Origin: a virus
DNA: 64,000 nucleotides
Strand: one strand, 5' to 3'
IMG/VR virus record: IMGVR_UViG_3300005841_000036
Span: 1-64,000 of that record
Shown: positions 1 through 64,000 of the stretch, in pieces
Layout: every line of letters begins with the position of its first letter
How positions within the stretch are numbered: position 1 is the stretch's first letter
The notes under the pieces: generated by a model
What the model saw: only the letters and a program-made list of their open reading frames with translations
Told to the model about the DNA's origin: nothing
The model's database searches: none
Made by a program: the position numbers and the translations under genes

Positions 1-180
1 GTTCGCCTGGTCCTCAAGGCACTGACCGCCCATATGCTCCTCCACCCATCGAGCGGAAACGAGATCCTGCGACATCCCCTCTTGCCGACGAATCGCCAGA
101 TGCCGGAACGGGATACGGAATTGGTCGGGTCGATCGCCGTAACGTTCGAGGCTCTTTTCGAGTGGGACCTGACCACGTAG
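1..180 (+). CDS. C-terminal end of an unidentified protein (partial)
   Basis: The frame is open from the window edge to a TAG at 178-180 (59 codons), with third positions almost all G or C as in the other real genes here. The visible tail ends in EWDLTT. I do not recognise a family. The start lies upstream of the window. About 125 bp without a gene separate it from the tRNA. A second open frame (position 3 onward, to about 287) has poorer third-position bias and is treated as a shadow. Confidence 0.5.
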   Translation, partial: VRLVLKALTAHMLLHPSSGNEILRHPLLPTNRQMPERDTELVGSIAVTFEALFEWDLTT

Positions 181-306
181 CCAGAATTTTCCCGCTTGCG
201 ATCATTCCCATAATATGGGTATACTTCGCCCGTCGGATCCGAAATGTCGACGGACCGGCAAATTATGAAGGGGTGGCGGGGTGGTAACTCCCCCGCTGCC
301 TTTTGA

Positions 307-378
307 TGCCGCGTAGAGAAGCAGTATCTCGCCAGCCTCATAAGCTGGAAACCGCAGGTGCAAATCCTGCCGCGGCTA
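307..378 (+). tRNA. Atypical tRNA with CAT anticodon (tRNA-Met-like)
   Basis: A cloverleaf can be drawn: acceptor 307-313 with 371-377 (six pairs, first pair T-T mismatched), D stem 316-319 with 327-330, anticodon stem 332-336 with 344-348, loop CTCATAA with anticodon CAT at 339-341, T stem 354-358 with 366-370, discriminator A378. No CCA is encoded. The D loop (320-326) is only seven bases and lacks the usual GG. A mismatched 1-72 pair is typical of initiator tRNAs, but the three consecutive G-C pairs of the initiator anticodon stem are absent. A Met or Ile2 role cannot be separated by eye. A terminator follows at once. Confidence 0.7.
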
Positions 379-380
379 CT

Positions 381-419
381 GGGGCAGGCCGGACATCCGG
401 CCTTGCCCCTCTTTCTTTT
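381..419 (+). terminator. Rho-independent terminator after the tRNA
   Basis: A GGGGCA-GGCCGG arm pairs with CCGGCC-TTGCCCC across an ACAT loop with one bulge, followed by TCTTTCTTTT. It sits directly behind the tRNA and 12 bp before the next gene start, so it should end tRNA-containing transcripts. Confidence 0.75.
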
Positions 420-431
420 CCAGAGGACCGC

Positions 432-671
432 ATGGCCAAGAATCCCGCATCGCATCGCAAGCCGGTCTCAAAACGCAAAATCCATATCCTCCGCGTGATG
501 CTCGACCGGGACCAACTGCAGCAGCTGGCCGCGGCGGCGACACTTGACGGAATGCCGGTCTCGACCTGGGTCCGCCTGCAGGCACTGCGCGAGGCGAAGC
601 TGGTGCGGGCCAGGACCGCGAAGCAAGAGGAACGGGCGACGCTCGCGAAAACATCCCTCGAGGTGGAGTAA
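432..671 (+). CDS. Small basic protein, possible ribbon-helix-helix DNA-binding protein
   Basis: 79 aa. Start ATG 432 follows AGAGGA. The N-terminus is basic (RKPVSKRK); residues about 18-58 read as a beta strand (HILRVMLD) then two helices (DQLQQLAAAA and STWVRLQALREA), the pattern of Arc/MobC-type ribbon-helix-helix proteins. It heads the plus-strand run that continues with 3 bp spacing into the P-loop gene. A regulator or small DNA-binding protein is likely; the family is my inference from secondary-structure pattern only. Confidence 0.55.
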   Translation: MAKNPASHRKPVSKRKIHILRVMLDRDQLQQLAAAATLDGMPVSTWVRLQALREAKLVRARTAKQEERATLAKTSLEVE

Positions 672-674
672 CCA

Positions 675-881
675 ATGCTGACCGTTCGACTGACGGGTCC
701 GAAAATGTCGGGCAAGACCGAGGCGGCCGAGATCTTGCGGAAGGCCCTCGAGGAACTCGGGCGAACCGTGCAGGTAGTGCGAGACGGCGAGCGGGCGCCA
801 ATGCTGGCGGGAATCGATGTACTGATCATCGATGGGCCGGCGAGTGCCCGAGGATCCGCCAACGTTCCGGAGTCCCTCTAA
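675..881 (+). CDS. Miniature P-loop protein
   Basis: 68 aa. Residues 8-15 form a Walker A (GPKMSGKT) and residues 48-53 (DVLIID) look like a Walker B, yet the protein ends at residue 68, far shorter than any complete P-loop kinase or NTPase. It may be a decayed kinase, a partner-dependent half domain or a minimal nucleotide-binding protein. Its TAA overlaps the next ATG (TAATG), so translation is probably coupled to the glycosyltransferase-like gene downstream. Confidence 0.6.
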   Translation: MLTVRLTGPKMSGKTEAAEILRKALEELGRTVQVVRDGERAPMLAGIDVLIIDGPASARGSANVPESL

Positions 882-1693
882 TGCCAGCAAGCAACCAATG
901 CGGAACCGACTGCAAGTTCTTCGGCCAGTTCAAGCATTCCGCGGCCAAGCATCCCGAGGCCGAGATCGGCGAGGAGGACTTGCGGGTCTTTGCCTGCCTC
1001 TGCCCTGGCCTGAATAGTATGGGCATCCACTCGACCAACCTCGAGGAGTGCAGCAGCTGCCGATCTTACGAGCCCCTGATCTTCCCCGGGTTCGATCTCG
1101 TTACGGCGATCACGACCGCCCCGCGCGGGTGCGCGAAGTGCGTTCCAGCGGGTGGCTACCTCGAGGCGACGGTTAAGTCGGCTGTCGCGGCTGGAATGGG
1201 CGTGCGACGCATCTCGAGCGACGACGATAAGACATGGGGCCCGTTCGGCAATCTCTACGTGGCGGCGACGACCCTTTACATCGACTATCCGCACGCGAGC
1301 GCCTACGGCATCTTTCAGGATGACGTCCGTTTCGATCCGATCACACTCGCCGCATACATGGAACTTGTCGAGCCGGGCAAGTCGCCCCCGCGGATCGTCT
1401 CCCTCTACCGGCCGCCGGACCTGGGCGACATGCAGGAGCATTCCTGGCAGCAGCACAATCGAGGATGGCTCTCGCCCGGCGCCTGCGCTTACATCTTCTC
1501 GCCCGAGGGGATCCGCGATCTGCTGACGGATCCCGTGGTCCTCGCCCATCGGCGAATCGGACCGAATAACGGTTGGCGAGATTCCGACGGCGTGGTCGGG
1601 GTCTGGGCGGCGAAGCATGGGGGCATTTGGTATCCCCGGCAGACGCTGGCCAAGCATGTCGGCGCGGTCTCGACCATCAAACGGGAGGAGTGA
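881..1693 (+). CDS. Glycosyltransferase-like protein with N-terminal cysteine cluster
   Basis: 270 aa. Residues 1-90 hold eight cysteines (7, 11, 39, 41, 57, 60, 84, 87) with CxC and CxxC pairs, suggesting a zinc or Fe-S site. Residues about 95-260 look like a GT-A glycosyltransferase: a DDD at 114-116 and FQDDV at 145-149 where the metal-binding DxD of such enzymes sits, then a WLSPGACAYIFS segment like that of GT25-type proteins. First of several sugar-transfer genes in this run. Exact sugar and acceptor cannot be told. Confidence 0.55.
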   Translation: MPASNQCGTDCKFFGQFKHSAAKHPEAEIGEEDLRVFACLCPGLNSMGIHSTNLEECSSCRSYEPLIFPGFDLVTAITTAPRGCAKCVPAGGYLEATVKSAVAAGMGVRRISSDDDKTWGPFGNLYVAATTLYIDYPHASAYGIFQDDVRFDPITLAAYMELVEPGKSPPRIVSLYRPPDLGDMQEHSWQQHNRGWLSPGACAYIFSPEGIRDLLTDPVVLAHRRIGPNNGWRDSDGVVGVWAAKHGGIWYPRQTLAKHVGAVSTIKREE

Positions 1694-1695
1694 AC

Positions 1696-1902
1696 GTGGT
1701 TGCGAAAACTCTCCCCCGCCGGCGGCAGACTCACCTCACCGGCTTGCATGTTTCGGTCGACCATATTCCGCCTTTGCCAGGCCTGACCATCGAGCATGGC
1801 ATGCAATACGCCTGGACGGTCAACGTTTTCTCCCGCACTCGACGCCTCGGCGGCTATCGCCTCGAGTATCCATTCTTCGTTCGGGATTGGTGGTCGAAAT
1901 GA
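1696..1902 (+). CDS. Small hypothetical protein
   Basis: 68 aa from GTG 1696, chosen because GGGAGGAG lies just upstream at 1683-1690; longer forms would run back into the previous gene. Basic N-terminus (KTLPRRRQTH), aromatic C-terminus (YPFFVRDWWSK). No family recognised. Its stop overlaps the next start (ATGA). Confidence 0.55.
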   Translation: MVAKTLPRRRQTHLTGLHVSVDHIPPLPGLTIEHGMQYAWTVNVFSRTRRLGGYRLEYPFFVRDWWSK

Positions 1903-2825
1903 GGATCTTTTATCTCGGGTCCTTCTCTCCGCATTCGACCGAGTCCTATATCGCTCACGCGCTGCGCGATGCCCGGCATACGGTCGCCGAGGTCGAGGAG
2001 TCCACGACTTCGCAACTGGGGGCGATTTCCTTACTCCGCAACATGGGGCCTTTCGACCTGGTCCTCTTCGCCAAGTGCCGTTTCCTGGGCGAGTGGGACC
2101 AGACCGGCGCCGCGACGTGCGAGTTTGTTGCCGAGGTGCGCCGGCAAGGCCTCGCGCGTAGTGTCGCGTGCTGGGTGTTCGATCTGCTGAATCCCGCATA
2201 CTGCGCCGAGCGCTATCGCTGGGCGTGCGAAGTCTGCGACGTGGTCGATCGATTCTTCACCACCGACGGATCCTCGATCCCGTTCCTCGGTCCTACCGCT
2301 CGAGTACTTCGCCAGGGCATCGGCCACGATTGGCGACCGGGGGAGTTCAAGCCGGAACTCGCCGCCGATCTGGTGTTCCTGGGGACGGTCTATGGCCAGC
2401 GGAAAGCCTGGGTCGAGGAGATGCAGCAAAAGTTCGGCCGCCGGCTATGGGTGATCAGCGATGATCAGGGCCAAGGGATCCGCGGCGAGCGGCTCTGCGA
2501 TGTGATGGCATCCTGCAAGTTGTCGATCGCGGCCGACTATCCGCGGTTCGATCGGTACTGGTCGAATCGGATCTACCAGGTCGCTGGCTATGGCGGGGTC
2601 TACGTCGGGCCGGCGATTCCGGGCATGGAAGAGGAGGGATGGATCGCTGGCAGGAATTACATTGCGATAAGCAGCAATCAAGCGATAAGCGAGGCGATAA
2701 TCGCCGACGCCCTCGAGGATCACGCATGGCGGGCTAACGTGCGAGCGGCGGGGTCGGAACTGGTCCGTACGACTATGACCTATTTGCATCGGGTCGAAGT
2801 CTTCAACGAAGGATGGGTGAAGTGA
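1899..2825 (+). CDS. CgeB-like glycosyltransferase
   Basis: 308 aa. The N-terminus MRIFYLGSFSPHS opens a Rossmann-like half; the C-terminal half carries the signature of CgeB/Glyco_trans_1_2 proteins: NRIYQVAGYGGVYVGPAIPGMEEE, where a small-residue patch and an acidic pair follow an NR-x5 helix (about 230-255). Such GT-B enzymes transfer a sugar from a nucleotide donor. The start at 1899 gives an ATGA overlap with the gene before; the end overlaps the sulfotransferase by 13 bp. Confidence 0.65.
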   Translation: MRIFYLGSFSPHSTESYIAHALRDARHTVAEVEESTTSQLGAISLLRNMGPFDLVLFAKCRFLGEWDQTGAATCEFVAEVRRQGLARSVACWVFDLLNPAYCAERYRWACEVCDVVDRFFTTDGSSIPFLGPTARVLRQGIGHDWRPGEFKPELAADLVFLGTVYGQRKAWVEEMQQKFGRRLWVISDDQGQGIRGERLCDVMASCKLSIAADYPRFDRYWSNRIYQVAGYGGVYVGPAIPGMEEEGWIAGRNYIAISSNQAISEAIIADALEDHAWRANVRAAGSELVRTTMTYLHRVEVFNEGWVK

Positions 2826-3412
2826 TTTACATACCCTCGAAGAATATCGCGTTCGTGCACGCGCCAAAGATTGCTGGCACCTGGATCCGCCGGGTCCTGG
2901 TCTCGCTGATCCCAGATGCTCGAGGCGACGGCAAGGAACACGGCGACCGGTCGGACGCGGTCGAGCTCTACGGCGCCGAGGTCAAGACGTTCTGCTTTGT
3001 CCGGCATCCGCTTTCGTGGTACCGCTCATTCTGGGCGCATCGCGAGTTGATCGGCTGGGGCGGCGACTGGGCGATCGGGCGGGATTGCCAGTCGAGGGAC
3101 TTCAATACGTTTGCGATCGCCTGCGCGGCCAGGCATCCGGGGTTCCTCTCGGAGATTTATCGGCGGTTCACCGACGGCGCGGTGTTCGTGGGGCGATTCG
3201 AGAGGGTCGACGAAGATATGATCGACATCCTGAGATCGCTCCTTGAGGTCGAAATGTCCGTTCCGGAAATCCGCGCACAGTTCCGGAGCATTCCGCAAGA
3301 GAACCGCGCGGCTAGTTTGCCGGCGCTCCGTGCTCGATCCGAGTACTCTGACGAAGCCCGCGACGCAATCCTCGAATCCGAATGGCACGCCCTGCAGGCG
3401 TGGTACCCATGA
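2813..3412 (+). CDS. PAPS-dependent sulfotransferase-like protein
   Basis: 199 aa. Residues 16-24 (HAPKIAGTW) match the 5'-phosphosulfate-binding loop of carbohydrate sulfotransferases (Sulfotransfer_2 type, usually HxPKxxGT), and FVRHPLSWYRSFW at about 62-74 matches the 3'-phosphate-binding segment (RxP-x5-RS). Expected reaction: transfer of sulfate from PAPS to a hydroxyl, probably of a sugar given the surrounding glycosyltransferases. Shorter than many family members. No PAPS-synthesis genes are seen, so the donor would come from the host. Confidence 0.7.
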   Translation: MGEVIYIPSKNIAFVHAPKIAGTWIRRVLVSLIPDARGDGKEHGDRSDAVELYGAEVKTFCFVRHPLSWYRSFWAHRELIGWGGDWAIGRDCQSRDFNTFAIACAARHPGFLSEIYRRFTDGAVFVGRFERVDEDMIDILRSLLEVEMSVPEIRAQFRSIPQENRAASLPALRARSEYSDEARDAILESEWHALQAWYP

Positions 3413-3681
3413 CACCAGCCGAGAAGCTAGCGCAGACCAGGCCGCGAAAGCGACCGCGCCGCAATGCATCAGCCCGGGTTCCGGTCCTGGTCTGCAAGGT
3501 GCGAGACGTGCGGGAGTCCCTTAATCTGTCCCTGAACGAGACCGCCAAGGCCATCGGCATGTCAGTCTCTGGCCTGCACGTAATCGAGCATGGGGCAGAT
3601 ACGCAGATGACTACGGCGAAAAAGATCGCCAAGTTCTACGGCAAAACCATTTCCGAACTGTGGCCCGATTCCACCGAGTGA
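3409..3681 (+). CDS. XRE-family helix-turn-helix regulator
   Basis: 90 aa. Start ATG 3409 gives an ATGA overlap with the sulfotransferase. Residues about 30-85 form a Cro/CI-type HTH: VRESLNLSLNETAKAIGMSVSGLHVIEHG followed by the helix TTAKKIAKFYGKTISELW. Basic N-terminal extension (RPRKRPRRN). Its place inside a glycan operon rather than next to a divergent promoter suggests local autoregulation; targets are unknown. Confidence 0.75.
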   Translation: MTPAEKLAQTRPRKRPRRNASARVPVLVCKVRDVRESLNLSLNETAKAIGMSVSGLHVIEHGADTQMTTAKKIAKFYGKTISELWPDSTE

Positions 3682-3684
3682 CCC

Positions 3685-4416
3685 ATGACCCGCCCCGCCC
3701 CTCACCCCGATTTCGCCCTGACCGACCGCGTGATCGTGTTCACCTCGGTTTGCGATGAGGACGCCCACCACGTCGACCGCTATCTCTGGGAAATCCAACG
3801 CCTCGAGGTAATGTTTTGCGTGCACTTCGACCGCTGCAGCGAGCGGACCAAGCAGCGATTCTTTTGGTCGCGGAACCTGTTCGGATTCACTGAGCAGGAC
3901 GACCGATCGATCGAGTTCACCGAGCAACACAAGCAGTCGGTTTTCGACCTGGCCGCGACGTCCGGCCGCCCCTGGGCGATGGCCCTCGACATCGACGAGA
4001 CACTCGAGCGCGACGCGGTCTCAAAGCTCCTCGACCTGCCCACGCATGCCGACCTGTTCGACGTGCAATGGCTGAATCTGTGGGGCGATAAGTACTCGAT
4101 CCGATCGGATGGCGCATGGCTGCAAGGGCACCGCGCGAACATCTACAACGTTTCTGGCGGCCGGAAATGGCGGTTCGATCATCCGATCACCAATGGCGCC
4201 AAGCTGGACACGCACGGCCGCGATCCGCTGATCCTCGTTCGCTATCCTCTGGTCGTGCTGCACTGGGGGGCGATCCGGCCCGAGTGGCGACAGTTGAGGA
4301 AAGCCCGCTGGGATCGCGTCTATGGGGCCGCGGTGGGAAACAATCCTTACGGGCACTGGCGAGCCGAACTCGACGAGACCGGCCTCGAGACGATCGAAAA
4401 CACCTATTTGCCGTAG
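3685..4416 (+). CDS. GT2-like glycosyltransferase
   Basis: 243 aa. The N-terminal strand RVIVFTSVCDEDAHHVDRYL and the later AMALDIDETLE (D102-x-D104) fit the nucleotide-binding strand and DxD metal site of GT-A family 2-like enzymes. A second acidic stretch and conserved aromatic C-terminus (VVLHWGAIRPEW) resemble bacterial and phage GT2 relatives. It follows the XRE gene by 3 bp. Donor and acceptor unknown. Confidence 0.6.
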   Translation: MTRPAPHPDFALTDRVIVFTSVCDEDAHHVDRYLWEIQRLEVMFCVHFDRCSERTKQRFFWSRNLFGFTEQDDRSIEFTEQHKQSVFDLAATSGRPWAMALDIDETLERDAVSKLLDLPTHADLFDVQWLNLWGDKYSIRSDGAWLQGHRANIYNVSGGRKWRFDHPITNGAKLDTHGRDPLILVRYPLVVLHWGAIRPEWRQLRKARWDRVYGAAVGNNPYGHWRAELDETGLETIENTYLP

Positions 4417-4424
4417 GGTGCAGA

Positions 4425-4694
4425 ATGCTCTATCCGTACTACGCGAGAGAAGCCCGGGCGAGAGACAAGGACGGAAACCCGACGGGCTACGTCGAAACCG
4501 GCTGGAGAATTGCAACCGGCCATCGCAGTTTCGAGGGCTCCCTCGAGATCCTCAGTATCGAGTTCGGCCGAAAGGTCGACGTCGAGAGGGCGATCGAGGC
4601 TTTCGCGCGCGAGGGGATCACCGATCGAAATGGTCTGGCGAAAATCGGAATGAAGAAGTGCCGAGAGATCGCTAGCAACGCGATGGCATGGTGA
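4425..4694 (+). CDS. Small hypothetical protein
   Basis: 89 aa. Start ATG 4425 chosen because longer in-frame starts would overlap the GT2 gene deeply. Two parts: a beta-rich N-terminus (GYVETGWRIATGHR) and a helical C-terminus (VERAIEAFAREGITD ... MKKCREIASNAMAW). No family recognised. Two bases separate it from the next gene. Confidence 0.5.
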   Translation: MLYPYYAREARARDKDGNPTGYVETGWRIATGHRSFEGSLEILSIEFGRKVDVERAIEAFAREGITDRNGLAKIGMKKCREIASNAMAW

Positions 4695-4695
4695 G

Positions 4696-4917
4696 ATGAT
4701 CCGACATCCGATCAAAGGGCAGACGGTGCAGGCGTGGTACGCTGCGGACAAGCGGCCGATTGCCCGCTATCACGGCATGCTGGGAATCGTCCGGATCGTT
4801 TCGGACGGTAAGAATCACGGGGTCGAGTTCGGCGGCGTGCTGGTCTCGATCCCATCGGGAAACATCCGGCCGGCACCAGCGACCAAGCCTCAGAGGATGC
4901 TTTTCGATGAAGGTTAA
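4696..4917 (+). CDS. Small hypothetical beta-rich protein
   Basis: 73 aa, rich in alternating hydrophobic strands (GMLGIVRIVSDGKNHGVEFGGVLVSI), perhaps an SH3-like barrel. It overlaps the start of the DNA methylase by 11 bp and carries within its end the AGAGGATGC motif (4892-4900) that serves the methylase start. Possibly an accessory to the methylase; this is inference from position. Confidence 0.5.
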   Translation: MIRHPIKGQTVQAWYAADKRPIARYHGMLGIVRIVSDGKNHGVEFGGVLVSIPSGNIRPAPATKPQRMLFDEG

Positions 4918-5785
4918 GGCGATCTCCCCTTGGTTTGGCGGCAAGCGCACTATGGCTCCCCTGATCGTCACCGAACTCGGGAAGCATTCGCAGTACTTCG
5001 AGCCATTCTGCGGCTCGATGGCGGTCCTGCTAGCAAAGGCGCCATGCCAAAAGGAAACGGTCAACGACCTGCACGGCGACTTGATCAACCTCGCGCACTG
5101 CTTGCAGGACATCGACCTCGCCGAGCGGCTCTACGATCGCTTGCAGCGCTGCCTAATGTCCGAGGGGCTTGTCGATCGCGCAAAGCACGAGCTCGCGACG
5201 AGCGACCTGTCGCCGGCAGATCGCGCGTACTGGTATTTTCTCTCCTCTTGGATGCGCCGCAACGGAACGGCCGGCACGAAGCGAATCGACTATCAGATCG
5301 CCGTGCGCTGGACTAAGGGTGGCGGGTCGCCGACGGTTCGCTTTCGGAATGCAGTCGAATCGATTCCCTGGTGGCACGAGCGATTGCGGAATGTCGTGAT
5401 CCTGCAGCGCGACGCATTCTCGATAATGAATCGATTCGAGGACGTGAAGCAAGCCGCCCTCTATGTCGACCCTCCCTATTTCGCTGCCTCGAGATCAGGC
5501 TATCGCCAGGGCCCGGGGAGATCGAATAAGTACCTGCACGAACTCGATCACAAATCGACACTGTGGGGGAATGATCACGTCCGGCTGCGCGATGCGCTGG
5601 CTCAGTACAAGAAAGCTCGAGTCGTCGTCAGCTATTACGATTGTCCGGGGATTCGAGATCTGTACGCGGACTGGACGATCATCGAGCATACTCGCCTCAA
5701 GCATATTTCCTCGCAATGCGGGCGAGGCGTCATGGCAAAAGAAGCTCCCGAAATCCTCATCCTGAATGGACCGAGTTACGCATGA
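4907..5785 (+). CDS. dam: D12-class N6-adenine DNA methyltransferase
   Basis: 292 aa, the usual size of the Dam/D12 family. Residues 8-14 (PWFGGKR) are the N-terminal SAM-binding motif, EPFCGSMAVLL at 32-42 is motif I, and DPPYF at 188-192 is the catalytic DPPY motif. It methylates adenine N6 in a short target, commonly GATC, though the target cannot be read from the sequence. In phages such enzymes protect DNA from host restriction. Start ATG 4907 has AGAGGATGC seven bases upstream. Confidence 0.88.
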   Translation: MKVKAISPWFGGKRTMAPLIVTELGKHSQYFEPFCGSMAVLLAKAPCQKETVNDLHGDLINLAHCLQDIDLAERLYDRLQRCLMSEGLVDRAKHELATSDLSPADRAYWYFLSSWMRRNGTAGTKRIDYQIAVRWTKGGGSPTVRFRNAVESIPWWHERLRNVVILQRDAFSIMNRFEDVKQAALYVDPPYFAASRSGYRQGPGRSNKYLHELDHKSTLWGNDHVRLRDALAQYKKARVVVSYYDCPGIRDLYADWTIIEHTRLKHISSQCGRGVMAKEAPEILILNGPSYA

Positions 5786-6882
5786 AACTTGCAATTCTCC
5801 AGCTTGCCGACCAGGGCCCCGCACTCTCGACCGCAGCCATGCTCCGCGCGGTCGGCTATGAGGTGGCGATCCCAAACGACGCGCTCCGCGACATGCTGCA
5901 GGCGATCGGCTGCGATACGGTCCTCTCCCCTCGAGGACTTCACGAAGGGATGGGCTATGACCCGCTCGACCTGCCCGAGGTGGGGATCGAGGCAATGGAT
6001 ACGTGCGACCTTTACCTCGACGTGAAGGGGCACCGCAACTGCCCCAAGATCTGGAAGGTCTGGCCGCGGCTCAAGAATCTGTCGATGTGGGTTCGGTTCA
6101 ACGGCGGCAAGCCCGAACACGTCCGACGGCAGTCGAAAGACCAGTTCGGCAACACCTCGATCGAGGACTGCGGGGATGAGGTCAATCCGGGCCTGCCGAT
6201 CCTCACGCCGAATATGTGGTATCGTGGCGACCCGAAAGCGTATGTCGCCTGGGTGCCGTTCGTCGGCTGGGGTGACTACTTCGATCGCCACGGGCGGACC
6301 GTCGAGGGGTACCACAAATCGCCCGATGGGTTGATCTTCCGCGATCCGCAGCCGGGCGACTTGCTCAAGGGGGACGCTCCGGTTTGCCTGATTCACGGGG
6401 TCGAGGGCTGGGGATACTCCGGGCTGATCGAATGGGTCAGATACCACGGCGTGAAGTGCTACGGATCCCACGGGTCGCCCGATGGGCTTGTCCCTCACTC
6501 GCTGGTCCCCAAGATGCTTTCCCGGGCCCGGTGCCTGGTCTCGCTGCGATCGAACGACTGCCCGGGCTATGCAATGTATGAGGCCGCGGCGGCGGCTTGC
6601 CCGATGATCGTACCGCGGCGGCTGATCCATCGCATGCAAATGGAGGACTGGTTGATCCCTAACGAGACGTGCCTTGTGTTCGACGGGATTGAGCCGGGCC
6701 GGATCGACATCGAGGCTTGCGCGGCCGAGATCAAGGAGGGACTCGATAGCCTTCTCGATCCTGGCGAGAATTCGCGGATCGGGTTCGCCTGCCGGGAAAA
6801 GCTCCGGTCGCTAATGTGGTCGGCGGACCGCGCCGAGGATGTGATGCTTTTTAAAATGTTCATGCAAAGGCACTTTTGGTAG
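5782..6882 (+). CDS. GT4/GT-B-like glycosyltransferase
   Basis: 366 aa, starting with an ATGA overlap. N-terminus MKLAILQLADQGPALST is a Rossmann strand and loop. The C-terminal half has CLVSLRSNDCPGYAMYEAAAAACPMIV, matching the donor-binding E-x7-E region of GT4 enzymes (usually E-A-x-A-x-G-x-P). The middle (GWGDYFDRHGRTVEGYHKSPDG) is unusual. One of the glycan genes; acceptor unknown. Confidence 0.55.
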   Translation: MKLAILQLADQGPALSTAAMLRAVGYEVAIPNDALRDMLQAIGCDTVLSPRGLHEGMGYDPLDLPEVGIEAMDTCDLYLDVKGHRNCPKIWKVWPRLKNLSMWVRFNGGKPEHVRRQSKDQFGNTSIEDCGDEVNPGLPILTPNMWYRGDPKAYVAWVPFVGWGDYFDRHGRTVEGYHKSPDGLIFRDPQPGDLLKGDAPVCLIHGVEGWGYSGLIEWVRYHGVKCYGSHGSPDGLVPHSLVPKMLSRARCLVSLRSNDCPGYAMYEAAAAACPMIVPRRLIHRMQMEDWLIPNETCLVFDGIEPGRIDIEACAAEIKEGLDSLLDPGENSRIGFACREKLRSLMWSADRAEDVMLFKMFMQRHFW

Positions 6883-6891
6883 GAGAATGCG

Positions 6892-7107
6892 ATGCGGTTC
6901 CTGATTCTGGCTTGCTTGCTGGTCGGGTGCGCGAGCAAGCCCCCCATCCCCACCAGCGGCCAAAGGCTTACCTACACCGAGGAGCTCGACCTCGGGGCGG
7001 GCCCAAAAATCCGGATCATCAAGGATTCGGAGACTGGTCGCGAGTTCCTGATGGGGAGTCATAGCGGCGGCGTTTCAATCTGCGAGATCAAGCCGAAGGG
7101 CGAATAA
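6892..7107 (+). CDS. Small lipoprotein
   Basis: 71 aa. Residues 1-13 form a short lipoprotein signal peptide ending in the lipobox LVGC (cysteine 13). The mature part is a small beta-rich domain. AGGAGAATGCG directly precedes the ATG. It would be lipid-anchored in a membrane after infection. Not obviously a spanin, as it lies far from the lysis genes; it could be a superinfection or surface-modification protein. Confidence 0.65.
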   Translation: MRFLILACLLVGCASKPPIPTSGQRLTYTEELDLGAGPKIRIIKDSETGREFLMGSHSGGVSICEIKPKGE

Positions 7108-7117
7108 GGAGGATGCG

Positions 7118-7762
7118 ATGCAAGGAACGGATTTCGATACTCTCTTCCGGTCTCTCCCTGCCGACGGCTGGCTCTATGAGGATGAGGCCCGACTCCTCCT
7201 CGCCCACGCCCGGGACACCGATGGCCCGATTCTCGAGGTGGGAAGCTACTGCGGCCGGTCGACCGTGTTACTGGCTTCCCTCGGGCGCAGCGTCCACTCG
7301 GTCGACCCGTTCGACGGGTTTCATTCCGACCTCACCGGCGACGAGATCCAGGAACGATTCTGGGGCAACCTGCAGGCCCGCGGGATCCGGAACGTGATTC
7401 AGCATCGGATCCACGTCGAGCGCTGGCCGATCTTCGGCTGCGGGTTCGCCTTCCTCGATGGGGATCATTCCTTCGAGGGAACGCAACGGCAGATCGACGC
7501 CGCGGTTCGATCGCTCATCTTGGGCCGCGGCGATCTGCTGGCCGTGCACGACTACGCCGAAGACGGCGGCGGGGCACTGGTCGCCAAGGCGGTCGACGAT
7601 GACAAGCGGATCGAGGTGATCGGCCGGGCAAGTCGGCTTGTGATCTGCCGAATGGATCGAGATCGGGCGATGACCGAGGGCCTCGCCCGGTGGGTCGAGG
7701 GCCGGCAGGAAAAAGGCGACTGGGTGTTTACTTCTTCTTCTCAAGAATGGGACGGCGCGTAA
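7118..7762 (+). CDS. Class I SAM-dependent methyltransferase (Methyltransf_24-like)
   Basis: 214 aa. LEVGSYCGRSTVLLA (about 39-53) is the glycine-rich SAM-binding motif I and AFLDGDHSFEG (111-121) the post-motif strand typical of the Methyltransf_24 group, which methylates sugars or small molecules in glycan and antibiotic clusters. Strong Shine-Dalgarno AAGGAGGATGCG directly before ATG 7118. Between a lipoprotein and a sugar dehydrogenase, so a sugar substrate is likely. Confidence 0.72.
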   Translation: MQGTDFDTLFRSLPADGWLYEDEARLLLAHARDTDGPILEVGSYCGRSTVLLASLGRSVHSVDPFDGFHSDLTGDEIQERFWGNLQARGIRNVIQHRIHVERWPIFGCGFAFLDGDHSFEGTQRQIDAAVRSLILGRGDLLAVHDYAEDGGGALVAKAVDDDKRIEVIGRASRLVICRMDRDRAMTEGLARWVEGRQEKGDWVFTSSSQEWDGA

Positions 7763-7784
7763 CTTGAAACCAAAGGAGGATGCG

Positions 7785-8783
7785 ATGCGTTCAATTGTGA
7801 TCGGACTGGGTGAGGTCGGGCGGTCGCTGGCGAGCGTACTGGCCGAGGGGAAGCGGGAGGAGGTCTTTTCGCACGACAAGGTCGGCGGAACGATCGAGGC
7901 CGGCGAGCAGCGGCTGGCACTCATTGCGACCGAGAAGCCGGTCGGGGTGATCCATATCTGCTTTCCCTACTCGCCCGAGTTTGTCGACGAGGCTTGCAGG
8001 TATATCCGGCTGACGGACGCCCCGCTGGTGATCATCCACTCGACGGTCCCGGTCGGAACGACCAGGCGGATCCAGGAGCGGCACCACGGCGCAAACGTGG
8101 TCCATTCCCCGATTCATGGCCAGCATCCGCACCTCGCGCGAGGGATCCGGACGTTTTTGAAGTACGTCGGCGGAACGAACGAGGCCGCGGTCGAGCAGGC
8201 CTTGGGCTACTTCATGCGGCACGGGATCAAGGCTTACCCGGTGAGCTCGCCCGAGGCTAGCGAAGTGTCCAAGCTGCTTTGCACGCTGCAATATGGATGG
8301 CAGATCGTGATCTGCAAAGAGATCGCCGCGATCTGCGAGCGCTACGGGGTGCCGTTCGACGAGGCCTATGCCGGTTGGAATCGGGAATATAACCGGGCCT
8401 ATCAGGAACTCCACCCGACGGCGCCGGATGAGTTCAAAAGGTCGGTCGGGGTCGACGTTCGCCGGCCCATCCTCCACCCGACGCCCGGGCCGATCGGCGG
8501 GCATTGCGTGATCCCAAATGCGAACCTCCTCGAGGACTTTTGGCTGGCGGCGACGCTGATCGAGAGGAATCGGGATTACGCGGGCAGGAGCAGCCAAACG
8601 CCAATCCCTGCAGGCCACTTCCGTTGTGACAACTGCAAGCGACTCTCCCCGCTAGGCGATGATGGCGCGGCTATTGCTGAGATGAAAACTAATTTCGGCA
8701 ACCTGCCAATCGAAGATCGTGCGATGGTCTGTGACGAATGCTATGCAACCATGCGGCCAAACACCTCGGGGAAAAGCCAATGA
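7785..8783 (+). CDS. UDP-glucose/GDP-mannose dehydrogenase-like protein with C-terminal zinc ribbon
   Basis: 332 aa. GLGEVG at 7-12 is the NAD-binding loop; STVPVGTT at 86-93, lysine 163 in SEVSKLL and cysteine 241 in GPIGGHCVIP match the active-site motifs of nucleotide-sugar dehydrogenases, which oxidise the sugar C6 alcohol to a carboxylate. Family members are usually 400-450 aa; here the C-terminal UDP-binding domain is missing and residues 281-319 hold two CxxC pairs (CDNC, CDEC). Start 7785 is preferred over TTG 7764 because AAAGGAGG lies between them. Confidence 0.7.
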   Translation: MRSIVIGLGEVGRSLASVLAEGKREEVFSHDKVGGTIEAGEQRLALIATEKPVGVIHICFPYSPEFVDEACRYIRLTDAPLVIIHSTVPVGTTRRIQERHHGANVVHSPIHGQHPHLARGIRTFLKYVGGTNEAAVEQALGYFMRHGIKAYPVSSPEASEVSKLLCTLQYGWQIVICKEIAAICERYGVPFDEAYAGWNREYNRAYQELHPTAPDEFKRSVGVDVRRPILHPTPGPIGGHCVIPNANLLEDFWLAATLIERNRDYAGRSSQTPIPAGHFRCDNCKRLSPLGDDGAAIAEMKTNFGNLPIEDRAMVCDECYATMRPNTSGKSQ

Positions 8784-9733
8784 AAATCGGACTCATCGGC
8801 CGAGCCGACCTCTCGGGCCTCGGCTACATGACGCGGGATTTCTGCGACCACCTTCCGGTCGAGAAAGCCTTGATCGTCTCGCGCGAGGGGCGCGGCCCGA
8901 ACTCCCTCGACCAAATCCTCGCCCGGCATCGCATGATGACGAGCAACACGTTCCGGCAAGAGGATATCGAATTCCTGTTTGACGGAATCGATGTGCTGGT
9001 CGGATTCGAGACGTTCTACCATCCGGACGTGATCCCCGAGGCAGTCGCCCGCGGGATCAAAGTGGCGATGTTCCCTATGTGGGAATGCTCGCCGCCCGAG
9101 GTCTGCGCGGCCGACTACCTGTTTTGCGTTACGGATCGCGAGCGGGCCCGCTTCCCCTATCGGGCAGATACGATCCGGGTTGACTGGCCGATGGAACCCC
9201 CGCCCGGCTGGAAGCAACAGGCCAGGCAGCGACCGTTGCGAGTGGTCGCCTGCGCGGGATCCGGGGGGCTGCACGACCGGAACAACGTCGAAAGCCTCAA
9301 GGCGCTTCGACAGGCGGCCGACGCCGGTCGGGCGGATGGATGGACGTTCGATTTGCGGGAGTTTTCGACCGATCGCTCGAGGTGGGCGCAGTACGCCAAT
9401 GCCGATCTGTTCGTGCACCTGCAGGCGTTCCACGGGCTATCCCTCCCGCTTCTCGAGGCCGCGGCGTGCGGCGTGCCTTGCGTGGTTCTCGACATCCCGG
9501 GCTTTCGTGAGGAATATACCTCGTCGTGCCGGGTGGGAGTTGGGGCGATGTTCGATCGCGAAATGATGGGCGAGCGGGTGACGTTCGCGAGGCCTGACCC
9601 GTCCGGGCTGATCCGGACGATCAACCGCCTGGCGTATACCGTCCAGATTCCGCCGGCACCGCGGCCGGGGACCTGGGCAGAGTTCGTGGAGATCTGGACC
9701 AAGCACGTCGGCCCTCTGGAGTCCGCACAATGA
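8780..9733 (+). CDS. GT4-family glycosyltransferase
   Basis: 317 aa from ATG 8780 (ATGA overlap). N-terminus MKIGLIGRADLSGLG, C-terminal donor site NADLFVHLQAFHGLSLPLLEAAACGVPCVV with the E-x7-E spacing typical of GT4 retaining enzymes, followed by DIPGFREE. No membrane segment, so it acts in the cytoplasm or at the membrane face. Coupled to the aminotransferase downstream (ATGA). Confidence 0.75.
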   Translation: MKIGLIGRADLSGLGYMTRDFCDHLPVEKALIVSREGRGPNSLDQILARHRMMTSNTFRQEDIEFLFDGIDVLVGFETFYHPDVIPEAVARGIKVAMFPMWECSPPEVCAADYLFCVTDRERARFPYRADTIRVDWPMEPPPGWKQQARQRPLRVVACAGSGGLHDRNNVESLKALRQAADAGRADGWTFDLREFSTDRSRWAQYANADLFVHLQAFHGLSLPLLEAAACGVPCVVLDIPGFREEYTSSCRVGVGAMFDREMMGERVTFARPDPSGLIRTINRLAYTVQIPPAPRPGTWAEFVEIWTKHVGPLESAQ

Positions 9734-10854
9734 GCGATCCGATCATCAACCAGAACGCCGCGCGGGTGATCCCGGTTTCCCGCCCATCGCTCGGCCCCCT
9801 CGAGGCGAATGCGGTGTCCGACACGGTCCGCAGTGGGTGGATATCCCAGGGTCCAAAGGTCGAGCAGTTCGAGAAGTTGTTTGCGGCCTCGCACGGCCGG
9901 CAATTCGGCGTCGCGTGCTGTTCGGGGACGTCGGCGCTGCAGCTCGCCCTCGCAACACTCCAGGCGACCAAAGATCTCGACCGAGACGACTCGGTCCTCT
10001 GCCCGACGCTGACGATGGTTGCGGTGCCGAATTCGATCCTATACGTCGACTGTGTTCCGGAGTTCGTCGACTCTTGCCGATTAGATGGGAATATGGATTG
10101 CGACCCGAGGCGAGGAATGCCACTGGTGGCGATCGTCCCGCACCTCTACGGCGTTCCGGCGGCCGAGGCGATGCGACATCTACTCGCCCGCGGCGTTACG
10201 GTGATCGAGGACTGCGCCGAGGTCCACTATGCAAGCACTGGCTCAGGGGCGCCGGTCGGTTCGCGCGGGCGCATGGCCACGTTTTCCTTCTACGCAAATA
10301 AGATCATCACCACGGGCGAGGGGGGGATGGTCCTCACCGACAGCGAGCGCGACGCCGAGATTCTGCGATCGCTCCGGTCGCATGCGTTCACGCCGGGCAA
10401 CCACTTTCATCACCAGGGCCTAGCCTACGGGATGAGGATGACCGACGTGCAGGCGGCGATCGGCCTCGAGCAGCACTGCCAGCGATCGGATTTCCTGCAA
10501 AAGCGGACCATACTAGCCAACACCTACAGGCAGGAAATTTCCGACGCGAAAATCGAACTCCCCTACAATCACTATGTCGACGGCGCGGTCTGGTGGGTCT
10601 ATCCCATCCTGGTTCGCAACCAAGCCGACCGCGACGCGCTGCGGTACCACCTCGCCGAGCATGGAATCGAAACGCGCACCTACTTCCACCCGATGCACCT
10701 GCAACCTCACTTGCGGCGTTTTGCATATCGCCCGTATCCTATCGCTGAGGACCTTGCGAGCCGGGGGCTCTATCTCCCGCTCTATCCCAGCATGACGATC
10801 GAGGATGCAAAGTATGTCGCCGCCGCCGTCGACTCATTCTGGTGCAAAGACTGA
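9730..10854 (+). CDS. DegT/DnrJ/EryC1/StrS sugar aminotransferase
   Basis: 374 aa, full length for the family. IPVSRPSLGPLEANAV at the N-terminus, CCSGTSALQLAL (63-74), VIEDCAEVHYA (158-168, acidic residue pairing with the PLP ring) and FSFYANKIITTGEGGM (185-200) with PLP-binding lysine 191. These enzymes aminate keto-sugars on nucleotide carriers, as in perosamine or aminodeoxy-sugar synthesis. The partner 4,6-dehydratase is not in the window, so host precursors are probably used. Confidence 0.9.
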   Translation: MSDPIINQNAARVIPVSRPSLGPLEANAVSDTVRSGWISQGPKVEQFEKLFAASHGRQFGVACCSGTSALQLALATLQATKDLDRDDSVLCPTLTMVAVPNSILYVDCVPEFVDSCRLDGNMDCDPRRGMPLVAIVPHLYGVPAAEAMRHLLARGVTVIEDCAEVHYASTGSGAPVGSRGRMATFSFYANKIITTGEGGMVLTDSERDAEILRSLRSHAFTPGNHFHHQGLAYGMRMTDVQAAIGLEQHCQRSDFLQKRTILANTYRQEISDAKIELPYNHYVDGAVWWVYPILVRNQADRDALRYHLAEHGIETRTYFHPMHLQPHLRRFAYRPYPIAEDLASRGLYLPLYPSMTIEDAKYVAAAVDSFWCKD

Positions 10855-11644
10855 CCAGGACACCAGGCTGCAAGAGTTTCCCCCCTTCACGCGCGGGGCG
10901 GCGGTTTACGACCGATTCCACCGGTCGAAAAACTATCTGGCCGAGGCCAGGATGGTCTCGCACCACCTTTGCGACGGTGGCCGCCCCCCTGGCTCGACCC
11001 ATGTCCTCGAGTTCGGCGCCGGGACTGGAGCGATGACGAAGGCCCTCCGCGGCCTGGGGCACCGCGTGACAGCGACCGAGCCGTCGGCCGACATGCGTCG
11101 CGAGATCGGCAGCGCGGGGGCGATCAATCTCGAGATCTCGGGCAAGCGGCCGGCGGGGCAGATGCTCGACCCCCTCGAGACTGAATACGACGGGGCGGTC
11201 GCCCACTTCACCGTTGTCTCTTACGCGTGCCTGACCCTCGACCGCCTTTTTGAGGCCGCCGGATTCGTCCGGTCGAAGCTGCGGCCGGGGGCGGCCTGGG
11301 TGTTCGACGTGATCAATTACGCCGCGGCGGCCTCGAGCCTGCGCGAGTACGAACACCAAAACGCCAGCGAGGGCCGCAAGGAAGGCGATCACCGGGTGGT
11401 AAAAAAGTGGTTCGACGTCTCAACCGGGGTGATCACGTACTCGATCGTCTATGACATCGGCGGCCAGCGATGGCGCGAGATCCACCTGCAGCGAGCATTC
11501 ACCCCCGCGGAGATCTCGCACGTACTGCACGCGAGCAGGTTTGACGTGCGGCTGCAGTTCGATCCGGCCGAGCGGGATCCCGGCGAAGATAACCGCCTGA
11601 CTCGATTTTCCTGGACGAATCAAGTCGTCGCGCGGGCGGTCTAG
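10814..11644 (+). CDS. Class I SAM-dependent methyltransferase
   Basis: 276 aa. HVLEFGAGTGAMTKALRGLGHRV is motif I and the following strand; AVAHFTVVSYACL and GAAWVFDVIN mark later strands of the Rossmann fold. Start ATG 10814 is chosen over 10805 because GAGGATGCAAAGT, the recurrent start-site motif of this genome, spans 10801-10813. Overlaps the aminotransferase by 41 bp, and ends the glycan run. Substrate probably a sugar or amine on the sugar (inference). Confidence 0.75.
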   Translation: MSPPPSTHSGAKTDQDTRLQEFPPFTRGAAVYDRFHRSKNYLAEARMVSHHLCDGGRPPGSTHVLEFGAGTGAMTKALRGLGHRVTATEPSADMRREIGSAGAINLEISGKRPAGQMLDPLETEYDGAVAHFTVVSYACLTLDRLFEAAGFVRSKLRPGAAWVFDVINYAAAASSLREYEHQNASEGRKEGDHRVVKKWFDVSTGVITYSIVYDIGGQRWREIHLQRAFTPAEISHVLHASRFDVRLQFDPAERDPGEDNRLTRFSWTNQVVARAV

Positions 11645-11661
11645 TTCCCTCGAGGTGTCGC

Positions 11662-13146
11662 ATGCCGATTTCGTTCGCTGGCTTCGATCTCGCCCTCGAG
11701 ACCGAGGAAATCCAGGAAGATTTAAACGAGTTCCTGCCGACGGCGGAAACGGCAATTCTGAGCGACTTCCTCGGAGCGGACCGCACGAATCGAAACGAAT
11801 CTCGAAATTCAAACGCTCCCCTCGCGCCAGGCGTTGCGCGGCCGAACTATCCGCCCCCTCCCCCGCTGCGGATCAACTCCCTCTATTGGCCAACGGGCGC
11901 AACGCGGTGGGGTCGATTCCTTGGCCTGGCGGACACCGAAACAAAGGACAAGATTGTCGCCGCGGTGGGTGGGGTGTCCTCGGCGCCGATAGTGAAAGAT
12001 CTGGTCTTGGTCGATGAGTCTGTATCGCCGGCGGTGGTCCTCACTGCGAAAATGTACCTTCTTCCGCCGCGGCGACTTACTCAAGTCGAGACCGGCAATG
12101 GATCCGGCACGCAACCTCCTCACCTCTGGTTGATCCCGCTGGTCGATGTTCGGTACCTCTGGCAATTCAACAATACAGGAGCCCTGACGATCGCGGCGGC
12201 CGATACCTGGTCCAGTTTCTTCAACTCACTGGGTTCGCGGCTGGGACTGACGATCTCGACCGGGACTATCGCCGCGGCCTATCTGAACCCTGATCCATAC
12301 GAATGCTCGAGGGCCTACGAATCGACCGCGGCTCTGGCGGATGCCGGTGCCCATTCAGTCGGCCGGCGAATGGTAGTCAACCTCGACGGGACCACGGTTC
12401 GGGCGATGGACTTCGCCTATGCACTCACCACGTTAAACGCGAACATCGCGAAAAACTGGGCGCAGATCATGGGCGGCGATTTCGACGCCGGGAAGTGGGC
12501 GACTCAGGCGACGGTCGAGCTCATCTGCCCGAAGTACGTCGCCAACGTGCAAAGCTGTGGATCCTCAAAGCTCTCGGGGACCGTTGGCAGTGGATACGCG
12601 TCGACCGTTCGCACAATCCATACGACATGCGCCAGCATGCGATCGACGTTCGGGGGAAGCGAGTCGAATACGACCGACCTGCAGGCGCTGGCCGATAAGA
12701 TCGCGGCCGATCTGCTGCTTTCCATGAAGTTCTATGATCGGACGTTTGCCGGCTTGCTCGACTGGTCGCCGTGTTCCTGGGACGACCATATCGAATGGAC
12801 AATTGGCCGATGGCATCCAAGCGGCGTCGAGATGGCGCAAACGCGGGTGCAGTCCTCACCCTATAATTTCGGCGTCGACGAGATGCTCCACCAGGTCGCA
12901 ACGCGGGTCTTTCCCGTTGGGAACTACATCGCCAAAACAAACGCCGCGATATCTGCACTGTCAGGGTCGACGCCTGGGTCCGGCGCAATCTCGATCTATG
13001 AGACCAACCTCAGCACGGGCGACCTCGATGATACGGGGATCGATGGTCTCGCGTTCAACTCCACGGCGACCGCCTCGGGGAGCGGCGTTTGGGTGCAACT
13101 CAAGCACGACGGGTGCAGGTTGTGGCTTGATACCGAGGATTGCTAA
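11662..13146 (+). CDS. Large phage virion protein, probable tail or adsorption component
   Basis: 494 aa, no motif recognised. Composition (many S, T, A, G, N; few charged runs), a proline stretch near 62-67 and a beta-rich body resemble tail or baseplate proteins. It lies 17 bp after the glycan operon and is followed by a LamG-like protein through a TAATG overlap, which supports a structural role. Start ATG 11662 follows CCTCGAGGTGTCGC. Confidence 0.45.
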   Translation: MPISFAGFDLALETEEIQEDLNEFLPTAETAILSDFLGADRTNRNESRNSNAPLAPGVARPNYPPPPPLRINSLYWPTGATRWGRFLGLADTETKDKIVAAVGGVSSAPIVKDLVLVDESVSPAVVLTAKMYLLPPRRLTQVETGNGSGTQPPHLWLIPLVDVRYLWQFNNTGALTIAAADTWSSFFNSLGSRLGLTISTGTIAAAYLNPDPYECSRAYESTAALADAGAHSVGRRMVVNLDGTTVRAMDFAYALTTLNANIAKNWAQIMGGDFDAGKWATQATVELICPKYVANVQSCGSSKLSGTVGSGYASTVRTIHTTCASMRSTFGGSESNTTDLQALADKIAADLLLSMKFYDRTFAGLLDWSPCSWDDHIEWTIGRWHPSGVEMAQTRVQSSPYNFGVDEMLHQVATRVFPVGNYIAKTNAAISALSGSTPGSGAISIYETNLSTGDLDDTGIDGLAFNSTATASGSGVWVQLKHDGCRLWLDTEDC

Positions 13147-14546
13147 TGGCGAAGAAACGCAATCCGGGCGGGTGTCAGTGTTGCGTGCACGACTGCCCCC
13201 TCTTCTCTGACGACTTCCACCGGGCCGACTCGACCACGATCGGCAACGGCTGGACGGAGAACGCCGGCGACTGGGCGATCGTCTCCAACGAAGCGAAGAT
13301 TCTGACATCAAACGCGCGGATGACCAATTCGGCGTCCGTTCCATCGGGGGCGCACGCTGTTCGCTGGGTGGTGACAACCAAGGGGGCGAATTCCGGCGAC
13401 AAACTGCGGCTCTACTTTCGATCAAGCACGGCAGATTACATCGAACTGACCGTCGGGGGATCGGCGACCCTCGACGTCGTGATCGGCGGATCGACGGCAA
13501 GATCTTGCACCGTTACGGCAGCAGCGAACACCTATCACACGATCGACGCGCTAGTCTGCGGGGCATCAGCCGGGACTGGCGATTCTTTCATGGTGACGCT
13601 AAACGGAACTATCGTAATGTGGGGCGGGGCGGGCTCCGCGACGGTAGCCAACACGGTCGGGACTATCGTCGGCGGGGTCGGAACGGGATCGATCACGTCG
13701 GCCGCTTACTTTGATGACTTCGCCGTCACACTCTATCGCGGCATCAACGAAATCCAGCGGATCAGCAAGACCTCGGGAACGATCTCGGGCGGAACGTGGG
13801 ACATCGGGAATCTGCCTGGCGGCGGGTCCGTTACGGCGATCCCCTACAATGTATCGGCCGCCACGCTGCAGGCGAGCCTCGACGCGGTCCTGGGCGCGGG
13901 CAATGTAACCGTTTCAGGCGCGGCATTCGCGCCGCAGTCGCTGACGTGGATTGGAACGTATGCCGAGACTGACGTTCCGATGATCACGGTTGACGGGACC
14001 AACCTCACCGGTGTTAGCCCAGTGATCGCGGTGACGGAATTCCGCGCGGGATACGGCTGCACCGAATGCCGCGCATGCTCATTCATTCCGGGGTCGAGGT
14101 TCGGGACTGGGACGTGGAATTCGATCAACCTGGCTGTCGCCAGCGCGGCCGATGCACTGGGAACGACCGGATGCTCTGGCATCAACGGGACCTATAACCT
14201 CGACCAGATGACCGCGACAGATTGCACGGGGTGTTCTGGATGCAATGCGTGCCAAACCGACGAATGTATCTGCTATGGGATCGACGGGCTAAGTATCACA
14301 ATCACGCCCTCGGTCGGGCCGGCGGTGACGATCACGGGGATCCGATTCTGTGGCGGTGTTATCAATTTCATCTCCTCCAGCGGTATGTATATTTCCGTCT
14401 ACTTCGGCCTCAACTCTCTTAGCAACAACATTTGGCCGCGGTGCAATGATATGACCTCGATTGCAGCAAACGGCACGGCTAACCACGTTACACAATCGTC
14501 TGGCTTCTGTACCGGCTGGACATTCACCGTATCGGACGGGGGCTAG
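13146..14546 (+). CDS. Cysteine-rich virion protein with concanavalin-like domain
   Basis: 466 aa from ATG 13146 (TAATG). The N-terminus has GGCQCCVHDC. Residues about 20-200 (DDFHRADSTTIGNGWTENAG... WAIVSN) look like a concanavalin A/LamG-type jelly-roll. The C-terminal third has clustered cysteines (GCTECRAC, DCTGCSGCNACQTDECIC). Such cysteine density is odd for a phage tail protein and may reflect disulfides or metal binding outside the cell. Probably a host-contact protein. Confidence 0.5.
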   Translation: MAKKRNPGGCQCCVHDCPLFSDDFHRADSTTIGNGWTENAGDWAIVSNEAKILTSNARMTNSASVPSGAHAVRWVVTTKGANSGDKLRLYFRSSTADYIELTVGGSATLDVVIGGSTARSCTVTAAANTYHTIDALVCGASAGTGDSFMVTLNGTIVMWGGAGSATVANTVGTIVGGVGTGSITSAAYFDDFAVTLYRGINEIQRISKTSGTISGGTWDIGNLPGGGSVTAIPYNVSAATLQASLDAVLGAGNVTVSGAAFAPQSLTWIGTYAETDVPMITVDGTNLTGVSPVIAVTEFRAGYGCTECRACSFIPGSRFGTGTWNSINLAVASAADALGTTGCSGINGTYNLDQMTATDCTGCSGCNACQTDECICYGIDGLSITITPSVGPAVTITGIRFCGGVINFISSSGMYISVYFGLNSLSNNIWPRCNDMTSIAANGTANHVTQSSGFCTGWTFTVSDGG

Positions 14547-14547
14547 G

Positions 14548-14934
14548 GTGCGCTGCCGATTTACGATCATCGAGAAGGACGGCGCCCGGTGGGCATGGTG
14601 CGAGATCTGCGCCCACGGGTACAAAACCGATGAACTCGATCCGGCCAAGCATCATCGGAATTGCCGGCCCGGCCGCGGCGTTGCTGGCCTGCAAACCTAC
14701 AAGCTCGAGCCGGATCCACCGCGGGAATGCACTCGCCGCGGCCTGGTGGTCTCTGGGGTGATGGTCGAGTCATGCTGCAACGCTCCCCCGTGGAAAATGG
14801 CCGTCTATTCCTGCCTCGAGCGCGGGCAGTGCACGAAGGACAAGGCGGTCGACGGGATCCCGTTCTGCGGGACGTGCACGCCGGCCGAGGGGTACTCGCC
14901 GCCCTCGGCGCCGGCGCTCACCTCGCCCGGATAG
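14548..14934 (+). CDS. Small cysteine-rich protein with zinc-binding pattern
   Basis: 128 aa from GTG 14548, two bases after the previous stop. CEICAHGYKT and HHRNC form a C-x2-C ... H-H-x2-C pattern near the N-terminus; later CCNAPP, CLERGQC and CGTCTP give more cysteines. Longer upstream starts would overlap the cysteine-rich gene. Function unknown; its cysteine style matches its neighbours on both sides. Confidence 0.5.
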   Translation: MRCRFTIIEKDGARWAWCEICAHGYKTDELDPAKHHRNCRPGRGVAGLQTYKLEPDPPRECTRRGLVVSGVMVESCCNAPPWKMAVYSCLERGQCTKDKAVDGIPFCGTCTPAEGYSPPSAPALTSPG

Positions 14935-14953
14935 CGCCGGTATAATCCTCGGC

Positions 14954-15235
14954 ATGGCCGCCCCTCGAGAGACCGACGACAATCCGCCCGGCGAGATCTG
15001 CTGCGCGTGCGGTGCGATTTGCGAGCCCGAGATGGGCACGCCCGAGGGATGGCGGCTGCACTTCTGCAAGGCATGCCGGAAGGCGATCGGCCCGGGGAAG
15101 GTGGTCGAGCTCCAGCTGCTGGCCAAGGTCGGCGAGGATTGGCGGCGATTCGTCGCGCGGTTCGCCGAGGCCCTCGACGACGATCAGACGCGAGGCGCTG
15201 GTGGGGCGATGGGGTTTAGCCCGGGCCGGAACTGA
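14954..15235 (+). CDS. Small zinc-ribbon-like protein
   Basis: 93 aa. CCACGAIC (16-23) and CKACRK (about 38-43) make a four-cysteine zinc-ribbon-like knuckle, followed by a helical region (VVELQLLAKVGEDWRRFVARFAEAL). Last plus-strand gene of this block; it overlaps the end of the convergent minus-strand methyltransferase by 20 bp. Function unknown. Confidence 0.5.
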   Translation: MAAPRETDDNPPGEICCACGAICEPEMGTPEGWRLHFCKACRKAIGPGKVVELQLLAKVGEDWRRFVARFAEALDDDQTRGAGGAMGFSPGRN

Positions 15236-16520
15236 TCACCCGTCGGATAAGCTCAGCAAAAGCCGCTGCAGCGCAGAGTACCACCACGCCGTTACCTGCG
15301 CACCGCAGTTGATCGACTCGGCTCTCGTCCAAAACCAGGGGCTGCCCATCAAAAAGCAGACGAACGCCGGATTGAGTCGCCGGGGCGAGGTGGGGGTCGC
15401 TGTCGAGGATTCGTCGCCAGGAATCAGCGTCACCCGGAGCGGGTGCGAAAATTGGTGTTCGACTTGGTTCTGCAGCTGCTGGGTCCTCTTCCCTCGCCGT
15501 GCCTGACTCTCCGCGCTGTTCGGGGTCCGATAGTCCCGGGCCGCGGGGGTCGACCATGTCGCCGCCTGCCCCCCCAGTAGCGGCTCGTCGACCCGATCGC
15601 CGCCGCGGCTTCGACTTCCCCCCGAGGCCGCCCCCGGAGTCGCCCACGCTATCGCATCGTAATTCAGGATCCGCGGCGTTCCCTCCTTCCGATTCAGCTG
15701 CTTGTCCGAATAGCCCGAGTGCCCGCGCTGGCCGGCTGTCGCGTCCGGGGTGGGCCATGTCTGGCTTGCAATTGTTAGCGGCGTCCCCTGCCCGTTTCCG
15801 TTTACGCCCTTTGCGAGGTTCTGCTGCCGACGGAGCTCCCAGTTCTCCGGATCCTCGCCGTCGTCTGCTGCCATCGGCGTCGCCCATCCCTTCGCCCGAT
15901 CGCTCAGGCAGTTGTCGACGTTTCTTGCCCGGTGCACGCCATTTCCTCGGTTCGTTCCGTTGTTCGGGCAATTGGGGTTTGCAAGTGGAGTGGGCCACGC
16001 AAAACCATCGCTCGCGCTCATGGCTGGCACCCACGGCTTTTGCCGATAGCACACCCCATTCCGCAGCGAACCCCATGTCGGCCAAGTCTCGCAGAACGTC
16101 TCGACAGGCGGCTCCATTCCCGGAAGAAAGGAGCCCGCGAACATTCTCGAGCAAGACCCATCGAGGCCGAACCGTGCAAATGATTTCGGCGATCGCCGGC
16201 CAGATCCATCGCTCATCGTCGACTGACCCTCGACGCCCCGCTTCGCTGTGGGGCTGACAGGGGAAACCGGCGGTAATGCAGTTCGCCCATCCGTACAAAG
16301 ATCCGGCGTCCATGTCCTCGAGCGGACCGCACCAAACAGGAGCGACTTCCAAGCTCGATTCTTCCATGCGGGCCAGGAGGACGGCCGCGGCGTAGCCGTC
16401 CCGCTCGACGTGACCCACGGTGCGAAAGGAGTGTCCTCGGCGCTCGAAGGCGAGCCGGGCGGCGAGGTCGAGCCAGCCGACTCCGGAACAGAGGGAGAGG
16501 TTTTGAATGGGATCAACCAC
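15216..16520 (-). CDS. dcm: C5-cytosine DNA methyltransferase
   Basis: 434 aa from GTG 16520, which overlaps the upstream stop. LSLCSGVGWLD (8-18) is SAM motif I, GFPCQPHS (about 85-92) holds the catalytic PCQ, LLENVRG (123-129) is the ENV motif, and RCAGNGVV near the C-terminus is motif X. The region between motifs VIII and X, the target-recognition part, is repetitive (MGDAD, MAHPG, MVDPR). A second long frame one base downstream is also open across the whole gene; see findings. Target site not readable. Confidence 0.82.
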   Translation of the reverse strand: MVDPIQNLSLCSGVGWLDLAARLAFERRGHSFRTVGHVERDGYAAAVLLARMEESSLEVAPVWCGPLEDMDAGSLYGWANCITAGFPCQPHSEAGRRGSVDDERWIWPAIAEIICTVRPRWVLLENVRGLLSSGNGAACRDVLRDLADMGFAAEWGVLSAKAVGASHERERWFCVAHSTCKPQLPEQRNEPRKWRAPGKKRRQLPERSGEGMGDADGSRRRRGSGELGAPSAAEPRKGRKRKRAGDAANNCKPDMAHPGRDSRPARALGLFGQAAESEGGNAADPELRCDSVGDSGGGLGGKSKPRRRSGRRAATGGAGGDMVDPRGPGLSDPEQRGESGTAREEDPAAAEPSRTPIFAPAPGDADSWRRILDSDPHLAPATQSGVRLLFDGQPLVLDESRVDQLRCAGNGVVVLCAAAAFAELIRRVISSGPG

Positions 16521-17052
16521 ATGAGGGCCCCGCGGTGAGGTACTTTTGAGAGGCAATGGCCCAAGCAGCGTTCCAGGTCGACCAGTTCTCGCGATCGCCG
16601 CCGAGGTCGACCTCTTGACCGTTCAGCCTCATTGCCTCATCCATCGCCATATTGGCATCACAGAAATCGTGCGAGTGGCAGATCGACGCATTCGGCTCAG
16701 CCTGATTCCGCTGGCGCATCTCCTCAAATTCCTCGGGGGTCAGCCAGTCGCGCAGGATGGCGGCGAAGCTGCTGGCGATTTGCTCCTCGAGGGGAACGAT
16801 ATTCAGATACCTAGTCCCCCACGCCGAGACAGCAAACCCTCCTCCTCTGGGAATGAGGCGATCGAGCGGAATCGCCTCGGGCGACGTTTTGGAATGCGAG
16901 ACGGTCTTGATCGCCCTCCATTCGGCATTGTAGGGACCGACTGCAGTAACCTCGCCGATGAGGTGATAGCTATCGACCCCCTTCTCGCCATTCGGACCTG
17001 ACCACGGGCGGGAGCCTCTGACGCTGACCAGAAGGCCGATTGCGAGCGACAT
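16513..17052 (-). CDS. Hypothetical protein
   Basis: 179 aa from ATG 17052, which overlaps the preceding stop (TAATG). N-terminus MSLAIGLLVSVRGSRPWSG; the middle is beta-rich (SYHLIGEVTAVGPYNAEW), the C-terminal half helical and acidic (LTPEEFEEMRQRNQAEPN ... DANMAMDEAMRL). Co-transcribed with the C5 methyltransferase. No family recognised. Confidence 0.55.
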   Translation of the reverse strand: MSLAIGLLVSVRGSRPWSGPNGEKGVDSYHLIGEVTAVGPYNAEWRAIKTVSHSKTSPEAIPLDRLIPRGGGFAVSAWGTRYLNIVPLEEQIASSFAAILRDWLTPEEFEEMRQRNQAEPNASICHSHDFCDANMAMDEAMRLNGQEVDLGGDRENWSTWNAAWAIASQKYLTAGPSCG

Positions 17053-17321
17053 TAGACCGCACCCCCTTTCACCGGCCCCGCGGGAAGGTCCGGTCCAACC
17101 CATTTGAGCAACTCGCCGCCGGCGGTCCGCTCGACCAGCCTAGCCCGCTCCAGCGTCGCCAGCATACGATCGTAACTCTCGAGGTCCATTCCCGTCTTGG
17201 CCATCAGCATCGCGTACAGGGGGCCCGAGGGAAGGCCGGCCGGGCCTGCCATGCGGACGGCCTCGGCAACGGCGGTCGAAACGAGAAAGGCGTGCTTGAT
17301 CTGGTTCGCGGTGATCGTCAT
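17052..17321 (-). CDS. Small winged-helix-like protein
   Basis: 89 aa. ATG 17321 is preferred over upstream starts because AAGGAATGCGACCC precedes it. Helices (NQIKHAFLVSTAVAEAVRMAG, LYAMLMAKTGMDLESYDRMLATLERARLVER) and a short wing-like end (TAGGELLKWVG) resemble a small winged-helix domain. A regulatory or DNA-binding role is possible but unproven. Confidence 0.5.
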   Translation of the reverse strand: MTITANQIKHAFLVSTAVAEAVRMAGPAGLPSGPLYAMLMAKTGMDLESYDRMLATLERARLVERTAGGELLKWVGPDLPAGPVKGGAV

Positions 17322-17388
17322 GGGTCGCATTCCTTGAACGAGGGGAGAAAGGGGCGAGGGGCAACGAGCCCCCCACCCGACGCACTGA

Positions 17389-17628
17389 CTACTTTTTGAG
17401 ACTGCACTTTTTGACACTGCACGCGTGTTCGGAAAGAAACATCTTGATAGCCTCTAGGTCGGTTTTGACCCGATAGTCCCTTGAATAACCGAAGTGCTGA
17501 CCGCTACAGGTCTTGTGGGCCTGTTCCCATTTCGTTTCGGGATAGGTGTAAACCGTGATTTCTTTGACCCCATTATGAAAGCCGGTCGGATGGGAGACCT
17601 CGACCTTGTAGACCTTGCTGATGGCCAT
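17389..17628 (-). CDS. Small hypothetical protein, first gene of the minus-strand unit
   Basis: 79 aa from ATG 17628, preceded by GGAGTGCGGCAA. KVYKVEVSHPTGFHNGVKEITVYTYPETKW is beta-rich and ends with a helical, cysteine-containing lysine-rich tail (HACSVKKCSLKK). A longer frame runs back to 17838 but lacks a ribosome site there. It begins the leftward transcript that faces the replication operon across the 17640-17970 control region. Confidence 0.5.
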   Translation of the reverse strand: MAISKVYKVEVSHPTGFHNGVKEITVYTYPETKWEQAHKTCSGQHFGYSRDYRVKTDLEAIKMFLSEHACSVKKCSLKK

Positions 17629-17823
17629 TTGCCGCACTCCAGAGGGGAAATCGCATCCCAATTCCGGGGACGCTTCGGGTTGTCGCATGGCCAGGATGTT
17701 ACCATATTGACTCGACCGTGCAATAGAAAATCCCCTCGGATGGAAAATAAGACAACCCATTGCCACGCAAAGCGTTACGAAAAAACGCCACACCAATCCT
17801 ACAAAAGTCTCCAAAAATGTCGC

Positions 17824-17852
17824 TTGCGACAAAAACAAACGGTCGGTATCTT
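17824..17852 (+). promoter_or_regulatory. Possible sigma70-type promoter overlapping the palindrome
   Basis: TTGCGA (17824-17829), 17 bp spacer, TATCTT (17847-17852). Each hexamer keeps four of the six consensus bases. The -35 box lies inside the TGTCGC-TT-GCGACA palindrome, so a bound repressor would block it. It would start the rightward replication transcript. Confidence 0.3.
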
Positions 17853-17914
17853 CACCCTCGCGACAACCATTCCCCCGAACAAACTACGCCCGGGCGGGCG
17901 ATCTCGAGCCGGGT

Positions 17915-17970
17915 TGTCGCATTCTCTGCTCCTCGCTCGCCCGGGCTCTCGACCAATGGAGAATGCGACA
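17915..17970 (+). repeat. 12-bp inverted repeat enclosing a ribosome-binding site
   Basis: TGTCGCATTCTC (17915-17926) is the exact reverse complement of GAGAATGCGACA (17959-17970). The right arm contains the ribosome site and the A of the ATG of the next gene, so in RNA the hairpin would hide the start. It may be a translational switch, a double operator, or both. Confidence 0.55.
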
Positions 17971-18419
17971 TGGTTACAAGCCTGGATGGCTGCCTGGGGG
18001 CGTCGAGGCCCCGATTTGAGACGCCCGAGGCCCGGGCGACGCCGGCGATCCTGCCGGATCCGCGGAACAATGCCCGGCGAGGTGGGCGATCGCTGATCGC
18101 TCGCCTGGTCTACACGCTGGGGGTCAAGCGAAAGACGGCGCCCAAGGGGGATCCTCGCGATCTGCCGGTCGCGGTCGCCAAGGCTGGCGAGGGGCGGGTG
18201 AGTCGCGGGCGGTGCGAGGTCTGTAAGTTCATGCTGCCGGCTGACGGGCCCTGTAAGGTCTGCGAAGAGGCGGCGAGGGCTGCGGCATGGCTGAAAACCC
18301 CCGCGGGCCAAGCGTTCCATGCTGAATCGGAGAAGGGCCGGCGGTCGGTCGTGAGGGCCCGCGCTGCCGGCAAGAAGTGGGGTTTTGCGAAGGATGAGGG
18401 CCAGGACGGGGCGGGTTAG
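17970..18419 (+). CDS. Basic protein with zinc-ribbon motif
   Basis: 149 aa from ATG 17970, preceded by GGAGAATGCGAC. The centre is basic (RKTAPKGDPRD), followed by CEVCKFMLPADGPCKVCEEA, a CxxC-x9-CxxC ribbon, and a helical basic tail (KGRRSVVRARAAGKKWGF). First gene of the rightward early transcript. Likely nucleic-acid binding; it could be an early regulator. Confidence 0.55.
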   Translation: MVTSLDGCLGASRPRFETPEARATPAILPDPRNNARRGGRSLIARLVYTLGVKRKTAPKGDPRDLPVAVAKAGEGRVSRGRCEVCKFMLPADGPCKVCEEAARAAAWLKTPAGQAFHAESEKGRRSVVRARAAGKKWGFAKDEGQDGAG

Positions 18420-18487
18420 GAACTCGCCTCGAGGGAGCGGCCTGGACGCCGCCGGCCAGCGGAAGGCCTGGAAGGATCGAACACCCC

Positions 18488-18528
18488 GCCTGCCGCGCGC
18501 CCAAGGATGACAAGGGCGCGCGGCGGGC
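18488..18528 (+). promoter_or_regulatory. Strong stem-loop in the leader of the LuxR-type gene
   Basis: An eleven-pair G-C stem (18492-18502 with 18514-18524) extends to 15 pairs with one G-U, loop of 11 bases. No T-run follows, so it is not a standard terminator; it may stabilise the mRNA, attenuate, or expose the loop, which contains AAGGATGA. Confidence 0.45.
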
Positions 18529-18552
18529 ATCTTCAACGAAGGGAAAGACACA

Positions 18553-18888
18553 ATGGGGATTGGCGAGTTCACGCAGCGAGAGCGGGAGGTGGCTGACTTG
18601 GTTGCGCGGGGGATGCACAACAAACAGATCGGTCGCGAACTGAACATCAGCGTCGAGACGGTCAAGGAACACGTCCACAATTGCTTGGTTGCCGGGGAGT
18701 TCGCCGGTCGGACCGAGCTCGCCGTTTTCTGGTCGCTGGCGCAGATCAAAAACATCCTCGACGGGTTCGAGGCCGGCGTTCCTCCTCAGCGGGTGATTCA
18801 AGGGGCGATGGACGCGATCTATCGCCGCATGGATGCGATCCGGCCGCCGGCGGTCGAGGACGGCGAGGTGAAGCATGCCGCGGGCTAA
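18553..18888 (+). CDS. LuxR/GerE-type helix-turn-helix protein
   Basis: 111 aa. FTQREREVADLVARGMHNKQIGRELNISVETVKEHVHNCL (about 6-45) is a complete GerE HTH with the ReVxxLvaxG and N-K-x-I-A-x-x-L-x-I-S-x-x-T-V-K-x-H pattern. No receiver domain is present. It is the second gene after the divergent control region, so it may be the regulator of that region. The end overlaps the exonuclease by 14 bp. Confidence 0.8.
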   Translation: MGIGEFTQREREVADLVARGMHNKQIGRELNISVETVKEHVHNCLVAGEFAGRTELAVFWSLAQIKNILDGFEAGVPPQRVIQGAMDAIYRRMDAIRPPAVEDGEVKHAAG

Positions 18889-19900
18889 GAAGGGGGCGGC
18901 CGGTGCCACGCCGACAAGTGCGATCGCGCCGGCCGCCCGGGATCCGTGGGAGGACTCTGATTTCGCCCGGCTGGTCCTCGACTCCGCGGGCCTCACCGCG
19001 AGCAGCTTGGCCGACCTGACGATCATCCCGCGGGTCCGGCCGCAGCGTATGCGGATCCCGCCCGGGCGCCCGGGCTATATCGATCTCGAGACGATTCCCG
19101 ATCTCGAGCGGCTCCCTCAGTTCGGATTGCCGGAACTCCCGCCGGAACTTCCGCCGATGCCGATCGAGGCTGCCCCGAATCAGATCGTCCTGGCGACTCA
19201 GCCGGGCGAGGCGGTGATCGCGGCAATGGCCGGCATCAATCCGCCCGATGAGTGGTTTACCGGGATGGAGCTCGCCGAGCGGGCCGGCAAGAATCGCAAG
19301 GGGGTCCTCGGTGAGATCGACCGGATCCGCGCGGTGCGCGCGGCCGGCGGCAAGGGGGCGATCGCCGCCCAGGAACGAATCAAGCTGCTGAGCGTAACGC
19401 CAGAATACTGCAAAATCGCGGCCCTGGGGTGGGCGCAGATGGAAGAGGCCCCGCAGGCGATGGTCCTCGGGGAAGAGTACCGCGAGGACGCCGGGCGGCT
19501 TGTCACCGAGGCCGAGATCCTCGAGCAATTTTGGTGGGTGGTCGAGAAGTGTTCGCCCATCGTCGGATACAACCTCCTCCATTTCGATCTGCCGGTGGTG
19601 TTCATCCGGTCGGCGATTCTGGGGGTCGAGCCGACGAAGCGCCTCGACTTGCGGACGTGGTCCTCGGACGTGGTCGACCTCTTCAAGGTGCGATGGCCGA
19701 CGTTTGGATCCGGTGGGATGAAGCTCAAAGACCTCGCCCGGGTCCTGGGGATCGAGGTGCCATGCCCCGACGTCGACGGTAGCAACGTGGCCGCGCTGAT
19801 GGCGGCCGGTGAGTTCGGCAAGGTCGCCGAGTACGTCTGCAGCGACGTGGTAGTCGAGCGGGAAGTGCACCGATTCTATTCAGGATTCTTCTGCCCATGA
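18875..19900 (+). CDS. DEDDy 3'-5' exonuclease (PolB-exonuclease-like)
   Basis: 341 aa. Acidic motifs in order: YIDLETIPD (Exo I, DxE, about 68-76), IVGYNLLHFDLPVVF (Exo II, N-x3-F-D) and YVCSDVVVEREV (Exo III, YxxxD). A 130-residue insert separates Exo I from Exo II. Such exonucleases, cut off from a polymerase, appear in phage recombination modules beside RecT, where they can supply single-stranded 3' or 5' ends. ATGA overlap downstream. Confidence 0.75.
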   Translation: MPRAKKGAAGATPTSAIAPAARDPWEDSDFARLVLDSAGLTASSLADLTIIPRVRPQRMRIPPGRPGYIDLETIPDLERLPQFGLPELPPELPPMPIEAAPNQIVLATQPGEAVIAAMAGINPPDEWFTGMELAERAGKNRKGVLGEIDRIRAVRAAGGKGAIAAQERIKLLSVTPEYCKIAALGWAQMEEAPQAMVLGEEYREDAGRLVTEAEILEQFWWVVEKCSPIVGYNLLHFDLPVVFIRSAILGVEPTKRLDLRTWSSDVVDLFKVRWPTFGSGGMKLKDLARVLGIEVPCPDVDGSNVAALMAAGEFGKVAEYVCSDVVVEREVHRFYSGFFCP

Positions 19901-20103
19901 TCTACAACGATGCCGACTTTGACTGGAAGCCGATTGCGACCGCCCCGCGCGGCCGGGTCGTGATGACCAAGATCGACGATGAAAACGGGTGCAGGAACAT
20001 CCAACCTTTGCAGCTGCTGCCGGACGTCCGGCGGCTGTGGTTCGTTCCGAGCGGGGATATGTACGTCTATTACACGCCGACCCATTGGGCGGAACTACCA
20101 TGA
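19897..20103 (+). CDS. Small phage protein with PIATAPRG motif
   Basis: 68 aa. DWKPIATAPRGRVVMTKID resembles the W-x-PI-x-TAP-x-(D/R)-G start of a widespread group of small phage proteins of unknown function. Beta-rich. Its ATGA junctions on both sides show tight coupling with the exonuclease and the next gene. Confidence 0.6.
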   Translation: MIYNDADFDWKPIATAPRGRVVMTKIDDENGCRNIQPLQLLPDVRRLWFVPSGDMYVYYTPTHWAELP

Positions 20104-20306
20104 GAATTTACACATTCGACGCCAAGGATCCGCTGCACGACAACGGGCGACATCTGGCGATCATTCGCGCCGGAACGCTCAAGGCGGCGGAGAAGAAATT
20201 GGCACGCCTCACCGAAAGCAAGCGACCAGGTCGCCCGCTTGATTGGCGGCTGCAAGTGGATCAAGCCGACTATGCAGACATCGTTTTCGAGGACATCGAA
20301 AGCTAA
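20100..20306 (+). CDS. Small hypothetical protein
   Basis: 68 aa from ATG 20100 (ATGA). MRIYTFDAKDPLH then a basic helix (GTLKAAEKKLARLTESKRPGR) and an acidic end (DIVFEDIES). Not recognised. It sits between the PIATAP protein and RecT in the early operon. Confidence 0.55.
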   Translation: MRIYTFDAKDPLHDNGRHLAIIRAGTLKAAEKKLARLTESKRPGRPLDWRLQVDQADYADIVFEDIES

Positions 20307-21763
20307 TGCTCCTCTGCGCCTTTTCGAAATCCGAAACGCTCGCCTCGCATATCCTCGAGGTTTGCCCGCTCGCGCTGAGTTCGGCAACGGCGAAGAAATG
20401 CCCGTGCAAAAAGCGGCTCTATCATGTCGGCCCGTCTGATCTGCGGGTCCTGTCCTGCACGTTCCCTAACGACTGGAAAGGAAATCCGGTCCGGAATCCC
20501 GAGGCCCTCGCCGCCAAGCTCCGCGAGAAGGTGAAGGCGGCCAGGCCCTCCAAAGCAACGAAGCAAGCGCGGGAATTGCTCCCGCCCCTGCAACCACTCC
20601 CGACAACTCTCGAATTTGAGGAGGAACGAATGGCAGACGATGAAGAAGCGGCCGAGGACAACGCCGGCGGCGAGATTGTGGTCGACCTCAAGAATCAAAT
20701 CCCGGTCGGATCACTGACGCTCCGCGGGGACGTCTACGATCGCATTAGTGACCCGATGGAGTTCGTGAAGAACTTCGGCACGGCGATCTATGCGTCGAAA
20801 ATGTTCGGCTGCCACAATCCGCAGCAGGGCATGGTCTTTGCGATGGCCTGCCTGGCCGAGAAGTCCAACCCGATCGCGATCAAGCGCCGATATCACATCA
20901 TCGGGGGGAACCTCTCAATGCGGTCCGATGCGATGCTCGCCGAGTTCCGCATGAACCACGGGGGGACTCACGAGATCATCGAGCGCACGCCCGAGGCGGC
21001 CGAGATCGAACTGCGGAAGGGAAGCCAGAAGCCCTACCGGCTGCGGTTTACCTGGGCCGAGGCCGAGGCCGAGCCGTTCGTTTGGGGCAAGGATGAGAAG
21101 GGCAAGAAGATCATCAAAACGAACTACGCCACGCCGCGGGCTCGCATGCAAATGCTCTGGGCGAGGGTGGCATCGGACGCGGTCCGTTCGTACTGCCCCG
21201 AGGTCAACGCGGGAGTTTACACGCCCGAGGAAATGGGCGGTCCGCTGGCCGAGTATGAGGAGGCCGAGTTCGAGGTGAAGGCCGCGGCGCCGGTCGATCC
21301 GGTCGCCCACGCCAAGCCCAAGCCCGAGAAGGCGGCCGACAAGCCCTCGCCGTCGGCAGCGACCGAGGAGGCCCCTTTCCGCGAAGCGATCAAAGACGAC
21401 ATCGCCAAGATGCAGGCGCAGAATGCCGCGGCGGCTGCCAGCAAGCCCGCGGAGTCGATCGCCTCGAGCGGGAAGGGATCCGGCAAGGTCTCCCGCGAAA
21501 CGCTGATCGAGATCAAGAAGATCAAGGACGCGCTGCAGTACGGCGACGACACTTGGAAAAAGATCCTCGACAAACTCGGCGTCGCCAGTGCGAAGGACCT
21601 CGACCAGGATGGCGGCGACCGATTGCTCGCCTATCTCGGGAAACGGCAGCACGACGTCGAAGCCGCACGCAAGCAGGCGGCCGGCGTCGACGAGCTCTCG
21701 ACCTGGGCGAACGGGCAACTCAGCCCAAACCAGAAGCCCGGCGAGGCTACCCCGGGCAAGTAG
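20306..21763 (+). CDS. recT: RecT-family single-strand annealing recombinase
   Basis: 485 aa from ATG 20306 (TAATG overlap); a second strong start at 20630 (GAGGAGGAACGA before ATG) gives 377 aa and is probably used. The core, from about residue 150, has YASKMFG, MACLAEKSNPIAIKRRYHIIGG, MRSDAMLAEFRMNHGG and TPRARMQMLWARVASDAVR, the pattern of RecT/Bet annealases. A lysine/alanine/proline linker and a helical C-terminal domain follow. It would pair complementary single strands after exonuclease resection. The N-terminal 108 residues include a CPCKKR patch and are not typical. Confidence 0.7.
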   Translation: MLLCAFSKSETLASHILEVCPLALSSATAKKCPCKKRLYHVGPSDLRVLSCTFPNDWKGNPVRNPEALAAKLREKVKAARPSKATKQARELLPPLQPLPTTLEFEEERMADDEEAAEDNAGGEIVVDLKNQIPVGSLTLRGDVYDRISDPMEFVKNFGTAIYASKMFGCHNPQQGMVFAMACLAEKSNPIAIKRRYHIIGGNLSMRSDAMLAEFRMNHGGTHEIIERTPEAAEIELRKGSQKPYRLRFTWAEAEAEPFVWGKDEKGKKIIKTNYATPRARMQMLWARVASDAVRSYCPEVNAGVYTPEEMGGPLAEYEEAEFEVKAAAPVDPVAHAKPKPEKAADKPSPSAATEEAPFREAIKDDIAKMQAQNAAAAASKPAESIASSGKGSGKVSRETLIEIKKIKDALQYGDDTWKKILDKLGVASAKDLDQDGGDRLLAYLGKRQHDVEAARKQAAGVDELSTWANGQLSPNQKPGEATPGK

Positions 21764-21789
21764 AAGAGTGGCCGCAGCAACTGCAGACG

Positions 21790-21921
21790 ATGGTTCGAGA
21801 GTACGGGCCGGCGAGAGTGTACGAAGCCGGTATCGAAGCCCTGAAATACCCCCCGCACTGGATTGAGTCGAGCGACGAAGCGGTGCGGGTGGTGCGACGA
21901 CTTCTCAAGAAAGGAAACTGA
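21790..21921 (+). CDS. Very small hypothetical protein
   Basis: 43 aa from ATG 21790 (MVREYGPARVYEAGIEALKY ...), ending KKGN. The frame stays open upstream into recT but without a usual start codon. No clear ribosome site. Helical, charged. Kept because it fills the gap with proper codon bias between recT and the SSB-like gene. Confidence 0.4.
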   Translation: MVREYGPARVYEAGIEALKYPPHWIESSDEAVRVVRRLLKKGN

Positions 21922-21926
21922 TCAGC

Positions 21927-22715
21927 ATGGCCAGGAAGCAAAAAGACGCCGAGGATGACGGATGGGGCGGCACGGTCGAAGGCGACGAGATGAATTTTGA
22001 CATGGACTCGACCGGCGTTTCCGGCGAGGACCTCGGCAGCGGCGAGGGCCAGGTCGAGAAAGAGGGGTGGTATCACTGGGAGATCGGCGACGTTTCCCCC
22101 GAGCTCGACAAGGTGAAGGATAACGGCAAGTTTACGACGCCGAACATCCGTTTTGACATGATCGTTTTGGAGACGGTCGAGGGCCAGTCGCCCGCGAATT
22201 CTCGTCTCTTTCATCGGATGTACCTCTGCAAGGTCGACAAGGACTCGGGCGACGTTTCGGAGATCTCCGAGGGATCGAAGAAAAACGCCTTGCGGTTCGG
22301 AATCGGCCTCGGGCTGCTGGCGGAAAAGGAGGACGGGACGATCGTGGTCGCCGAGACGCTCAAGGACGCCAAGACCGGCGCCGTGATCGCTGAGGCAGGA
22401 TCGACCAAGATTCCCACGAAGCTCTGGTTGTTCGCGAAGGGCCGACAGTGCGTCTCGAAAGTCGCCCTCGAGGCCAGCGAAAATCCGGCCTACAAAGCGG
22501 CCTATAAGATTCCGTTTTCGCGGGTCTACCCGGTCGACCACCCGAGCGTTGCCGACGTTCCCAAGAACGCCGAAATGCTCGAGCTCATCGGCAAGGGCGA
22601 CTTGGTCAAGAAGCCGGCGGCGAAGGGGGCGAAGGCCCCGGCCAAGAAGGCGGCGCCCGGCAAGCCAGCGGCGGCTGCGCAGTCGGCCGCGGTAGATGAT
22701 CTGGCCGATCTGTAG
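21927..22715 (+). CDS. Probable ssDNA-binding protein (DUF669-like)
   Basis: 262 aa. An acidic N-terminus (AEDDGWGGTVEGDE), a beta-rich central domain (GWYHWEIGDVSPE ... FDMIVLETVEGQSPANSRLFHRMYL), an Ala-Lys-Pro linker (KKPAAKGAKAPAKKAA) and an acidic, hydrophobic tail (VDDLADL). A folded OB-like domain, flexible linker and acidic tip are what SSB-type proteins use. Phage DUF669 proteins sit next to RecT in the same way. Confidence 0.5.
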   Translation: MARKQKDAEDDGWGGTVEGDEMNFDMDSTGVSGEDLGSGEGQVEKEGWYHWEIGDVSPELDKVKDNGKFTTPNIRFDMIVLETVEGQSPANSRLFHRMYLCKVDKDSGDVSEISEGSKKNALRFGIGLGLLAEKEDGTIVVAETLKDAKTGAVIAEAGSTKIPTKLWLFAKGRQCVSKVALEASENPAYKAAYKIPFSRVYPVDHPSVADVPKNAEMLELIGKGDLVKKPAAKGAKAPAKKAAPGKPAAAAQSAAVDDLADL

Positions 22716-22728
22716 GACGGCGCTATCC

Positions 22729-22890
22729 CTGCCCGGTGTCTGGTGCGAGGCTCAATCCGCACCACCCGCCCCCGGATTCACCGGGCAGGTTTCGCAACCG
22801 TCCACTAGGGATCGCCGACGTGCTGGTCCGGATCAGGCTTGTCGTCTGACCGGGTTGGCGGTGATCTCTCTATTGCCCCGCGCCGGCCGG
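22729..22890 (+). ncRNA. Structured intergenic RNA region (candidate cis-element)
   Basis: The 223-bp gap between the SSB-like gene and 22939 folds into several stems: CTGCCCGGTG (22729-22738) with CACCGGGCAG (22779-22788) enclosing TGGTGCG (22741-22747) with CGCACCA (22758-22764); then CGCCGAC with GTTGGCG around a bulged CCGG-TCAG hairpin (about 22811-22860); then GCCGGC with GCCGGC (about 22872-22900). It lies upstream of a gene with a CAGGGATGCGCC start motif. No known RNA family is recognised. Confidence 0.4.
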
Positions 22891-22938
22891 GTGTGGAAAG
22901 CCGGCAACGTTTCACTTTCAGCCTTTCAGGGATGCGCC

Positions 22939-23403
22939 ATGAAAGATCTGCCATATGCCAGCGCTACGAGCGGCGATCGCGCCCTCGGCGAGGCTCAGTC
23001 GATCCTTTCGAGGTTCGGCTGCACGCAATTCGGGATCATGCACGACACGGAACGCGGCGAGTTGCGACTGCAGTTCGTGCATCAGGGCCGCACGGTCGAT
23101 TTCCGGGCAAGCTGGAAAGGCTATGCCGCGGCGTGGCTCAAGGCCAAGCCCTACACCCACCGCATGCGAGGCAGCAGGCAGGCATACGAGGCCAAGGCGA
23201 TCGAGCAGGCCAAGATCTCGGTTTGCTCCGTGCTGCGAGATCTGGTCAAAGCGCAGGTGACGGCGATCGAGGCCGGGATCCTCTCGTTTGAGGGCGCTTT
23301 CCTCGGTCAGATCTTGCTGGCTAGCGGCCAGAGCGTTTCCGAGTACGTGCAGGCGGCGGCGATCATCCCGCCGGCGGAAACGAAGAAGCTCGAGGCGAAG
23401 TAA
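22939..23403 (+). CDS. Conserved-looking phage protein of unknown function
   Basis: 154 aa from ATG 22939, preceded by CAGGGATGCGCC. MKDLPYASATSGDRALGEAQSILSRFGC, then RTVDFRASWKGYAAAWLKAKP and LSFEGAFLGQILLASGQSV. From memory this resembles an uncharacterised protein common in phage recombination modules; I cannot confirm it. One-base overlap with the RecD2-like gene. Confidence 0.55.
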   Translation: MKDLPYASATSGDRALGEAQSILSRFGCTQFGIMHDTERGELRLQFVHQGRTVDFRASWKGYAAAWLKAKPYTHRMRGSRQAYEAKAIEQAKISVCSVLRDLVKAQVTAIEAGILSFEGAFLGQILLASGQSVSEYVQAAAIIPPAETKKLEAK

Positions 23404-24458
23404 TGGCCAAAAAATCCGACATCATCGGAACGATCGATCGGATCAAGTGGCGGGCGCCCGATTCAAACTACGTGATCGCCGGCCTCGAGGACGGAACGAC
23501 CATCGTCGGCAACGCGGCCGAGGGCGATCTCTTCCCTGGCATCACCTACCAATTTTTCGGGGACTGGGATGAGAATGCAAAATTCGGCCGGCAGTTCAAG
23601 TTCGTGCAGTTGGTCAAGCAGGAACCGCACTCGCGACACGGCGTTGTCTGCTACCTCGCACGCTACGCGCCCGGAGTCGGGAACGGGATCGCGGCGCAGC
23701 TGTTCGACGCATTCGGGTCAACTGCGGTGCAGGTCCTCCGAACGGATCCCGAACAAGCCGCGCGGCGGTGTCCGCGGCTGACGATCGAGAAAGCAAAGCT
23801 CGCATCGCAAGCCCTCAAGCAGCTGCTGCGGCTCGAGGATACAAAGATCGATCTAACGAATCTATTCGCCGGCCGCGGGTTCAATACGACCTTGGTCGAC
23901 GCGGTGGTCGCAAAGTGGGGCATCCTGGCGCCGGAGCGCGTTCGGCGCGATCCATTCTCGCTGCTGGTGCACGGATTTGCCTCTTGCGGGTTCGCCCGGT
24001 GCGATCGCCTCTATGCCGACCTCGGCCTGCCACAGGAAAAGATCAAGCGACAAGTGATCTGCCTTTGGCATGTTTTGCGGGAGGAATCAAACGGCAGCAC
24101 TTGGCACGACTCCCGCGCGGTGGTCCGGAAGATGGCCGAGGCGGTCGGCGGCGTGACAACCAGGCCCGGCCGGGCGATCAAGGTCGGGGTGCGAGCGGGC
24201 TGGATCGCGGTGAAGGTCGACGCCGAGGGCCGGCGATGGCTGGCCGAGGGTCAGAAGGCGAAAAACGAGAAGTTCCTGGCGGAACGGATTTCGGAACTCA
24301 TCACAAACGCAGGAGGCGAAAATGCTGGTCCTATCGCGCAAAGAGGGAGAGAAGATCATCGTGGGGAGCGGCGAGAACACGGTCAAAATTACGGTGACGC
24401 TGATCAAAGGGAATCGAGTCAAAATCGGCGTCGAGGCCCCGCGCGGAATCCCGATTGA
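23403..24458 (+). CDS. RecD2-like helicase, N-terminal half (OB and helix-hairpin-helix domains)
   Basis: 351 aa. Residues 1-75 match the N-terminal OB-like domain of RecD2 (IIGTIDRIKWRAPDSNYVIAGL, FGDWDENAKFGRQFKFV). SRHGVVCYLARYAPGVGNGIAAQLFDAFG and RDPFSLLVHGFASCGFARCDRLY are the two helix-hairpin-helix stretches that precede the motor in RecD2. The last 46 residues (from about 306) are low-complexity and overlap csrA in another frame. The frame is the same as that of the motor ORF at 24492, separated by a single TGA at 24456-24458. Confidence 0.75.
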   Translation: MAKKSDIIGTIDRIKWRAPDSNYVIAGLEDGTTIVGNAAEGDLFPGITYQFFGDWDENAKFGRQFKFVQLVKQEPHSRHGVVCYLARYAPGVGNGIAAQLFDAFGSTAVQVLRTDPEQAARRCPRLTIEKAKLASQALKQLLRLEDTKIDLTNLFAGRGFNTTLVDAVVAKWGILAPERVRRDPFSLLVHGFASCGFARCDRLYADLGLPQEKIKRQVICLWHVLREESNGSTWHDSRAVVRKMAEAVGGVTTRPGRAIKVGVRAGWIAVKVDAEGRRWLAEGQKAKNEKFLAERISELITNAGGENAGPIAQRGREDHRGERREHGQNYGDADQRESSQNRRRGPARNPD

Positions 24459-24495
24459 TCGCGGGGAAGTCGCCGGGCGAAAGGTGGGGCAATGA
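24322..24495 (+). CDS. csrA: Carbon storage regulator CsrA
   Basis: 57 aa, usual CsrA size. MLVLSRKEGEKIIVG starts the protein, VTLIKGNRVKIGVEAPRGIPIDR follows. Leucine 4 and arginine 47 align with the RNA-binding L4 and R44 of E. coli CsrA. AGGAGG at 24311-24316 is a strong ribosome site. CsrA is a dimeric RNA-binding protein that binds GGA in hairpin loops, often at ribosome sites, to block or protect mRNA. Here it sits inside a gene pair for a split RecD2 helicase, its stop overlapping the motor start (ATGA). No FliW antagonist is seen. Confidence 0.92.
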   Translation: MLVLSRKEGEKIIVGSGENTVKITVTLIKGNRVKIGVEAPRGIPIDRGEVAGRKVGQ

Positions 24496-25802
24496 TCTGG
24501 CCGGATCCCTCGAGCCTCACCGCTTCATCACCTCACCAGCAAGAGACGTGGGGCCGCGCCTCGAGCGCGGGCCGAGTCGCGATCCTCACCGGGGGCCCTG
24601 GGACTGGCAAGACGACCACGGCGGCCGAGGTCCTCAAGCAGTGCGCGAAAACGGTCGGGCTGTCGAATGTCGCCGTCTGCAGTCCGTTCGGCAAAGCCGC
24701 GGTGAAGATCACGGCGAGCATGAACGCCGCGGGCCTCGAGTGCGAGGCGACGACCATTCACCGATTGCTTGGCGTGACTCGCAACGGGCACGACAAAGGC
24801 GGGTGGGGGTTCCGGTTCAACGCCGGCAATCCCCTGCCCTATCGGGTCCTGGCGATCGAGGAGTCCTCGACCCTCGGCGTCGACCTGGGGGCAAGCCTCT
24901 TCTCGGCGATCCACCCGGGCACCCACGTTTTACTTCTCGGGGATGACGGGCAACTGCCACCGGTCGAGCATGGCGCCGTTTTGCGGGATCTCAAGGCGGC
25001 CGGGCTACCGCACGGGGAACTCCTCGAGATCTGGCGGAACGACGGCGACATCGTGAAGGCCTGCCAGGCGATCCGCGCGGGTCGACCGTGGCGAGCATCG
25101 CGCGAGATCAACATTCCGGCCGGGCAAAACCTACGACACTGCGAGACGGCGAAAGTTCCGGTCGCACTGCGGCATCTCGAGAGATTCCTGGCGACCGCCC
25201 CGACGGGGATTGATCCCATCTGGGACGTCCAGGTCCTTTGCACGGTCAACGAAAAGTCGCCCCTCGGGCGGAAGGATCTAAACGCACGGCTCCGCGAGTT
25301 CCTCAACTCCGCGGGCCGGCGGATCGACAAGCATCCTTTCCGGGTGGGCGACAAGGTGATCTGCCTATCGAATTCGATGCTCCCTCTCGACTCTGGCGAC
25401 GGGCTGCAGTTCGAGGACGATGGAGCGATCGAGGAATTCGTCGCGAACGGCGAGATCGGCCGAGTGACGTACATAGAGCCGAAATTATCGATCGTGAAGT
25501 TCGACGCGCCGGCGCGGACCGTGCGAGTCGTTGGCGGCTGGCATGACTCGTTCGATCTGGCCTACGCGATCACCACGCACAAGAGCCAGGGGAGCCAATG
25601 GCCAGTCGTAATCTACATGAGCGACGACTATCCCAGCGCGAGGCGAACATCCTCGAGGCAGCTTGTCTATACGGCACTTTCCCGAGCGGAAAAACTGTGC
25701 GTTACCATCGGCCGGAAATCGACGATCGATTTGGACTGCAAGCGCGACGCGCTGGTCGGTCGAAAGACGTTCCTTGCCGAGATGATCGAGAGGGCCGCAT
25801 GA
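24492..25802 (+). CDS. RecD2-like helicase, motor half
   Basis: 436 aa. GGPGTGKTTT (34-43) is Walker A, VLAIEESSTLG (119-129) is motif II with EE in place of DE, LLLGDDGQLPPVEHGAVLRDL (about 146-166) is motif III, and HKSQGSQWPVVI plus YTALSRAEKL are motifs V and VI of superfamily 1B helicases. The first 30 residues are all that remains before the motor, so the N-terminal domains must come from the separate protein upstream. It unwinds DNA 5' to 3' in known RecD2 enzymes. Confidence 0.85.
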   Translation: MIWPDPSSLTASSPHQQETWGRASSAGRVAILTGGPGTGKTTTAAEVLKQCAKTVGLSNVAVCSPFGKAAVKITASMNAAGLECEATTIHRLLGVTRNGHDKGGWGFRFNAGNPLPYRVLAIEESSTLGVDLGASLFSAIHPGTHVLLLGDDGQLPPVEHGAVLRDLKAAGLPHGELLEIWRNDGDIVKACQAIRAGRPWRASREINIPAGQNLRHCETAKVPVALRHLERFLATAPTGIDPIWDVQVLCTVNEKSPLGRKDLNARLREFLNSAGRRIDKHPFRVGDKVICLSNSMLPLDSGDGLQFEDDGAIEEFVANGEIGRVTYIEPKLSIVKFDAPARTVRVVGGWHDSFDLAYAITTHKSQGSQWPVVIYMSDDYPSARRTSSRQLVYTALSRAEKLCVTIGRKSTIDLDCKRDALVGRKTFLAEMIERAA

Positions 25803-26119
25803 ATCGAGTAATCTTGAAATTCAACATCAGCAAGGGCGAGCATCATCCGGACGGCGGCGTGATCGTCAAGATTCCCGCGGGGGCGAAGCTGCTGCGAATC
25901 GGCCGGGATGGGAATAGCCCGCAGTCGCCCGTAGGCGCGTCCGGCTGCGCGTGGTACTTCGTTCCGTTGCCGGCGAGAGAATATCAGGCGTTCGTATTCC
26001 TGACCCTCGGCACGGGCGAGTGGTTCTCTGCGGCCGAGGGCGAGTATCTCGGAAGCTGGGAGGAACGCAACGATTTTGGTTGGTTTATCTGGCATGTACT
26101 CGCCCGGCCGCACGTATGA
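25799..26119 (+). CDS. Small phage protein, DUF7352-like
   Basis: 106 aa from ATG 25799 (ATGA). VILKFNISKGE, IPAGAKLLRIGRDG, AWYFVPLPAREYQAFVFLTLGTGEWF: a small all-beta domain resembling phage proteins labelled DUF7352, of unknown role. Coupled on both sides by ATGA junctions, so it is translated with the helicase. Confidence 0.55.
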   Translation: MNRVILKFNISKGEHHPDGGVIVKIPAGAKLLRIGRDGNSPQSPVGASGCAWYFVPLPAREYQAFVFLTLGTGEWFSAAEGEYLGSWEERNDFGWFIWHVLARPHV

Positions 26120-26343
26120 CCTCCCCCGTTAAATGCTACTGCTGCGGGCGATTCGTCTCGCGCAAGAAGTCCTTTTCGACCGTCACTGGCGAGCGTATCT
26201 GCCGACGGTGCGAGTACGCTTTCACCCGACCTCGAGGGAAACTGCCCCGCGCCCCCCTCGGGAAAATCGTTCACTATCCGCAGATCAAGATCTCACCGAT
26301 TCCGCGCCCCGAGGATGCCAATGGTACTCGACTCGAAGATTGA
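26116..26343 (+). CDS. Small zinc-ribbon protein
   Basis: 75 aa. CYCCGRFVSRKKSFSTVTGERICRRCEY gives a CxxC-x20-CxxC ribbon in the first half, then a proline-rich basic tail. Likely a nucleic-acid-binding accessory to the recombination genes. It overlaps the ERCC4 gene by 23 bp, carrying that gene's GAGGATGCCA start motif. Confidence 0.55.
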   Translation: MTSPVKCYCCGRFVSRKKSFSTVTGERICRRCEYAFTRPRGKLPRAPLGKIVHYPQIKISPIPRPEDANGTRLED

Positions 26344-27193
26344 AAAGGTCAAGTTGCACTTTGGGATCGCTTCCCTCGATGACTGGCGCGACGTTACCCC
26401 CGCCTGGATCCTGAACCTCGAGGGGATCGGCCAGGTGACTCTCGACCATATTCGCCTCTATCTGGCTTCGCATAATATCTCGCTGCGCGGCGACCAAACG
26501 CCGGATTTCTGGCGGGCGCACCTCGGCGAGGCGAGGATCTGCCATCAGATGGCCGACGAGGATCGATACGACGTCGTTAATTTTACGATCGTTATCGACA
26601 AGCGAGAGCAGCATCCCTTTACGTTCCAGGGCATCGAATCCGACGCCAAGGGATCCCGCCGGCCGATGTTCATTCCGACCAAGCCGGGGACGCTTCCCTC
26701 GGGCGACTACTCGGTCGCCGGCCTCGAGCATGCGGTCGCCGTGGAGCGGAAAAGCCTGGTCGACCTATACGGGACGATCGGCGCCGGGCGGGATCGGTTC
26801 GTCCGCGAGCTCGAGCGGCTCGACCAGATGGAATTCGCCGCGGTGGTGATCGAGGCAGGATGGCCGGCGATCATCGGCAACCCGCCCCCCTCTTCCAAGG
26901 TCTCGCCAAAGGTGATTTATCGATCGATCATCGCCTGGGGGCAGCGATTCCCGCGGGTGCACTGGTGGCCATGCCCGCATAGGACGTTCGCCGAGCGAAC
27001 TACTTTCCGGATTCTGCAGCGGTTTTGGACGGACGTGATGGACGGAAAGCGATCATCCGGCCCGGCCGCGAGGTTCGACGGCGACATCGACAAGATTCCG
27101 GATGATAGCATTCCGACCAGTCCGGCCGAGGAAAGCGCGGAACGGTCAGAAGGCGAGCAGAATTCCCTTGCGGACGATGGTGAATTCTTCTAA
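26321..27193 (+). CDS. ERCC4-domain (XPF-like) nuclease
   Basis: 290 aa from ATG 26321, preceded by GAGGATGCCA. An N-terminal helix-hairpin-helix-like segment (TPAWILNLEGIGQVTLDHI) precedes the nuclease: VIDKREQHPF (D93), GDYSVAG (128-134) and AVERKSLVDLY with the ERK-x3-D signature (142-148). XPF nucleases cut branched DNA. In a phage with RecT and RecD2 it could resolve recombination or replication intermediates. Acidic C-terminal tail. Confidence 0.78.
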   Translation: MVLDSKIEKVKLHFGIASLDDWRDVTPAWILNLEGIGQVTLDHIRLYLASHNISLRGDQTPDFWRAHLGEARICHQMADEDRYDVVNFTIVIDKREQHPFTFQGIESDAKGSRRPMFIPTKPGTLPSGDYSVAGLEHAVAVERKSLVDLYGTIGAGRDRFVRELERLDQMEFAAVVIEAGWPAIIGNPPPSSKVSPKVIYRSIIAWGQRFPRVHWWPCPHRTFAERTTFRILQRFWTDVMDGKRSSGPAARFDGDIDKIPDDSIPTSPAEESAERSEGEQNSLADDGEFF

Positions 27194-27212
27194 CATCCTC
27201 AAGCCGACAGTT

Positions 27213-27296
27213 GCTAGCCCAAAACAAACGCCCCCGCCCCCGCGCGGCATCTTTGGCGGCTGTCGGCAAAACTCCACTTCTGACGCCCGCGGGGGC
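27213..27296 (+). promoter_or_regulatory. Two interleaved inverted repeats (attenuator or pseudoknot)
   Basis: GCCGACAG (27213-27220) pairs with CTGTCGGC (27260-27267); GCCCCCGCG (27236-27244) pairs with CGCGGGGGC (27288-27296). The arms alternate, so the stems either form a pseudoknot or exclude one another. ATTTTC follows the second stem. It lies in the leader of the primase-helicase gene. Confidence 0.4.
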
Positions 27297-27334
27297 ATTT
27301 TCAGATCATCGGCAAACCCCAAGGACGCCGAACC

Positions 27335-30121
27335 GTGGCCGACCTCTCCAGAAAATGGATCGAAGCAAACCGCGCGATCCTCGACGCGGTGGACATCGAG
27401 CAGGAATATCGCCGGTGCGGCGTCCGGATCCCCGAGCGATCCAAGCCGAGGGCAACCGGCTGGCTTCCCGTGCATGCCGTCGGCCGCGACGACGACACGC
27501 CCTCGGCCGAGATCAACGTCGGCGACGGGCCCCCGCGCGGGCGATACCGCGACTTTGGCGGGAACGGGGAAACCCTCGGCTTTTTCGACTTTGTCGCTAA
27601 GTTCATGCCGGGGGCCGGCGGCGACTGGCGAGCCGCGCGCAAGCACTACGCCCAGCAGACGAAAATCAAGCTCCCCTCGGGCGACGATACTTGCCCGCAG
27701 GACAAATTCGAGTTTTTCGACTTAACGCCCGGCGCGGCCCTCGGCTGGACCAGCAAAAAACCGGGGATCAAGGCCTCGGCGGTGATGGCTTGCGGGGGAC
27801 GTGGCGCCCGATGGCCGAAGGGACTCCGCGCGGAACTGACGCACTGCCTGATCGTGTTCCCGATGTTCGGCGCCGGCGGCCTCGACCTCGAGCCTCAGGC
27901 GTGGCATTGCGTGAACTCGACCGGCCAGAAAATCCGGAAGTTCAAGGGCGAGGGGAACGAGCCGGACCTCCTCAAAACGATGACCGTCGGGCCCCCTGGG
28001 ATCATGGGGGTCGCCGGCCTGCGCGGTCTGGCCGCGGCCCGGGTGGTCTGGCTGACCGAGGGGATATCGGACCTCCTCGCGCTGCAGACGATGCTCTCGG
28101 CCCTCCCCGAAGAGGTGCAGGCGGATCACGTAGTCCTGTCGTTCGGCGCCGCGACCTACCATTGCCGAGCGGACTGGATCCCCCTGTTTATGGGGAAGGA
28201 TGTTCGGTTCGTCTACGATGCCGACAAGCCCGGGCAGGCCGGGGCGCTCGCCTCGATCGCCGCGGTGATCCGCTCCGCGGCCAAGGTGCGCAACGTCCAG
28301 CTACCCTACGAAATCGGCGAGAATCACGGCAAAGACCTTCGCGACTACATCCTCGAGGGTCGGACTTTCGACGACCTCTGCGATCTGGCCGAGCGCCAGG
28401 CGCCGATCGACCCGGGGACCGCGGCCGACGCGCTGGTCGAACCCCACAAACTACTCCTCGAGCAGCTTGGAATCATCGTTTGCGGCCAGGTCGAGGGGAC
28501 CGAGGCAATCGAGATTTTCTCGACGAAACTGCACAAAAAGACGCTGGTGCGCGATATCGATAAGCTCTCGTTTGCGAAAGGAATCCTCTCCCTCGGCGGC
28601 GACGTGATGGATACCTACGTAACGGATTCGCGCGAGGGCGAGCCCGGTAAGTACTCGATGGGCGAAGTCCGGAACGCCGTCGCGCGCGAGGCCGGCAAAA
28701 TGTTCCTCTCGCATCAGCCCGACGTCGGATCCGGAATCTGGCCGGTCGAGGACTCGCTGGTCCTGGTCGGGCCGCGGTCTGCCGACATCTGGAACGGCAA
28801 GAAGCAACTCGAACAAATCTTGATGCCGGCGGTGAAAGGCCAGCGGTTGGATTTCGGCGGGGAGCAGTGGTACGACCGCGAAAAGCTGGGGCGGCTCCTC
28901 GAGCGCGCGGCCGATCTCAAGTGGTGCCAAGCGGTCCTCGACGAAGCGATCAACCTGTTCGACAAATGGGACAATTGGCGGCGGCCATCGAGTCCGTGGG
29001 TCCTCGCCGGCCTGGCCTGCGCGTCCTGGATTCAAACGACCTGGGATTTTCGGCCCCAGGTCGCCGTGATCGGTCCGACCAACTCGGGAAAATCCTTCCT
29101 GGTCGAAAAGACCCTGCCGAAGATCTTCGCGAACCTCTGCCTCCCCTGCCAGCGGTCGACCGAGGCCGGGATCCGGCAGGTGATCGGCAACACGGGCCAG
29201 ATCTTGATAATCGACGAGTTCGAGGACGACGCGAACCGCAAGAAGATCCTCGATATGTTCCGGACCTCGAGCCGCGGCGGCCGCATGGTGCGCGGCACGC
29301 GAGACCAACGCCCGGGCGGCCAGAATTTCGGCCTAAAACATATCGCTTGGGTGTCCTCGATCGAGCTCAACCTAACCCGCGAGCCCGACGCCAACCGGTT
29401 TATCATCCTCGAGCTAGCCAAGGTGACCGGGCCGGCAAAGCTGGTCCTGCCGGATCCCGAGGTCCTCGCCGACCTGGGGCAGAAGCTCCTTGCCGTGGCG
29501 ATCCGGCACTGGCGGGAGATGACCCGCCTTTCAACCGCCATGAAGTCCCGAGACATGGGGGGGGTGTCGAATCGCATCGTCGAGGTGTATTCGGTGCCGG
29601 TCGCCGTCCTGGCCCATATCAGAGGGTACGGGCACGACGAGACCGCCCAGCTGCTGCGCCAAGTGATCGGAGACCTCGACCGGCCGGACTCGAGGGAGTC
29701 GGAAGAGGAGCAGCTACTCCGGGCCATCTACGAGGCCACCGTGATCCTCCCGAGGGGTTCCCGGGTGATGTTCTCCCAATTGCTCCAGGACCAAGTCCTC
29801 GAGGACGGTGACGGCCTTGCGGTCGACCGGCGGAAGCTGATCAACGCCCTTGGGGTGAAACTGGTCGAAATCCCACCCGATCGGCCCGAGGATCCCGAGA
29901 AAATCGGGATGTTTTTCGCTAAGTCCATTCTGTGTAAGGAATTGCTGAAAAACACCGAATGGGCGAGCAAGGACGTCAACCAAATGCTCCTCCGGATCCC
30001 GGGTGCGAAGGGTGCCCAAATGCAGCGGCTGGGGTCGCACGTTTCCCGCGGGGTGGTGATCCCTCTCGATCAGCTAAACAAGCTGGTCGAGCTCAAATTG
30101 GACGTCGCGAGGCTGTTTTGA
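27335..30121 (+). CDS. Phage primase-helicase
   Basis: 928 aa from GTG 27335. N-terminal part: CHC2-lacking primase-like region, then a TOPRIM fold with WLTEGISDLLALQ (about 239-251, catalytic glutamate) and VRFVYDADKPGQAGA (about 290-304, DxD). C-terminal part: AVIGPTNSGKSFL (Walker A, about 580-587) and QILIIDEFEDD (Walker B, about 622-629), then an arginine-bearing helix (GGRMVRGTRDQRPGG). Combines primer synthesis and unwinding, as in many phages. Directly followed by the iteron-rich candidate origin. Confidence 0.82.
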   Translation: MADLSRKWIEANRAILDAVDIEQEYRRCGVRIPERSKPRATGWLPVHAVGRDDDTPSAEINVGDGPPRGRYRDFGGNGETLGFFDFVAKFMPGAGGDWRAARKHYAQQTKIKLPSGDDTCPQDKFEFFDLTPGAALGWTSKKPGIKASAVMACGGRGARWPKGLRAELTHCLIVFPMFGAGGLDLEPQAWHCVNSTGQKIRKFKGEGNEPDLLKTMTVGPPGIMGVAGLRGLAAARVVWLTEGISDLLALQTMLSALPEEVQADHVVLSFGAATYHCRADWIPLFMGKDVRFVYDADKPGQAGALASIAAVIRSAAKVRNVQLPYEIGENHGKDLRDYILEGRTFDDLCDLAERQAPIDPGTAADALVEPHKLLLEQLGIIVCGQVEGTEAIEIFSTKLHKKTLVRDIDKLSFAKGILSLGGDVMDTYVTDSREGEPGKYSMGEVRNAVAREAGKMFLSHQPDVGSGIWPVEDSLVLVGPRSADIWNGKKQLEQILMPAVKGQRLDFGGEQWYDREKLGRLLERAADLKWCQAVLDEAINLFDKWDNWRRPSSPWVLAGLACASWIQTTWDFRPQVAVIGPTNSGKSFLVEKTLPKIFANLCLPCQRSTEAGIRQVIGNTGQILIIDEFEDDANRKKILDMFRTSSRGGRMVRGTRDQRPGGQNFGLKHIAWVSSIELNLTREPDANRFIILELAKVTGPAKLVLPDPEVLADLGQKLLAVAIRHWREMTRLSTAMKSRDMGGVSNRIVEVYSVPVAVLAHIRGYGHDETAQLLRQVIGDLDRPDSRESEEEQLLRAIYEATVILPRGSRVMFSQLLQDQVLEDGDGLAVDRRKLINALGVKLVEIPPDRPEDPEKIGMFFAKSILCKELLKNTEWASKDVNQMLLRIPGAKGAQMQRLGSHVSRGVVIPLDQLNKLVELKLDVARLF

Positions 30122-30486
30122 CCGAAAAGGATGTAACAATAAACCAATTTGTAGCGCGATTGTAACAAGGTGCGTTACAAAAGTTGTGTCGACCCAAAAA
30201 GTGAAAAGCCCGTGCCTTTTTTGAAGTTAGATTGTGTACACACTTTCATAAATGAAATCAAATATAGGGTGTAGCGCCGTAGCGCTTTTACAAGAGCCTA
30301 TAGGAGCAAAATTTCTCTCAGTCCAATTCACACAAAAAATCTCTCTCTAATATATGAACTTCTTCCAAAAAACATGTTACAGCGCTACATTTTTCCTAAG
30401 TGACGTTCGTGCAAGTGTTTAGAGTGTAACGGTTCGCGCTACAGACCTGTTACAGTGTTACAATTACCCCGAATGGAGGATGCGAG
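30122..30486. other. AT-rich iteron region, candidate replication origin and control site
   Basis: 365 bp without a gene. GTAGCGC or its complement occurs at 30151-30157, 30271-30277, 30279-30285, 30382-30388 and 30436-30442. TGTAAC or GTTACA occurs at 30132-30137, 30161-30166, 30174-30179, 30376-30381, 30425-30430, 30449-30454 and 30457-30462. A perfect palindrome TGTGTACACA lies at 30233-30242. The stretch is far more AT-rich than its flanks. Position after the primase-helicase and repeat structure fit an origin; TACAAT at 30459-30464 could also be a -10 box for the next gene. Confidence 0.6.
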
Positions 30487-31044
30487 ATGGCAACGACCAC
30501 AAAAGCGGGCGGCAAGGGCAAAACGACCAAGGGCGGAAAGGGGAAGGAGGCGAAGGGGTCGAGGTATCCGTCCGCGGTCCGGCCGCAAGCCGATCTTCCG
30601 GTCGAGTTCGGCAACGTCAGCATCGGCCAGGCGGCGGCCTCGATCGGCGTCGCGATCGATCCGGCCTCGGTGACTGTCGCCCGGGCTCACGAGCTATTCA
30701 ACGGCAAGCGGGCGACCGTCAAGATCGTCCAGGCGCCGAAAGGTGAGACGCCGGGCCAGAAGCGGCTCGATGGGGTCGAGGCCCTCGAGGTGATCGGGGT
30801 GGTCGATATCCGCGGCTATCGCATGTCCCCCAAGGTGATCTCGGCCCGGCTGACGTTCACAATCGAGGGGTTGGACTTGGGCGCGCTCGCTCACTTCTCG
30901 AAACGGTCCGGCCGGCTGCAGGTGATGCAGGTGCAGGAGATCCCGGCCGACTCCGCGGCGGTCCTGGATCCCGAGGACGAGGACGACGACGACGGCGAGG
31001 CCGACCTGCAGGACGACGAGCCTGATCAGCTGTCGGACCTATGA
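30487..31044 (+). CDS. Hypothetical protein with basic head and acidic tail
   Basis: 185 aa from ATG 30487, preceded by GGAGGATGCGAG. The first 30 residues are Gly-Lys-Thr rich (KAGGKGKTTKGGKGKEAKG), the middle is a beta-rich domain, and the end is strongly acidic (EDEDDDDGEADLQDDEPDQLSDL). Basic head and acidic tail suggest nucleic-acid binding with tail-mediated contacts. First gene after the candidate origin. Confidence 0.5.
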   Translation: MATTTKAGGKGKTTKGGKGKEAKGSRYPSAVRPQADLPVEFGNVSIGQAAASIGVAIDPASVTVARAHELFNGKRATVKIVQAPKGETPGQKRLDGVEALEVIGVVDIRGYRMSPKVISARLTFTIEGLDLGALAHFSKRSGRLQVMQVQEIPADSAAVLDPEDEDDDDGEADLQDDEPDQLSDL

Positions 31045-31322
31045 GTCGCGGCGACGTCCTAGTCGCCGTGCTGGTCCGCGGGCACGAGCGATATTTGTGC
31101 GTATACGAGGAGGGCAGGGAGTGGGATGCCCTTGCCTTCCTCGTTCGGTGGGCGGCGAATCCGGAGTTGAGTTTTTCATGGTACGACGCTGCGATCATGC
31201 GACAAAAGATCTGCGGCGAGTTGAAGGGAAAGCGGGCAAGGTTGCGTGGAGAGATTGTCCAGGTGAAGGATGCAAAAGGAAAATTCAAAAAGAAAGGAGG
31301 GTCGAATCATGGGGCAGAATAG
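31041..31322 (+). CDS. Small hypothetical protein
   Basis: 93 aa, ATGA junction with the gene before. N-terminal beta segment (GDVLVAVLVRGHERYLCVYEEG), basic C-terminus (KGKRARLRGEIVQVKDAKGKFKKKGG). Not recognised. Its last 14 bp overlap the start of the DUF5131 frame. Confidence 0.5.
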   Translation: MSRGDVLVAVLVRGHERYLCVYEEGREWDALAFLVRWAANPELSFSWYDAAIMRQKICGELKGKRARLRGEIVQVKDAKGKFKKKGGSNHGAE

Positions 31323-32341
31323 TGCCATCGCATGGTGCGACCATACATTTCAACCCGTGGATTGGCTGCACGAAGGTTAGCGCCGGCTGCGCAAACTGCT
31401 ATGCCGAAGCGTCGATGGATCTGCGGTTGAAGAAAGCGAAGTGGGGCGACAGCGGGACTCGAGTTCGGACATCGGCGAGCAATTGGGGCGATCCGATCAA
31501 GTGGGATCGCTGGGCACGCGATGGGGTTTGCCTCTACTGCAGCGGGCGAGGATTCAACGCGACCAAGGGGAAGGGCGAGAAGCCCGACAAGCTCGAGCAT
31601 TGCGATTTTTGCGACGGCCGCGGCTATGTCGATCCGTATCGAGCTCGAGTTTTCTGTGCGAGCCTTGCCGACGTGTTCGAGGATCGCCGAGACCTGGATC
31701 CGATCCGCCTTGACCTCTTCGCGCTGATCGACCAGTGCCAGAACCTCGACTGGCTACTGCTGACGAAGCGGCCGGAATGCGTCGCCCGGTTGATGCCGGA
31801 ATATCACCCGTGCGGGCGCCCGGGATGCGAGGTCTTGCACGTCCGGCCAAATGTCTGGCTGGGGACGTCAGTTGAGAACCAGGCTTACGCGGATGAGCGG
31901 ATCCCGCATTTGCTGCGAGTGCCCGCGGCGGTTCGATTCTTGTCTGTCGAGCCGCTGCTGGGGCCGATCACAATTCACGCTCTGCTGAATCATGTCCGCG
32001 GGGGAATGACTGGTGACGGGCGTTGCTGCTGCTGCGGTGAATCTATCCGGAGTACTGCGGCGGCGTTCCACTTCGCCAACTGCCCCAGGCAAAAATCACT
32101 GATCGACTGGGTGATCGTCGGCGGCGAGAGCGGCCCGAACGCCCGGCCGTGCGATATTGCATGGATCCGTGACATTCGCAACCAGTGCAAAGATGCCGGT
32201 GTCGCTTGCTTTGTGAAACAACTGGGGGCGGCCTGCCGACTCGGCGAGGCTGAGTTTCCGCTGTCCGATCCGAAGGGCGGCGACCAGTCAGAATGGCCAA
32301 TGGATTTACTCATTCGTCAACTCCCCGAGGTGGCCCGATGA
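31309..32341 (+). pseudogene. DUF5131 (gp37/gp68-like) protein interrupted by a frameshift
   Basis: ATG 31309, preceded by GGAGG, encodes MGQNSAIAWCDHTF, the usual N-terminus of this phage family, but then runs out of frame and stops at 31380. One base later in phase the family signature continues: FNPWIGCTKVSAGCANCYAEAS and onward to 32341. Removing one T of the TTT at 31348-31350 joins them. The rest is intact (LLTKRP, WLGTSVENQAYADERIPHLL, IVGGESGPNARP, CFVKQLG). Either a real mutation, a sequencing error, or a programmed shift. The family carries a cysteine motif like radical SAM enzymes; its role is unknown. Confidence 0.7.
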
Positions 32342-32574
32342 CTCGCGACCAGGCCCGGGCGATCGTCGCCAAGCTGCCGGACCTGCGCACCTCGACGATT
32401 CAAGCAATGGTCGACCGCGAGCTATCCAAGTTGAATCCTCGGAATTCACTCGCGAAAATGGAAATCTCGGAAGTGCTTTGGGCTATGGCTAGCGAGGCGA
32501 TGGTCGCCCGCATGAAGGGGAGAACTGTTCAAGACGAAGGGAAACCAGATGAAATCGACATCATCGAAGATTAG
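32338..32574 (+). CDS. Small helical hypothetical protein
   Basis: 78 aa from ATG 32338 (ATGA). Helical with an acidic tail (DEGKPDEIDIIED). Not recognised. It overlaps the next gene by 26 bp, so the two are translationally linked. Confidence 0.5.
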   Translation: MTRDQARAIVAKLPDLRTSTIQAMVDRELSKLNPRNSLAKMEISEVLWAMASEAMVARMKGRTVQDEGKPDEIDIIED

Positions 32575-33205
32575 CTGCCCGCTTTGCCTGCACGCGTACG
32601 ACTACAATCCGGCCCTCGCCTGGGCGCCGTTTCAATGCCTCGAGTGCGGAACGCTGATCAAGCTCCCGCCGGCCCGAGGATCCGCCGAGCCGGTCGGACC
32701 GACCAGATCGCCCTCGAGGATCGACCGGCATTTCGAGGCGGTCCTCGCCGACGAACTGCAGCCCGCGCAGGCCGCCCGAGTCTCCCGCCGGCGGATGGCC
32801 GCTCGCCCGACATGGCTCGACGTCGCGCCGGTTATCACCGCGGTCGCTGCGGTCGCGATCCTGGTTGTGGTTGGTACTGTAATGCTGATTCACCGGCAAC
32901 TCAGTGCGAGCAGCGCGGGCAAGCTGCTGCTGCCGACCTCGCCCGGGCAACTGACCGCGCCGGCAACGCCTGCCGAAGCCAAGGCCCGCGAGCGGCAAGC
33001 GGCATGGGACCATGTGGTGAGGATCCGCGGCGAGATCGAGGCCAACAAGGTCGAGACCGCGCGGCTACTAAACGCCCTGCGCGAGTCGACGTCGAAACAC
33101 TTTTCGGAAAATCAGCGGAAGCTAAACGCCGCGCGCAAGAAGACCGAGGACCTCGCCGCGGAAGAAACGCGATGGCTTGAACACTATGGCAGGATCAACC
33201 CATGA
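32549..33205 (+). CDS. Zinc-ribbon membrane protein with coiled coil
   Basis: 218 aa. CPLCLHAYDYN and CLECGTLIKL form an N-terminal four-cysteine ribbon; one transmembrane segment at about 92-115 (APVITAVAAVAILVVVGTVMLI); then a long helical, coiled-coil-like C-terminus (ARERQAAWDHVVRIRGEIEANK ...). Topology suggests a ribbon inside and a helix outside. Function unknown; the following genes are also membrane proteins. Confidence 0.55.
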   Translation: MKSTSSKISCPLCLHAYDYNPALAWAPFQCLECGTLIKLPPARGSAEPVGPTRSPSRIDRHFEAVLADELQPAQAARVSRRRMAARPTWLDVAPVITAVAAVAILVVVGTVMLIHRQLSASSAGKLLLPTSPGQLTAPATPAEAKARERQAAWDHVVRIRGEIEANKVETARLLNALRESTSKHFSENQRKLNAARKKTEDLAAEETRWLEHYGRINP

Positions 33206-33777
33206 GCAAAGACGAACTGATCGCGATGATCCTCGCCGCTTGCGACCAACTCGAGGACGTCGGCGTCTGGCAAGTGCGGTTCGTGCGGCTACTCTTCCGC
33301 GGGCTGGCGGTCGACGGGTCCTCGCAGGTGCGCGATATGGCGGTCAATTCCAGCGAGCAGCCGAGGGACAATACATTCTCGATTTCGGTTGAGGGCCGGG
33401 TTTCCTTCCTGGTCAGGACCAAAGGCGTTTACCCCATGACCGATTACGCCCTTTGCCGCGATACGACCGCGCAGGTCCAGTACATGAACGGGTTGGTACG
33501 CGACCTGTTCACCTCGAGCGGGATCAGCGAGGATCCCCGGCCGCCGCGGCCCGTGCAGCCGTCGGGCGAGGTTGCGCCCTGGTGGCGATGGGGCCAGAGT
33601 GCCGTCTGGATGGGGCAGGAGCGGCCGGATGACTATCGGCCAGCCCTGCCGGTCAGAAATGGCGATCCGCCGCGGTGGCCGGTACCATCACTCCCTCTAT
33701 CGCAGCGGGTGGGCCAGTTCGAGACTCCCGAGGAGTACGAGGCGCGGATGCGACGGATTGACGAAATTGACGACTGA
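33202..33777 (+). CDS. Hypothetical protein
   Basis: 191 aa, ATGA junction. N-terminal helical part (MSKDELIAMILAACDQLEDVGVWQVRFVRLLFRG), a proline and tryptophan rich middle (PRPPRPVQPSGEVAPWWRWG) and an acidic end (RMRRIDEIDD). Not recognised. A promoter-like pair overlaps its last codons. Confidence 0.5.
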   Translation: MSKDELIAMILAACDQLEDVGVWQVRFVRLLFRGLAVDGSSQVRDMAVNSSEQPRDNTFSISVEGRVSFLVRTKGVYPMTDYALCRDTTAQVQYMNGLVRDLFTSSGISEDPRPPRPVQPSGEVAPWWRWGQSAVWMGQERPDDYRPALPVRNGDPPRWPVPSLPLSQRVGQFETPEEYEARMRRIDEIDD

Positions 33778-33794
33778 CGGTCAATCCGTGTAAC
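33767..33794 (+). promoter_or_regulatory. Possible promoter for the lysis-like cluster
   Basis: TTGACG (33767-33772), 16 bp, TGTAAC (33789-33794). The -35 box keeps five of six consensus bases; the -10 is weaker. It lies just before the 52-bp gap that precedes the membrane-protein genes. Confidence 0.3.
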
Positions 33795-33829
33795 CTCACT
33801 CCAAGGGAACCGCCTGGGGAGTGAATGGC

Positions 33830-34390
33830 ATGAGCTGGTTTTTCTGGTTGACCGGACTCGAATTCGCGCTGGGGATCCTGATGATCCTCTTGTCGCAATC
33901 ACCATCGCCCCTCGATCCCAGCTGGGGCGCCTACCTCCGCGATGGCGGGGCGGTCGCCGCGGTCCTCTTCACGACAAGCGCATTCTGCGGTGTTCTCTGG
34001 TGGGTCCTCAAAACGCAAAACGAGCAGATGACCGCGCGGGATGCAGCGCACGCTGCGACGATCGAGAAGCTGACCAGCACACATACGGCGACGGTGGAAA
34101 AACTAACCGACCGCCACATCAAATCACAGGAGCGATCGGCCAGGCTCTGCCACGGGGTTCACCGAGAAAGCACAATGGCGGTCCTGCAATCCGCTGTCGT
34201 GATGGGTAAAGTAAATCAGACCATCGAGGGACTTGCCGGGTTTACCCGGAACGTCAAGCCAACCGACTCGCAGAAGATCGACGCCGAAATGCTTCGCAAG
34301 CAGATCGCCGATTTGCAGCGGGCGCAAGAGGACGACTTGAAGCGAGAGACCAAAGAGGCCGCGCTAGACGAAGATTCACAGGACAAGTAA
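33830..34390 (+). CDS. Membrane protein with two transmembrane segments and coiled coil
   Basis: 186 aa from ATG 33830, chosen because GGGGAG lies eight bases upstream; GTG 33821 is too close. Transmembrane segments at about 2-22 (WFFWLTGLEFALGILMILL) and 41-63 (GAVAAVLFTTSAFCGVLWWVL), then a long charged helix. Size and topology are compatible with a holin partner or lysis regulator; this is inference from the cluster. Confidence 0.5.
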   Translation: MSWFFWLTGLEFALGILMILLSQSPSPLDPSWGAYLRDGGAVAAVLFTTSAFCGVLWWVLKTQNEQMTARDAAHAATIEKLTSTHTATVEKLTDRHIKSQERSARLCHGVHRESTMAVLQSAVVMGKVNQTIEGLAGFTRNVKPTDSQKIDAEMLRKQIADLQRAQEDDLKRETKEAALDEDSQDK

Positions 34391-34407
34391 CGAGAAGGGA
34401 ACCGCGT

Positions 34408-34893
34408 ATGTCGCCGATCGTATGGGATAAAGTCTGGGGAGTGGTCAAGGGTGCGGTGATCGCATCCATCGGATTCCTTCTCGCCTACTTTACCGACCAC
34501 CTAGCGGACCTCGGGCTATCGCCCCTGCAGCTGTCCGCACTGACCGCGGTCCTATCGATCCTCACGAACGGGATCAAGCAGACTTATGGGGCGATCACCG
34601 AATCGAACGCGTCGCCCGATGGTGCCGCGCTCTTCGGCGGAAGCGCACGCGATGCCCTCTCGAGGATGAGGCTACGCCTTGCGATCAAGGCGATCGCGGC
34701 ATCGAAGGGGATCACCGGTGTCACGAACGAACACGTCGACGAAGCCCTCGCCGAGATCCAGGCCCGCGGGCCTATCGGCAATATCTGGGAGTGGATCACC
34801 GCGCATCCCGACGTGATCGCTCTGATCTTGAAGGTGATCATGGCGACGGTCGCCAAGTCTGAATCGGCCGACGAAATCCAGGTGAAGCTATGA
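34408..34893 (+). CDS. Holin-like membrane protein
   Basis: 161 aa. Hydrophobic stretches at about 12-30 (VVKGAVIASIGFLLAYF), 42-54 (LSALTAVLSILTN) and 133-150 (HPDVIALILKVIMATVA). Follows the two-TM protein and precedes a membrane-anchored protein and a papain-like protease, so a role in making holes or in lysis timing is reasonable. No family signature. Confidence 0.4.
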   Translation: MSPIVWDKVWGVVKGAVIASIGFLLAYFTDHLADLGLSPLQLSALTAVLSILTNGIKQTYGAITESNASPDGAALFGGSARDALSRMRLRLAIKAIAASKGITGVTNEHVDEALAEIQARGPIGNIWEWITAHPDVIALILKVIMATVAKSESADEIQVKL

Positions 34894-35762
34894 GCAGCTA
34901 TGAAATGTCGGCCGCGGCCCTCGAGGTCCAGCGCAAGCGGGCGGAATCAGCCCCCGCCACTTCTCGACCCTGGGCCTGGATGCTGGCGCTTGTCGCTGGT
35001 CTCTGCGGCGGTGGCTATGCCGTAATGAGCGACCCGGGCCCCGCGCCGGTGGTCGAGGTCGACTACGTTACGGCCGATCTGGCGAAGTCCCTCGAGGCGA
35101 TCAAGGCCCTGGCTTGCAAGTGCCCGCCGGCGGTCGCTGCCCCTACGGATCCGAAGAAGCCAGACAATCCCGAGATCCTGACTGTCGAGGCGATCTCGGC
35201 CCCCGGTGTTGCCGAGCTCCGCGCGTCCGGCAAGTTCACCGAAATCCGATGGAACCGAACGGACATTCGGAAATATGAGAACGATCATGTAGCTATCCTG
35301 GTCGCCCCGCCCGGCAGCTATGCGTTTGTTGTGTCCGCCTCGGGGATCATCAACGGCCACTTGGTCCTCGACCAGCAGACGATCAACGTCGTAATCGATG
35401 GGCCCCCGCCGCCGACTCCGACCACGCCCGACAAGCCCCCGGTTGTGACTCCTCCCATTGTCACGCCGGACCCTACGATCAAGCCGATCCGCGCGACCTA
35501 CGTTTACGAGCGCCGGCAGGGATCGGTCCCGCCCCCGGTCCTGGTCGCCCTCGACAAGCTCAACCGCGCCGGCGTTGTTGCTAACCCGATCGACCAAAAC
35601 GTGATTTCCGGGAAGGGGCAGGCGCCTGCGCAGCATGCGGTGGCGCTTTCAGAGGCCGCCAAGGCCGGGATCCCGTGTTTGGTGGTCGAGTACTCGAGCG
35701 GGGCGCCGAAGGTGGTAAAGAATCCGACGACCGAAGCCCAGGTGATGGAGGCCGCGAAATGA
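34890..35762 (+). CDS. Membrane-anchored protein with proline-rich linker
   Basis: 290 aa, ATGA junction. One N-terminal membrane segment (about 28-46, WAWMLALVAGLCGGGYAVM), a beta domain (ITVEAISAPGVAELRASG-type), a proline-threonine linker (PPPPTPTTPDKPPVVTPPIVTPDP) and a C-terminal alpha/beta domain (ATYVYERRQGSVPPPVLVAL). Exposed outside the membrane. It could be a spanin-like or protease-partner protein. Confidence 0.45.
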   Translation: MSSYEMSAAALEVQRKRAESAPATSRPWAWMLALVAGLCGGGYAVMSDPGPAPVVEVDYVTADLAKSLEAIKALACKCPPAVAAPTDPKKPDNPEILTVEAISAPGVAELRASGKFTEIRWNRTDIRKYENDHVAILVAPPGSYAFVVSASGIINGHLVLDQQTINVVIDGPPPPTPTTPDKPPVVTPPIVTPDPTIKPIRATYVYERRQGSVPPPVLVALDKLNRAGVVANPIDQNVISGKGQAPAQHAVALSEAAKAGIPCLVVEYSSGAPKVVKNPTTEAQVMEAAK

Positions 35763-36643
35763 CACTCATTGGCCAACGAATCGACCCCGCCCTAATCGAC
35801 GTTACGCTCCCTCCCTCGGGATACTCGGCCGAGGCCAAGGCTCGCGACACGCGCGAGAACATGATGGCGGCGGCCGGCGCTGCAGCCCGGGACTTTCCCC
35901 CCGAGTTGAAGATCGAGCCGCGGCTGTACGCTGCGAAGGCGGCCGAGAACGAAGCGAATAAGACTTGGCCGTTTCACTACGTCGACCGCTTCACCAACCA
36001 GAACCCAACCGACGAGTGCACTTGCCACTCTCTTTCCCGAGGGTTTGAAGCGTGCTGGAATCGTCAGCGCGGCGTGATCTATGGCGGCCCGAAAGCCGGC
36101 GTCAGGCTCGAGGACTCGGCCAAATACGGATCCGTTTGGGTATCTCCGCTGTCGGTCTACTCCGAGGCCAACCCTCGCATACGCGGCGGGGCGGACTGCC
36201 GGCAGGTGATGGAGATCGCCGTCCGCCGCGGATTCTTGCCCGACAAGATTCAGCCTCGGGACTACGGGTTCAAGCATCAGCTGCAGGGCACGACCGGCAA
36301 GGGCGGTATCAACCAGTCGAGCGGCCCGTGGGTCGCCGTGCGAGACTTCCCCGCGGGCTGGGAAGAGACCGCGAAGAACTTCCGGATCCTCGAGGTGATC
36401 TTTCCCGAGTCGGTGGACGAGATCATTTCGCTTGTGATGCACGGAATGATTGTGAACGTCGGCCGCAACGGGCACGCGATCCCCTACGCGTTCTACGATC
36501 CCGATCAGCAGCTTATGGGCTATATCGATTCTTACGACATCGTCAGATTCGACTCGATGCGCACGATCCGGTCGGCTGTCGGCGGCGCCTCGGCGATCTC
36601 TGCGGTGAGTGTTCCCGATGATTGGATGAAACCCGCGGCCTGA
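35759..36643 (+). CDS. Papain-like cysteine peptidase, candidate endolysin
   Basis: 294 aa, ATGA junction. NQNPTDECTCHSL: glutamine 81 and cysteine 87 have the same spacing as the oxyanion Gln and catalytic Cys of papain. GHAIPYAFYDPD (His about 239) and YIDSYD (about 255-260) supply the His and Asp/Asn region. No export signal, which suits a holin-dependent lysin. In Gram-negative phages the lysin usually cuts glycan or peptide crosslinks; a C1-type protease would be unusual. Confidence 0.6.
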   Translation: MTLIGQRIDPALIDVTLPPSGYSAEAKARDTRENMMAAAGAAARDFPPELKIEPRLYAAKAAENEANKTWPFHYVDRFTNQNPTDECTCHSLSRGFEACWNRQRGVIYGGPKAGVRLEDSAKYGSVWVSPLSVYSEANPRIRGGADCRQVMEIAVRRGFLPDKIQPRDYGFKHQLQGTTGKGGINQSSGPWVAVRDFPAGWEETAKNFRILEVIFPESVDEIISLVMHGMIVNVGRNGHAIPYAFYDPDQQLMGYIDSYDIVRFDSMRTIRSAVGGASAISAVSVPDDWMKPAA

Positions 36644-36739
36644 CGCTGGCGAGCTAAATGCCCGGTTGCGTTGACGCCCTGCCACCCATCGCGCAAACTA
36701 ATCAAGCGCTTTCGATTTCCTCTCTTCTCGAGGCAAGCA

Positions 36740-36988
36740 ATGAGATCTGCAATTTTCTCTCTGGTGGTCGCGATGGCGACGACGGCGGTTTCGCTCGAGC
36801 CTTCTCAGGTCGACGCCAAGCCGGCCGGGATGGTCTGCGATGCCAGCGGATGCCGGCCCGCGGCTTCGAGTGGTGCCGGTCGAGTCGCTGCCGGCGTGCG
36901 AGGGATCCTCGGGCGACTGCTGGGAGTCCAGCGACGCCAGGACCGCCGCGCGGCTCGCCAGGAACGACGCGCCGCGCGGCGAGGTTGA
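36740..36988 (+). CDS. Small secreted arginine-rich protein
   Basis: 82 aa from ATG 36740 (GAGG eight bases upstream). MRSAIFSLVVAMATTAVSLEPSQVDA is a signal peptide; the mature part has one CDASGC pair and an extremely basic tail (LLGVQRRQDRRAARQERRAARRG). Secreted after the protease gene, so it may act on the envelope during lysis. No family. Confidence 0.5.
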   Translation: MRSAIFSLVVAMATTAVSLEPSQVDAKPAGMVCDASGCRPAASSGAGRVAAGVRGILGRLLGVQRRQDRRAARQERRAARRG

Positions 36989-37149
36989 TGCAGTCCCGGT
37001 AGCTAGCTAACCCGGGGAGGTGTTGGGTTTAAGTCCCGACGCCCGCTCTTAAAAATACCCTTTTGATGACGACGCGGAGATCGATCGCCGAACGGCGGGG
37101 GAGAGGGACAAAGCCCCTCGCGAATCGGAACCTCCAAACACCCACCCAA

Positions 37150-37172
37150 GCCCCGCCAGCCCTCGGCGGGGC
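37150..37172 (+). terminator. Stem-loop before the virion-protein genes
   Basis: GCCCCGCC (37150-37157) pairs with GGCGGGGC (37165-37172) around a seven-base loop; GATTTCG follows, so the T-run is weak. The 204-bp gap 36989-37192 also contains a T-arm-like stretch near 37022-37045 but no gene. It may end the lysis transcript. Confidence 0.4.
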
Positions 37173-37192
37173 GATTTCGCAGGGTCCAGCCA

Positions 37193-37531
37193 ATGACAAT
37201 GTCCCGCTCCTTCGAGCAACAGACCTGGACAATTCTGGCTGGTGCGCCCGGCGGCGGCGTTTCCAACGCTATCGACCTCAAGGGGGTTGCGGGCGGTGGG
37301 TATCAGATCCCGGCCGCGATCACGAACACGACGGCGACTTTCCAGGTGTCGGCCGATGGCACGACCTACACGCCCTTGCGCGACTCGAGCAATTCCGACG
37401 TGACTCGCACGATCGCGGCGTCGAAAGCCTACGCCCTGCCCGATGAGCTTTTCGGCTGGCGATATGCCAAGCTGGTCCTGAACGGCAATGAGGCGGCCGA
37501 TCGCACGATCCTCTTGTCGCTGAGCAGCTAA
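37193..37531 (+). CDS. Small virion protein, beta-rich
   Basis: 112 aa; ATG 37199 is an equally possible start. ITNTTATFQVSADGTTYTPLRDSSNSDVTRTIAASKAYALPDEL reads like the beta-rich domain of phage fibre or decoration proteins that report on 'statistical' surface loops. Two bases separate it from the LamG/SGNH protein. Confidence 0.5.
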   Translation: MTMSRSFEQQTWTILAGAPGGGVSNAIDLKGVAGGGYQIPAAITNTTATFQVSADGTTYTPLRDSSNSDVTRTIAASKAYALPDELFGWRYAKLVLNGNEAADRTILLSLSS

Positions 37532-37533
37532 GC

Positions 37534-38955
37534 ATGGCAAACCGTCAAGCGCTGATGCGCCCTAAGCGATCGCTGCCGATCCCAAGATCGAGCCTCCTGT
37601 TCTATCACGCATTGAACGAGGGCACCGGCGACACGATCAACGATACCAGCGGCAACGGATATCACACGGTCCGCGGTGATAGCGGCAGCAATAAGCCCTC
37701 CTGGACGTCGAAGGGTTTGCAGTTCGATGGATCCGAGGTGACTTACCAGCGGTTCAAACTGACCGCTCCAATTGCCTCTATCCGCACGCTTCACTTTTGT
37801 TTCAAGGCTCCGCTTGCTGCGCTCGGACAAGCGAACATGGCCGCGAGTCGCGTGCTTGCCAGCAGCGACGACTCGACCGGCCTAATGTGGATCCTTGGCA
37901 ATCGAGTCTATGGATTCAACGGATCCACCGGCGTAGTTAACTACTACGAAGGGCTGCAACAGGCAGCGGTGGGCAAGGTCAATATCAATTTGACCGGCAC
38001 GGCCAATTATCGCACGCCCGGCATGCGTCCAGATGGCGGCGTGATTGTCCTGTCTTTTCGATCCGACAATACCGTTTGGGTTGACGGTCTGAGCAATCAG
38101 CCGGCGATGAGCGGACTTGCCGACGCCGTCGACCTGTCAGGCTCTTATGGCCGCGTAGGCAACGTCTGGGTGGGCTGTTCGTCCAATGCGGCTGGCGACG
38201 TGGCCACGTATGCCAATCGCCCGGCGAGCATGACACTGATCGGGATCGCGGGTTATTCGGCCGCCCAATCGGACGCCGACATGCTTGCAACTGCCAATGG
38301 CCTCGGCGCCCAAGCGAGGAATCGCGGCGAGACGTGGCCCTGGACGAACGTTCTTGAGACGAATCGCGTCGTCGTTTTGATGGGCGACTCGATCACCGAG
38401 TACTCGCAGACCGAATTCGAGACGGCCAGCCACGACAACACGTTCGGCTTCAAACCGAAGCTCTACAACGTGGCGAGGGCCGGGGCATCGGCCATTCCCG
38501 ACTTGCAGCGCGAGGTTAATGCGAAACTCTATTACCCACTCGCAAATACAGCCTTGCAAACCGGCTCGCAGAACATCATCTATATCCACTATGGGGCAAA
38601 TCCTAGCACTGGCGACACAGGATCGAGCGGTATCGGAACCTTTAACGCGATCGTCGCTGCCATTACCGCGATGACGGCTGATCTGCCTTCCAACGTAAAG
38701 TTCGTGATCTCGCCGATGTATAGCGGCTCTGGCGGTCGCGATACGATCAAGAACGATTTGAATACTCGACTCTACAATCAATATGGGTCGACGCCAGGCA
38801 ATCGCGTTTCTGTGATCCCAGCGGCCAGTTTCCCGCACATGGTTCCGGACGGAAGCTATTCGAACACGACCTATTTTAGCGACGGAGTCCACCCCGCAAC
38901 GGCTGGCAAGGCAGAACAAACCGCTGGCGTTGGCGCGTGGTTCGCTCAGGTCTAG
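37534..38955 (+). CDS. Tail fibre-like protein: LamG domain plus SGNH hydrolase
   Basis: 473 aa. Residues about 20-260 are a concanavalin A/LamG-type jelly-roll (LLFYHALNEGTGDTINDTSGNGYH ... LQFDGSEVTY). Residues about 278-473 are an SGNH/GDSL hydrolase: VVLMGDSITEYS (Ser about 285), NVARAGAS (block II), YIHYGANPS (block III) and FSDGVHPA (Asp and His of block V). Such phage esterases remove acetyl or sulfate-free ester groups from surface polysaccharides during adsorption. No signal peptide, consistent with a virion part. Confidence 0.75.
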   Translation: MANRQALMRPKRSLPIPRSSLLFYHALNEGTGDTINDTSGNGYHTVRGDSGSNKPSWTSKGLQFDGSEVTYQRFKLTAPIASIRTLHFCFKAPLAALGQANMAASRVLASSDDSTGLMWILGNRVYGFNGSTGVVNYYEGLQQAAVGKVNINLTGTANYRTPGMRPDGGVIVLSFRSDNTVWVDGLSNQPAMSGLADAVDLSGSYGRVGNVWVGCSSNAAGDVATYANRPASMTLIGIAGYSAAQSDADMLATANGLGAQARNRGETWPWTNVLETNRVVVLMGDSITEYSQTEFETASHDNTFGFKPKLYNVARAGASAIPDLQREVNAKLYYPLANTALQTGSQNIIYIHYGANPSTGDTGSSGIGTFNAIVAAITAMTADLPSNVKFVISPMYSGSGGRDTIKNDLNTRLYNQYGSTPGNRVSVIPAASFPHMVPDGSYSNTTYFSDGVHPATAGKAEQTAGVGAWFAQV

Positions 38956-39056
38956 GAGTAGTCGCATGCAACCAATCAGACCGGCAAGCTAGCGAATCGC
39001 CACGCTAGATCTTCCCGTAGTAGTAGCATGGCGAAACCAGCACACACGGAAACCAA

Positions 39057-39971
39057 ATGACACCCGCCGCCCCTCTCGCTTCGCGCGTTGCTCCCACCTC
39101 GATCCGCGTTCTACTCGCTGCCTGGCGCGCCGAGAATCAGAATTGGATTGCTGCCACCGACGCCGCCCTCCCTCGCCCCCAATGGTGGGAAGCCGTCGAG
39201 GACCTGATCGACCAGTCAAGCGCAAACCCCTCGATCGTTGAACCGCACTACTCGCGCGGCCTGATCGACCTGATCGACGCTTACCTCGACTTTCTGCCCA
39301 AGGTGCAGACCGGGCTACTCCCCGAGCGGCCGACGTCGCGCATCATGCGGGCTCTGGGCGAGCTCGAGATCGCCGATACGAAGGGGCCGGAAGTCCGCCG
39401 GCGGACCGAGCCGATCGAGGAACTCCGCAAGCTCGACCCGCCCATTCAGCACGACCAGGTCGCGAAAATGTACGGCGTTACTCAGCAGCAAGCTGCAATG
39501 CTGCTGGCCGGCAAGTGGTCGCTGCCTGCAGGCCATACGACGCCCGAGGAACGCGATCGAGCGAATGCCGAACTGGCGCAGGCTAAAGCCCTTAAAGAGG
39601 CTTTCAAGCGATGGAGCGAGCGGGCGGACGCCGTGGCGCCGGGTGCTGACTGGAAAGCCCCGCCCGAGTCGATCGAGGAACTGCTGGCTCTGCCGGGGAT
39701 GACGGTCGAGCAGGTCGCCGTCATGCACCGCGTTCCGGTCGAGCAAGTCCAGGCGATCCAGGCCGGCAAGGCGTTTGTCCCGCCGGTCAACACTGCCGGG
39801 CAGGCGGTCGGATCCCTCGAGCTATCGACGAGCGACCTCGAGGACGAGGTGATCAAGATGCACAAAGAGGCCCCCGATCTCAAGGCCAGCGAGATCGCCG
39901 AAATGGTCGGTAACGGCATGACGCCGCAGCGGGTGGGCAAGATCCTGGCCGCGGTCGCCAAGGGCGAGTAA
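39057..39971 (+). CDS. Helix-turn-helix repeat protein
   Basis: 304 aa. Three short HTH-like modules: HDQVAKMYGVTQQQAAMLLAG (about 141-161), VEQVAVMHRVPVEQVQAIQAGKA (about 222-244) and ASEIAEMVGNGMTPQRVGKIL (about 277-297). Located ahead of the packaging genes. Could be a small-terminase-like or transcription protein; I cannot choose. A seven-codon open frame (38966-38992) precedes it. Confidence 0.45.
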   Translation: MTPAAPLASRVAPTSIRVLLAAWRAENQNWIAATDAALPRPQWWEAVEDLIDQSSANPSIVEPHYSRGLIDLIDAYLDFLPKVQTGLLPERPTSRIMRALGELEIADTKGPEVRRRTEPIEELRKLDPPIQHDQVAKMYGVTQQQAAMLLAGKWSLPAGHTTPEERDRANAELAQAKALKEAFKRWSERADAVAPGADWKAPPESIEELLALPGMTVEQVAVMHRVPVEQVQAIQAGKAFVPPVNTAGQAVGSLELSTSDLEDEVIKMHKEAPDLKASEIAEMVGNGMTPQRVGKILAAVAKGE

Positions 39972-40050
39972 TCCAGCGTGCGGGCCGGCGGCCGGACTCG
40001 AGCGATCGACCCGCGCCGCCGCCCTTCCCCCAGTCTCCAGAGGATGCGCC

Positions 40051-40620
40051 ATGTCCACCGATTCCGCCCCTGTCGACCTCGCTGCTGCGGGCCCGTTCGT
40101 CGAGCGGCATTCCTTCCGCGCCGAGCTCCACCGGTGTTCATTCGATCTCGAGACGGTCCGCAACCAGGCCGCGGCATGGGTCGACGCTGCGCTCGACGGC
40201 CTCGATCCGACCGAGATCTCGCCCCGCGCACGGCAGCGGATTGCCGACGCTCACCGCGCCGCCCTGATCAAGGCGACCACCGACCAGCTACCAAAGCCGG
40301 CGGTGTTCAACGGCTGGACTCCCTCGCCCTTGCAGGTATGCCGCGACATGCGCGAGATGATCGCTCGCACGCTCATCCACGGAAAGCCCTCGATCCCGAT
40401 CTGGGGGCGGCTCGACGTCCACTCGATCGAGGACATACCCGATCAGATCGTCGGCCGAGCGTATAATCCCGAGTACTTCCCCGCGGTCTCGAATACCGCC
40501 ACGCTGCGCAACGATGAGTTCGTCGCGTTCGAGGTCGAGTCGACGCCCGATCTGCGGCGAGCGGCCCTCGAGTGGGTCAAAGAGCGCGGGCTGGTCATGC
40601 TGCGGCCGGGGGTGGTCTGA
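40051..40620 (+). CDS. Hypothetical protein
   Basis: 189 aa from ATG 40051, preceded by CCAGAGGATGCGCC. Helical N-terminal half, then WGRLDVHSIEDIPDQIVGRAYNPEYFP. Not recognised. It ends with an ATGA-like overlap (TGATG) with the FkbM-like gene, and so is co-translated with it. Confidence 0.5.
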   Translation: MSTDSAPVDLAAAGPFVERHSFRAELHRCSFDLETVRNQAAAWVDAALDGLDPTEISPRARQRIADAHRAALIKATTDQLPKPAVFNGWTPSPLQVCRDMREMIARTLIHGKPSIPIWGRLDVHSIEDIPDQIVGRAYNPEYFPAVSNTATLRNDEFVAFEVESTPDLRRAALEWVKERGLVMLRPGVV

Positions 40621-41684
40621 TGACCGGAACCAGTAGCGCCATGAACTGCAATCCCATCTCGCACGGCAGCGATCCTCGCGTGAATTTCGCCCGATGCGGC
40701 GAGGACCTTGCCCTCCTCGAGATCTTCAAGGTGATCGGCACAAACTACGGGAAGGATCGAATCCTGCCGGCAGAGCAGAATTTCAACGATCACCCCGACG
40801 GCCTGACCGCTCTCGAGCTCCGCGCGTCTCGAGGGATCGCGGTCGAGTTCGGCGCCGGCGACGGCTACCGCAATTCAAACACGCGATTTTTCCAGCGGTT
40901 CGGGTGGTCTCTGGTGCAATGGGACTGCAACCGACCGACCGGTTCGCCGGTATGCCAGGTGCGACTGACCGCCGAGAACGTTAACGACGTATTCGCTGCG
41001 CACACGATCGCCGGCTGGTTCGAATCCTATTCAATCCCCGAGGATTTCGACCTCCTTTCGATCGACGTCGACGGCAACGACTGGCATATCTGGCGAGCGC
41101 TGAAATACACGCCGAGGGTGGTGATCATCGAATACAACGCGAATTTCGATCGCGAGCAGCGCAGGATCCTCGAGTACCATCCCGATAACGCATGGCAGGG
41201 CGACGTGGCCTATGGGGCGAGCTATGCCGCTATGCTCGACCTGGGGGAAGCCAAGGGCTACTGGCCGGTAAAGGCGATCGGGAATAATCTGATTTTCGTT
41301 CGCAAGAACATCGCTGGCGCTGGATTACTTCGCAAGCTAGTCGACCCTCCCCTGCCGGAAAAGTGCCATCGGCAAGAGGGGTTCGAGCGCATGGTCGATC
41401 CGGCGTTCTACTGCCTGCCAACTCCCGGCCCCCTCGGCCCCCTGCCGTCCACCGATCGCACGGTCTATTCCTACTCGTTCCAGGTCTGGCCGGACGAAAC
41501 GAAGTGGTCAACCAAGCACGGCGGGGCGGCTCTTTACGACCTCTTTCGCATGCTCTCAACGCGCATCGAGCGCCAGTACAACCAGCAAGCGTTCGAGCAG
41601 TTCCGCAAAGATCTCGCCGCGTGCGGGATCACCCTGCGCGACATCGAGCGAGTTCCCTACCACAAGCCCGAATCGATTCTGTAG
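40620..41684 (+). CDS. FkbM-like SAM methyltransferase
   Basis: 354 aa. IAVEFGAGDGYRNSNTRFFQRFGW (about 76-99) is motif I, DLLSIDVDGNDWHIWRAL (about 142-159) contains the IDVDGND motif of FkbM-type methyltransferases, then VVIIEYN. These enzymes O-methylate sugars and lipids. The C-terminal 130 residues are an extra domain. It is far from the glycan operon, next to a DNA methyltransferase, which is odd. Confidence 0.65.
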   Translation: MTGTSSAMNCNPISHGSDPRVNFARCGEDLALLEIFKVIGTNYGKDRILPAEQNFNDHPDGLTALELRASRGIAVEFGAGDGYRNSNTRFFQRFGWSLVQWDCNRPTGSPVCQVRLTAENVNDVFAAHTIAGWFESYSIPEDFDLLSIDVDGNDWHIWRALKYTPRVVIIEYNANFDREQRRILEYHPDNAWQGDVAYGASYAAMLDLGEAKGYWPVKAIGNNLIFVRKNIAGAGLLRKLVDPPLPEKCHRQEGFERMVDPAFYCLPTPGPLGPLPSTDRTVYSYSFQVWPDETKWSTKHGGAALYDLFRMLSTRIERQYNQQAFEQFRKDLAACGITLRDIERVPYHKPESIL

Positions 41685-41685
41685 C

Positions 41686-43131
41686 ATGGCCAGACGAAAA
41701 AAAGCGGTGCCGGTTGGTGCGTCTCACCCGAGTTCCCTTCCGGGTGCAGGCGAATCCCCTCCGGCCGGCGCCGCTCCTTCTCGCACGTTCCGCGATCGCA
41801 TCGTCGAGTTCACTCGGGTCCGCGCGGGCGATCTCAAGCCCTCGCCCCGCAACTGGCGGACTCACCCCAAGCATCAGCGCGACGCGCTCCGCGGGATCCT
41901 GACCGAGGTCGGCTACGTTGACGCACTAATGGCTCGCCGCCTGGCCGACGGCTCCCTCGAGTTGGTCGACGGGCATCTGCGCGCCGAGGACAATCCCGAT
42001 CAGGAACTGCCCGTGCTGATCGTCGACCTCGACGACGCCGAAGCGGCTAAGGTACTGGCCACGTTCGATCCCCTGGCCGATCTGGCGATCGCCGACTCGA
42101 AGCTCCTCGAGCAGCTGCTGGCCGAGGTCAATCCGACCGTCGAAAACGCCGAACTGCAGAAGATGCTCGAGTACCTTGCGAGGGATCACCAGCTATTGCC
42201 GTGCGTGACTGCCGGCACTGCCGACGATGAACCTCCCCCGCCGCTCAAGGCCAGGACTCGCCCGGGCGATCTCTACACCCTGGGCAACCATCGGATCCTC
42301 TGCGGCGACTCGACCTCTCCCGTCGACGTCGATCGCCTATTTGCCGGCCAGCTAGCCGCCCTCCTCTTCACCTCGCCCCCCTACTCCAATCGCCGGAATT
42401 ACACGAAGGAATCGCAGGAATCCAGCCGGACTTGGCTCGAACTGATGGAGGGCGTTTTTGGCCAGCGCGGGATCCTTACCGATGACGCGCAGGTCCTGGT
42501 TAATCTCGGCCTGATTCACGAACAGGGCGAATACGTTCCCTATTGGGATCCGTGGATTCAGTGGATGCGTTCCGAGGGGTGGAAGGCGTTCGGGTGGTAC
42601 GTTTGGGATCGAATCACGCCGACATTCCGGGCAAACGATGGCCGATTGCAGATGTCTCATGAGTGGGTTTTTCACTTCAATAAAAAACCAGTGCACTGCG
42701 CTGAATGGGTCGAGTGCTTGCATGCTGGTGAGGTTAGGGCTGGTGGTGCGCAACGGACGTTGGGCGGCAACGTCAAGCCTCAATCGACTCCCGGCCCGAT
42801 CAAGTCCCATCGGCCGCCCGAGTCCGTGATCCGCGTTCAACGCGTTTGCGACAACTCCGATCCGATCATTAATCACCACCCCGCGCGGTTCCCGGTCGCC
42901 CTTCCCGTTCACATCATGCGATCCTGGCCCGAGGGGATTGTCTATGAGCCGTTTTGCGGATCGGGGTCGACGATCCTGGCCGCCGAGCAACTCGGCCGAA
43001 CGTGCTATGCGATGGAACTGGCGCCCGCCTATGTCGATATCATCGTCTATCGCTGGGAGAAGATGACCGGCAAGAAAGCGACCCTCGAGCGCGCCGCCAA
43101 GTCGGCCAGGCGAACCAAGTCCGCCAAGTAA
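41686..43131 (+). CDS. ParB-domain fused beta-class DNA methyltransferase
   Basis: 481 aa. Residues about 40-130 are a ParB/Srx-like domain (LELVDGHLRAE). The methyltransferase follows with motif IV (FTSPPYSN, about 226-233) before motif I (YEPFCGSGSTILAAEQLGR, about 419-437), the beta-class order; SPPY fits N4-cytosine or N6-adenine specificity. Phage ParB-MTase fusions protect DNA and are often near packaging genes, as here. One base after the FkbM-like gene. Confidence 0.85.
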   Translation: MARRKKAVPVGASHPSSLPGAGESPPAGAAPSRTFRDRIVEFTRVRAGDLKPSPRNWRTHPKHQRDALRGILTEVGYVDALMARRLADGSLELVDGHLRAEDNPDQELPVLIVDLDDAEAAKVLATFDPLADLAIADSKLLEQLLAEVNPTVENAELQKMLEYLARDHQLLPCVTAGTADDEPPPPLKARTRPGDLYTLGNHRILCGDSTSPVDVDRLFAGQLAALLFTSPPYSNRRNYTKESQESSRTWLELMEGVFGQRGILTDDAQVLVNLGLIHEQGEYVPYWDPWIQWMRSEGWKAFGWYVWDRITPTFRANDGRLQMSHEWVFHFNKKPVHCAEWVECLHAGEVRAGGAQRTLGGNVKPQSTPGPIKSHRPPESVIRVQRVCDNSDPIINHHPARFPVALPVHIMRSWPEGIVYEPFCGSGSTILAAEQLGRTCYAMELAPAYVDIIVYRWEKMTGKKATLERAAKSARRTKSAK

Positions 43132-43163
43132 ACTCTTGACCCTCTCACCTCTACCCGCGCACA

Positions 43164-43916
43164 ATGCCGAAGAAGTCGACCACTCACGAGCAGCAGCCCC
43201 AAAGCGCGCCGGACGTTGCCGACCAGCAGCAGGACCAGCAGACGCCGCCCCCCAAGCCCAAGAAAAAAACCACTCGAGGCGGTCGAGCAGGTAAGCGAAC
43301 TCAGAAGGCACGGGCGGCGAATTACAATCGCCTGCAGTCGACTCGCAAGGCCCAGGCCAAGGCCGACGCGCTCTCTGCCCCTGACTCTCCCACTCCCCCG
43401 CCGGCATCTCCCCCGCCGGCCCCCTCGGCTCCCCTCGAGGACGTCTCGCCCCGACTCGTTGCGCAGGCCATTCGCCAGGGCTGGGATATCCCTCAGACCG
43501 CGATGAAGTTGGTCCCCTCGGCCATGCTCAAGATCGCCCTCGACCTCGACAAGCAGACCGACCCCGATCGCGTGAAAGCCCGAACGGACTCCGAACGAAT
43601 CCAGTCCTCAAGGGTCCTAACGGTGATGCACGCGCAGAACCAGAAGGACGAGCAAGACGCCTGGGAGCGCGAGAGGGATGCGATTGCGATCAACGCTCGC
43701 ATGCGGGCCGATCGCGAACGGGCTTTGATCACCGCCCCTGCCGACGGCGATCCGGCCAATCCCGCCGCGGCTCCCTCGCAGACGGTCAACGTGAACATCC
43801 TCCCCGATCTCAGGCAGGCCATGCTCGCCGATCCGGGCTATGTAGATTACATGCGGGAGAAGTTGGCCAAGTTGCAGGCCGAGTCAAACGGGAAGGCCGA
43901 CAATGGGCATTCTTGA
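43164..43916 (+). CDS. Proline/lysine-rich protein, candidate small terminase subunit
   Basis: 250 aa. N-terminal 90 residues are disordered (KPKKKTTRGGRAGKRTQKARA, then PPASPPPAPS). After that a helical region (VSPRLVAQAIRQGWDIPQTAMKLV, then a long charged helix) and an end with NVNILPDLRQAMLADPGY. Its position, two small genes before the large terminase, fits a small terminase subunit, but no signature confirms it. Confidence 0.4.
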   Translation: MPKKSTTHEQQPQSAPDVADQQQDQQTPPPKPKKKTTRGGRAGKRTQKARAANYNRLQSTRKAQAKADALSAPDSPTPPPASPPPAPSAPLEDVSPRLVAQAIRQGWDIPQTAMKLVPSAMLKIALDLDKQTDPDRVKARTDSERIQSSRVLTVMHAQNQKDEQDAWERERDAIAINARMRADRERALITAPADGDPANPAAAPSQTVNVNILPDLRQAMLADPGYVDYMREKLAKLQAESNGKADNGHS

Positions 43917-44097
43917 ACTGCGCTCGCGAGAGTCTGACGTCAGGGGGCACAACGTGCCGAAAATCTGGGCCGCAGATCGCAAGTTTTGCGAACAAATCGA
44001 GGTGCACATGGACCGAATGCTTATGCACATGCACCAGTTCGAGGACGCCGCGCGGTGGTACCTCGCCCGGTGGTCGGAAGTGGCGGGGTCCTACTAA
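43903..44097 (+). CDS. Small hypothetical protein
   Basis: 64 aa, overlapping the preceding gene by 14 bp. Methionine and histidine rich helix (EQIEVHMDRMLMHMHQFEDAARWYL). Not recognised. Lies in the packaging block. Confidence 0.45.
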   Translation: MGILELRSRESDVRGHNVPKIWAADRKFCEQIEVHMDRMLMHMHQFEDAARWYLARWSEVAGSY

Positions 44098-44110
44098 TGA
44101 CATTGCGAAC

Positions 44111-44203
44111 ATGGCAACCGATCACGAGCGCGATCAGTTCATCTTTCGATCGTTCGGGCCGCAGTCGCTCTACGATAAGAAGAAAAAGCGTAAGGGTTTC
44201 TAG
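44111..44203 (+). CDS. Very small basic hypothetical protein
   Basis: 30 aa (MATDHERDQFIFRSFGPQSL then KKKKRKGF). It fills the gap between two genes and has a good lysine-rich tail, but a short frame proves little; no clear ribosome site. Confidence 0.3.
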   Translation: MATDHERDQFIFRSFGPQSLYDKKKKRKGF

Positions 44204-44224
44204 GCACTTTCAGAGGATGCGCAA

Positions 44225-44854
44225 ATGAAAGCCGAAGTAGAAAAAGCGATCGAGTTCCTGGGGATGATGGCGGGACTCAGCGAGGACGCTTGCGTTGAGA
44301 TCTGCGAATTACTCCGGACACTTCCGCCCAGGCCTGGAGATCCGACCGAGGGCGGTGCAGTTCAATTCTTGCGAGACGTCGCTGCCGGCAATTTATCCGC
44401 GCCGAAGCCCGCCGATCGGCCGCCGCCCGAGGCTGATCGATTCATGCCCTACAAGGCCCTCGAGGCGATCCTGCCGGAAGAGTTCCTAAAGGACGAAACC
44501 GCCTCGATGATTGGCCGGCTGCGTGATCTGGTCTCGAGTTGGTACAGACGGGCCGAGGAGATCATCGATAAGCAGCGGGCCCTAGACAGTGCGAATGAGC
44601 GGATCGAGGACATACTCGAGGGATCGGCCGAAAAGTCTCGCTATATCCACAAGCTCGAGGAGAAGCTGAAGCGAGATCAGCCAACGAAAGACTATGAGGC
44701 AAAGATCGCCGATCGCGATTGGTTTATCGCCAAGCTCCAGGCGAAGATTAAAGATCAAGAGGTGCAATTGAAAGAGGTGAGACTGAAAGCCAAAGGGGGT
44801 AAGGCCAAGCCCGCCCCTCGCAAGCCCGCTCCGAAGCGAAAGCGGGGCAAGTAG
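44225..44854 (+). CDS. Coiled-coil protein before the terminase
   Basis: 209 aa from ATG 44225, preceded by CAGAGGATGCGCAA. N-terminal helical head (KAIEFLGMMAGLSEDACVEI), a middle coiled coil (LDSANERIEDILEGSAEKSRYIHKLEEKLKR ...) and a very basic end (KGGKAKPAPRKPAPKRKRGK). It ends one base before terL. A DNA-binding packaging partner is plausible. Confidence 0.5.
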   Translation: MKAEVEKAIEFLGMMAGLSEDACVEICELLRTLPPRPGDPTEGGAVQFLRDVAAGNLSAPKPADRPPPEADRFMPYKALEAILPEEFLKDETASMIGRLRDLVSSWYRRAEEIIDKQRALDSANERIEDILEGSAEKSRYIHKLEEKLKRDQPTKDYEAKIADRDWFIAKLQAKIKDQEVQLKEVRLKAKGGKAKPAPRKPAPKRKRGK

Positions 44855-44855
44855 C

Positions 44856-47420
44856 ATGTCCCACCGACCGCCCCCGCGCCCTCGGCGCACGCCCGAGGAA
44901 CTGCAAGACCTGGTCGCACTCACCGCGACGCCCGGCCTATTCGCGTCCTATGTCTCGGGCGGCCGGTGGGTGATGGCGCCGCACCTCGCCTACCTCGACA
45001 AGATCATTACTGACGGGATCGCCGGCCGAGGATCAAAACGCCTAATCGTCTCCATGCCCCCTCGGCACGGGAAAGCGCTGGCGGTTGATACGCCTATTCC
45101 GATTCCTGGGGGGTGGACGACTATTGGAGAATTGAGTCCTGGCGATGATGTTTTCGACGAAGCCGGCCAGATTTGTCGCGTTGTTGGAAAGACGCCAGTC
45201 TGGAAGGATCGGCCGGTTTATCGTGTTACGACTGACTGCGGCGATGAGATTATCGCAGACGCCGAACATGAATGGGTTGTTCGCCTCGATCGGAAGTTCG
45301 GTGCGATCTCTACTCGCACGACGAAATTTCTGGCTGAAAGAACATGCGATCGGGCGCCAATGATCGCCGCGCAGGGCTCGCTCGACCTGCCGTATGTCGA
45401 CCTGCCAATGGATCCATACATCCTCGGCGTCTGGCTGGGCGATGGGACTGCGACCAATGGGTCGATCACGACTGCCGATCCGGAGATCGTCGAAGCAATT
45501 CGAGCGACAGAGGGCGAGGTCGCAGAGTGGAAGTCTGTCAGCCGAGGACGCGCGGCATCCTACCGGCCAGGCCCCTCGCTTCGATCTCCAAATGTGCGGG
45601 CTGGCGATACTTTCCAGGGGCGATTGCGGGCAATGGGATTGCTTGGGAATAAACATATCCCGGCCGAGTACATGCGGGCATCGGCCGATCAGCGTCTATC
45701 ACTGCTGCAAGGCTTGATCGATACCGATGGGCACGTTGCGCCAGATGGGCAGGTCGAATTCTGCAACGTGAACGAATTATTAGCGAAGCAAGTTCGGGAG
45801 TTGGTCTATTCACTTGGGCACAAGGCCAGCATGATCGCAGGCCGGTCGATGCTCAATGGCGTTGATCATGGGCCGAAATATCGCGTGATGTTCTACATGA
45901 AAGACGCTGCCAGGCTGCCGAGAAAAGCGGCCAGGACTCGCGATGGGTTGCGAGCTTTCAGGCGATACATCACGGTCGAGCCGGCTGGAATTGCTGACAC
46001 AGTTTGCATCCAGGTCGACAGCCCGAATCATATGTTTCTGTGCGGCCGATCAATGCTGCCGACTCACAACAGTTGGTACCTCTCCCGCTATCTGCCCGCG
46101 TGGTTCCTGGGGACCTATCCCGATCGATCCGTGATGCTCGCCGGCTACGGTGCCAAGTTCGCCAAGGTCTGGGGCGCCCGGGCTCTCGCCGAGCTCTCGA
46201 GCAACGCAGACTTGTTCGATCTGATCGTTCCGCCCAAGCAGTCCGCCGAGCATTGGACGATCCCCGGGCGGGAAGGGTCAATGTGGACGTCGGGGGTGGG
46301 CGGGTCGATGACGGGCCGCGGTGCCGATCTGCTGATCATCGACGACCCGATCAAAAACCAGGAAGAGGCCGACAGCGAGGCCTATCGCGAATCGACGTGG
46401 CAGTGGTGGATGACGACCGCCCGCTCGCGCCTCGAGCCGAACGGGATGATCCTGATCGTGCTGACCAGGTGGCACGAGGACGATCTGGCCGGGCGGATCC
46501 TGTCGGGCAAGTATGTCTCGCAGGACGATGCCGCATGGGCGGACAAATGGGACGTTGTTTCCCTCCCCGCGCTGGCCGAGGCGAACGATCCGCTTTCTCG
46601 ACGCCCGGGCGATCCCCTCTGGCCGCAGCGGTACTCGGAGCGGGCGCTACGGGCGATCAAAGGCGGGATCACGCCGCGGGCCTGGGCTGCGCTCTACCAG
46701 CAGAATCCGCAGCCTCTCGAGGGAGGGTTGTTCGCGCGCGACGACTGGCGGACCGTCTACGCGCTGCCAGATCTCGAGTACGTCCACAACTGGGTTCGAT
46801 ACTGGGACAAAGCCGGAACGCCTGGCGCCGGGGACTTCTCGGCCGGCGTGCTTATGTGCGAGTGGCAAGGCACGTTCTTCGTGGTCGACGTGGTCCGCGG
46901 CCAGTGGAGCGCTTCGCAGCGCGAGGCGGTGATCCGCTCGACCGCCCATCGAGATCGGACCATGTACGGGCAGGCGGTCGAGACGTGGGTCGAGCAAGAG
47001 CCGGGGTCGGGCGGGAAGGAATCGGCCGAGTCCTCGGTGAAGAACCTGGCCGGGTTCATTGTCTATGCCGAGCGAGTCACCGGCGAGAAGGCGGTCCGCG
47101 CGGGCCCGCTCGCCTCGCAAGTGCAGATGCACAACGTGGCGATCCTCAACGCGCCATGGAATGAAGCTTTCTTGCTGGAAATGCAGGGTTTCCCGAACTG
47201 GAAGAATGACGATCAGGTCGACGGCGCGAGCGGGGCATTTAACAAGCTATGCGCGAAAACGTTCCCCGCCCTCCAGACTGAGGCTATAGTGGCGGAACGG
47301 CGAGAGGTGGAACGGCCGGACGAATCCGGCGGCCGGTTTGGTGTCTCGAGCAGATCGGCAGGGTCGCCGCGGTTCGGGATTGGTGGCGGGAGCGGTGCGA
47401 GAGTTTTCCGGAGACAGTAG
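44856..47420 (+). CDS. terL: Large terminase with intein
   Basis: 854 aa precursor. N-extein 1-73 ends in PPRHGK, the Walker A loop of terminase ATPases, interrupted by a 332-aa intein (74-405); C-extein 406-854 resumes with S-W-Y-L-S-R-Y. After the intein: LLIIDDPIKNQEEADS (Walker B), WMTTARSRLEPNGMILIVLTRWHEDDL (C-motif region), and a nuclease domain with WVEQEPGSGGKESAE-type acids. The spliced protein of 522 aa is typical for TerL, which cuts and pumps DNA into heads. Confidence 0.92.
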   Translation: MSHRPPPRPRRTPEELQDLVALTATPGLFASYVSGGRWVMAPHLAYLDKIITDGIAGRGSKRLIVSMPPRHGKALAVDTPIPIPGGWTTIGELSPGDDVFDEAGQICRVVGKTPVWKDRPVYRVTTDCGDEIIADAEHEWVVRLDRKFGAISTRTTKFLAERTCDRAPMIAAQGSLDLPYVDLPMDPYILGVWLGDGTATNGSITTADPEIVEAIRATEGEVAEWKSVSRGRAASYRPGPSLRSPNVRAGDTFQGRLRAMGLLGNKHIPAEYMRASADQRLSLLQGLIDTDGHVAPDGQVEFCNVNELLAKQVRELVYSLGHKASMIAGRSMLNGVDHGPKYRVMFYMKDAARLPRKAARTRDGLRAFRRYITVEPAGIADTVCIQVDSPNHMFLCGRSMLPTHNSWYLSRYLPAWFLGTYPDRSVMLAGYGAKFAKVWGARALAELSSNADLFDLIVPPKQSAEHWTIPGREGSMWTSGVGGSMTGRGADLLIIDDPIKNQEEADSEAYRESTWQWWMTTARSRLEPNGMILIVLTRWHEDDLAGRILSGKYVSQDDAAWADKWDVVSLPALAEANDPLSRRPGDPLWPQRYSERALRAIKGGITPRAWAALYQQNPQPLEGGLFARDDWRTVYALPDLEYVHNWVRYWDKAGTPGAGDFSAGVLMCEWQGTFFVVDVVRGQWSASQREAVIRSTAHRDRTMYGQAVETWVEQEPGSGGKESAESSVKNLAGFIVYAERVTGEKAVRAGPLASQVQMHNVAILNAPWNEAFLLEMQGFPNWKNDDQVDGASGAFNKLCAKTFPALQTEAIVAERREVERPDESGGRFGVSSRSAGSPRFGIGGGSGARVFRRQ
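45075..46070 (+). mobile_element. Class 3 intein with LAGLIDADG endonuclease inside terL
   Basis: 332 aa. It begins with Ala, not Cys (ALAVDTPIPIPGGW). The WCT triad of class 3 inteins is visible: Trp at intein 67 (block B, AEHEW), Cys 311 (block F, VCIQVDSPNH) and Thr 330 before the final His-Asn (block G, LPTHN), with Ser as +1 residue. An embedded homing endonuclease has YILGVWLGDGT and LLQGLIDTDGH, two LAGLIDADG motifs. Insertion exactly in the P-loop is a classic intein site. In class 3 inteins the block F Cys starts splicing. Confidence 0.85.
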
Positions 47421-47423
47421 CCA

Positions 47424-47591
47424 ATGGGGCGAGGCATTCCGGCGCGTGGCAGTACCGATCGGACTTGGCATTTTGGTAAGCTGATGCCGTTCGATCCCGA
47501 GAAGCGAAGGGGCACCGCGGACCACCCCCGGGCGCCTCTTTTCCTGATCTGTCCAAAGCAGCGGCACCGCAAGCGAAGGAAAGCACGATGA
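47424..47591 (+). CDS. Small basic hypothetical protein
   Basis: 55 aa (MGRGIPARGSTDRTWHFGKLMPFD ... KQRHRKRRKAR) starting three bases after the terL stop and ending at TGA overlapping the next ATG. Too short for most gene callers. Strong basic tail. No family; kept for its coupling on both sides. Confidence 0.45.
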   Translation: MGRGIPARGSTDRTWHFGKLMPFDPEKRRGTADHPRAPLFLICPKQRHRKRRKAR

Positions 47592-47917
47592 AAGCGACCC
47601 TCGAGATCATCGGCATGGAATGCGGCGGCCGCGCGGTTCGGTATGCCTACTCCCATGACATCCGCGGGCCGATCGACCTCTCGGGGATATCTTTCCCATC
47701 TGAGGAAACATATCTCCAGGCTGCTACGCAACTCTGCCAGCGGGCCGCGGCCGACATGCACCGCAAGAATCGCGAGCTCGCCTACGCTTCCTACTTCTAT
47801 CCGACGCCCGAGGGGGTCAAGTCAAAGTGCATGGGGGCCGAGGTGAGGTTTCTTCTCGAGGAAGAGAAGGCGCACCCCTCGCCCTCGGTCTCTAGCGTTA
47901 GAGGCGGCGATGGCTGA
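47588..47917 (+). CDS. Small hypothetical protein
   Basis: 109 aa. Alpha/beta (LEIIGMECGGRAVRYAYSHDIRGP), a helix with cysteine (YLQAATQLCQRAAADMHRKNRELAY) and an acidic end. GAAGGAAAGC lies upstream. Unrecognised. Packaging/head region between terL and portal. Confidence 0.5.
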   Translation: MKATLEIIGMECGGRAVRYAYSHDIRGPIDLSGISFPSEETYLQAATQLCQRAAADMHRKNRELAYASYFYPTPEGVKSKCMGAEVRFLLEEEKAHPSPSVSSVRGGDG

Positions 47918-48182
47918 CCTCCCCGATACCCTTTACGGGCTGCCGGTTGTGGGAGGGCGAACCTATACGCCGGTCGAGATGAATCGATCCCGGTTCGGTA
48001 TCTGGTTCATCCGCATCCCGTCCGGCATCCGGGCCGGCGGCCGACTGTTGCGAAAGGCGCGGCTGCGGAAGAAGTTCCAGAAGGCGGTCAAGGCCGCTTG
48101 TGCGAAGCTGTACGGCAATCGATACGTGCGATTTGTCCCCACGGAAAGGATCCCACCATGTCCACCAGACGCGAATTCTTGA
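47910..48182 (+). CDS. Small basic hypothetical protein
   Basis: 90 aa, overlapping its neighbours by 8 and 25 bp. Basic (RAGGRLLRKARLRKKFQKAVKAACAKLYGNRY). No family; may bind DNA or the portal. Confidence 0.5.
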   Translation: MADLPDTLYGLPVVGGRTYTPVEMNRSRFGIWFIRIPSGIRAGGRLLRKARLRKKFQKAVKAACAKLYGNRYVRFVPTERIPPCPPDANS

Positions 48183-48787
48183 CCCACGCCTCGACCGCCG
48201 CAGTCGCCGCCGCCCTGATCGGCAGTCCGCTAGTGATCTCCCGCGCGACGGGGTTTCCGATCGGCGCCCCGCCGGCGGACGCCAAGGAACGCGAGCAGCT
48301 CGCCCGCGCCCGCCGGCTGCTGGTTAAGGTTGAGTTTGCCCCGGTGACTCCCTATCTGCGAGATGACCCGGAAGACTATACGGGCATCGGCCTGTTGCTC
48401 TATTTCACGAAATTTGATGATGATGGCGACATCACGGACGGGCGCGACGATCTCACGCGAGGCGAGCCTGCAGGCGATTGCAGCGTATCGGGTCGCGCGG
48501 CCTATCTACTCGCCGAAGAGATCGCAGCGGCTCTGCCCCATCCTGTCCAACTAACCGCGCCGAGGATCCCGGAAAAGGACGAGCGTTTCGGGGTCGCCTG
48601 GGAATTTGACATTCGCACCACCTGCCCCGAGGATCCGCTTTGCAAGTGGGAACTGCCTCAGGATGAGATCGAGCAGATCTTTCGCGAACTGCAGGATGGC
48701 GGGCCCCCATCGGTGATCTATCACAAGGGGGCGGAGTCGCGCCCGCTGAACGCCCTCGACTTTATCGCGGAAGGCGGTGCACCATGA
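48158..48787 (+). CDS. Tat-exported protein
   Basis: 209 aa from ATG 48158 (AAAGGATCCCACC upstream). The N-terminus MSTRREFLTHASTAAVAAALIGS is a twin-arginine signal: RREFL followed by a weakly hydrophobic stretch. The mature domain is acidic and unrecognised (EDYTGIGLLLYFTKFDDDGDITDGRDDL). Exported folded proteins are rare in phages. It is followed by a second Tat protein (ATGA-like overlap). Confidence 0.6.
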   Translation: MSTRREFLTHASTAAVAAALIGSPLVISRATGFPIGAPPADAKEREQLARARRLLVKVEFAPVTPYLRDDPEDYTGIGLLLYFTKFDDDGDITDGRDDLTRGEPAGDCSVSGRAAYLLAEEIAAALPHPVQLTAPRIPEKDERFGVAWEFDIRTTCPEDPLCKWELPQDEIEQIFRELQDGGPPSVIYHKGAESRPLNALDFIAEGGAP

Positions 48788-49179
48788 GGCGCCGCGACTT
48801 CTTCAAGGGGATCCTCGGCCTGGCTCTCCCCCTGGTCAGCCTCGCCGCCAACCCGGCCGGGCGGGTGATCGAGAAGGCTTTCGAGCCCCACAAGCCGAAG
48901 TTGCCACCGGTTCCGGACTGCCTCACCTCGGCCGAGTGGTCGATTGAGTCGGTCGAAGGGAGTTTCACGACCTATCGCAAGCAATGCCGCGCGGTCGGGC
49001 AGATCCCACAAAGTCGATTGCATGAGGTGGCCAAGTATCTTGGCGATCACTCGCCCCAGCAAAACGGATACTCTCGCGAGATCGCTAGTTTTTCGATCAC
49101 GCAATCGCCGTCCGGCAGTATTCGCGAGATCTCGATCGAGTACATCGACCGCCAGGTATTCAAGCCTGCCAAGGATTGA
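48784..49179 (+). CDS. Second Tat-exported protein
   Basis: 131 aa. MRRRDFFKGILGLALPLVSLA is a twin-arginine signal (RRDFFK). The mature part holds a single cysteine pair (DCLTSAEW, KQCRAVG). It is coupled to the preceding Tat protein by a four-base overlap. A partner pair in the envelope is likely; function unknown. Confidence 0.6.
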   Translation: MRRRDFFKGILGLALPLVSLAANPAGRVIEKAFEPHKPKLPPVPDCLTSAEWSIESVEGSFTTYRKQCRAVGQIPQSRLHEVAKYLGDHSPQQNGYSREIASFSITQSPSGSIREISIEYIDRQVFKPAKD

Positions 49180-49181
49180 CG

Positions 49182-49976
49182 ATGCCCCTCGGACTGAACC
49201 AACTGCAGGCGATCCTCGGCCTCTTCGGCAAGGCGCCCCCGAAGCAACTTAAGGGACTTCTAAAGTCCCTCGGGTCCGTCGGGCAGGTGATTGGCCGGGC
49301 CCTGGGGTCCTCGTCGAATCGCACTGGCAGCCGGCCGCGGGACACTTCCGCCCCCGACTTCTCGTTCCTCAAAGATCTCGGGGCGCCGGGCAATCGCAAC
49401 GTTTCGACCCAATCGGCCAACCGCCCGAAAACCGGCCTGGCCGGCGCGATCCAAATGCAGCGGGTCGCCTCGAGCAACGTGCACTCGATTGGCTACGATC
49501 AGCAGACGGCAACGCTCGCCGTGCGATACCTCGCCTCGACCCTCTCGAACACCTCGGGCGGGATCAAGGGATCGCACAAGAAAGGCACGCGCCGGCAAAC
49601 CGCCAAGGGGAAACTCGGGTCGACCGTCGGCGGAAAGACGAACTCCCCGGGCCCGCTCTATCACTATTACGACGTGCCGGAAAAGCTCTGGAATTCGTTC
49701 CAGGGGGCCGGCAGCAAGGGCAAATGGGTCTGGGACAAACTACGCATCAGGGGGACGATCGCCGGGCATCGCTATGCGTATGCGCTAATTGCGGGTACGG
49801 TAGCGAGTGAGGGCGACCGGGTTACGTATATCCCGCGCCTCGCAACCTCGAGCGGATTCAAGGCGCGAACGCGGATCCAGGCCGGTACGAAGATCGGCAG
49901 CGTCCTTTCGACCGAACGGCGGAAGGGGATGGGCGCCCGCGGCGTCAAGCTCGAGGACCTGAACCGCGGGAGATAG
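49182..49976 (+). CDS. KTSC-domain head protein
   Basis: 264 aa from ATG 49182. SSNVHSIGYDQQTATLAVRYL (from about 95) opens and LYHYYDVPEKLWNSFQGAGSKGKWVWDKLR closes a KTSC domain, a small fold found in phage head proteins, here split by a basic insert (SHKKGTRRQTAKGKLGS). A minor head or portal-associated part is likely, as it directly precedes the portal. Confidence 0.65.
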   Translation: MPLGLNQLQAILGLFGKAPPKQLKGLLKSLGSVGQVIGRALGSSSNRTGSRPRDTSAPDFSFLKDLGAPGNRNVSTQSANRPKTGLAGAIQMQRVASSNVHSIGYDQQTATLAVRYLASTLSNTSGGIKGSHKKGTRRQTAKGKLGSTVGGKTNSPGPLYHYYDVPEKLWNSFQGAGSKGKWVWDKLRIRGTIAGHRYAYALIAGTVASEGDRVTYIPRLATSSGFKARTRIQAGTKIGSVLSTERRKGMGARGVKLEDLNRGR

Positions 49977-49982
49977 CGAATC

Positions 49983-52271
49983 ATGCCGAACTGGCTAAAT
50001 CGGATTGCCGGGATGATCTCTGGCAATGGCCGCCCCTCCCCCTCGCAGCCCGGGCCGGCGATGGCCGCGGCGCCTGATCCGAAATCCCTGATGAAGGCCC
50101 GAATCTCTGCGCTGCAGACGGGCGAGCATGCCAGGACTCCGACCGGTTCGATCCTCGAGCAGCTGCGGCGGGACGGCTGGGAGATCAAGCCCGGAGCGAT
50201 GGGCGACGCATCCAAGAACGTCGGCCGGGCGATGGATCACGACGGGTCGCCCGTGGTCCCCCACATCCTGACTTACACGGGCTACTCGAGCCTCGGGCGG
50301 GTCTATCGCAATCCGGACGAAGCAATCCGGCACTCGCACGTAAACGCCCTGTACATGCGAAATGACCTCGCGACGATGGAATGCGTCGAGGCCCGGCAAC
50401 GCCTGGTCGCCCTCACCCCCTGGCACCTCGAGACGGACAATCCCAAGAGTTCGATCGAGAAGGAACTCTGCGCGGGCATGACCTCGATCCTTAAGCGGAT
50501 CCCGCGATGGACTGAGTACCGCCGCAGCCTACAGGAGGGGATTTGGTACGGTCGCTCAGCGAATCAAGGCACGTTCGGCCGAACCATGATCAACGGTCGC
50601 AAGTGCACCACCTTGCAGCCCTCGATCTACGGTCCGGCGTGGATGCCGATAAACGGCGACAAGCTCGCTTTCCGCTACGGTTCCAACCAGATCGGGATTC
50701 GTATCGGGTGGTCGCTGCCGGACTCTCAGCAGTCGTTTTTCGACGACGAAGGGAAGGAACGGCAGGTCGAGATCACGTCGGGGTATGGCCGGTGCTACTT
50801 CCTCGACGACGAGGACCGCGAGCGCGTGGTCCTGCACAAACACATGATCGAGGATGGCGATTACCTCGACCCGGTCGCCGCTGGATCGCTTCACGGGGTG
50901 GGCATCCGCTCTCGCATTTACTGGACGTGGTATCAGAAGCATTCGACCTTGCAACTGCTGATGGAGTACCTCGAGCGCTCCGCCGTCGGCTTCGAGGTCT
51001 GGACCTACCCGTGGGGCAACAAGGCCGCGCTGACCGAAACGCAAAACGCCGCGATCAACCGCCTGGGGTTCGGCAAAAACATCGTTTTCGTCCCGCGCAT
51101 GCCCAACGATCCCGATCTCTATTCTTTCCAGCATCAGGAAACTGGTCTGCAAGGGATCGAGATGATCGACAATATCATTCACAAATACTTTGAGTGGCAG
51201 ATCAAGCGATACATTCTCGGGCAAATCACCTCGAGCGAGCCGGAAGGCGCCGGCCTCGGGTCCTCGGGCCTGACCGACTTTCAGGCTGACACGCTCGCGA
51301 ACATCATCAAATACGACGCCAAGAATTCGGACGAGTCGATCACGACCGACCTGGTCGCGACACTGCAGCGGAAGAATCGGCACGTCCTGCCGGCGGGGAC
51401 CGAGGACGTCCACGTCCGTTTCGTTTCGGACACCGAGGACGAAGAGGTCAAGGAAAAGCTCGAGGCCCTCGAGAAAGCGGTCGGGATGGGGCTGCGGATC
51501 AAGGTCGACGACGTCTATGAAACGCTGGGATACGAGAAGCCCGGGCCGGATGATGAGTGCATCGGCGGCCAGCAGCAGACGGCCGGTGTCGCCCCGGGCG
51601 CTCAGTCGATCCTGGGGACCGCGCAGCCGGGCCAGTCGGTCCTCGACGTGATGCGCGATCATATCGCCGGCCAGCAGCAAAAATTCGCAATGCTGATGGA
51701 TCGAGTCGAGGCCGCGATCCGCGAACGTGCCACGCCCGCGCAGGCCGAGGCAATCGACATCCCGACCGTAGTCGCGAAGTACGTCGCGCAGGCGATCCAC
51801 GAGCGAAATGTCGAGCGCAACGCGGATCGAGATCTCGAGCCGAATGCGAACGCCATGCGCTACGCCGCGAAGGCGATGGAGTCTGCGGCCGACGTGAAGG
51901 ACCTGCAGGGCATGATCGAGAAGCTAACGGACGACCTGCGCGAGATCAGGCAGCAGCTTGCCGAGAAGGCAAAGCCGACGGTGATCAACATCGAAGAGGG
52001 CGCCGTGAAAGCCAACCTCGCGTCGCCCGAGATCACGAATATCGTCAACGTGCCCGAGACGATCGTGCAGAATACGGTCAACGTGCCGCAAACGAAGGTG
52101 ATCAACCAGAACACGATCGAGGTCTCGCCGACGCCGGTCGAGGTCAAGGTCGAGCCCACGCCCGTAACGGTTCAGGCCGAAGTGAAGCTGCCCGACCGAC
52201 CGGAGCGAAAGGGGCAGATCACGCCCGACGGCAAGGGCGGATTCGTGACTCACTTCGAGGATGCAAAGTAG
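49983..52271 (+). CDS. Portal protein (DUF935/Mu gp29-like)
   Basis: 762 aa. HVNALYMRNDLATMECVEARQRLVALTPW, RSLQEGIWYGRSANQG, LLMEYLERSAVGFEVWTYPWG and ITSSEPEGAGLGSSGLTD... LANIIKYDAKNSDESITTDLV are the core of DUF935 portals. The C-terminal 230 residues add a helical stalk and an N-V-P/V-N-V-P repeat region (INIEEGAVKANLASPEITNIVNVPETIV). The portal forms the dodecameric gate that TerL docks onto. Longer than Mu gp29, so an extra tail domain is present. Confidence 0.85.
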   Translation: MPNWLNRIAGMISGNGRPSPSQPGPAMAAAPDPKSLMKARISALQTGEHARTPTGSILEQLRRDGWEIKPGAMGDASKNVGRAMDHDGSPVVPHILTYTGYSSLGRVYRNPDEAIRHSHVNALYMRNDLATMECVEARQRLVALTPWHLETDNPKSSIEKELCAGMTSILKRIPRWTEYRRSLQEGIWYGRSANQGTFGRTMINGRKCTTLQPSIYGPAWMPINGDKLAFRYGSNQIGIRIGWSLPDSQQSFFDDEGKERQVEITSGYGRCYFLDDEDRERVVLHKHMIEDGDYLDPVAAGSLHGVGIRSRIYWTWYQKHSTLQLLMEYLERSAVGFEVWTYPWGNKAALTETQNAAINRLGFGKNIVFVPRMPNDPDLYSFQHQETGLQGIEMIDNIIHKYFEWQIKRYILGQITSSEPEGAGLGSSGLTDFQADTLANIIKYDAKNSDESITTDLVATLQRKNRHVLPAGTEDVHVRFVSDTEDEEVKEKLEALEKAVGMGLRIKVDDVYETLGYEKPGPDDECIGGQQQTAGVAPGAQSILGTAQPGQSVLDVMRDHIAGQQQKFAMLMDRVEAAIRERATPAQAEAIDIPTVVAKYVAQAIHERNVERNADRDLEPNANAMRYAAKAMESAADVKDLQGMIEKLTDDLREIRQQLAEKAKPTVINIEEGAVKANLASPEITNIVNVPETIVQNTVNVPQTKVINQNTIEVSPTPVEVKVEPTPVTVQAEVKLPDRPERKGQITPDGKGGFVTHFEDAK

Positions 52272-52316
52272 CGTCGCGTTTCTCTTGCGTTTCGCGTTTC
52301 ACTTGGAGGATCAGCT

Positions 52317-52571
52317 ATGGCTGTCGTTTTGAACTTTCTCCCGAATGCTCCGCACTGCCCGCGCGGCCCCGAGACGGGTTTGCATGCCGTCAACTTCAAC
52401 AACGGTACGGCGATGCGGGATACCGACGGTGTGATCTGGATCCGGCACGACGACATAACCGGCCAGCCCCCGGTGTGGGTGAGCGTGCGGACGGGCCAGT
52501 ACGCCGAGCTAGGCGACGGGCATTTGGTCGAGGACGGCGAACAGATCACGATTGTCGCCGGCACCAACTAG
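52317..52571 (+). CDS. Small hypothetical virion-region protein
   Basis: 84 aa from ATG 52317 (TTGGAGGATCAGCT upstream). Beta-rich with conserved-looking WIRHDDITGQPPVWVSVRTGQYAELGDGH. Possibly a head-associated decoration part; family not recognised. Confidence 0.45.
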   Translation: MAVVLNFLPNAPHCPRGPETGLHAVNFNNGTAMRDTDGVIWIRHDDITGQPPVWVSVRTGQYAELGDGHLVEDGEQITIVAGTN

Positions 52572-52585
52572 CTCGAGGCCGAACG

Positions 52586-53341
52586 TTGTCCACCCAATCC
52601 GATATCCAGGCCCTTGTAAACGCCTCGGGGTTTTGTCTCCGAGGCGCTAGCAATATCTCGGATTCGGGTTCGGGTGGAGTAACGTTTACCAGTCCAAACG
52701 GCATCGGCTATGCAGCGGGCAAGGTAGACTCTGCGGGGTTCCAATTCACTCGGGCCAGTTCCCACTACCTCCGAACCACAAGCTCCCGCGGAAAGTTCAA
52801 TAACACGCAAAACTTTACCCTAACCGCATGGGTGAAAGTCGCTGTAGTCAACAACAACAATCCCTGGGGAGTAGGGGGCAACTTCAACGGGGTAGGATCG
52901 GGCGGATTTGTAGCGGCATACGACGTGGGCAGTTATGGGCTATTCGGACGTACCTACGATTCCGGGGGGCTTACAACGGCCGGAAATACCACCCCTCAAC
53001 TATCGATGACAAACGCGACTTGGGGTTGGGTCCACTTTTGGTATCGGGCAGTCGATAAGACGCTAGGCATAGAGCTAAACAATACCACGGCCTACACGAA
53101 CAGTTTCGGCGGAACCCTAGCCAACGGAACGGACCTGATCCTGGGGGCAATCGATCCGGGTTTAGACTGGCTCCTAGATGGCCAGCTAAGCGAGGTGATC
53201 GGCGGTCAGTTCCTTTTTGATTCGACGCAAAAAGCCTATCTTTACAACAGTGGAAACGGCACAAACGTATTTGCCCCATCTCCCAAGGTCGACCGATTCC
53301 TCGGCAAGCTCGGCGGAAAACTCACAGGAAAGGCAGCGTAG
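52586..53341 (+). CDS. LamG/concanavalin-like virion protein
   Basis: 251 aa from TTG 52586 (GAGG upstream). FQFTRASSHYLRTTSSRG, NFTLTAWVKVAVVNNNNPWGVGG and GIELNNTTAYTNSFGG are the beta-sandwich of LamG-like proteins. Lower G+C than its neighbours, hinting at exchange. Surface decoration or host binding is likely. The upstream extension through the portal is a shadow. Confidence 0.6.
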   Translation: MSTQSDIQALVNASGFCLRGASNISDSGSGGVTFTSPNGIGYAAGKVDSAGFQFTRASSHYLRTTSSRGKFNNTQNFTLTAWVKVAVVNNNNPWGVGGNFNGVGSGGFVAAYDVGSYGLFGRTYDSGGLTTAGNTTPQLSMTNATWGWVHFWYRAVDKTLGIELNNTTAYTNSFGGTLANGTDLILGAIDPGLDWLLDGQLSEVIGGQFLFDSTQKAYLYNSGNGTNVFAPSPKVDRFLGKLGGKLTGKAA

Positions 53342-53344
53342 AAA

Positions 53345-53899
53345 ATGCCCCTCCCCCTCGATCCCAACGGCAAGGAAATGACACCCGAGGCCGCGCTGCG
53401 ATCTCAGCTTGCCGACCGCGATACACTGATCGCCGACCTGCAGAAGAAACTCGGGATCCGCGAACAGTCGACCGCCGAGAAGCTCGCCGCGATCGAGAAT
53501 CTCTCGCACGCCGACTTGAAGGCGAGCAAGGCCGACCTGGTCGAGCGGGCCGCGCAGCTGCCGGCCGGCGACCTCGCCGCAAGGTATGTCCAATCGCGCA
53601 CCGACGCCAAGTTGCGCGACGAACGCATGGGCGAGATGGGAAAGCAGATCTCGAGCCTGCAGGCCCAGGTCGAGGACCAGGCAAAGCAGATCGAGCAGCT
53701 GCAGGACGATATCACTAAGAAGGATTCGACGATCACCACGCACGAGGGGACGATCGCGATTCAACTGCAGTCGGCCCAGGATGCGGCCAAAGCGCACGCC
53801 GAGGCCCTCGAGGAATCGCGTGCCAAGGTCGCCGAACTGACCAAAACCCTCGAGGCGATCGAATCGGCCGCCCAGGACCGCAACACACTCGAGGGCTAA
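53345..53899 (+). CDS. Coiled-coil protein
   Basis: 184 aa, mostly long helix: RDTLIADLQKKLGIREQSTAEKLAAIENLSHADLKASKADL and a second coiled coil (MGKQISSLQAQVEDQAKQIEQLQDDITKK). Its place among head genes suggests a scaffold-like or assembly part; unproven. Confidence 0.5.
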   Translation: MPLPLDPNGKEMTPEAALRSQLADRDTLIADLQKKLGIREQSTAEKLAAIENLSHADLKASKADLVERAAQLPAGDLAARYVQSRTDAKLRDERMGEMGKQISSLQAQVEDQAKQIEQLQDDITKKDSTITTHEGTIAIQLQSAQDAAKAHAEALEESRAKVAELTKTLEAIESAAQDRNTLEG

Positions 53900-53902
53900 T
53901 CG

Positions 53903-55102
53903 ATGTTTCCGATGGGCGACTTTCCGGTCGGGGCAACGGTCCCGTTCCCGTTCGATACCTACGATAGCAACGGCGGATCCGTAACGATCACCGGCCTTGC
54001 TGTTACGGACATCGAGATTTACAAGGACGGCTCGACCACGCAGCGGGCGAGCGACAACGGCTATGTCCTTCTCGATACCGACGGGATCGATTTCGACGGC
54101 GCGACTGGCCTGCACGGGTTTTCCGTCGACTTCTCGGACAACTCCGACGCCGGATTCTACGCTGCGGGCCATTGGTACTGGCTGAACGTCAACGCGATCA
54201 CTTGCGACGGTCAGACGGTTCGCTTTACGTACTTTTTCACGATCGGAATGCTGCTGCGGCCGGCAACCGCGGGTCGGACTGTGGTTGTAGATTCGGCTGG
54301 CTTGATCGATGCCACCGCGGTCAAGATAGGCCCAACGGGAGCCGCTACGGCTCAGACCGCGGCCGACGTGGGCAAGCTAGGTCAGCTGCTTGCACCGATT
54401 GATAGCGGCACGGCGCAGGCGGGCGGCGGGAACACGATCACGCTGCGTGCGGGTGCAAGTGCTACAAACGACTACTACGCTGGTTGCCTGATTTTCATAG
54501 TATCCGGTACTGGTGCAGGTGGGCGCCCTGGCCTCTGCACGTCTTACAACGGCTCTACCAAATCGGCGACCGTCTCGCCGGGATGGAGTTACACCGTGGA
54601 TAACACCAGCGTTTACGCCGTGTTTCCACTCGGCCAAGCAATCCTCGGCCTCTTACCACAGTCAAGCGGTACGTTCAACCTTGGGAATTTGTTGACGAAT
54701 GTTGCTCAGCTATTCGGATCGACTACTGCCGCAAGCAATGCAAAACTATTTTTTGACGGTACGGGCTACGCAGGCACAAATAATGTAATCCCGACGGTGA
54801 CGAATCTCACCAACGCCCCAACGGCAGGCGATCTAACTGCCACAATGAAGGCTTCGGTGACTGCTGCCGTTCCAACCGCCAATGCCAACGCCGATGCATT
54901 GCTAGATCGCGCAAGCGGGGTTGAAACCGGCTGGACGGTTCGCCAGATCCTACGCATCATCGCGGCATGGTTCGGCGGCAAGCGATCGGGCCAACCTCTC
55001 GCCCCCGTTATCCGCGATATCAACGATACAAAGAATCGCATCAGTGCCAGCTTGGACGCTAACGGCAACACCACAGGCTCAGTAACGATTGACGTGTCCT
55101 AA
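53903..55102 (+). CDS. Phage structural protein (tail-tip or fibre type)
   Basis: 399 aa. MFPMGDFPVGATVPFPFDTYDSNGGSVTI opens a beta domain; DALLDRASGVETGWTVRQILRIIAAWFGGKRSG and RDINDTKNRISASLDANGNTTGSVT at the C-terminus match a C-terminal module I know from many phage structural proteins. Role of that module is not established. Confidence 0.6.
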   Translation: MFPMGDFPVGATVPFPFDTYDSNGGSVTITGLAVTDIEIYKDGSTTQRASDNGYVLLDTDGIDFDGATGLHGFSVDFSDNSDAGFYAAGHWYWLNVNAITCDGQTVRFTYFFTIGMLLRPATAGRTVVVDSAGLIDATAVKIGPTGAATAQTAADVGKLGQLLAPIDSGTAQAGGGNTITLRAGASATNDYYAGCLIFIVSGTGAGGRPGLCTSYNGSTKSATVSPGWSYTVDNTSVYAVFPLGQAILGLLPQSSGTFNLGNLLTNVAQLFGSTTAASNAKLFFDGTGYAGTNNVIPTVTNLTNAPTAGDLTATMKASVTAAVPTANANADALLDRASGVETGWTVRQILRIIAAWFGGKRSGQPLAPVIRDINDTKNRISASLDANGNTTGSVTIDVS

Positions 55103-55332
55103 TGTCATGGGCAGGAAACTGGCTTGGAAATTGGGTGGGTAACTGGTTGGGCGCAACCTCTGCAGCGCCAACGCCGCCGGCCTCGACGCCCGGGGGCGGC
55201 GATCGCCCTGGCTTGGCCCGGTGGGGCCGAGGGAGAGACCGCCGCGCGGCGCTGCAGTTCGCTCTCGACCGACGCAATGCAATCCTGGCTGCGGCGCTCG
55301 CTGCGGCCTCTGACGATGACGCGGGGTGGTAG
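55102..55332 (+). CDS. Small protein with Trp-Gly-Asn repeat
   Basis: 76 aa. N-terminus MSWAGNWLGNWVGNWLG is a repeated W-x-GNW motif also seen at the start of small phage genes following the fibre-type protein. Then alanine and proline rich region, and an acidic end. Function unknown. Starts on the last base of the previous stop. Confidence 0.5.
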   Translation: MSWAGNWLGNWVGNWLGATSAAPTPPASTPGGGDRPGLARWGRGRDRRAALQFALDRRNAILAAALAAASDDDAGW

Positions 55333-55333
55333 G

Positions 55334-55570
55334 ATGCTTGATCCAGATTCCAAGAATTGGATCCTCGAGGAAATCGGTCTGCGGCTCGATGCGCTGGGCG
55401 ACTATGGGAGCATATCTTTCGACATCACAATCGAGCATCGTCGGGCGACCAGGCTGGTCAAACGCGACGCAATCGAGTCGATCAAAGCACCAAAATCCAG
55501 CGCATCGCGAGACCAGGACGGCAGCGAAACTTCCACTAAAGGATTGACGCGCCGAGGAAATTCCGCCTAA
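55334..55570 (+). CDS. Small hypothetical protein
   Basis: 78 aa from ATG 55334. Short alpha/beta (NWILEEIGLRLDALGDYGSISFDITIEHRRATRLVKRD). Not recognised. It precedes the terminator at 55625. Confidence 0.45.
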   Translation: MLDPDSKNWILEEIGLRLDALGDYGSISFDITIEHRRATRLVKRDAIESIKAPKSSASRDQDGSETSTKGLTRRGNSA

Positions 55571-55624
55571 GATCAAAAACATCAGGGGACACCAAGCCCC
55601 GCGCAGGTACTGGGAACAACCCTC

Positions 55625-55666
55625 GCCCGCTTCGCTCACTCGAGCGACGCGGGCTTTTTTCGTTTA
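55625..55666 (+). terminator. Rho-independent terminator before the capsid block
   Basis: GCCCGCTTCGCTC (55625-55637) pairs with GAGCGACGCGGGC (55642-55654) with one mismatch and a four-base loop; TTTTTTCGTTT follows. It ends only eight bases before the next start codon, so the downstream gene must be read through or transcribed from elsewhere. Confidence 0.7.
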
Positions 55667-55673
55667 TGGCTCC

Positions 55674-57206
55674 ATGACGATCCCCAAGCCAAAATCCGGC
55701 GAGTCTCAGGTGCAGTTTGCGGAGCGCTGCCACGTCGCGCTTCGCGACTCCCATCCTGACACCGACGAGAGAAACGCGATTTGCTTCTCTGCCTGGCGGG
55801 ATTCCGGCAAGGACAAGCTCGAGAAGCTCGCCGACCGGACGTTCGACCAGGACCGATACGAGAAGGTCCCCGACGTCGCTGTCTTCTGCGAACACAAGAA
55901 GCAAAAGCGGCTCTCGGACGGTTCGGTGGTCGAGGAAGTTTACGACAAGGCCGCCCTCGAGAAGATCGCCGCGCGGTGCAATTCGCGCATCTCTGACACA
56001 AAGAATTTTGCCCGGCTGGTCGAGGGGCACACGCCTTCCCCGGAAGAGTCCGCGGCCGGCGCTTCCCAGCCCGAGGTCCTCGGATTCGAGGGGCCCTATT
56101 GGATCGGGATGGGCGGGAACGATGATCCCCGGTGGTGTATCTACGCGAACGAGTACTGGCTGAAAAGCGAGGCCCACAAGCGGCCGAAGCTGCCCGGCCG
56201 GTCGGTCGAGTTGTGGATGCACGACGACATGGGCGAGCGGTTTTTCGACCCGATCGCGGCCCTCGGCGCCGAAACGCCGCGGCTCGATCTCCCGATGAAG
56301 TACTCGCAAACCGAAGACGGCCGCGCCGTGCAGGTCGCCCGATATTCCGCTTTCGCCGGCGAGGGGAACGTTTACGCCCCCGCCTTCAACGCGCCCGCCA
56401 AAAAGGAGCGATACGAAATGATGAGCCCCGAAGAAATCAACCAGCTTGCCCAGGCAATGGCCGCTCCGATTGGTCAAGCCGTCGCTCAGGCGGTGATCCA
56501 GGCCCTCAGCGAAGCCCCCGCCGACCAGGCCGGCGCCGACATGGGCGGGGCGGAAGGTGATCAAGGCGCAGGCGGTGTTCCCGGCGGGCCGCCGCCGGCC
56601 GCCACTCCCCCGGGTCCGAACGACCACAACGAAGCCGACGAGGTCGACGACGTCGACGAAGAAGACGGCGACGTGAACGGCATCGACAAGAAAGAGGAAA
56701 AGGATATGCCCGACAAGATGAGCAAAAAGCTCGCCGACCTCGAGTTGAAGGTCGCGAAGTACGAGCGCCAGCAGGGCGAAGTCGAGGCCCTCAAGCAGAC
56801 GGTGGCCAAGATCAGCCGGGACAAAATCACGGTCGAGCGCCACTCGAAGCTGGCCGATCTGGCCCGGGAATATGCCTTCCGCGACGAGATCGACGCCGCC
56901 GGGAAGCTGGTTAAGACCGGCCTCGAGAAGGCGGTCGAGCGTTGTTCCAAGATGAGCGATCAGGACTTCCACGAGTACTGCCTCGACGTGGTCCAGCACT
57001 ACCAGAAGCTGGACAACCCCCGCCCCGCGCTGCGGACGTTCAACGTCGACGGCGAACACGGCGGGCCGGACGACGCCAAGGCCAAGGCCGCCGCGGTCGA
57101 AGCTCGCGAGCAGTGCGAGAAGTTCCGCCGGGAGGGCAAGGCCTACAAGTTCGGCGACGTGCTGAACGACGTCCGAAAGGCCAAGGGGCTCTCGGCGATC
57201 GCCTAA
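55674..57206 (+). CDS. Prohead protease fused to scaffold
   Basis: 510 aa. FAERCHVALRDSHPDTDERNAICFSAWR opens the protein; residues about 55-240 look like a Mu protein I-type maturation protease, with EGHTP (His 119) and GRSVELWM (Ser 177). From about residue 248 the protein is scaffold-like: Gly/Pro-rich, acidic (DEVDDVDEEDGDVNG) and then a coiled coil (KLADLELKVAKYERQQGEV). An in-frame start at 56418 with AAGGAG upstream likely gives the scaffold alone. It prepares and then clears the prohead. Confidence 0.65.
   Translation: MTIPKPKSGESQVQFAERCHVALRDSHPDTDERNAICFSAWRDSGKDKLEKLADRTFDQDRYEKVPDVAVFCEHKKQKRLSDGSVVEEVYDKAALEKIAARCNSRISDTKNFARLVEGHTPSPEESAAGASQPEVLGFEGPYWIGMGGNDDPRWCIYANEYWLKSEAHKRPKLPGRSVELWMHDDMGERFFDPIAALGAETPRLDLPMKYSQTEDGRAVQVARYSAFAGEGNVYAPAFNAPAKKERYEMMSPEEINQLAQAMAAPIGQAVAQAVIQALSEAPADQAGADMGGAEGDQGAGGVPGGPPPAATPPGPNDHNEADEVDDVDEEDGDVNGIDKKEEKDMPDKMSKKLADLELKVAKYERQQGEVEALKQTVAKISRDKITVERHSKLADLAREYAFRDEIDAAGKLVKTGLEKAVERCSKMSDQDFHEYCLDVVQHYQKLDNPRPALRTFNVDGEHGGPDDAKAKAAAVEAREQCEKFRREGKAYKFGDVLNDVRKAKGLSAIA
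56418..57206 (+). CDS. Nested scaffold protein (internal start)
   Basis: 262 aa in the same frame as the protease/scaffold gene. ATG 56418 has AAGGAG ten bases upstream (56403-56408) and starts MMSPEEINQLAQAMAAPIG. This nested arrangement copies the lambda C/Nu3 design. The product would be the bulk scaffold; the long form supplies the protease. Confidence 0.55.
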   Translation: MMSPEEINQLAQAMAAPIGQAVAQAVIQALSEAPADQAGADMGGAEGDQGAGGVPGGPPPAATPPGPNDHNEADEVDDVDEEDGDVNGIDKKEEKDMPDKMSKKLADLELKVAKYERQQGEVEALKQTVAKISRDKITVERHSKLADLAREYAFRDEIDAAGKLVKTGLEKAVERCSKMSDQDFHEYCLDVVQHYQKLDNPRPALRTFNVDGEHGGPDDAKAKAAAVEAREQCEKFRREGKAYKFGDVLNDVRKAKGLSAIA

Positions 57207-57298
57207 GCCCCCGATCGCTCGCCTCGATCGTCTCGAGTCGGCCAACCATCACAACCACGCCCCGCGGGGCATCACGCTAGCAACCGGAGAATCGAAAC

Positions 57299-57712
57299 AT
57301 GGCGGGTCACAACCCTAACTGGATGGCGGCCGGCAACATCCTTCCGAGTGTGTTCATCACGCCGTACACCTCGGGCGATAATCGCGTGATTCAGGCGACC
57401 CTCAATTCGATGGTTGTCGGCATCTCGCACCCGGATACCCGGCAGGCTCCGATCCCCTCGGCGTCGACCTATCACGCGATTTCGGGTGATCCGGTCGCCG
57501 CCTACGGGCCCGGCGAGCAGGGCTTGCTGTCCTATGGTGGCTCGATCACTCGAGGCGCTCGCATCAAGAGCGACGCCAACGGTGCCGGGATCACGATCGG
57601 CACGACCGGCATCGCGCAGAACCAGGGGGCGATCGCCCTCGAGTCTGGTTCGGCTGCCGAGCTCCACAACGTCTTGGTCCAGCCTCAGCTGATGCCGGCC
57701 TCGGCGTCCTAA
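57299..57712 (+). CDS. Head decoration protein (DUF2190-like)
   Basis: 137 aa. SGDPVAAYGPGEQGLLSYGGSITRGARIKSDANGAGI and QNQGAIALESGSAAELHNVLVQP follow the pattern of DUF2190-type head decoration proteins that stabilise capsids. Lies between scaffold and capsid genes, the usual place. GGAGAATCGAAAC upstream of the ATG. Confidence 0.65.
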   Translation: MAGHNPNWMAAGNILPSVFITPYTSGDNRVIQATLNSMVVGISHPDTRQAPIPSASTYHAISGDPVAAYGPGEQGLLSYGGSITRGARIKSDANGAGITIGTTGIAQNQGAIALESGSAAELHNVLVQPQLMPASAS

Positions 57713-57801
57713 CTGGGGCCGCTGCGGCTTTCAACGTTTCTTAGCACTCAACACGTCCCGCCGGTGGTCGGCGGCCGGCAACGTAACAGGAGATTCTGAA
57801 C

Positions 57802-58872
57802 ATGGCCGCAGGCACCCCGGTCTATCCCGGTGAATACAACGTATATATCCCCAATCACGAGTCGACTCAGGGGATGATCGTCGATTTCAGCCGGAATCCG
57901 AAAGACTTCTCGCTGAACAAGTGGATCAAGCTGATCCCGGTCAAGACCGAAAACGGGTATTACGCCCGCTTCGGTCGAGACGGCGGCCTGCCCGAAGAGG
58001 CCGCGCGGATCACCGATACCGCGCTGCCGGGCGCCGTCTGGCATGACGGCAACGATGCCCCGGACGGGAACAAGCTCAAGGAGCTTTTCCAGTTCGTTGA
58101 GCATCACTGTATCCGCTATGCCACCCCCTGGGTTTTGGGGGACAAGACCGTCGCGCAGGCTTCGTGGTCGATCAAGGATCAGTATGCCCGGATCGCGGCC
58201 CAGCTGGCGATGACTCGCCGAGCGCAGTTGTGCATCTCGGCGGCGACGACGACCGGCAACTATCCCACGGGCCACTTCTCGGCGGTGAGCTCGATCACCG
58301 GCGTCACCGGCAAATGGGACGTCTCGACCTCGGCGCGAATGGATATCCGCCGGTCGCTGGATTACGGGGCGGAAATCATCCGTCTGGATACCCTGGGCCT
58401 GGTCAAGCGCAAGGATTTGCGTTTGGTGATCAGCCCGGGCGAAGCGATGGCGATGAGCCGGTCGCAAGAGGTGATCGACATCCTCAAGCAGCAGGCGAAC
58501 TCGATCAAGATCATCGAAGGGACCTGGGAGCAGAAGAATTTCCAGTTCCCGGCCGAGCTCTACGGGGTCGAGATCGTGATCGAGGACACCGTCAAGGCGA
58601 CCAACGCCAAGGGCGCGACTCGAGCGGTATCGAACATCCTGGCCGATACGACCGCGATCCTTTGCTCGCGTCCGGAAGGCCTCGAGGGGACCGACGCCGC
58701 GGCGCCGAACTTCTCGACGATCACTATGTTCGCCTACGACCAAGAGGAAATGGTGGTCGAGGAAATGCACGACTCGCGACACAAGCGGGTCGAGGGCCGG
58801 GTGATCGACACCGTTGACGTCCAGGTCACCGCGGGCGCCGCGGGATTCCTGTTCACCTCGACCACGGGCTAA
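57802..58872 (+). CDS. Major capsid protein
   Basis: 356 aa. Position after scaffold and decoration genes and typical size and composition mark it as the major capsid protein. Long alpha/beta sequence with P-domain-like stretches (DQYARIAAQLAMTRRAQLCIS, KRKDLRLVISPGEAMAMSRSQEVID, ELYGVEIVIEDTVKATNAKG). ACAGGAGATTCTGAAC upstream of the ATG. The stop is followed by a G-C stem (about 58886-58910). Confidence 0.7.
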   Translation: MAAGTPVYPGEYNVYIPNHESTQGMIVDFSRNPKDFSLNKWIKLIPVKTENGYYARFGRDGGLPEEAARITDTALPGAVWHDGNDAPDGNKLKELFQFVEHHCIRYATPWVLGDKTVAQASWSIKDQYARIAAQLAMTRRAQLCISAATTTGNYPTGHFSAVSSITGVTGKWDVSTSARMDIRRSLDYGAEIIRLDTLGLVKRKDLRLVISPGEAMAMSRSQEVIDILKQQANSIKIIEGTWEQKNFQFPAELYGVEIVIEDTVKATNAKGATRAVSNILADTTAILCSRPEGLEGTDAAAPNFSTITMFAYDQEEMVVEEMHDSRHKRVEGRVIDTVDVQVTAGAAGFLFTSTTG

Positions 58873-58994
58873 GGAGAGGTCGGGGTCCGGCTGCGGCTTT
58901 ACGCGACCGCAGTCGCCTTTACAGCGGGGCGAACTACCGTTGGCGCATCCTCCGGTCAGTTCGCTCCGCTGGTTTCACATCGGGAGGGTTTGCC

Positions 58995-59501
58995 ATGTCC
59001 TACGCCACGCCGACGCAGTTCCGAGAACGGATCGACGTTCGCATGCTGGGGGACCTGGCCGCCGACGATGGGACGCAAGTTTCCTCGAGCGGCGTCCTTT
59101 CCGACGGGAACATTCAGGCCGCGCTGAACGACGGATCGGGCGACATCGAAGCCGCCTTGCGCATGGCCCGACGCTACACCGTAGCGCAAATGGCGGCCCT
59201 CGCCGCGAACACGAATTTCAAGCTGGTGCGGATCAATGTCGATCTCGCCGTCGGCTACCTGGTCGACCGCCGGCTCTACGGCAAGGCCGATGAGACGTTG
59301 AAGCGGATCATGGACCGAGGCCGGGAAGAGTTGAAGGCGCTGGCCGATGGCCACTTGGTCCTCGAGGTCGACGACGCGCTCGATGCCGGCCTGCCGAGTG
59401 TGACGGGCCCGACGACCGCGCAGCTCGACAATCTGAACATGATTTCCCGCACGGCAGGCATGCGTTTTTATCCGCAACAGTTCCTGCCCGGCAATCGATA
59501 A
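58995..59501 (+). CDS. Head-tail connector (DUF1320, Mu gp36-like)
   Basis: 168 aa. MSYATPTQFRERIDVRMLGDLAADDGT, then LNDGSGDIEAALRMARRY, are the start and first helices of DUF1320 connector proteins, which sit under the portal and join head to tail. GGGAGGGTTTGCC before ATG. Confidence 0.75.
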   Translation: MSYATPTQFRERIDVRMLGDLAADDGTQVSSSGVLSDGNIQAALNDGSGDIEAALRMARRYTVAQMAALAANTNFKLVRINVDLAVGYLVDRRLYGKADETLKRIMDRGREELKALADGHLVLEVDDALDAGLPSVTGPTTAQLDNLNMISRTAGMRFYPQQFLPGNR

Positions 59502-59510
59502 GGATCCACC

Positions 59511-59993
59511 ATGTCGGTTCAACCTCGATATGCCGGCGCCGCATTGTGCAAGGTGGACACCGGCGGCGGCCTCTCGAATCTCGGTTACACCGAGGACGGC
59601 GCGCAGGTGACGCCGAACGCCTATTGGGTCGACGTGCCGGGCGACGAGAACGGCGGCCCCGAGGGGCCCCCTATCGACGTTCAATACCTGGGCGAGACGG
59701 TCGATATCCGGCTGGTGATGACGTCCTGGGAAACGACCGTTGCCGATGCGATCGCCGCGCGGCTGGCCGGCGCCACGGCAGGCACGCCTGGCACGCCGGG
59801 CACGATGATGTTTAACGAATCGAAAACGATGCGGCTTGTGCTGCTGACGACGAACACCCCTTTCAACTTTCCGCGGGTGATCTTCCGCGATCCCATCGAG
59901 ATCAACAAAGGGACGAAGTTTTCCCGCCTGGTCCTGATCGGGCGAGCCTACAAGAACGGTTCGGGTGTCCTGTACAACGCGACCACCAGTTAG
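59511..59993 (+). CDS. Probable tail tube or tail terminator protein
   Basis: 160 aa, beta-rich with many glycines. PIDVQYLGETVDIRLVMTSWETTVADAIAARL and KTMRLVLLTTNTPFNFPRVIFRDPIEINKGTKFSRLVLIGRAY fit phage tail tube-like beta barrels. Placed between connector and chaperone genes. AAGGATCCACC upstream of ATG. Confidence 0.5.
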   Translation: MSVQPRYAGAALCKVDTGGGLSNLGYTEDGAQVTPNAYWVDVPGDENGGPEGPPIDVQYLGETVDIRLVMTSWETTVADAIAARLAGATAGTPGTPGTMMFNESKTMRLVLLTTNTPFNFPRVIFRDPIEINKGTKFSRLVLIGRAYKNGSGVLYNATTS

Positions 59994-59995
59994 GG

Positions 59996-60035
59996 GTGGA
60001 CTAGTTTTCCAGTCTCCGGGCTAAATTTAGTCCAC
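59996..60035 (+). promoter_or_regulatory. Stem-loop in the leader of the chaperone genes
   Basis: GTGGACTA (59996-60003) pairs with TAGTCCAC (60028-60035) around a 24-base loop. It lies between the tail protein stop and the next ribosome site. No T-run; probably an mRNA-shaping element. Confidence 0.3.
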
Positions 60036-60054
60036 CAGCTAAGAGGATCTCGAA

Positions 60055-60405
60055 ATGTCGCAATTCCAAGTCAATCTCGCCCGGGCCCTCGCCTCGACCG
60101 CGGAATCAAAGGGCATCGTGCAGACGGCGACCGATTTCGCCTCGGCGATCGAAAGCCGGATCGGCAGCGGGCAAGAAATGGTCGGGATCCACGCTGCGAT
60201 CCTGGCGGTGGTCGGGATGGCTGCCAGATCGGCTAAGCCGATGCCGATCTCGCAAGAGGCCGCCGCGGAGTTGCTGGTCAATCACGCCGCGCTGCAGGGC
60301 AAGGTCGAGGCCCTCGAGGCAGCGCTAGCCGCTCAGGCAAAACCCGCGGAGCCGGTTGCGTTGCCGGCCCCCACCCCGCCCGCGCAGGGCGATTCTGTTT
60401 CCTAG
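60055..60405 (+). CDS. Small tail-region protein
   Basis: 116 aa. Helical with an alanine/proline tail (QAKPAEPVALPAPTPPAQGD). Adjacent to the frameshifted chaperone gene; perhaps an assembly partner. No family recognised. Confidence 0.45.
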   Translation: MSQFQVNLARALASTAESKGIVQTATDFASAIESRIGSGQEMVGIHAAILAVVGMAARSAKPMPISQEAAAELLVNHAALQGKVEALEAALAAQAKPAEPVALPAPTPPAQGDSVS

Positions 60406-60415
60406 AGGATGCGCT

Positions 60416-61020
60416 ATGTTCGGTTGGCTATTCGGCGCGAGGCGCCGGCAAATCTTCAAGTTCTACGATGGGATCCGCTCGAGGACGGCGGATCCCTTGC
60501 ACGTTTGGGCAATGCTCCAATCGGATCCAAAGCTCGAGATGGAGCGGCACGTCAAGGAACTGAAATCACCCCTCGACCAGGTCTCGGCTACCGCGCTGCT
60601 GGTGATCGAGGCCGCGGTCCGGCGAGCATTCGAGGTGCCGCAGTTCGTCGACGGCGGCCTGACCGCGCAGGAATGCGTCGAGCTCTTGCTGGCCTATGAC
60701 CTTTGGCTGGCCGATCAAAAAAAAACTTCCAACCCATCGCGGATTTCGCCGCAGCCTATGGATTCTTGCCCCCTGGGATCCGGGTCGATTACCGGCTGAC
60801 GGTCGGACTCTGGCAGAATGCAGATCGGACGATGACGCGGAAGTCCTTTGCAACGCTTGCGGCTCTGGCTGTGGCGTTTGGTGATCCGCCCGACGCCTGG
60901 TGGTCTGCGATGAGCGAAACGCCGGAAGAGGGCGCGATGGCCGCGGCCCTGTACAAGGCTGAAAAGATGATGCGAGAAGCCGCCAACGGTGCCGCCAACG
61001 GTGCCGCGGTTCAAGGATAG
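60416..61020 (+). CDS. Tail assembly chaperone pair made by -1 frameshifting
   Basis: ATG 60416 (CTAGAGGATGCGCT upstream) encodes 127 aa ending at 60799 if read straight. A run of nine A (60717-60725) provides the slippery heptamer A-AAA-AAA (60718-60724); a -1 slip continues as NFQPIADFAAAYGFLPPGIRV to 61020, giving about 201 aa. This is the lambda G/G-T design, located as usual between the tail protein and later tail genes. The second frame also has a short tandem GAAN repeat near its end (AANGAANGAA). Confidence 0.75.
60718..60726 (+). other. Slippery site for -1 frameshift
   Basis: A-AAA-AAA at 60718-60724 in the zero frame, then AC. The zero frame reads CAA AAA AAA ACT; the -1 frame continues AAC TTC CAA. 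Both downstream frames are open and codon-biased, as expected of a programmed site. Confidence 0.65.
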
Positions 61021-61023
61021 CCA

Positions 61024-61599
61024 ATGCCCCTACCACTCATTGCCGGACTGGCCGAGATCGGTCTCGCGATCGGCGGGATCAAGTCGATCGCCGGATCCGC
61101 GATCGGCGTCGCCAAAGCCCTCGGCGGCCTGCCGTGGAAGCTCGAGCAGTTCGGCGACGGATTGCTCGAGGGGAAAGAGGCCCTCCGCATGTACTCGGGC
61201 CAGATCAACCAGGCGTTTGCCAAGCTCGAGGTGGGCGGAATGCTGATCAAGTCCGGCCAGGCCCGGGCGACCGCGGGATCGACCGCCGGACTGGTCGACG
61301 GGGTCCTCGACCTCAAGCGGACGCTCGCCCCCTGGCAGGCGATCTTCACCAACGGATTTAACAAGCTGGCGACGATCGTCGTGGGCGGCCTGACGTCGGT
61401 CCTGAAAGCGATGGAAGAGATTCCGGGCATCGGCGACAACATCCGCCGCATGCGCGAAGAAATGGAAAAATCCGATGAGATTCCGAATCACTCGGTCCAG
61501 TTCCTAAACGACATCGCAGCCGGCAGGCTGTCGGGGCGAGTGACTGATCGGATCCAGGTCGGCGGCATGCCAGCATTCGGCCGACGGAAGGACCTCTAA
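61024..61599 (+). CDS. Hydrophobic tail protein, tape-measure-like
   Basis: 191 aa. Long hydrophobic helices (LIAGLAEIGLAIGGIKSIAGSAIGVAKAL, GFNKLATIVVGGLTSVLKAMEEI) as in tape-measure proteins, but too short for a normal one. It follows the chaperones, where the tape measure belongs; a short tail or a cut-down tape measure is possible. Confidence 0.45.
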   Translation: MPLPLIAGLAEIGLAIGGIKSIAGSAIGVAKALGGLPWKLEQFGDGLLEGKEALRMYSGQINQAFAKLEVGGMLIKSGQARATAGSTAGLVDGVLDLKRTLAPWQAIFTNGFNKLATIVVGGLTSVLKAMEEIPGIGDNIRRMREEMEKSDEIPNHSVQFLNDIAAGRLSGRVTDRIQVGGMPAFGRRKDL

Positions 61600-63347
61600 T
61601 GGCCACTACCTTGACCTATGGGTCGATCCAATTCACGAACGTTGTAACCAAGGCATTCTCGCAAGAGACGGAATACGACGAATCGGGCACGGATCCCCTG
61701 TTCTCCAAGGCAACGCTGCGGGTGTTCGGGGTCGCGACGATCGACGCCAACGGAACGAATAAGGGTTTCATCACGGGCGCGAGCGGTGCCAACGCGGGCG
61801 CCCATGTAAAGTTGATCCTCGATGCGCTCTGGGAGCCGCGGCAAAATCTGGTCTACAAGATCGGTTCGGGCACCGTGCTACAGTGCAACGGCGTGGCGCA
61901 AACGAACGAGATCAACAACGTCGACGTCAACGGCGGACCCAAGCCCCGTAGCGTGCAGCTGGTGAGCATCCGCGGGGACAAGTCGGTCTGGATCGAGTTC
62001 GAGGTCGAATGCGCCCTGGTGCGATGCACGACGCAAGGATCCGACGGGGTCCTATCGAATCGCTGGGCGATGGTTGATGATATTGACGAATCGCATTATG
62101 CGACGCGCACGGTCGAGGGGGTGATCCGGTTTGCCCACGTCAACGTCCGGCCGGGGATGTTCCGAGGGCTGATCATTCCGCCCCTGGTCGACGGCTATGT
62201 CCGGCAAAATATCAATATCACGGTCGACCCCTCGGGCCTGGCCTGCCGGTATCGGGTGGTCGACCGGCAAACCTACGTCGCCCCGCCGACTCCGCTAACG
62301 AAGTGGACGGGAACGTTTACGGTCTCGACCGCTGACCACGGGATTTCGCAGATCGCCGAGATCGCTGTGAAGGGCGAGGCCCCGCCCCATATCCCCAAGA
62401 AAGACGTGATCACGAAGGTTTTGCAGATCGCATACACCAAGCTGAATCTGCAAAAGCTGAACTCGCCGCAGTTGTTCCTCGAGTCGGCCTCGATCGTCGA
62501 AATGATGAGCACTAACGAGGCCGAGGTTCGTTTCCGGCTGAGGTTCCCGGGCGAGACATCCCTCTTTGATGCGCAGTCGACCACCCTCGGCGCGCCGTTC
62601 AACCTGTCGGGCTACACGGGCAAGGCGCTCCCGCCCTCGATCTTCGGCGCGACGACAGCGGCCGGGCTGTGGACGTGCTACCTCCAGACTCCTTGCGGCG
62701 GCAACTCGCATGGGATCGATCTGCTGGGGACTGGGGCGAACGACGCCGGCGGCGGCGAGCAAAAGCCTGGTGTGACATCCGGCAAGACCGCGGAGACGAC
62801 CGTTAGCGCGGGGTCGGTTAGTGCCTTGCCGGCGCCGCAGCTGAGCGCCGAACACAAAGCGGCCCTCTATACGTTCTACTCGATCACCACGGATTACCCG
62901 GTCAACTATCACAGGCGACAACTGCCGATCGCACGGCGCAGCCAAGCATCCTCGGGCGGGTCGAGTTCTTCCTCGAGCAAATCGCAGCAAAGCCAGAAAA
63001 CCGCGGTGATCATCCCGGTCGCTCTGCCGACGGGCCGGCGGATCATTCGCATCTCAGCCGAGCGGGTGGGGAAAGAGCCGACGCTGCCACAGGGCGCAGA
63101 CTACGACGAGCCGAGCGGCGCGCGTGGCTATCTGATGCACCAGAACATCACGCCGCGGGCCCCCGTACCCGGTCCGGACGGATCGCAAAAGCTCTATGCC
63201 AGCGATGCGGTTTACGAATACGCTTATGATCGACCCCTGGGATCCCAGGATTCGATCACGATCGGACATCTCCCCTGGGTTTCAGGGTCCGGCGCAACTG
63301 AGAAAATGGCATTCCGCGCCAGCGGATCCTCTGACTCGATCGTTTAA
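61599..63347 (+). CDS. Large tail protein
   Basis: 582 aa. Beta-rich body (TLTYGSIQFTNVVTKAFSQET, VEVECALVRCTTQGSDG), a glycine/serine-rich low-complexity stretch (SSGGSSSSSSKSQQSQK) near the C-terminus. Overlaps the previous stop by one base (TAATG). Baseplate hub or distal tail proteins look like this, but no signature is visible. Confidence 0.5.
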   Translation: MATTLTYGSIQFTNVVTKAFSQETEYDESGTDPLFSKATLRVFGVATIDANGTNKGFITGASGANAGAHVKLILDALWEPRQNLVYKIGSGTVLQCNGVAQTNEINNVDVNGGPKPRSVQLVSIRGDKSVWIEFEVECALVRCTTQGSDGVLSNRWAMVDDIDESHYATRTVEGVIRFAHVNVRPGMFRGLIIPPLVDGYVRQNINITVDPSGLACRYRVVDRQTYVAPPTPLTKWTGTFTVSTADHGISQIAEIAVKGEAPPHIPKKDVITKVLQIAYTKLNLQKLNSPQLFLESASIVEMMSTNEAEVRFRLRFPGETSLFDAQSTTLGAPFNLSGYTGKALPPSIFGATTAAGLWTCYLQTPCGGNSHGIDLLGTGANDAGGGEQKPGVTSGKTAETTVSAGSVSALPAPQLSAEHKAALYTFYSITTDYPVNYHRRQLPIARRSQASSGGSSSSSSKSQQSQKTAVIIPVALPTGRRIIRISAERVGKEPTLPQGADYDEPSGARGYLMHQNITPRAPVPGPDGSQKLYASDAVYEYAYDRPLGSQDSITIGHLPWVSGSGATEKMAFRASGSSDSIV

Positions 63348-63361
63348 CTGAGGTCTGCACA

Positions 63362-64000
63362 ATGACGATTTCCTGGTCGACGTTCTTCACGCGTTACGGC
63401 AAGCTGGTCAACGCGGAAAATACGATCAATTTGAATCGTGCGCCGACGACCTCGGGAGCATTCCCCAAGGAACTTAACGACTACCTGATCGAGTTCGACA
63501 ACGTATCGAACGATATGCAGGCGGTGGTCGACGGAATCTCGCCAGCGATCAAGGCCGGGCAAAGCTCTCTCGACGGAGTCATGTCATGGGCGCAGCAGTC
63601 GGCCGAAAAGCTGATGATCCAAACCGTCAAGGATGACAACCCGCAATTCTCGAGCGACCTCAAGACCGCGGTGAAAGAGTTCATCCGGCAGATGCAGGGG
63701 GCATCGCAGACGGTCGACGCCTCGGTGGTCTCTCTCGCGATTACGCCGGCGGGGACCAACAACGGAAACGGTGTCCTGGTCGGGTCGACCAAGCGCGGGG
63801 ACGGGCTGGTCAACGAAAACATCCTGGCCGAGACGATCACTTTCAAATGCAACCAGGACAACACCGAGGGGCAGGAGGTTTTCATAGCGACCGGCCAGGC
63901 CTCGGCCCCCGCGCTGTCGGCCGACTGGCCGAAGGGGTCCGGCGCCTCGAGGAACTTTACCGCGGTCGACGCCGCGCTGGGGTCGCCCAATCTGATCTCG
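63362..64000 (+). CDS. Tail-region protein (runs off the window)
   Basis: ATG 63362, 14 bases after the previous stop; 213 codons are open to the window edge. MTISWSTFFTRYGKLVNAENTINLNRA, a helical middle (SWAQQSAEKLMIQTVKDD) and a beta C-terminus. Probably another tail or structural protein; the C-terminus is not visible. Confidence 0.6.
   Translation, partial: MTISWSTFFTRYGKLVNAENTINLNRAPTTSGAFPKELNDYLIEFDNVSNDMQAVVDGISPAIKAGQSSLDGVMSWAQQSAEKLMIQTVKDDNPQFSSDLKTAVKEFIRQMQGASQTVDASVVSLAITPAGTNNGNGVLVGSTKRGDGLVNENILAETITFKCNQDNTEGQEVFIATGQASAPALSADWPKGSGASRNFTAVDAALGSPNLIS

Follow-up and report, generated by a model that had tools for sequence, protein, structure and literature searches.

How did a csrA gene come to lie inside the gene for a phage RecD2 helicase, and was it csrA that divided the helicase? 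The locus sits in what we call the window, the whole stretch of 64,000 nucleotides analysed here, which forms part of a 68,397-bp virus record and, judging from the terminase, portal and head proteins encoded elsewhere in it, belongs to a tailed phage. An earlier sequence-only reading held that csrA had been inserted at the domain linker of recD2 without a change of phase, that translation of both halves is coupled to it, and that CsrA dosage would track the recombination operon. The features that bear on these claims are collected in Table 1.

Table 1. Features of the recombination operon in the window, with the evidence for each assignment
Feature	Position	Strand	Evidence
LuxR/GerE-type HTH gene at operon head	18553-18888	+	Pfam GerE, E 1e-12
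PolB-type 3'-5' exonuclease, first conserved gene of the operon	18875-19900	+	Pfam DNA_pol_B_exo2, E 6e-11; syntenic in most relatives
RecT-like ssDNA annealing protein	20243-21763	+	PHROG 561, E 2e-12; syntenic
Conserved operon protein, no assigned function	21927-22715	+	similar gene at this position in L033, L114, L115, L035 and others
RecD2 N-half, OB + HHH	ORF 23403-24458; folded part, residues 1-306, to ~24320	+	Pfam; AlphaFold2; Foldseek
csrA ribosome-binding site AGGAGG	24311-24316	+	sequence; five bases 5' of ATG
csrA in RecD2 interdomain linker	24322-24495	+	Pfam CsrA; frame-specific third-position GC; PDB CsrA matches
RecD2 motor, SF1B helicase	24492-25802	+	Pfam AAA_30, UvrD_C_2; AlphaFold2; Foldseek; starts MIWP, the conserved linker motif
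ERCC4-type nuclease, downstream in operon	26315-27193	+	Pfam ERCC4, E 5e-7; syntenic

The 57-residue csrA product matches the Pfam CsrA family at 64.4 bits against a curated cut-off of 27 (E 9e-18), and sequence comparison with the PDB also retrieves solved CsrA structures, the best at E 9e-8. The RNA-binding residues L4 and R47 (the equivalent of E. coli Arg44) are invariant in an eight-sequence alignment and line up with solved CsrA proteins; from its family membership, the protein is predicted to form a dimer and to bind GGA hairpins. No second CsrA match was found in the 68,397-bp record. The csrA stop codon, TGA at 24493-24495, overlaps the motor ATG at 24492 by 4 bp (ATGA), while a scan of the + strand of the region found no promoter- or terminator-like site. 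The complete CsrA between two helicase halves, with its conserved residues, AGGAGG, start codon and stop overlap, was thus recovered just as the sequence-only reading had described it, as was the arrangement on which the proposed coupling depends.

That reading also identified both flanking ORFs correctly as RecD2. The upstream ORF matches OB_YrrC (E 9e-11) and HHH_RecD2 (E 2e-11) in Pfam, and the downstream ORF matches AAA_30 (E 3e-27) and UvrD_C_2 (E 1e-14). AlphaFold2 models of the two halves, built from 20 relatives, have mean pLDDT values of 87 (N-half) and 88.7 (motor), and Foldseek places the predicted N-half with RecD2 structure 3gp8 (E 9e-5) and the motor, which has the RecD2 fold, with 3gpl (E 6e-35). 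Walker A, QGS and YTA-SR motifs are present in the motor, for which 5'-3' helicase activity is predicted. Motif II (24855-24870) reads EESST where relatives mostly have DExSM, and on account of this substitution the ATPase may be weakened.

Where exactly does the break fall? When the whole N-terminal ORF is modelled, pLDDT is ~95 up to residue 306 and ~47 beyond it, and a single base separates the end of the folded part from the csrA start codon. The tail that follows (residues 307-351, 45 codons) is unconserved and predicted to be disordered, with a third-position GC of 0.33-0.44 in the frame of the N-half against ~0.72 in that of csrA. Because the drop in pLDDT and the switch in GC frame coincide, we take the real N-half to comprise ~306 residues and the tail to be csrA read out of frame. 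The ORF singled out by the earlier reading is therefore the OB/HHH half, in the same frame as the motor and separated from it by the TGA at 24456-24458, except that its last 45 codons are not helicase sequence. Along the sequence of 3e1s, the HHH match extends to about residue 129 and that of the motor begins at 186, which puts the break within the interdomain region of RecD2. One-piece relatives have a last helix, then a short linker, then the WP motif, as in L119 ('...VVDKLSNTEKT LWPDVADIEGISDHQ'); the window has the end of the helix ('...ERISELITNAGGEN'), then csrA, then 'MIWPDPSS', with all conserved residues retained. OB/HHH and motor, which make up one polypeptide by the usual definition of RecD2, are encoded here by two separate ORFs.

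To place this arrangement among relatives, phage RecD2 loci were gathered by profile scans of IMG/VR and scored with HMMs for each half, giving 168 distinct loci. Scans of viral contigs with either window half as a lone protein returned no relative; alignment with one of the loci, L017, was required. RecD2 is fused in 126 of the 168 loci and split in 42, in a scoring that misses pieces shorter than 35 residues, still counts near-identical loci and, for nine loci of the 124 in the initial scoring, counts as splits long N/motor overlaps that may be frameshift errors. All 42 splits lie at the linker between N-half and motor, and none inside either. Among loci from cellular genomes, 79 of 80 are fused; the remaining one is truncated, its N domain not having been found on a short contig. 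Mapped on a 119-row tree of the motor, the fused state has to change nine times or more, and well-supported branches force four of these changes, so that splitting or rejoining is recurrent. Two observations on RecD2 architecture also emerged from these loci: L130 and L154 each carry two tandem RecD2-type genes, and L039 (1599-5090) has an intein-like insertion in Walker A, where TGSPGTGK is interrupted and resumes after HN with TYT.

The closest relative of the window is L033 (IMGVR_UViG_3300048597_000624), its sister in the motor tree (SH-aLRT 98). L033 RecD2 is also split, its halves differing in frame, unlike those of the window; a one-piece RecD2 is found in L114, which follows in the tree, and in L037 (820 aa), L047 (811 aa) and others. 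Even this closest pair, window and L033, is only ~50% identical, leaving the junction without a near relative.

The contents of the gap vary widely. Many splits have no insert, the halves being joined via ATGA or GTGA overlaps (L040, L045, L048, L065, L112). The L033 gap holds a 421-residue Cas12f-like protein (PADLOC, E 9e-13) followed by seven to nine repeats of ~37 nt at a spacing of mostly 72-73 bp, all inside the RecD2 linker (5496-7485); comparison of the array spacers with the fetched loci gave no convincing target. Other gaps contain HNH endonucleases (L044, L142), an MT-A70 protein (L137), a PRA-PH/MazG-like protein (L054), a Dam-like methyltransferase with a weak MUG113 match (L338), an ORF with a weak GIY-YIG match (L035), a member of PHROG 5931, which has no assigned function (L333), or small ORFs without assigned function (L115, L125, L332 and others). 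No split locus other than the window has csrA in its gap. The linker itself differs in some loci, with an extra cysteine-rich, zinc-ribbon-like segment (CxxC ... YGPTC) in L034 (~8731-9000) and L332 (~4107-4280).

Within this phage group csrA is a resident gene, in most cases located 5' of the same recombination operon. It occurs in 15 of the 26 loci nearest the window, against none of the 142 other phage RecD2 loci, and of these 15 the window alone has it in the linker. In 11 loci it lies on the same strand beside or 5' of the exonuclease gene, either adjoining this operon-opening gene (L033, L037, L114, L124, L336, L337) or further upstream (L329, L333, L334, L335, L338). It is immediately 5' of the RecD2 N-half in L115, upstream with no exonuclease match between in L118, and on the opposite strand in L116. 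The place that csrA takes in the six loci of the adjoining type is occupied in the window by the HTH gene. L114 and L124 are among the divergent CsrA homologues, and a CsrA tree of 48 columns has too low a resolution to separate relocation within the operon from separate acquisition of the window csrA. As csrA in relatives is already at or upstream of the operon head, its co-expression with the recombination genes does not depend on its position in RecD2; that CsrA dosage should track the operon is reasonable, but it would be equally so with csrA at the operon head.

Elsewhere in the operon, the conserved product encoded between the RecT-like gene and recD2 gave no Pfam or PHROG match. Two further genes of the window may be recorded: a DUF5131 protein (31097-32341, E 8e-65), of which another phage, L002, has a homologue directly after csrA, and a DNA methyltransferase fused to a ParB-like N-terminal domain (41686-43131; PHROG 498, E 6e-58).

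We consider it probable that the two-polypeptide RecD2 arose by fission at the domain linker, and that this linker is a cargo site of which csrA is the present occupant. The gene would have broken in the flexible stretch between the last helix on the HHH side and the conserved WP motif, apparently the sole site at which breaks in phage RecD2 are repeatedly tolerated, and the OB/HHH and motor subunits would assemble without a covalent link, as suggested by analogy with the NrdA of phage Aeh1, split by mobE. The break could then give additional genes a safe place to land within an early recombination operon, a place filled here by csrA, which elsewhere in the group usually lies upstream of that operon. 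Ribosomes, having completed the N-half, would initiate on csrA at the strong ribosome-binding site of that gene and then re-initiate at the ATGA overlap, yielding the motor. CsrA and motor would thus be produced at the same time, early in infection, at a stage when CsrA could retune translation in the host or of the phage. The anatomy of the locus, the overlaps, the stand-alone predicted folds, the recurrence of splits and the variety of cargo are direct observations; reassembly, coupling and the function of CsrA are inferred.

The sequence-only reading had it that recD2 was one intact piece until csrA inserted itself and so caused the split, a course of events that we regard as unlikely, although parts of the case for it stand. 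csrA does lie exactly at the linker between OB/HHH and motor, one-piece relatives exist and include L114, next in the tree, and the interruption is clean at this site in that all conserved residues are kept and the halves share a frame. The shared frame carries little weight, however, since a length divisible by three holds for any complete gene; two halves would match by chance in one case out of three, and those of L033 do not. Moreover, insert-free splits are common in other phages and the sister phage is already split around other cargo, so of the two orders of events that are allowed, csrA first is not the favoured one. The reading had looked to related phages for intact RecD2 and for csrA at the junction, and had named relatives that lack csrA but already have separate halves, in a different arrangement, as evidence against itself: intact genes proved common, csrA at the junction is confined to the window, and L033 is split without csrA at that place. 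With unrelated cargo in relatives' linkers, the split is independent of csrA and may predate it here.

Other accounts fare less well. csrA might serve chiefly as an autogenous switch, CsrA binding its own ribosome-binding site and thereby limiting the motor through coupling. The site does contain GGA, and the end of csrA overlaps the start of the motor gene, but GGA is present in every AGGAGG, no GGA hairpin loop is evident in the csrA start region, folding there is no better than in shuffles (z = 0.4), and relatives' csrA is not beside the motor; we hold this to be improbable. Gene decay, in which the divided RecD2 would no longer work and its pseudogene would collect csrA and other genes, would account for the altered motif II and is known to befall phage genes. 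It is nonetheless very improbable when both halves are full length and confidently folded with their other motifs kept, breaks are confined to the linker in all 42 cases, and many retain start/stop overlaps. Introns and inteins likewise occur in phage genes, as the Walker A insertion of L039 recalls, but splicing of the insert to restore a single protein can scarcely be credited: the 174-bp insert is a complete csrA with no match to an intron family, the motor starts right at the WP linker, neither half carries an intein extension, and the N-terminal tail is out-of-frame csrA. An intron or split intein at the window break was accordingly rejected. Nor does the window recD2 fit the pattern of a gene split by a free-standing homing endonuclease encoded in the break: of the ORFs there, csrA alone matches a family.

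Fission at the linker with csrA as occupant thus remains our preferred account, and the question arises of how far it extends. In related viruses the same gap is often broken and quite different genes lie inside it, so that the linker looks like a reusable docking site in a DNA-repair gene. A broader proposal, which we put forward tentatively and would not yet call probable, is that the RecD2 linker is a general, recurrent dock for phage cargo, with the helicase repeatedly becoming a two-subunit enzyme and early host-takeover or defence genes (csrA, the Cas12f-like gene with its repeats, methyltransferases, nucleases) coupled translationally to the motor. If so, CsrA output in this phage would be proportional to that of the helicase motor. 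Until now, selfish endonucleases have been the main explanation for split phage enzymes, whereas here one helicase linker is broken in a quarter of sampled phage loci and holds many kinds of cargo, among them a regulator and a Cas12f-like gene accompanied by repeats. Phage RecD2 thereby offers a natural collection of two-part helicases for probing the poorly understood OB/HHH part, and its linker a place to seek new phage accessory genes.

Split phage enzymes (PMC3653736), phage csrA (PMC9144972) and nuclease-driven insertion near core genes (PMC10448857) are each already known. In the open-access papers searched we found neither a split phage RecD2, nor RecD2, a split, a phage and CsrA together, nor a regulator gene inside a split helicase or the RecD2 linker as a recurrent dock.

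Compared with the RecD2 of Deinococcus radiodurans (PDB 3e1s, 3gp8, 3gpl) and YrrC, the window enzyme has the same order of OB, HHH and SF1B motor, with matching sequence and predicted folds, but it differs from the D. radiodurans enzyme in consisting of two polypeptides, in having csrA in the linker and in reading EE rather than DE in motif II. The closest parallel for the division is the NrdA of Aeromonas phage Aeh1, whose gene has likewise been divided in two by an inserted one, mobE, and whose halves still cooperate; other split phage ribonucleotide reductases are known (PMC3653736). The Aeh1 insert is a homing endonuclease, whereas that of the window is a regulator without known mobility, and relatives of the window hold many unrelated cargoes in the linker. 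Single csrA homologues, called moron genes, have been described in Burkholderia phage JC1 and Lessieviruses (PMC9144972), where they lie near capsid genes and not, as here, in a recombination operon and inside a helicase gene. Finally, homing-endonuclease islands treat essential or core phage genes as safe harbours for inserted genes (PMC10448857), and the HNH or GIY-YIG-like ORFs of some RecD2 relatives are reminiscent of them; the window insert differs in being without a nuclease and in occupying an interdomain linker within one gene.
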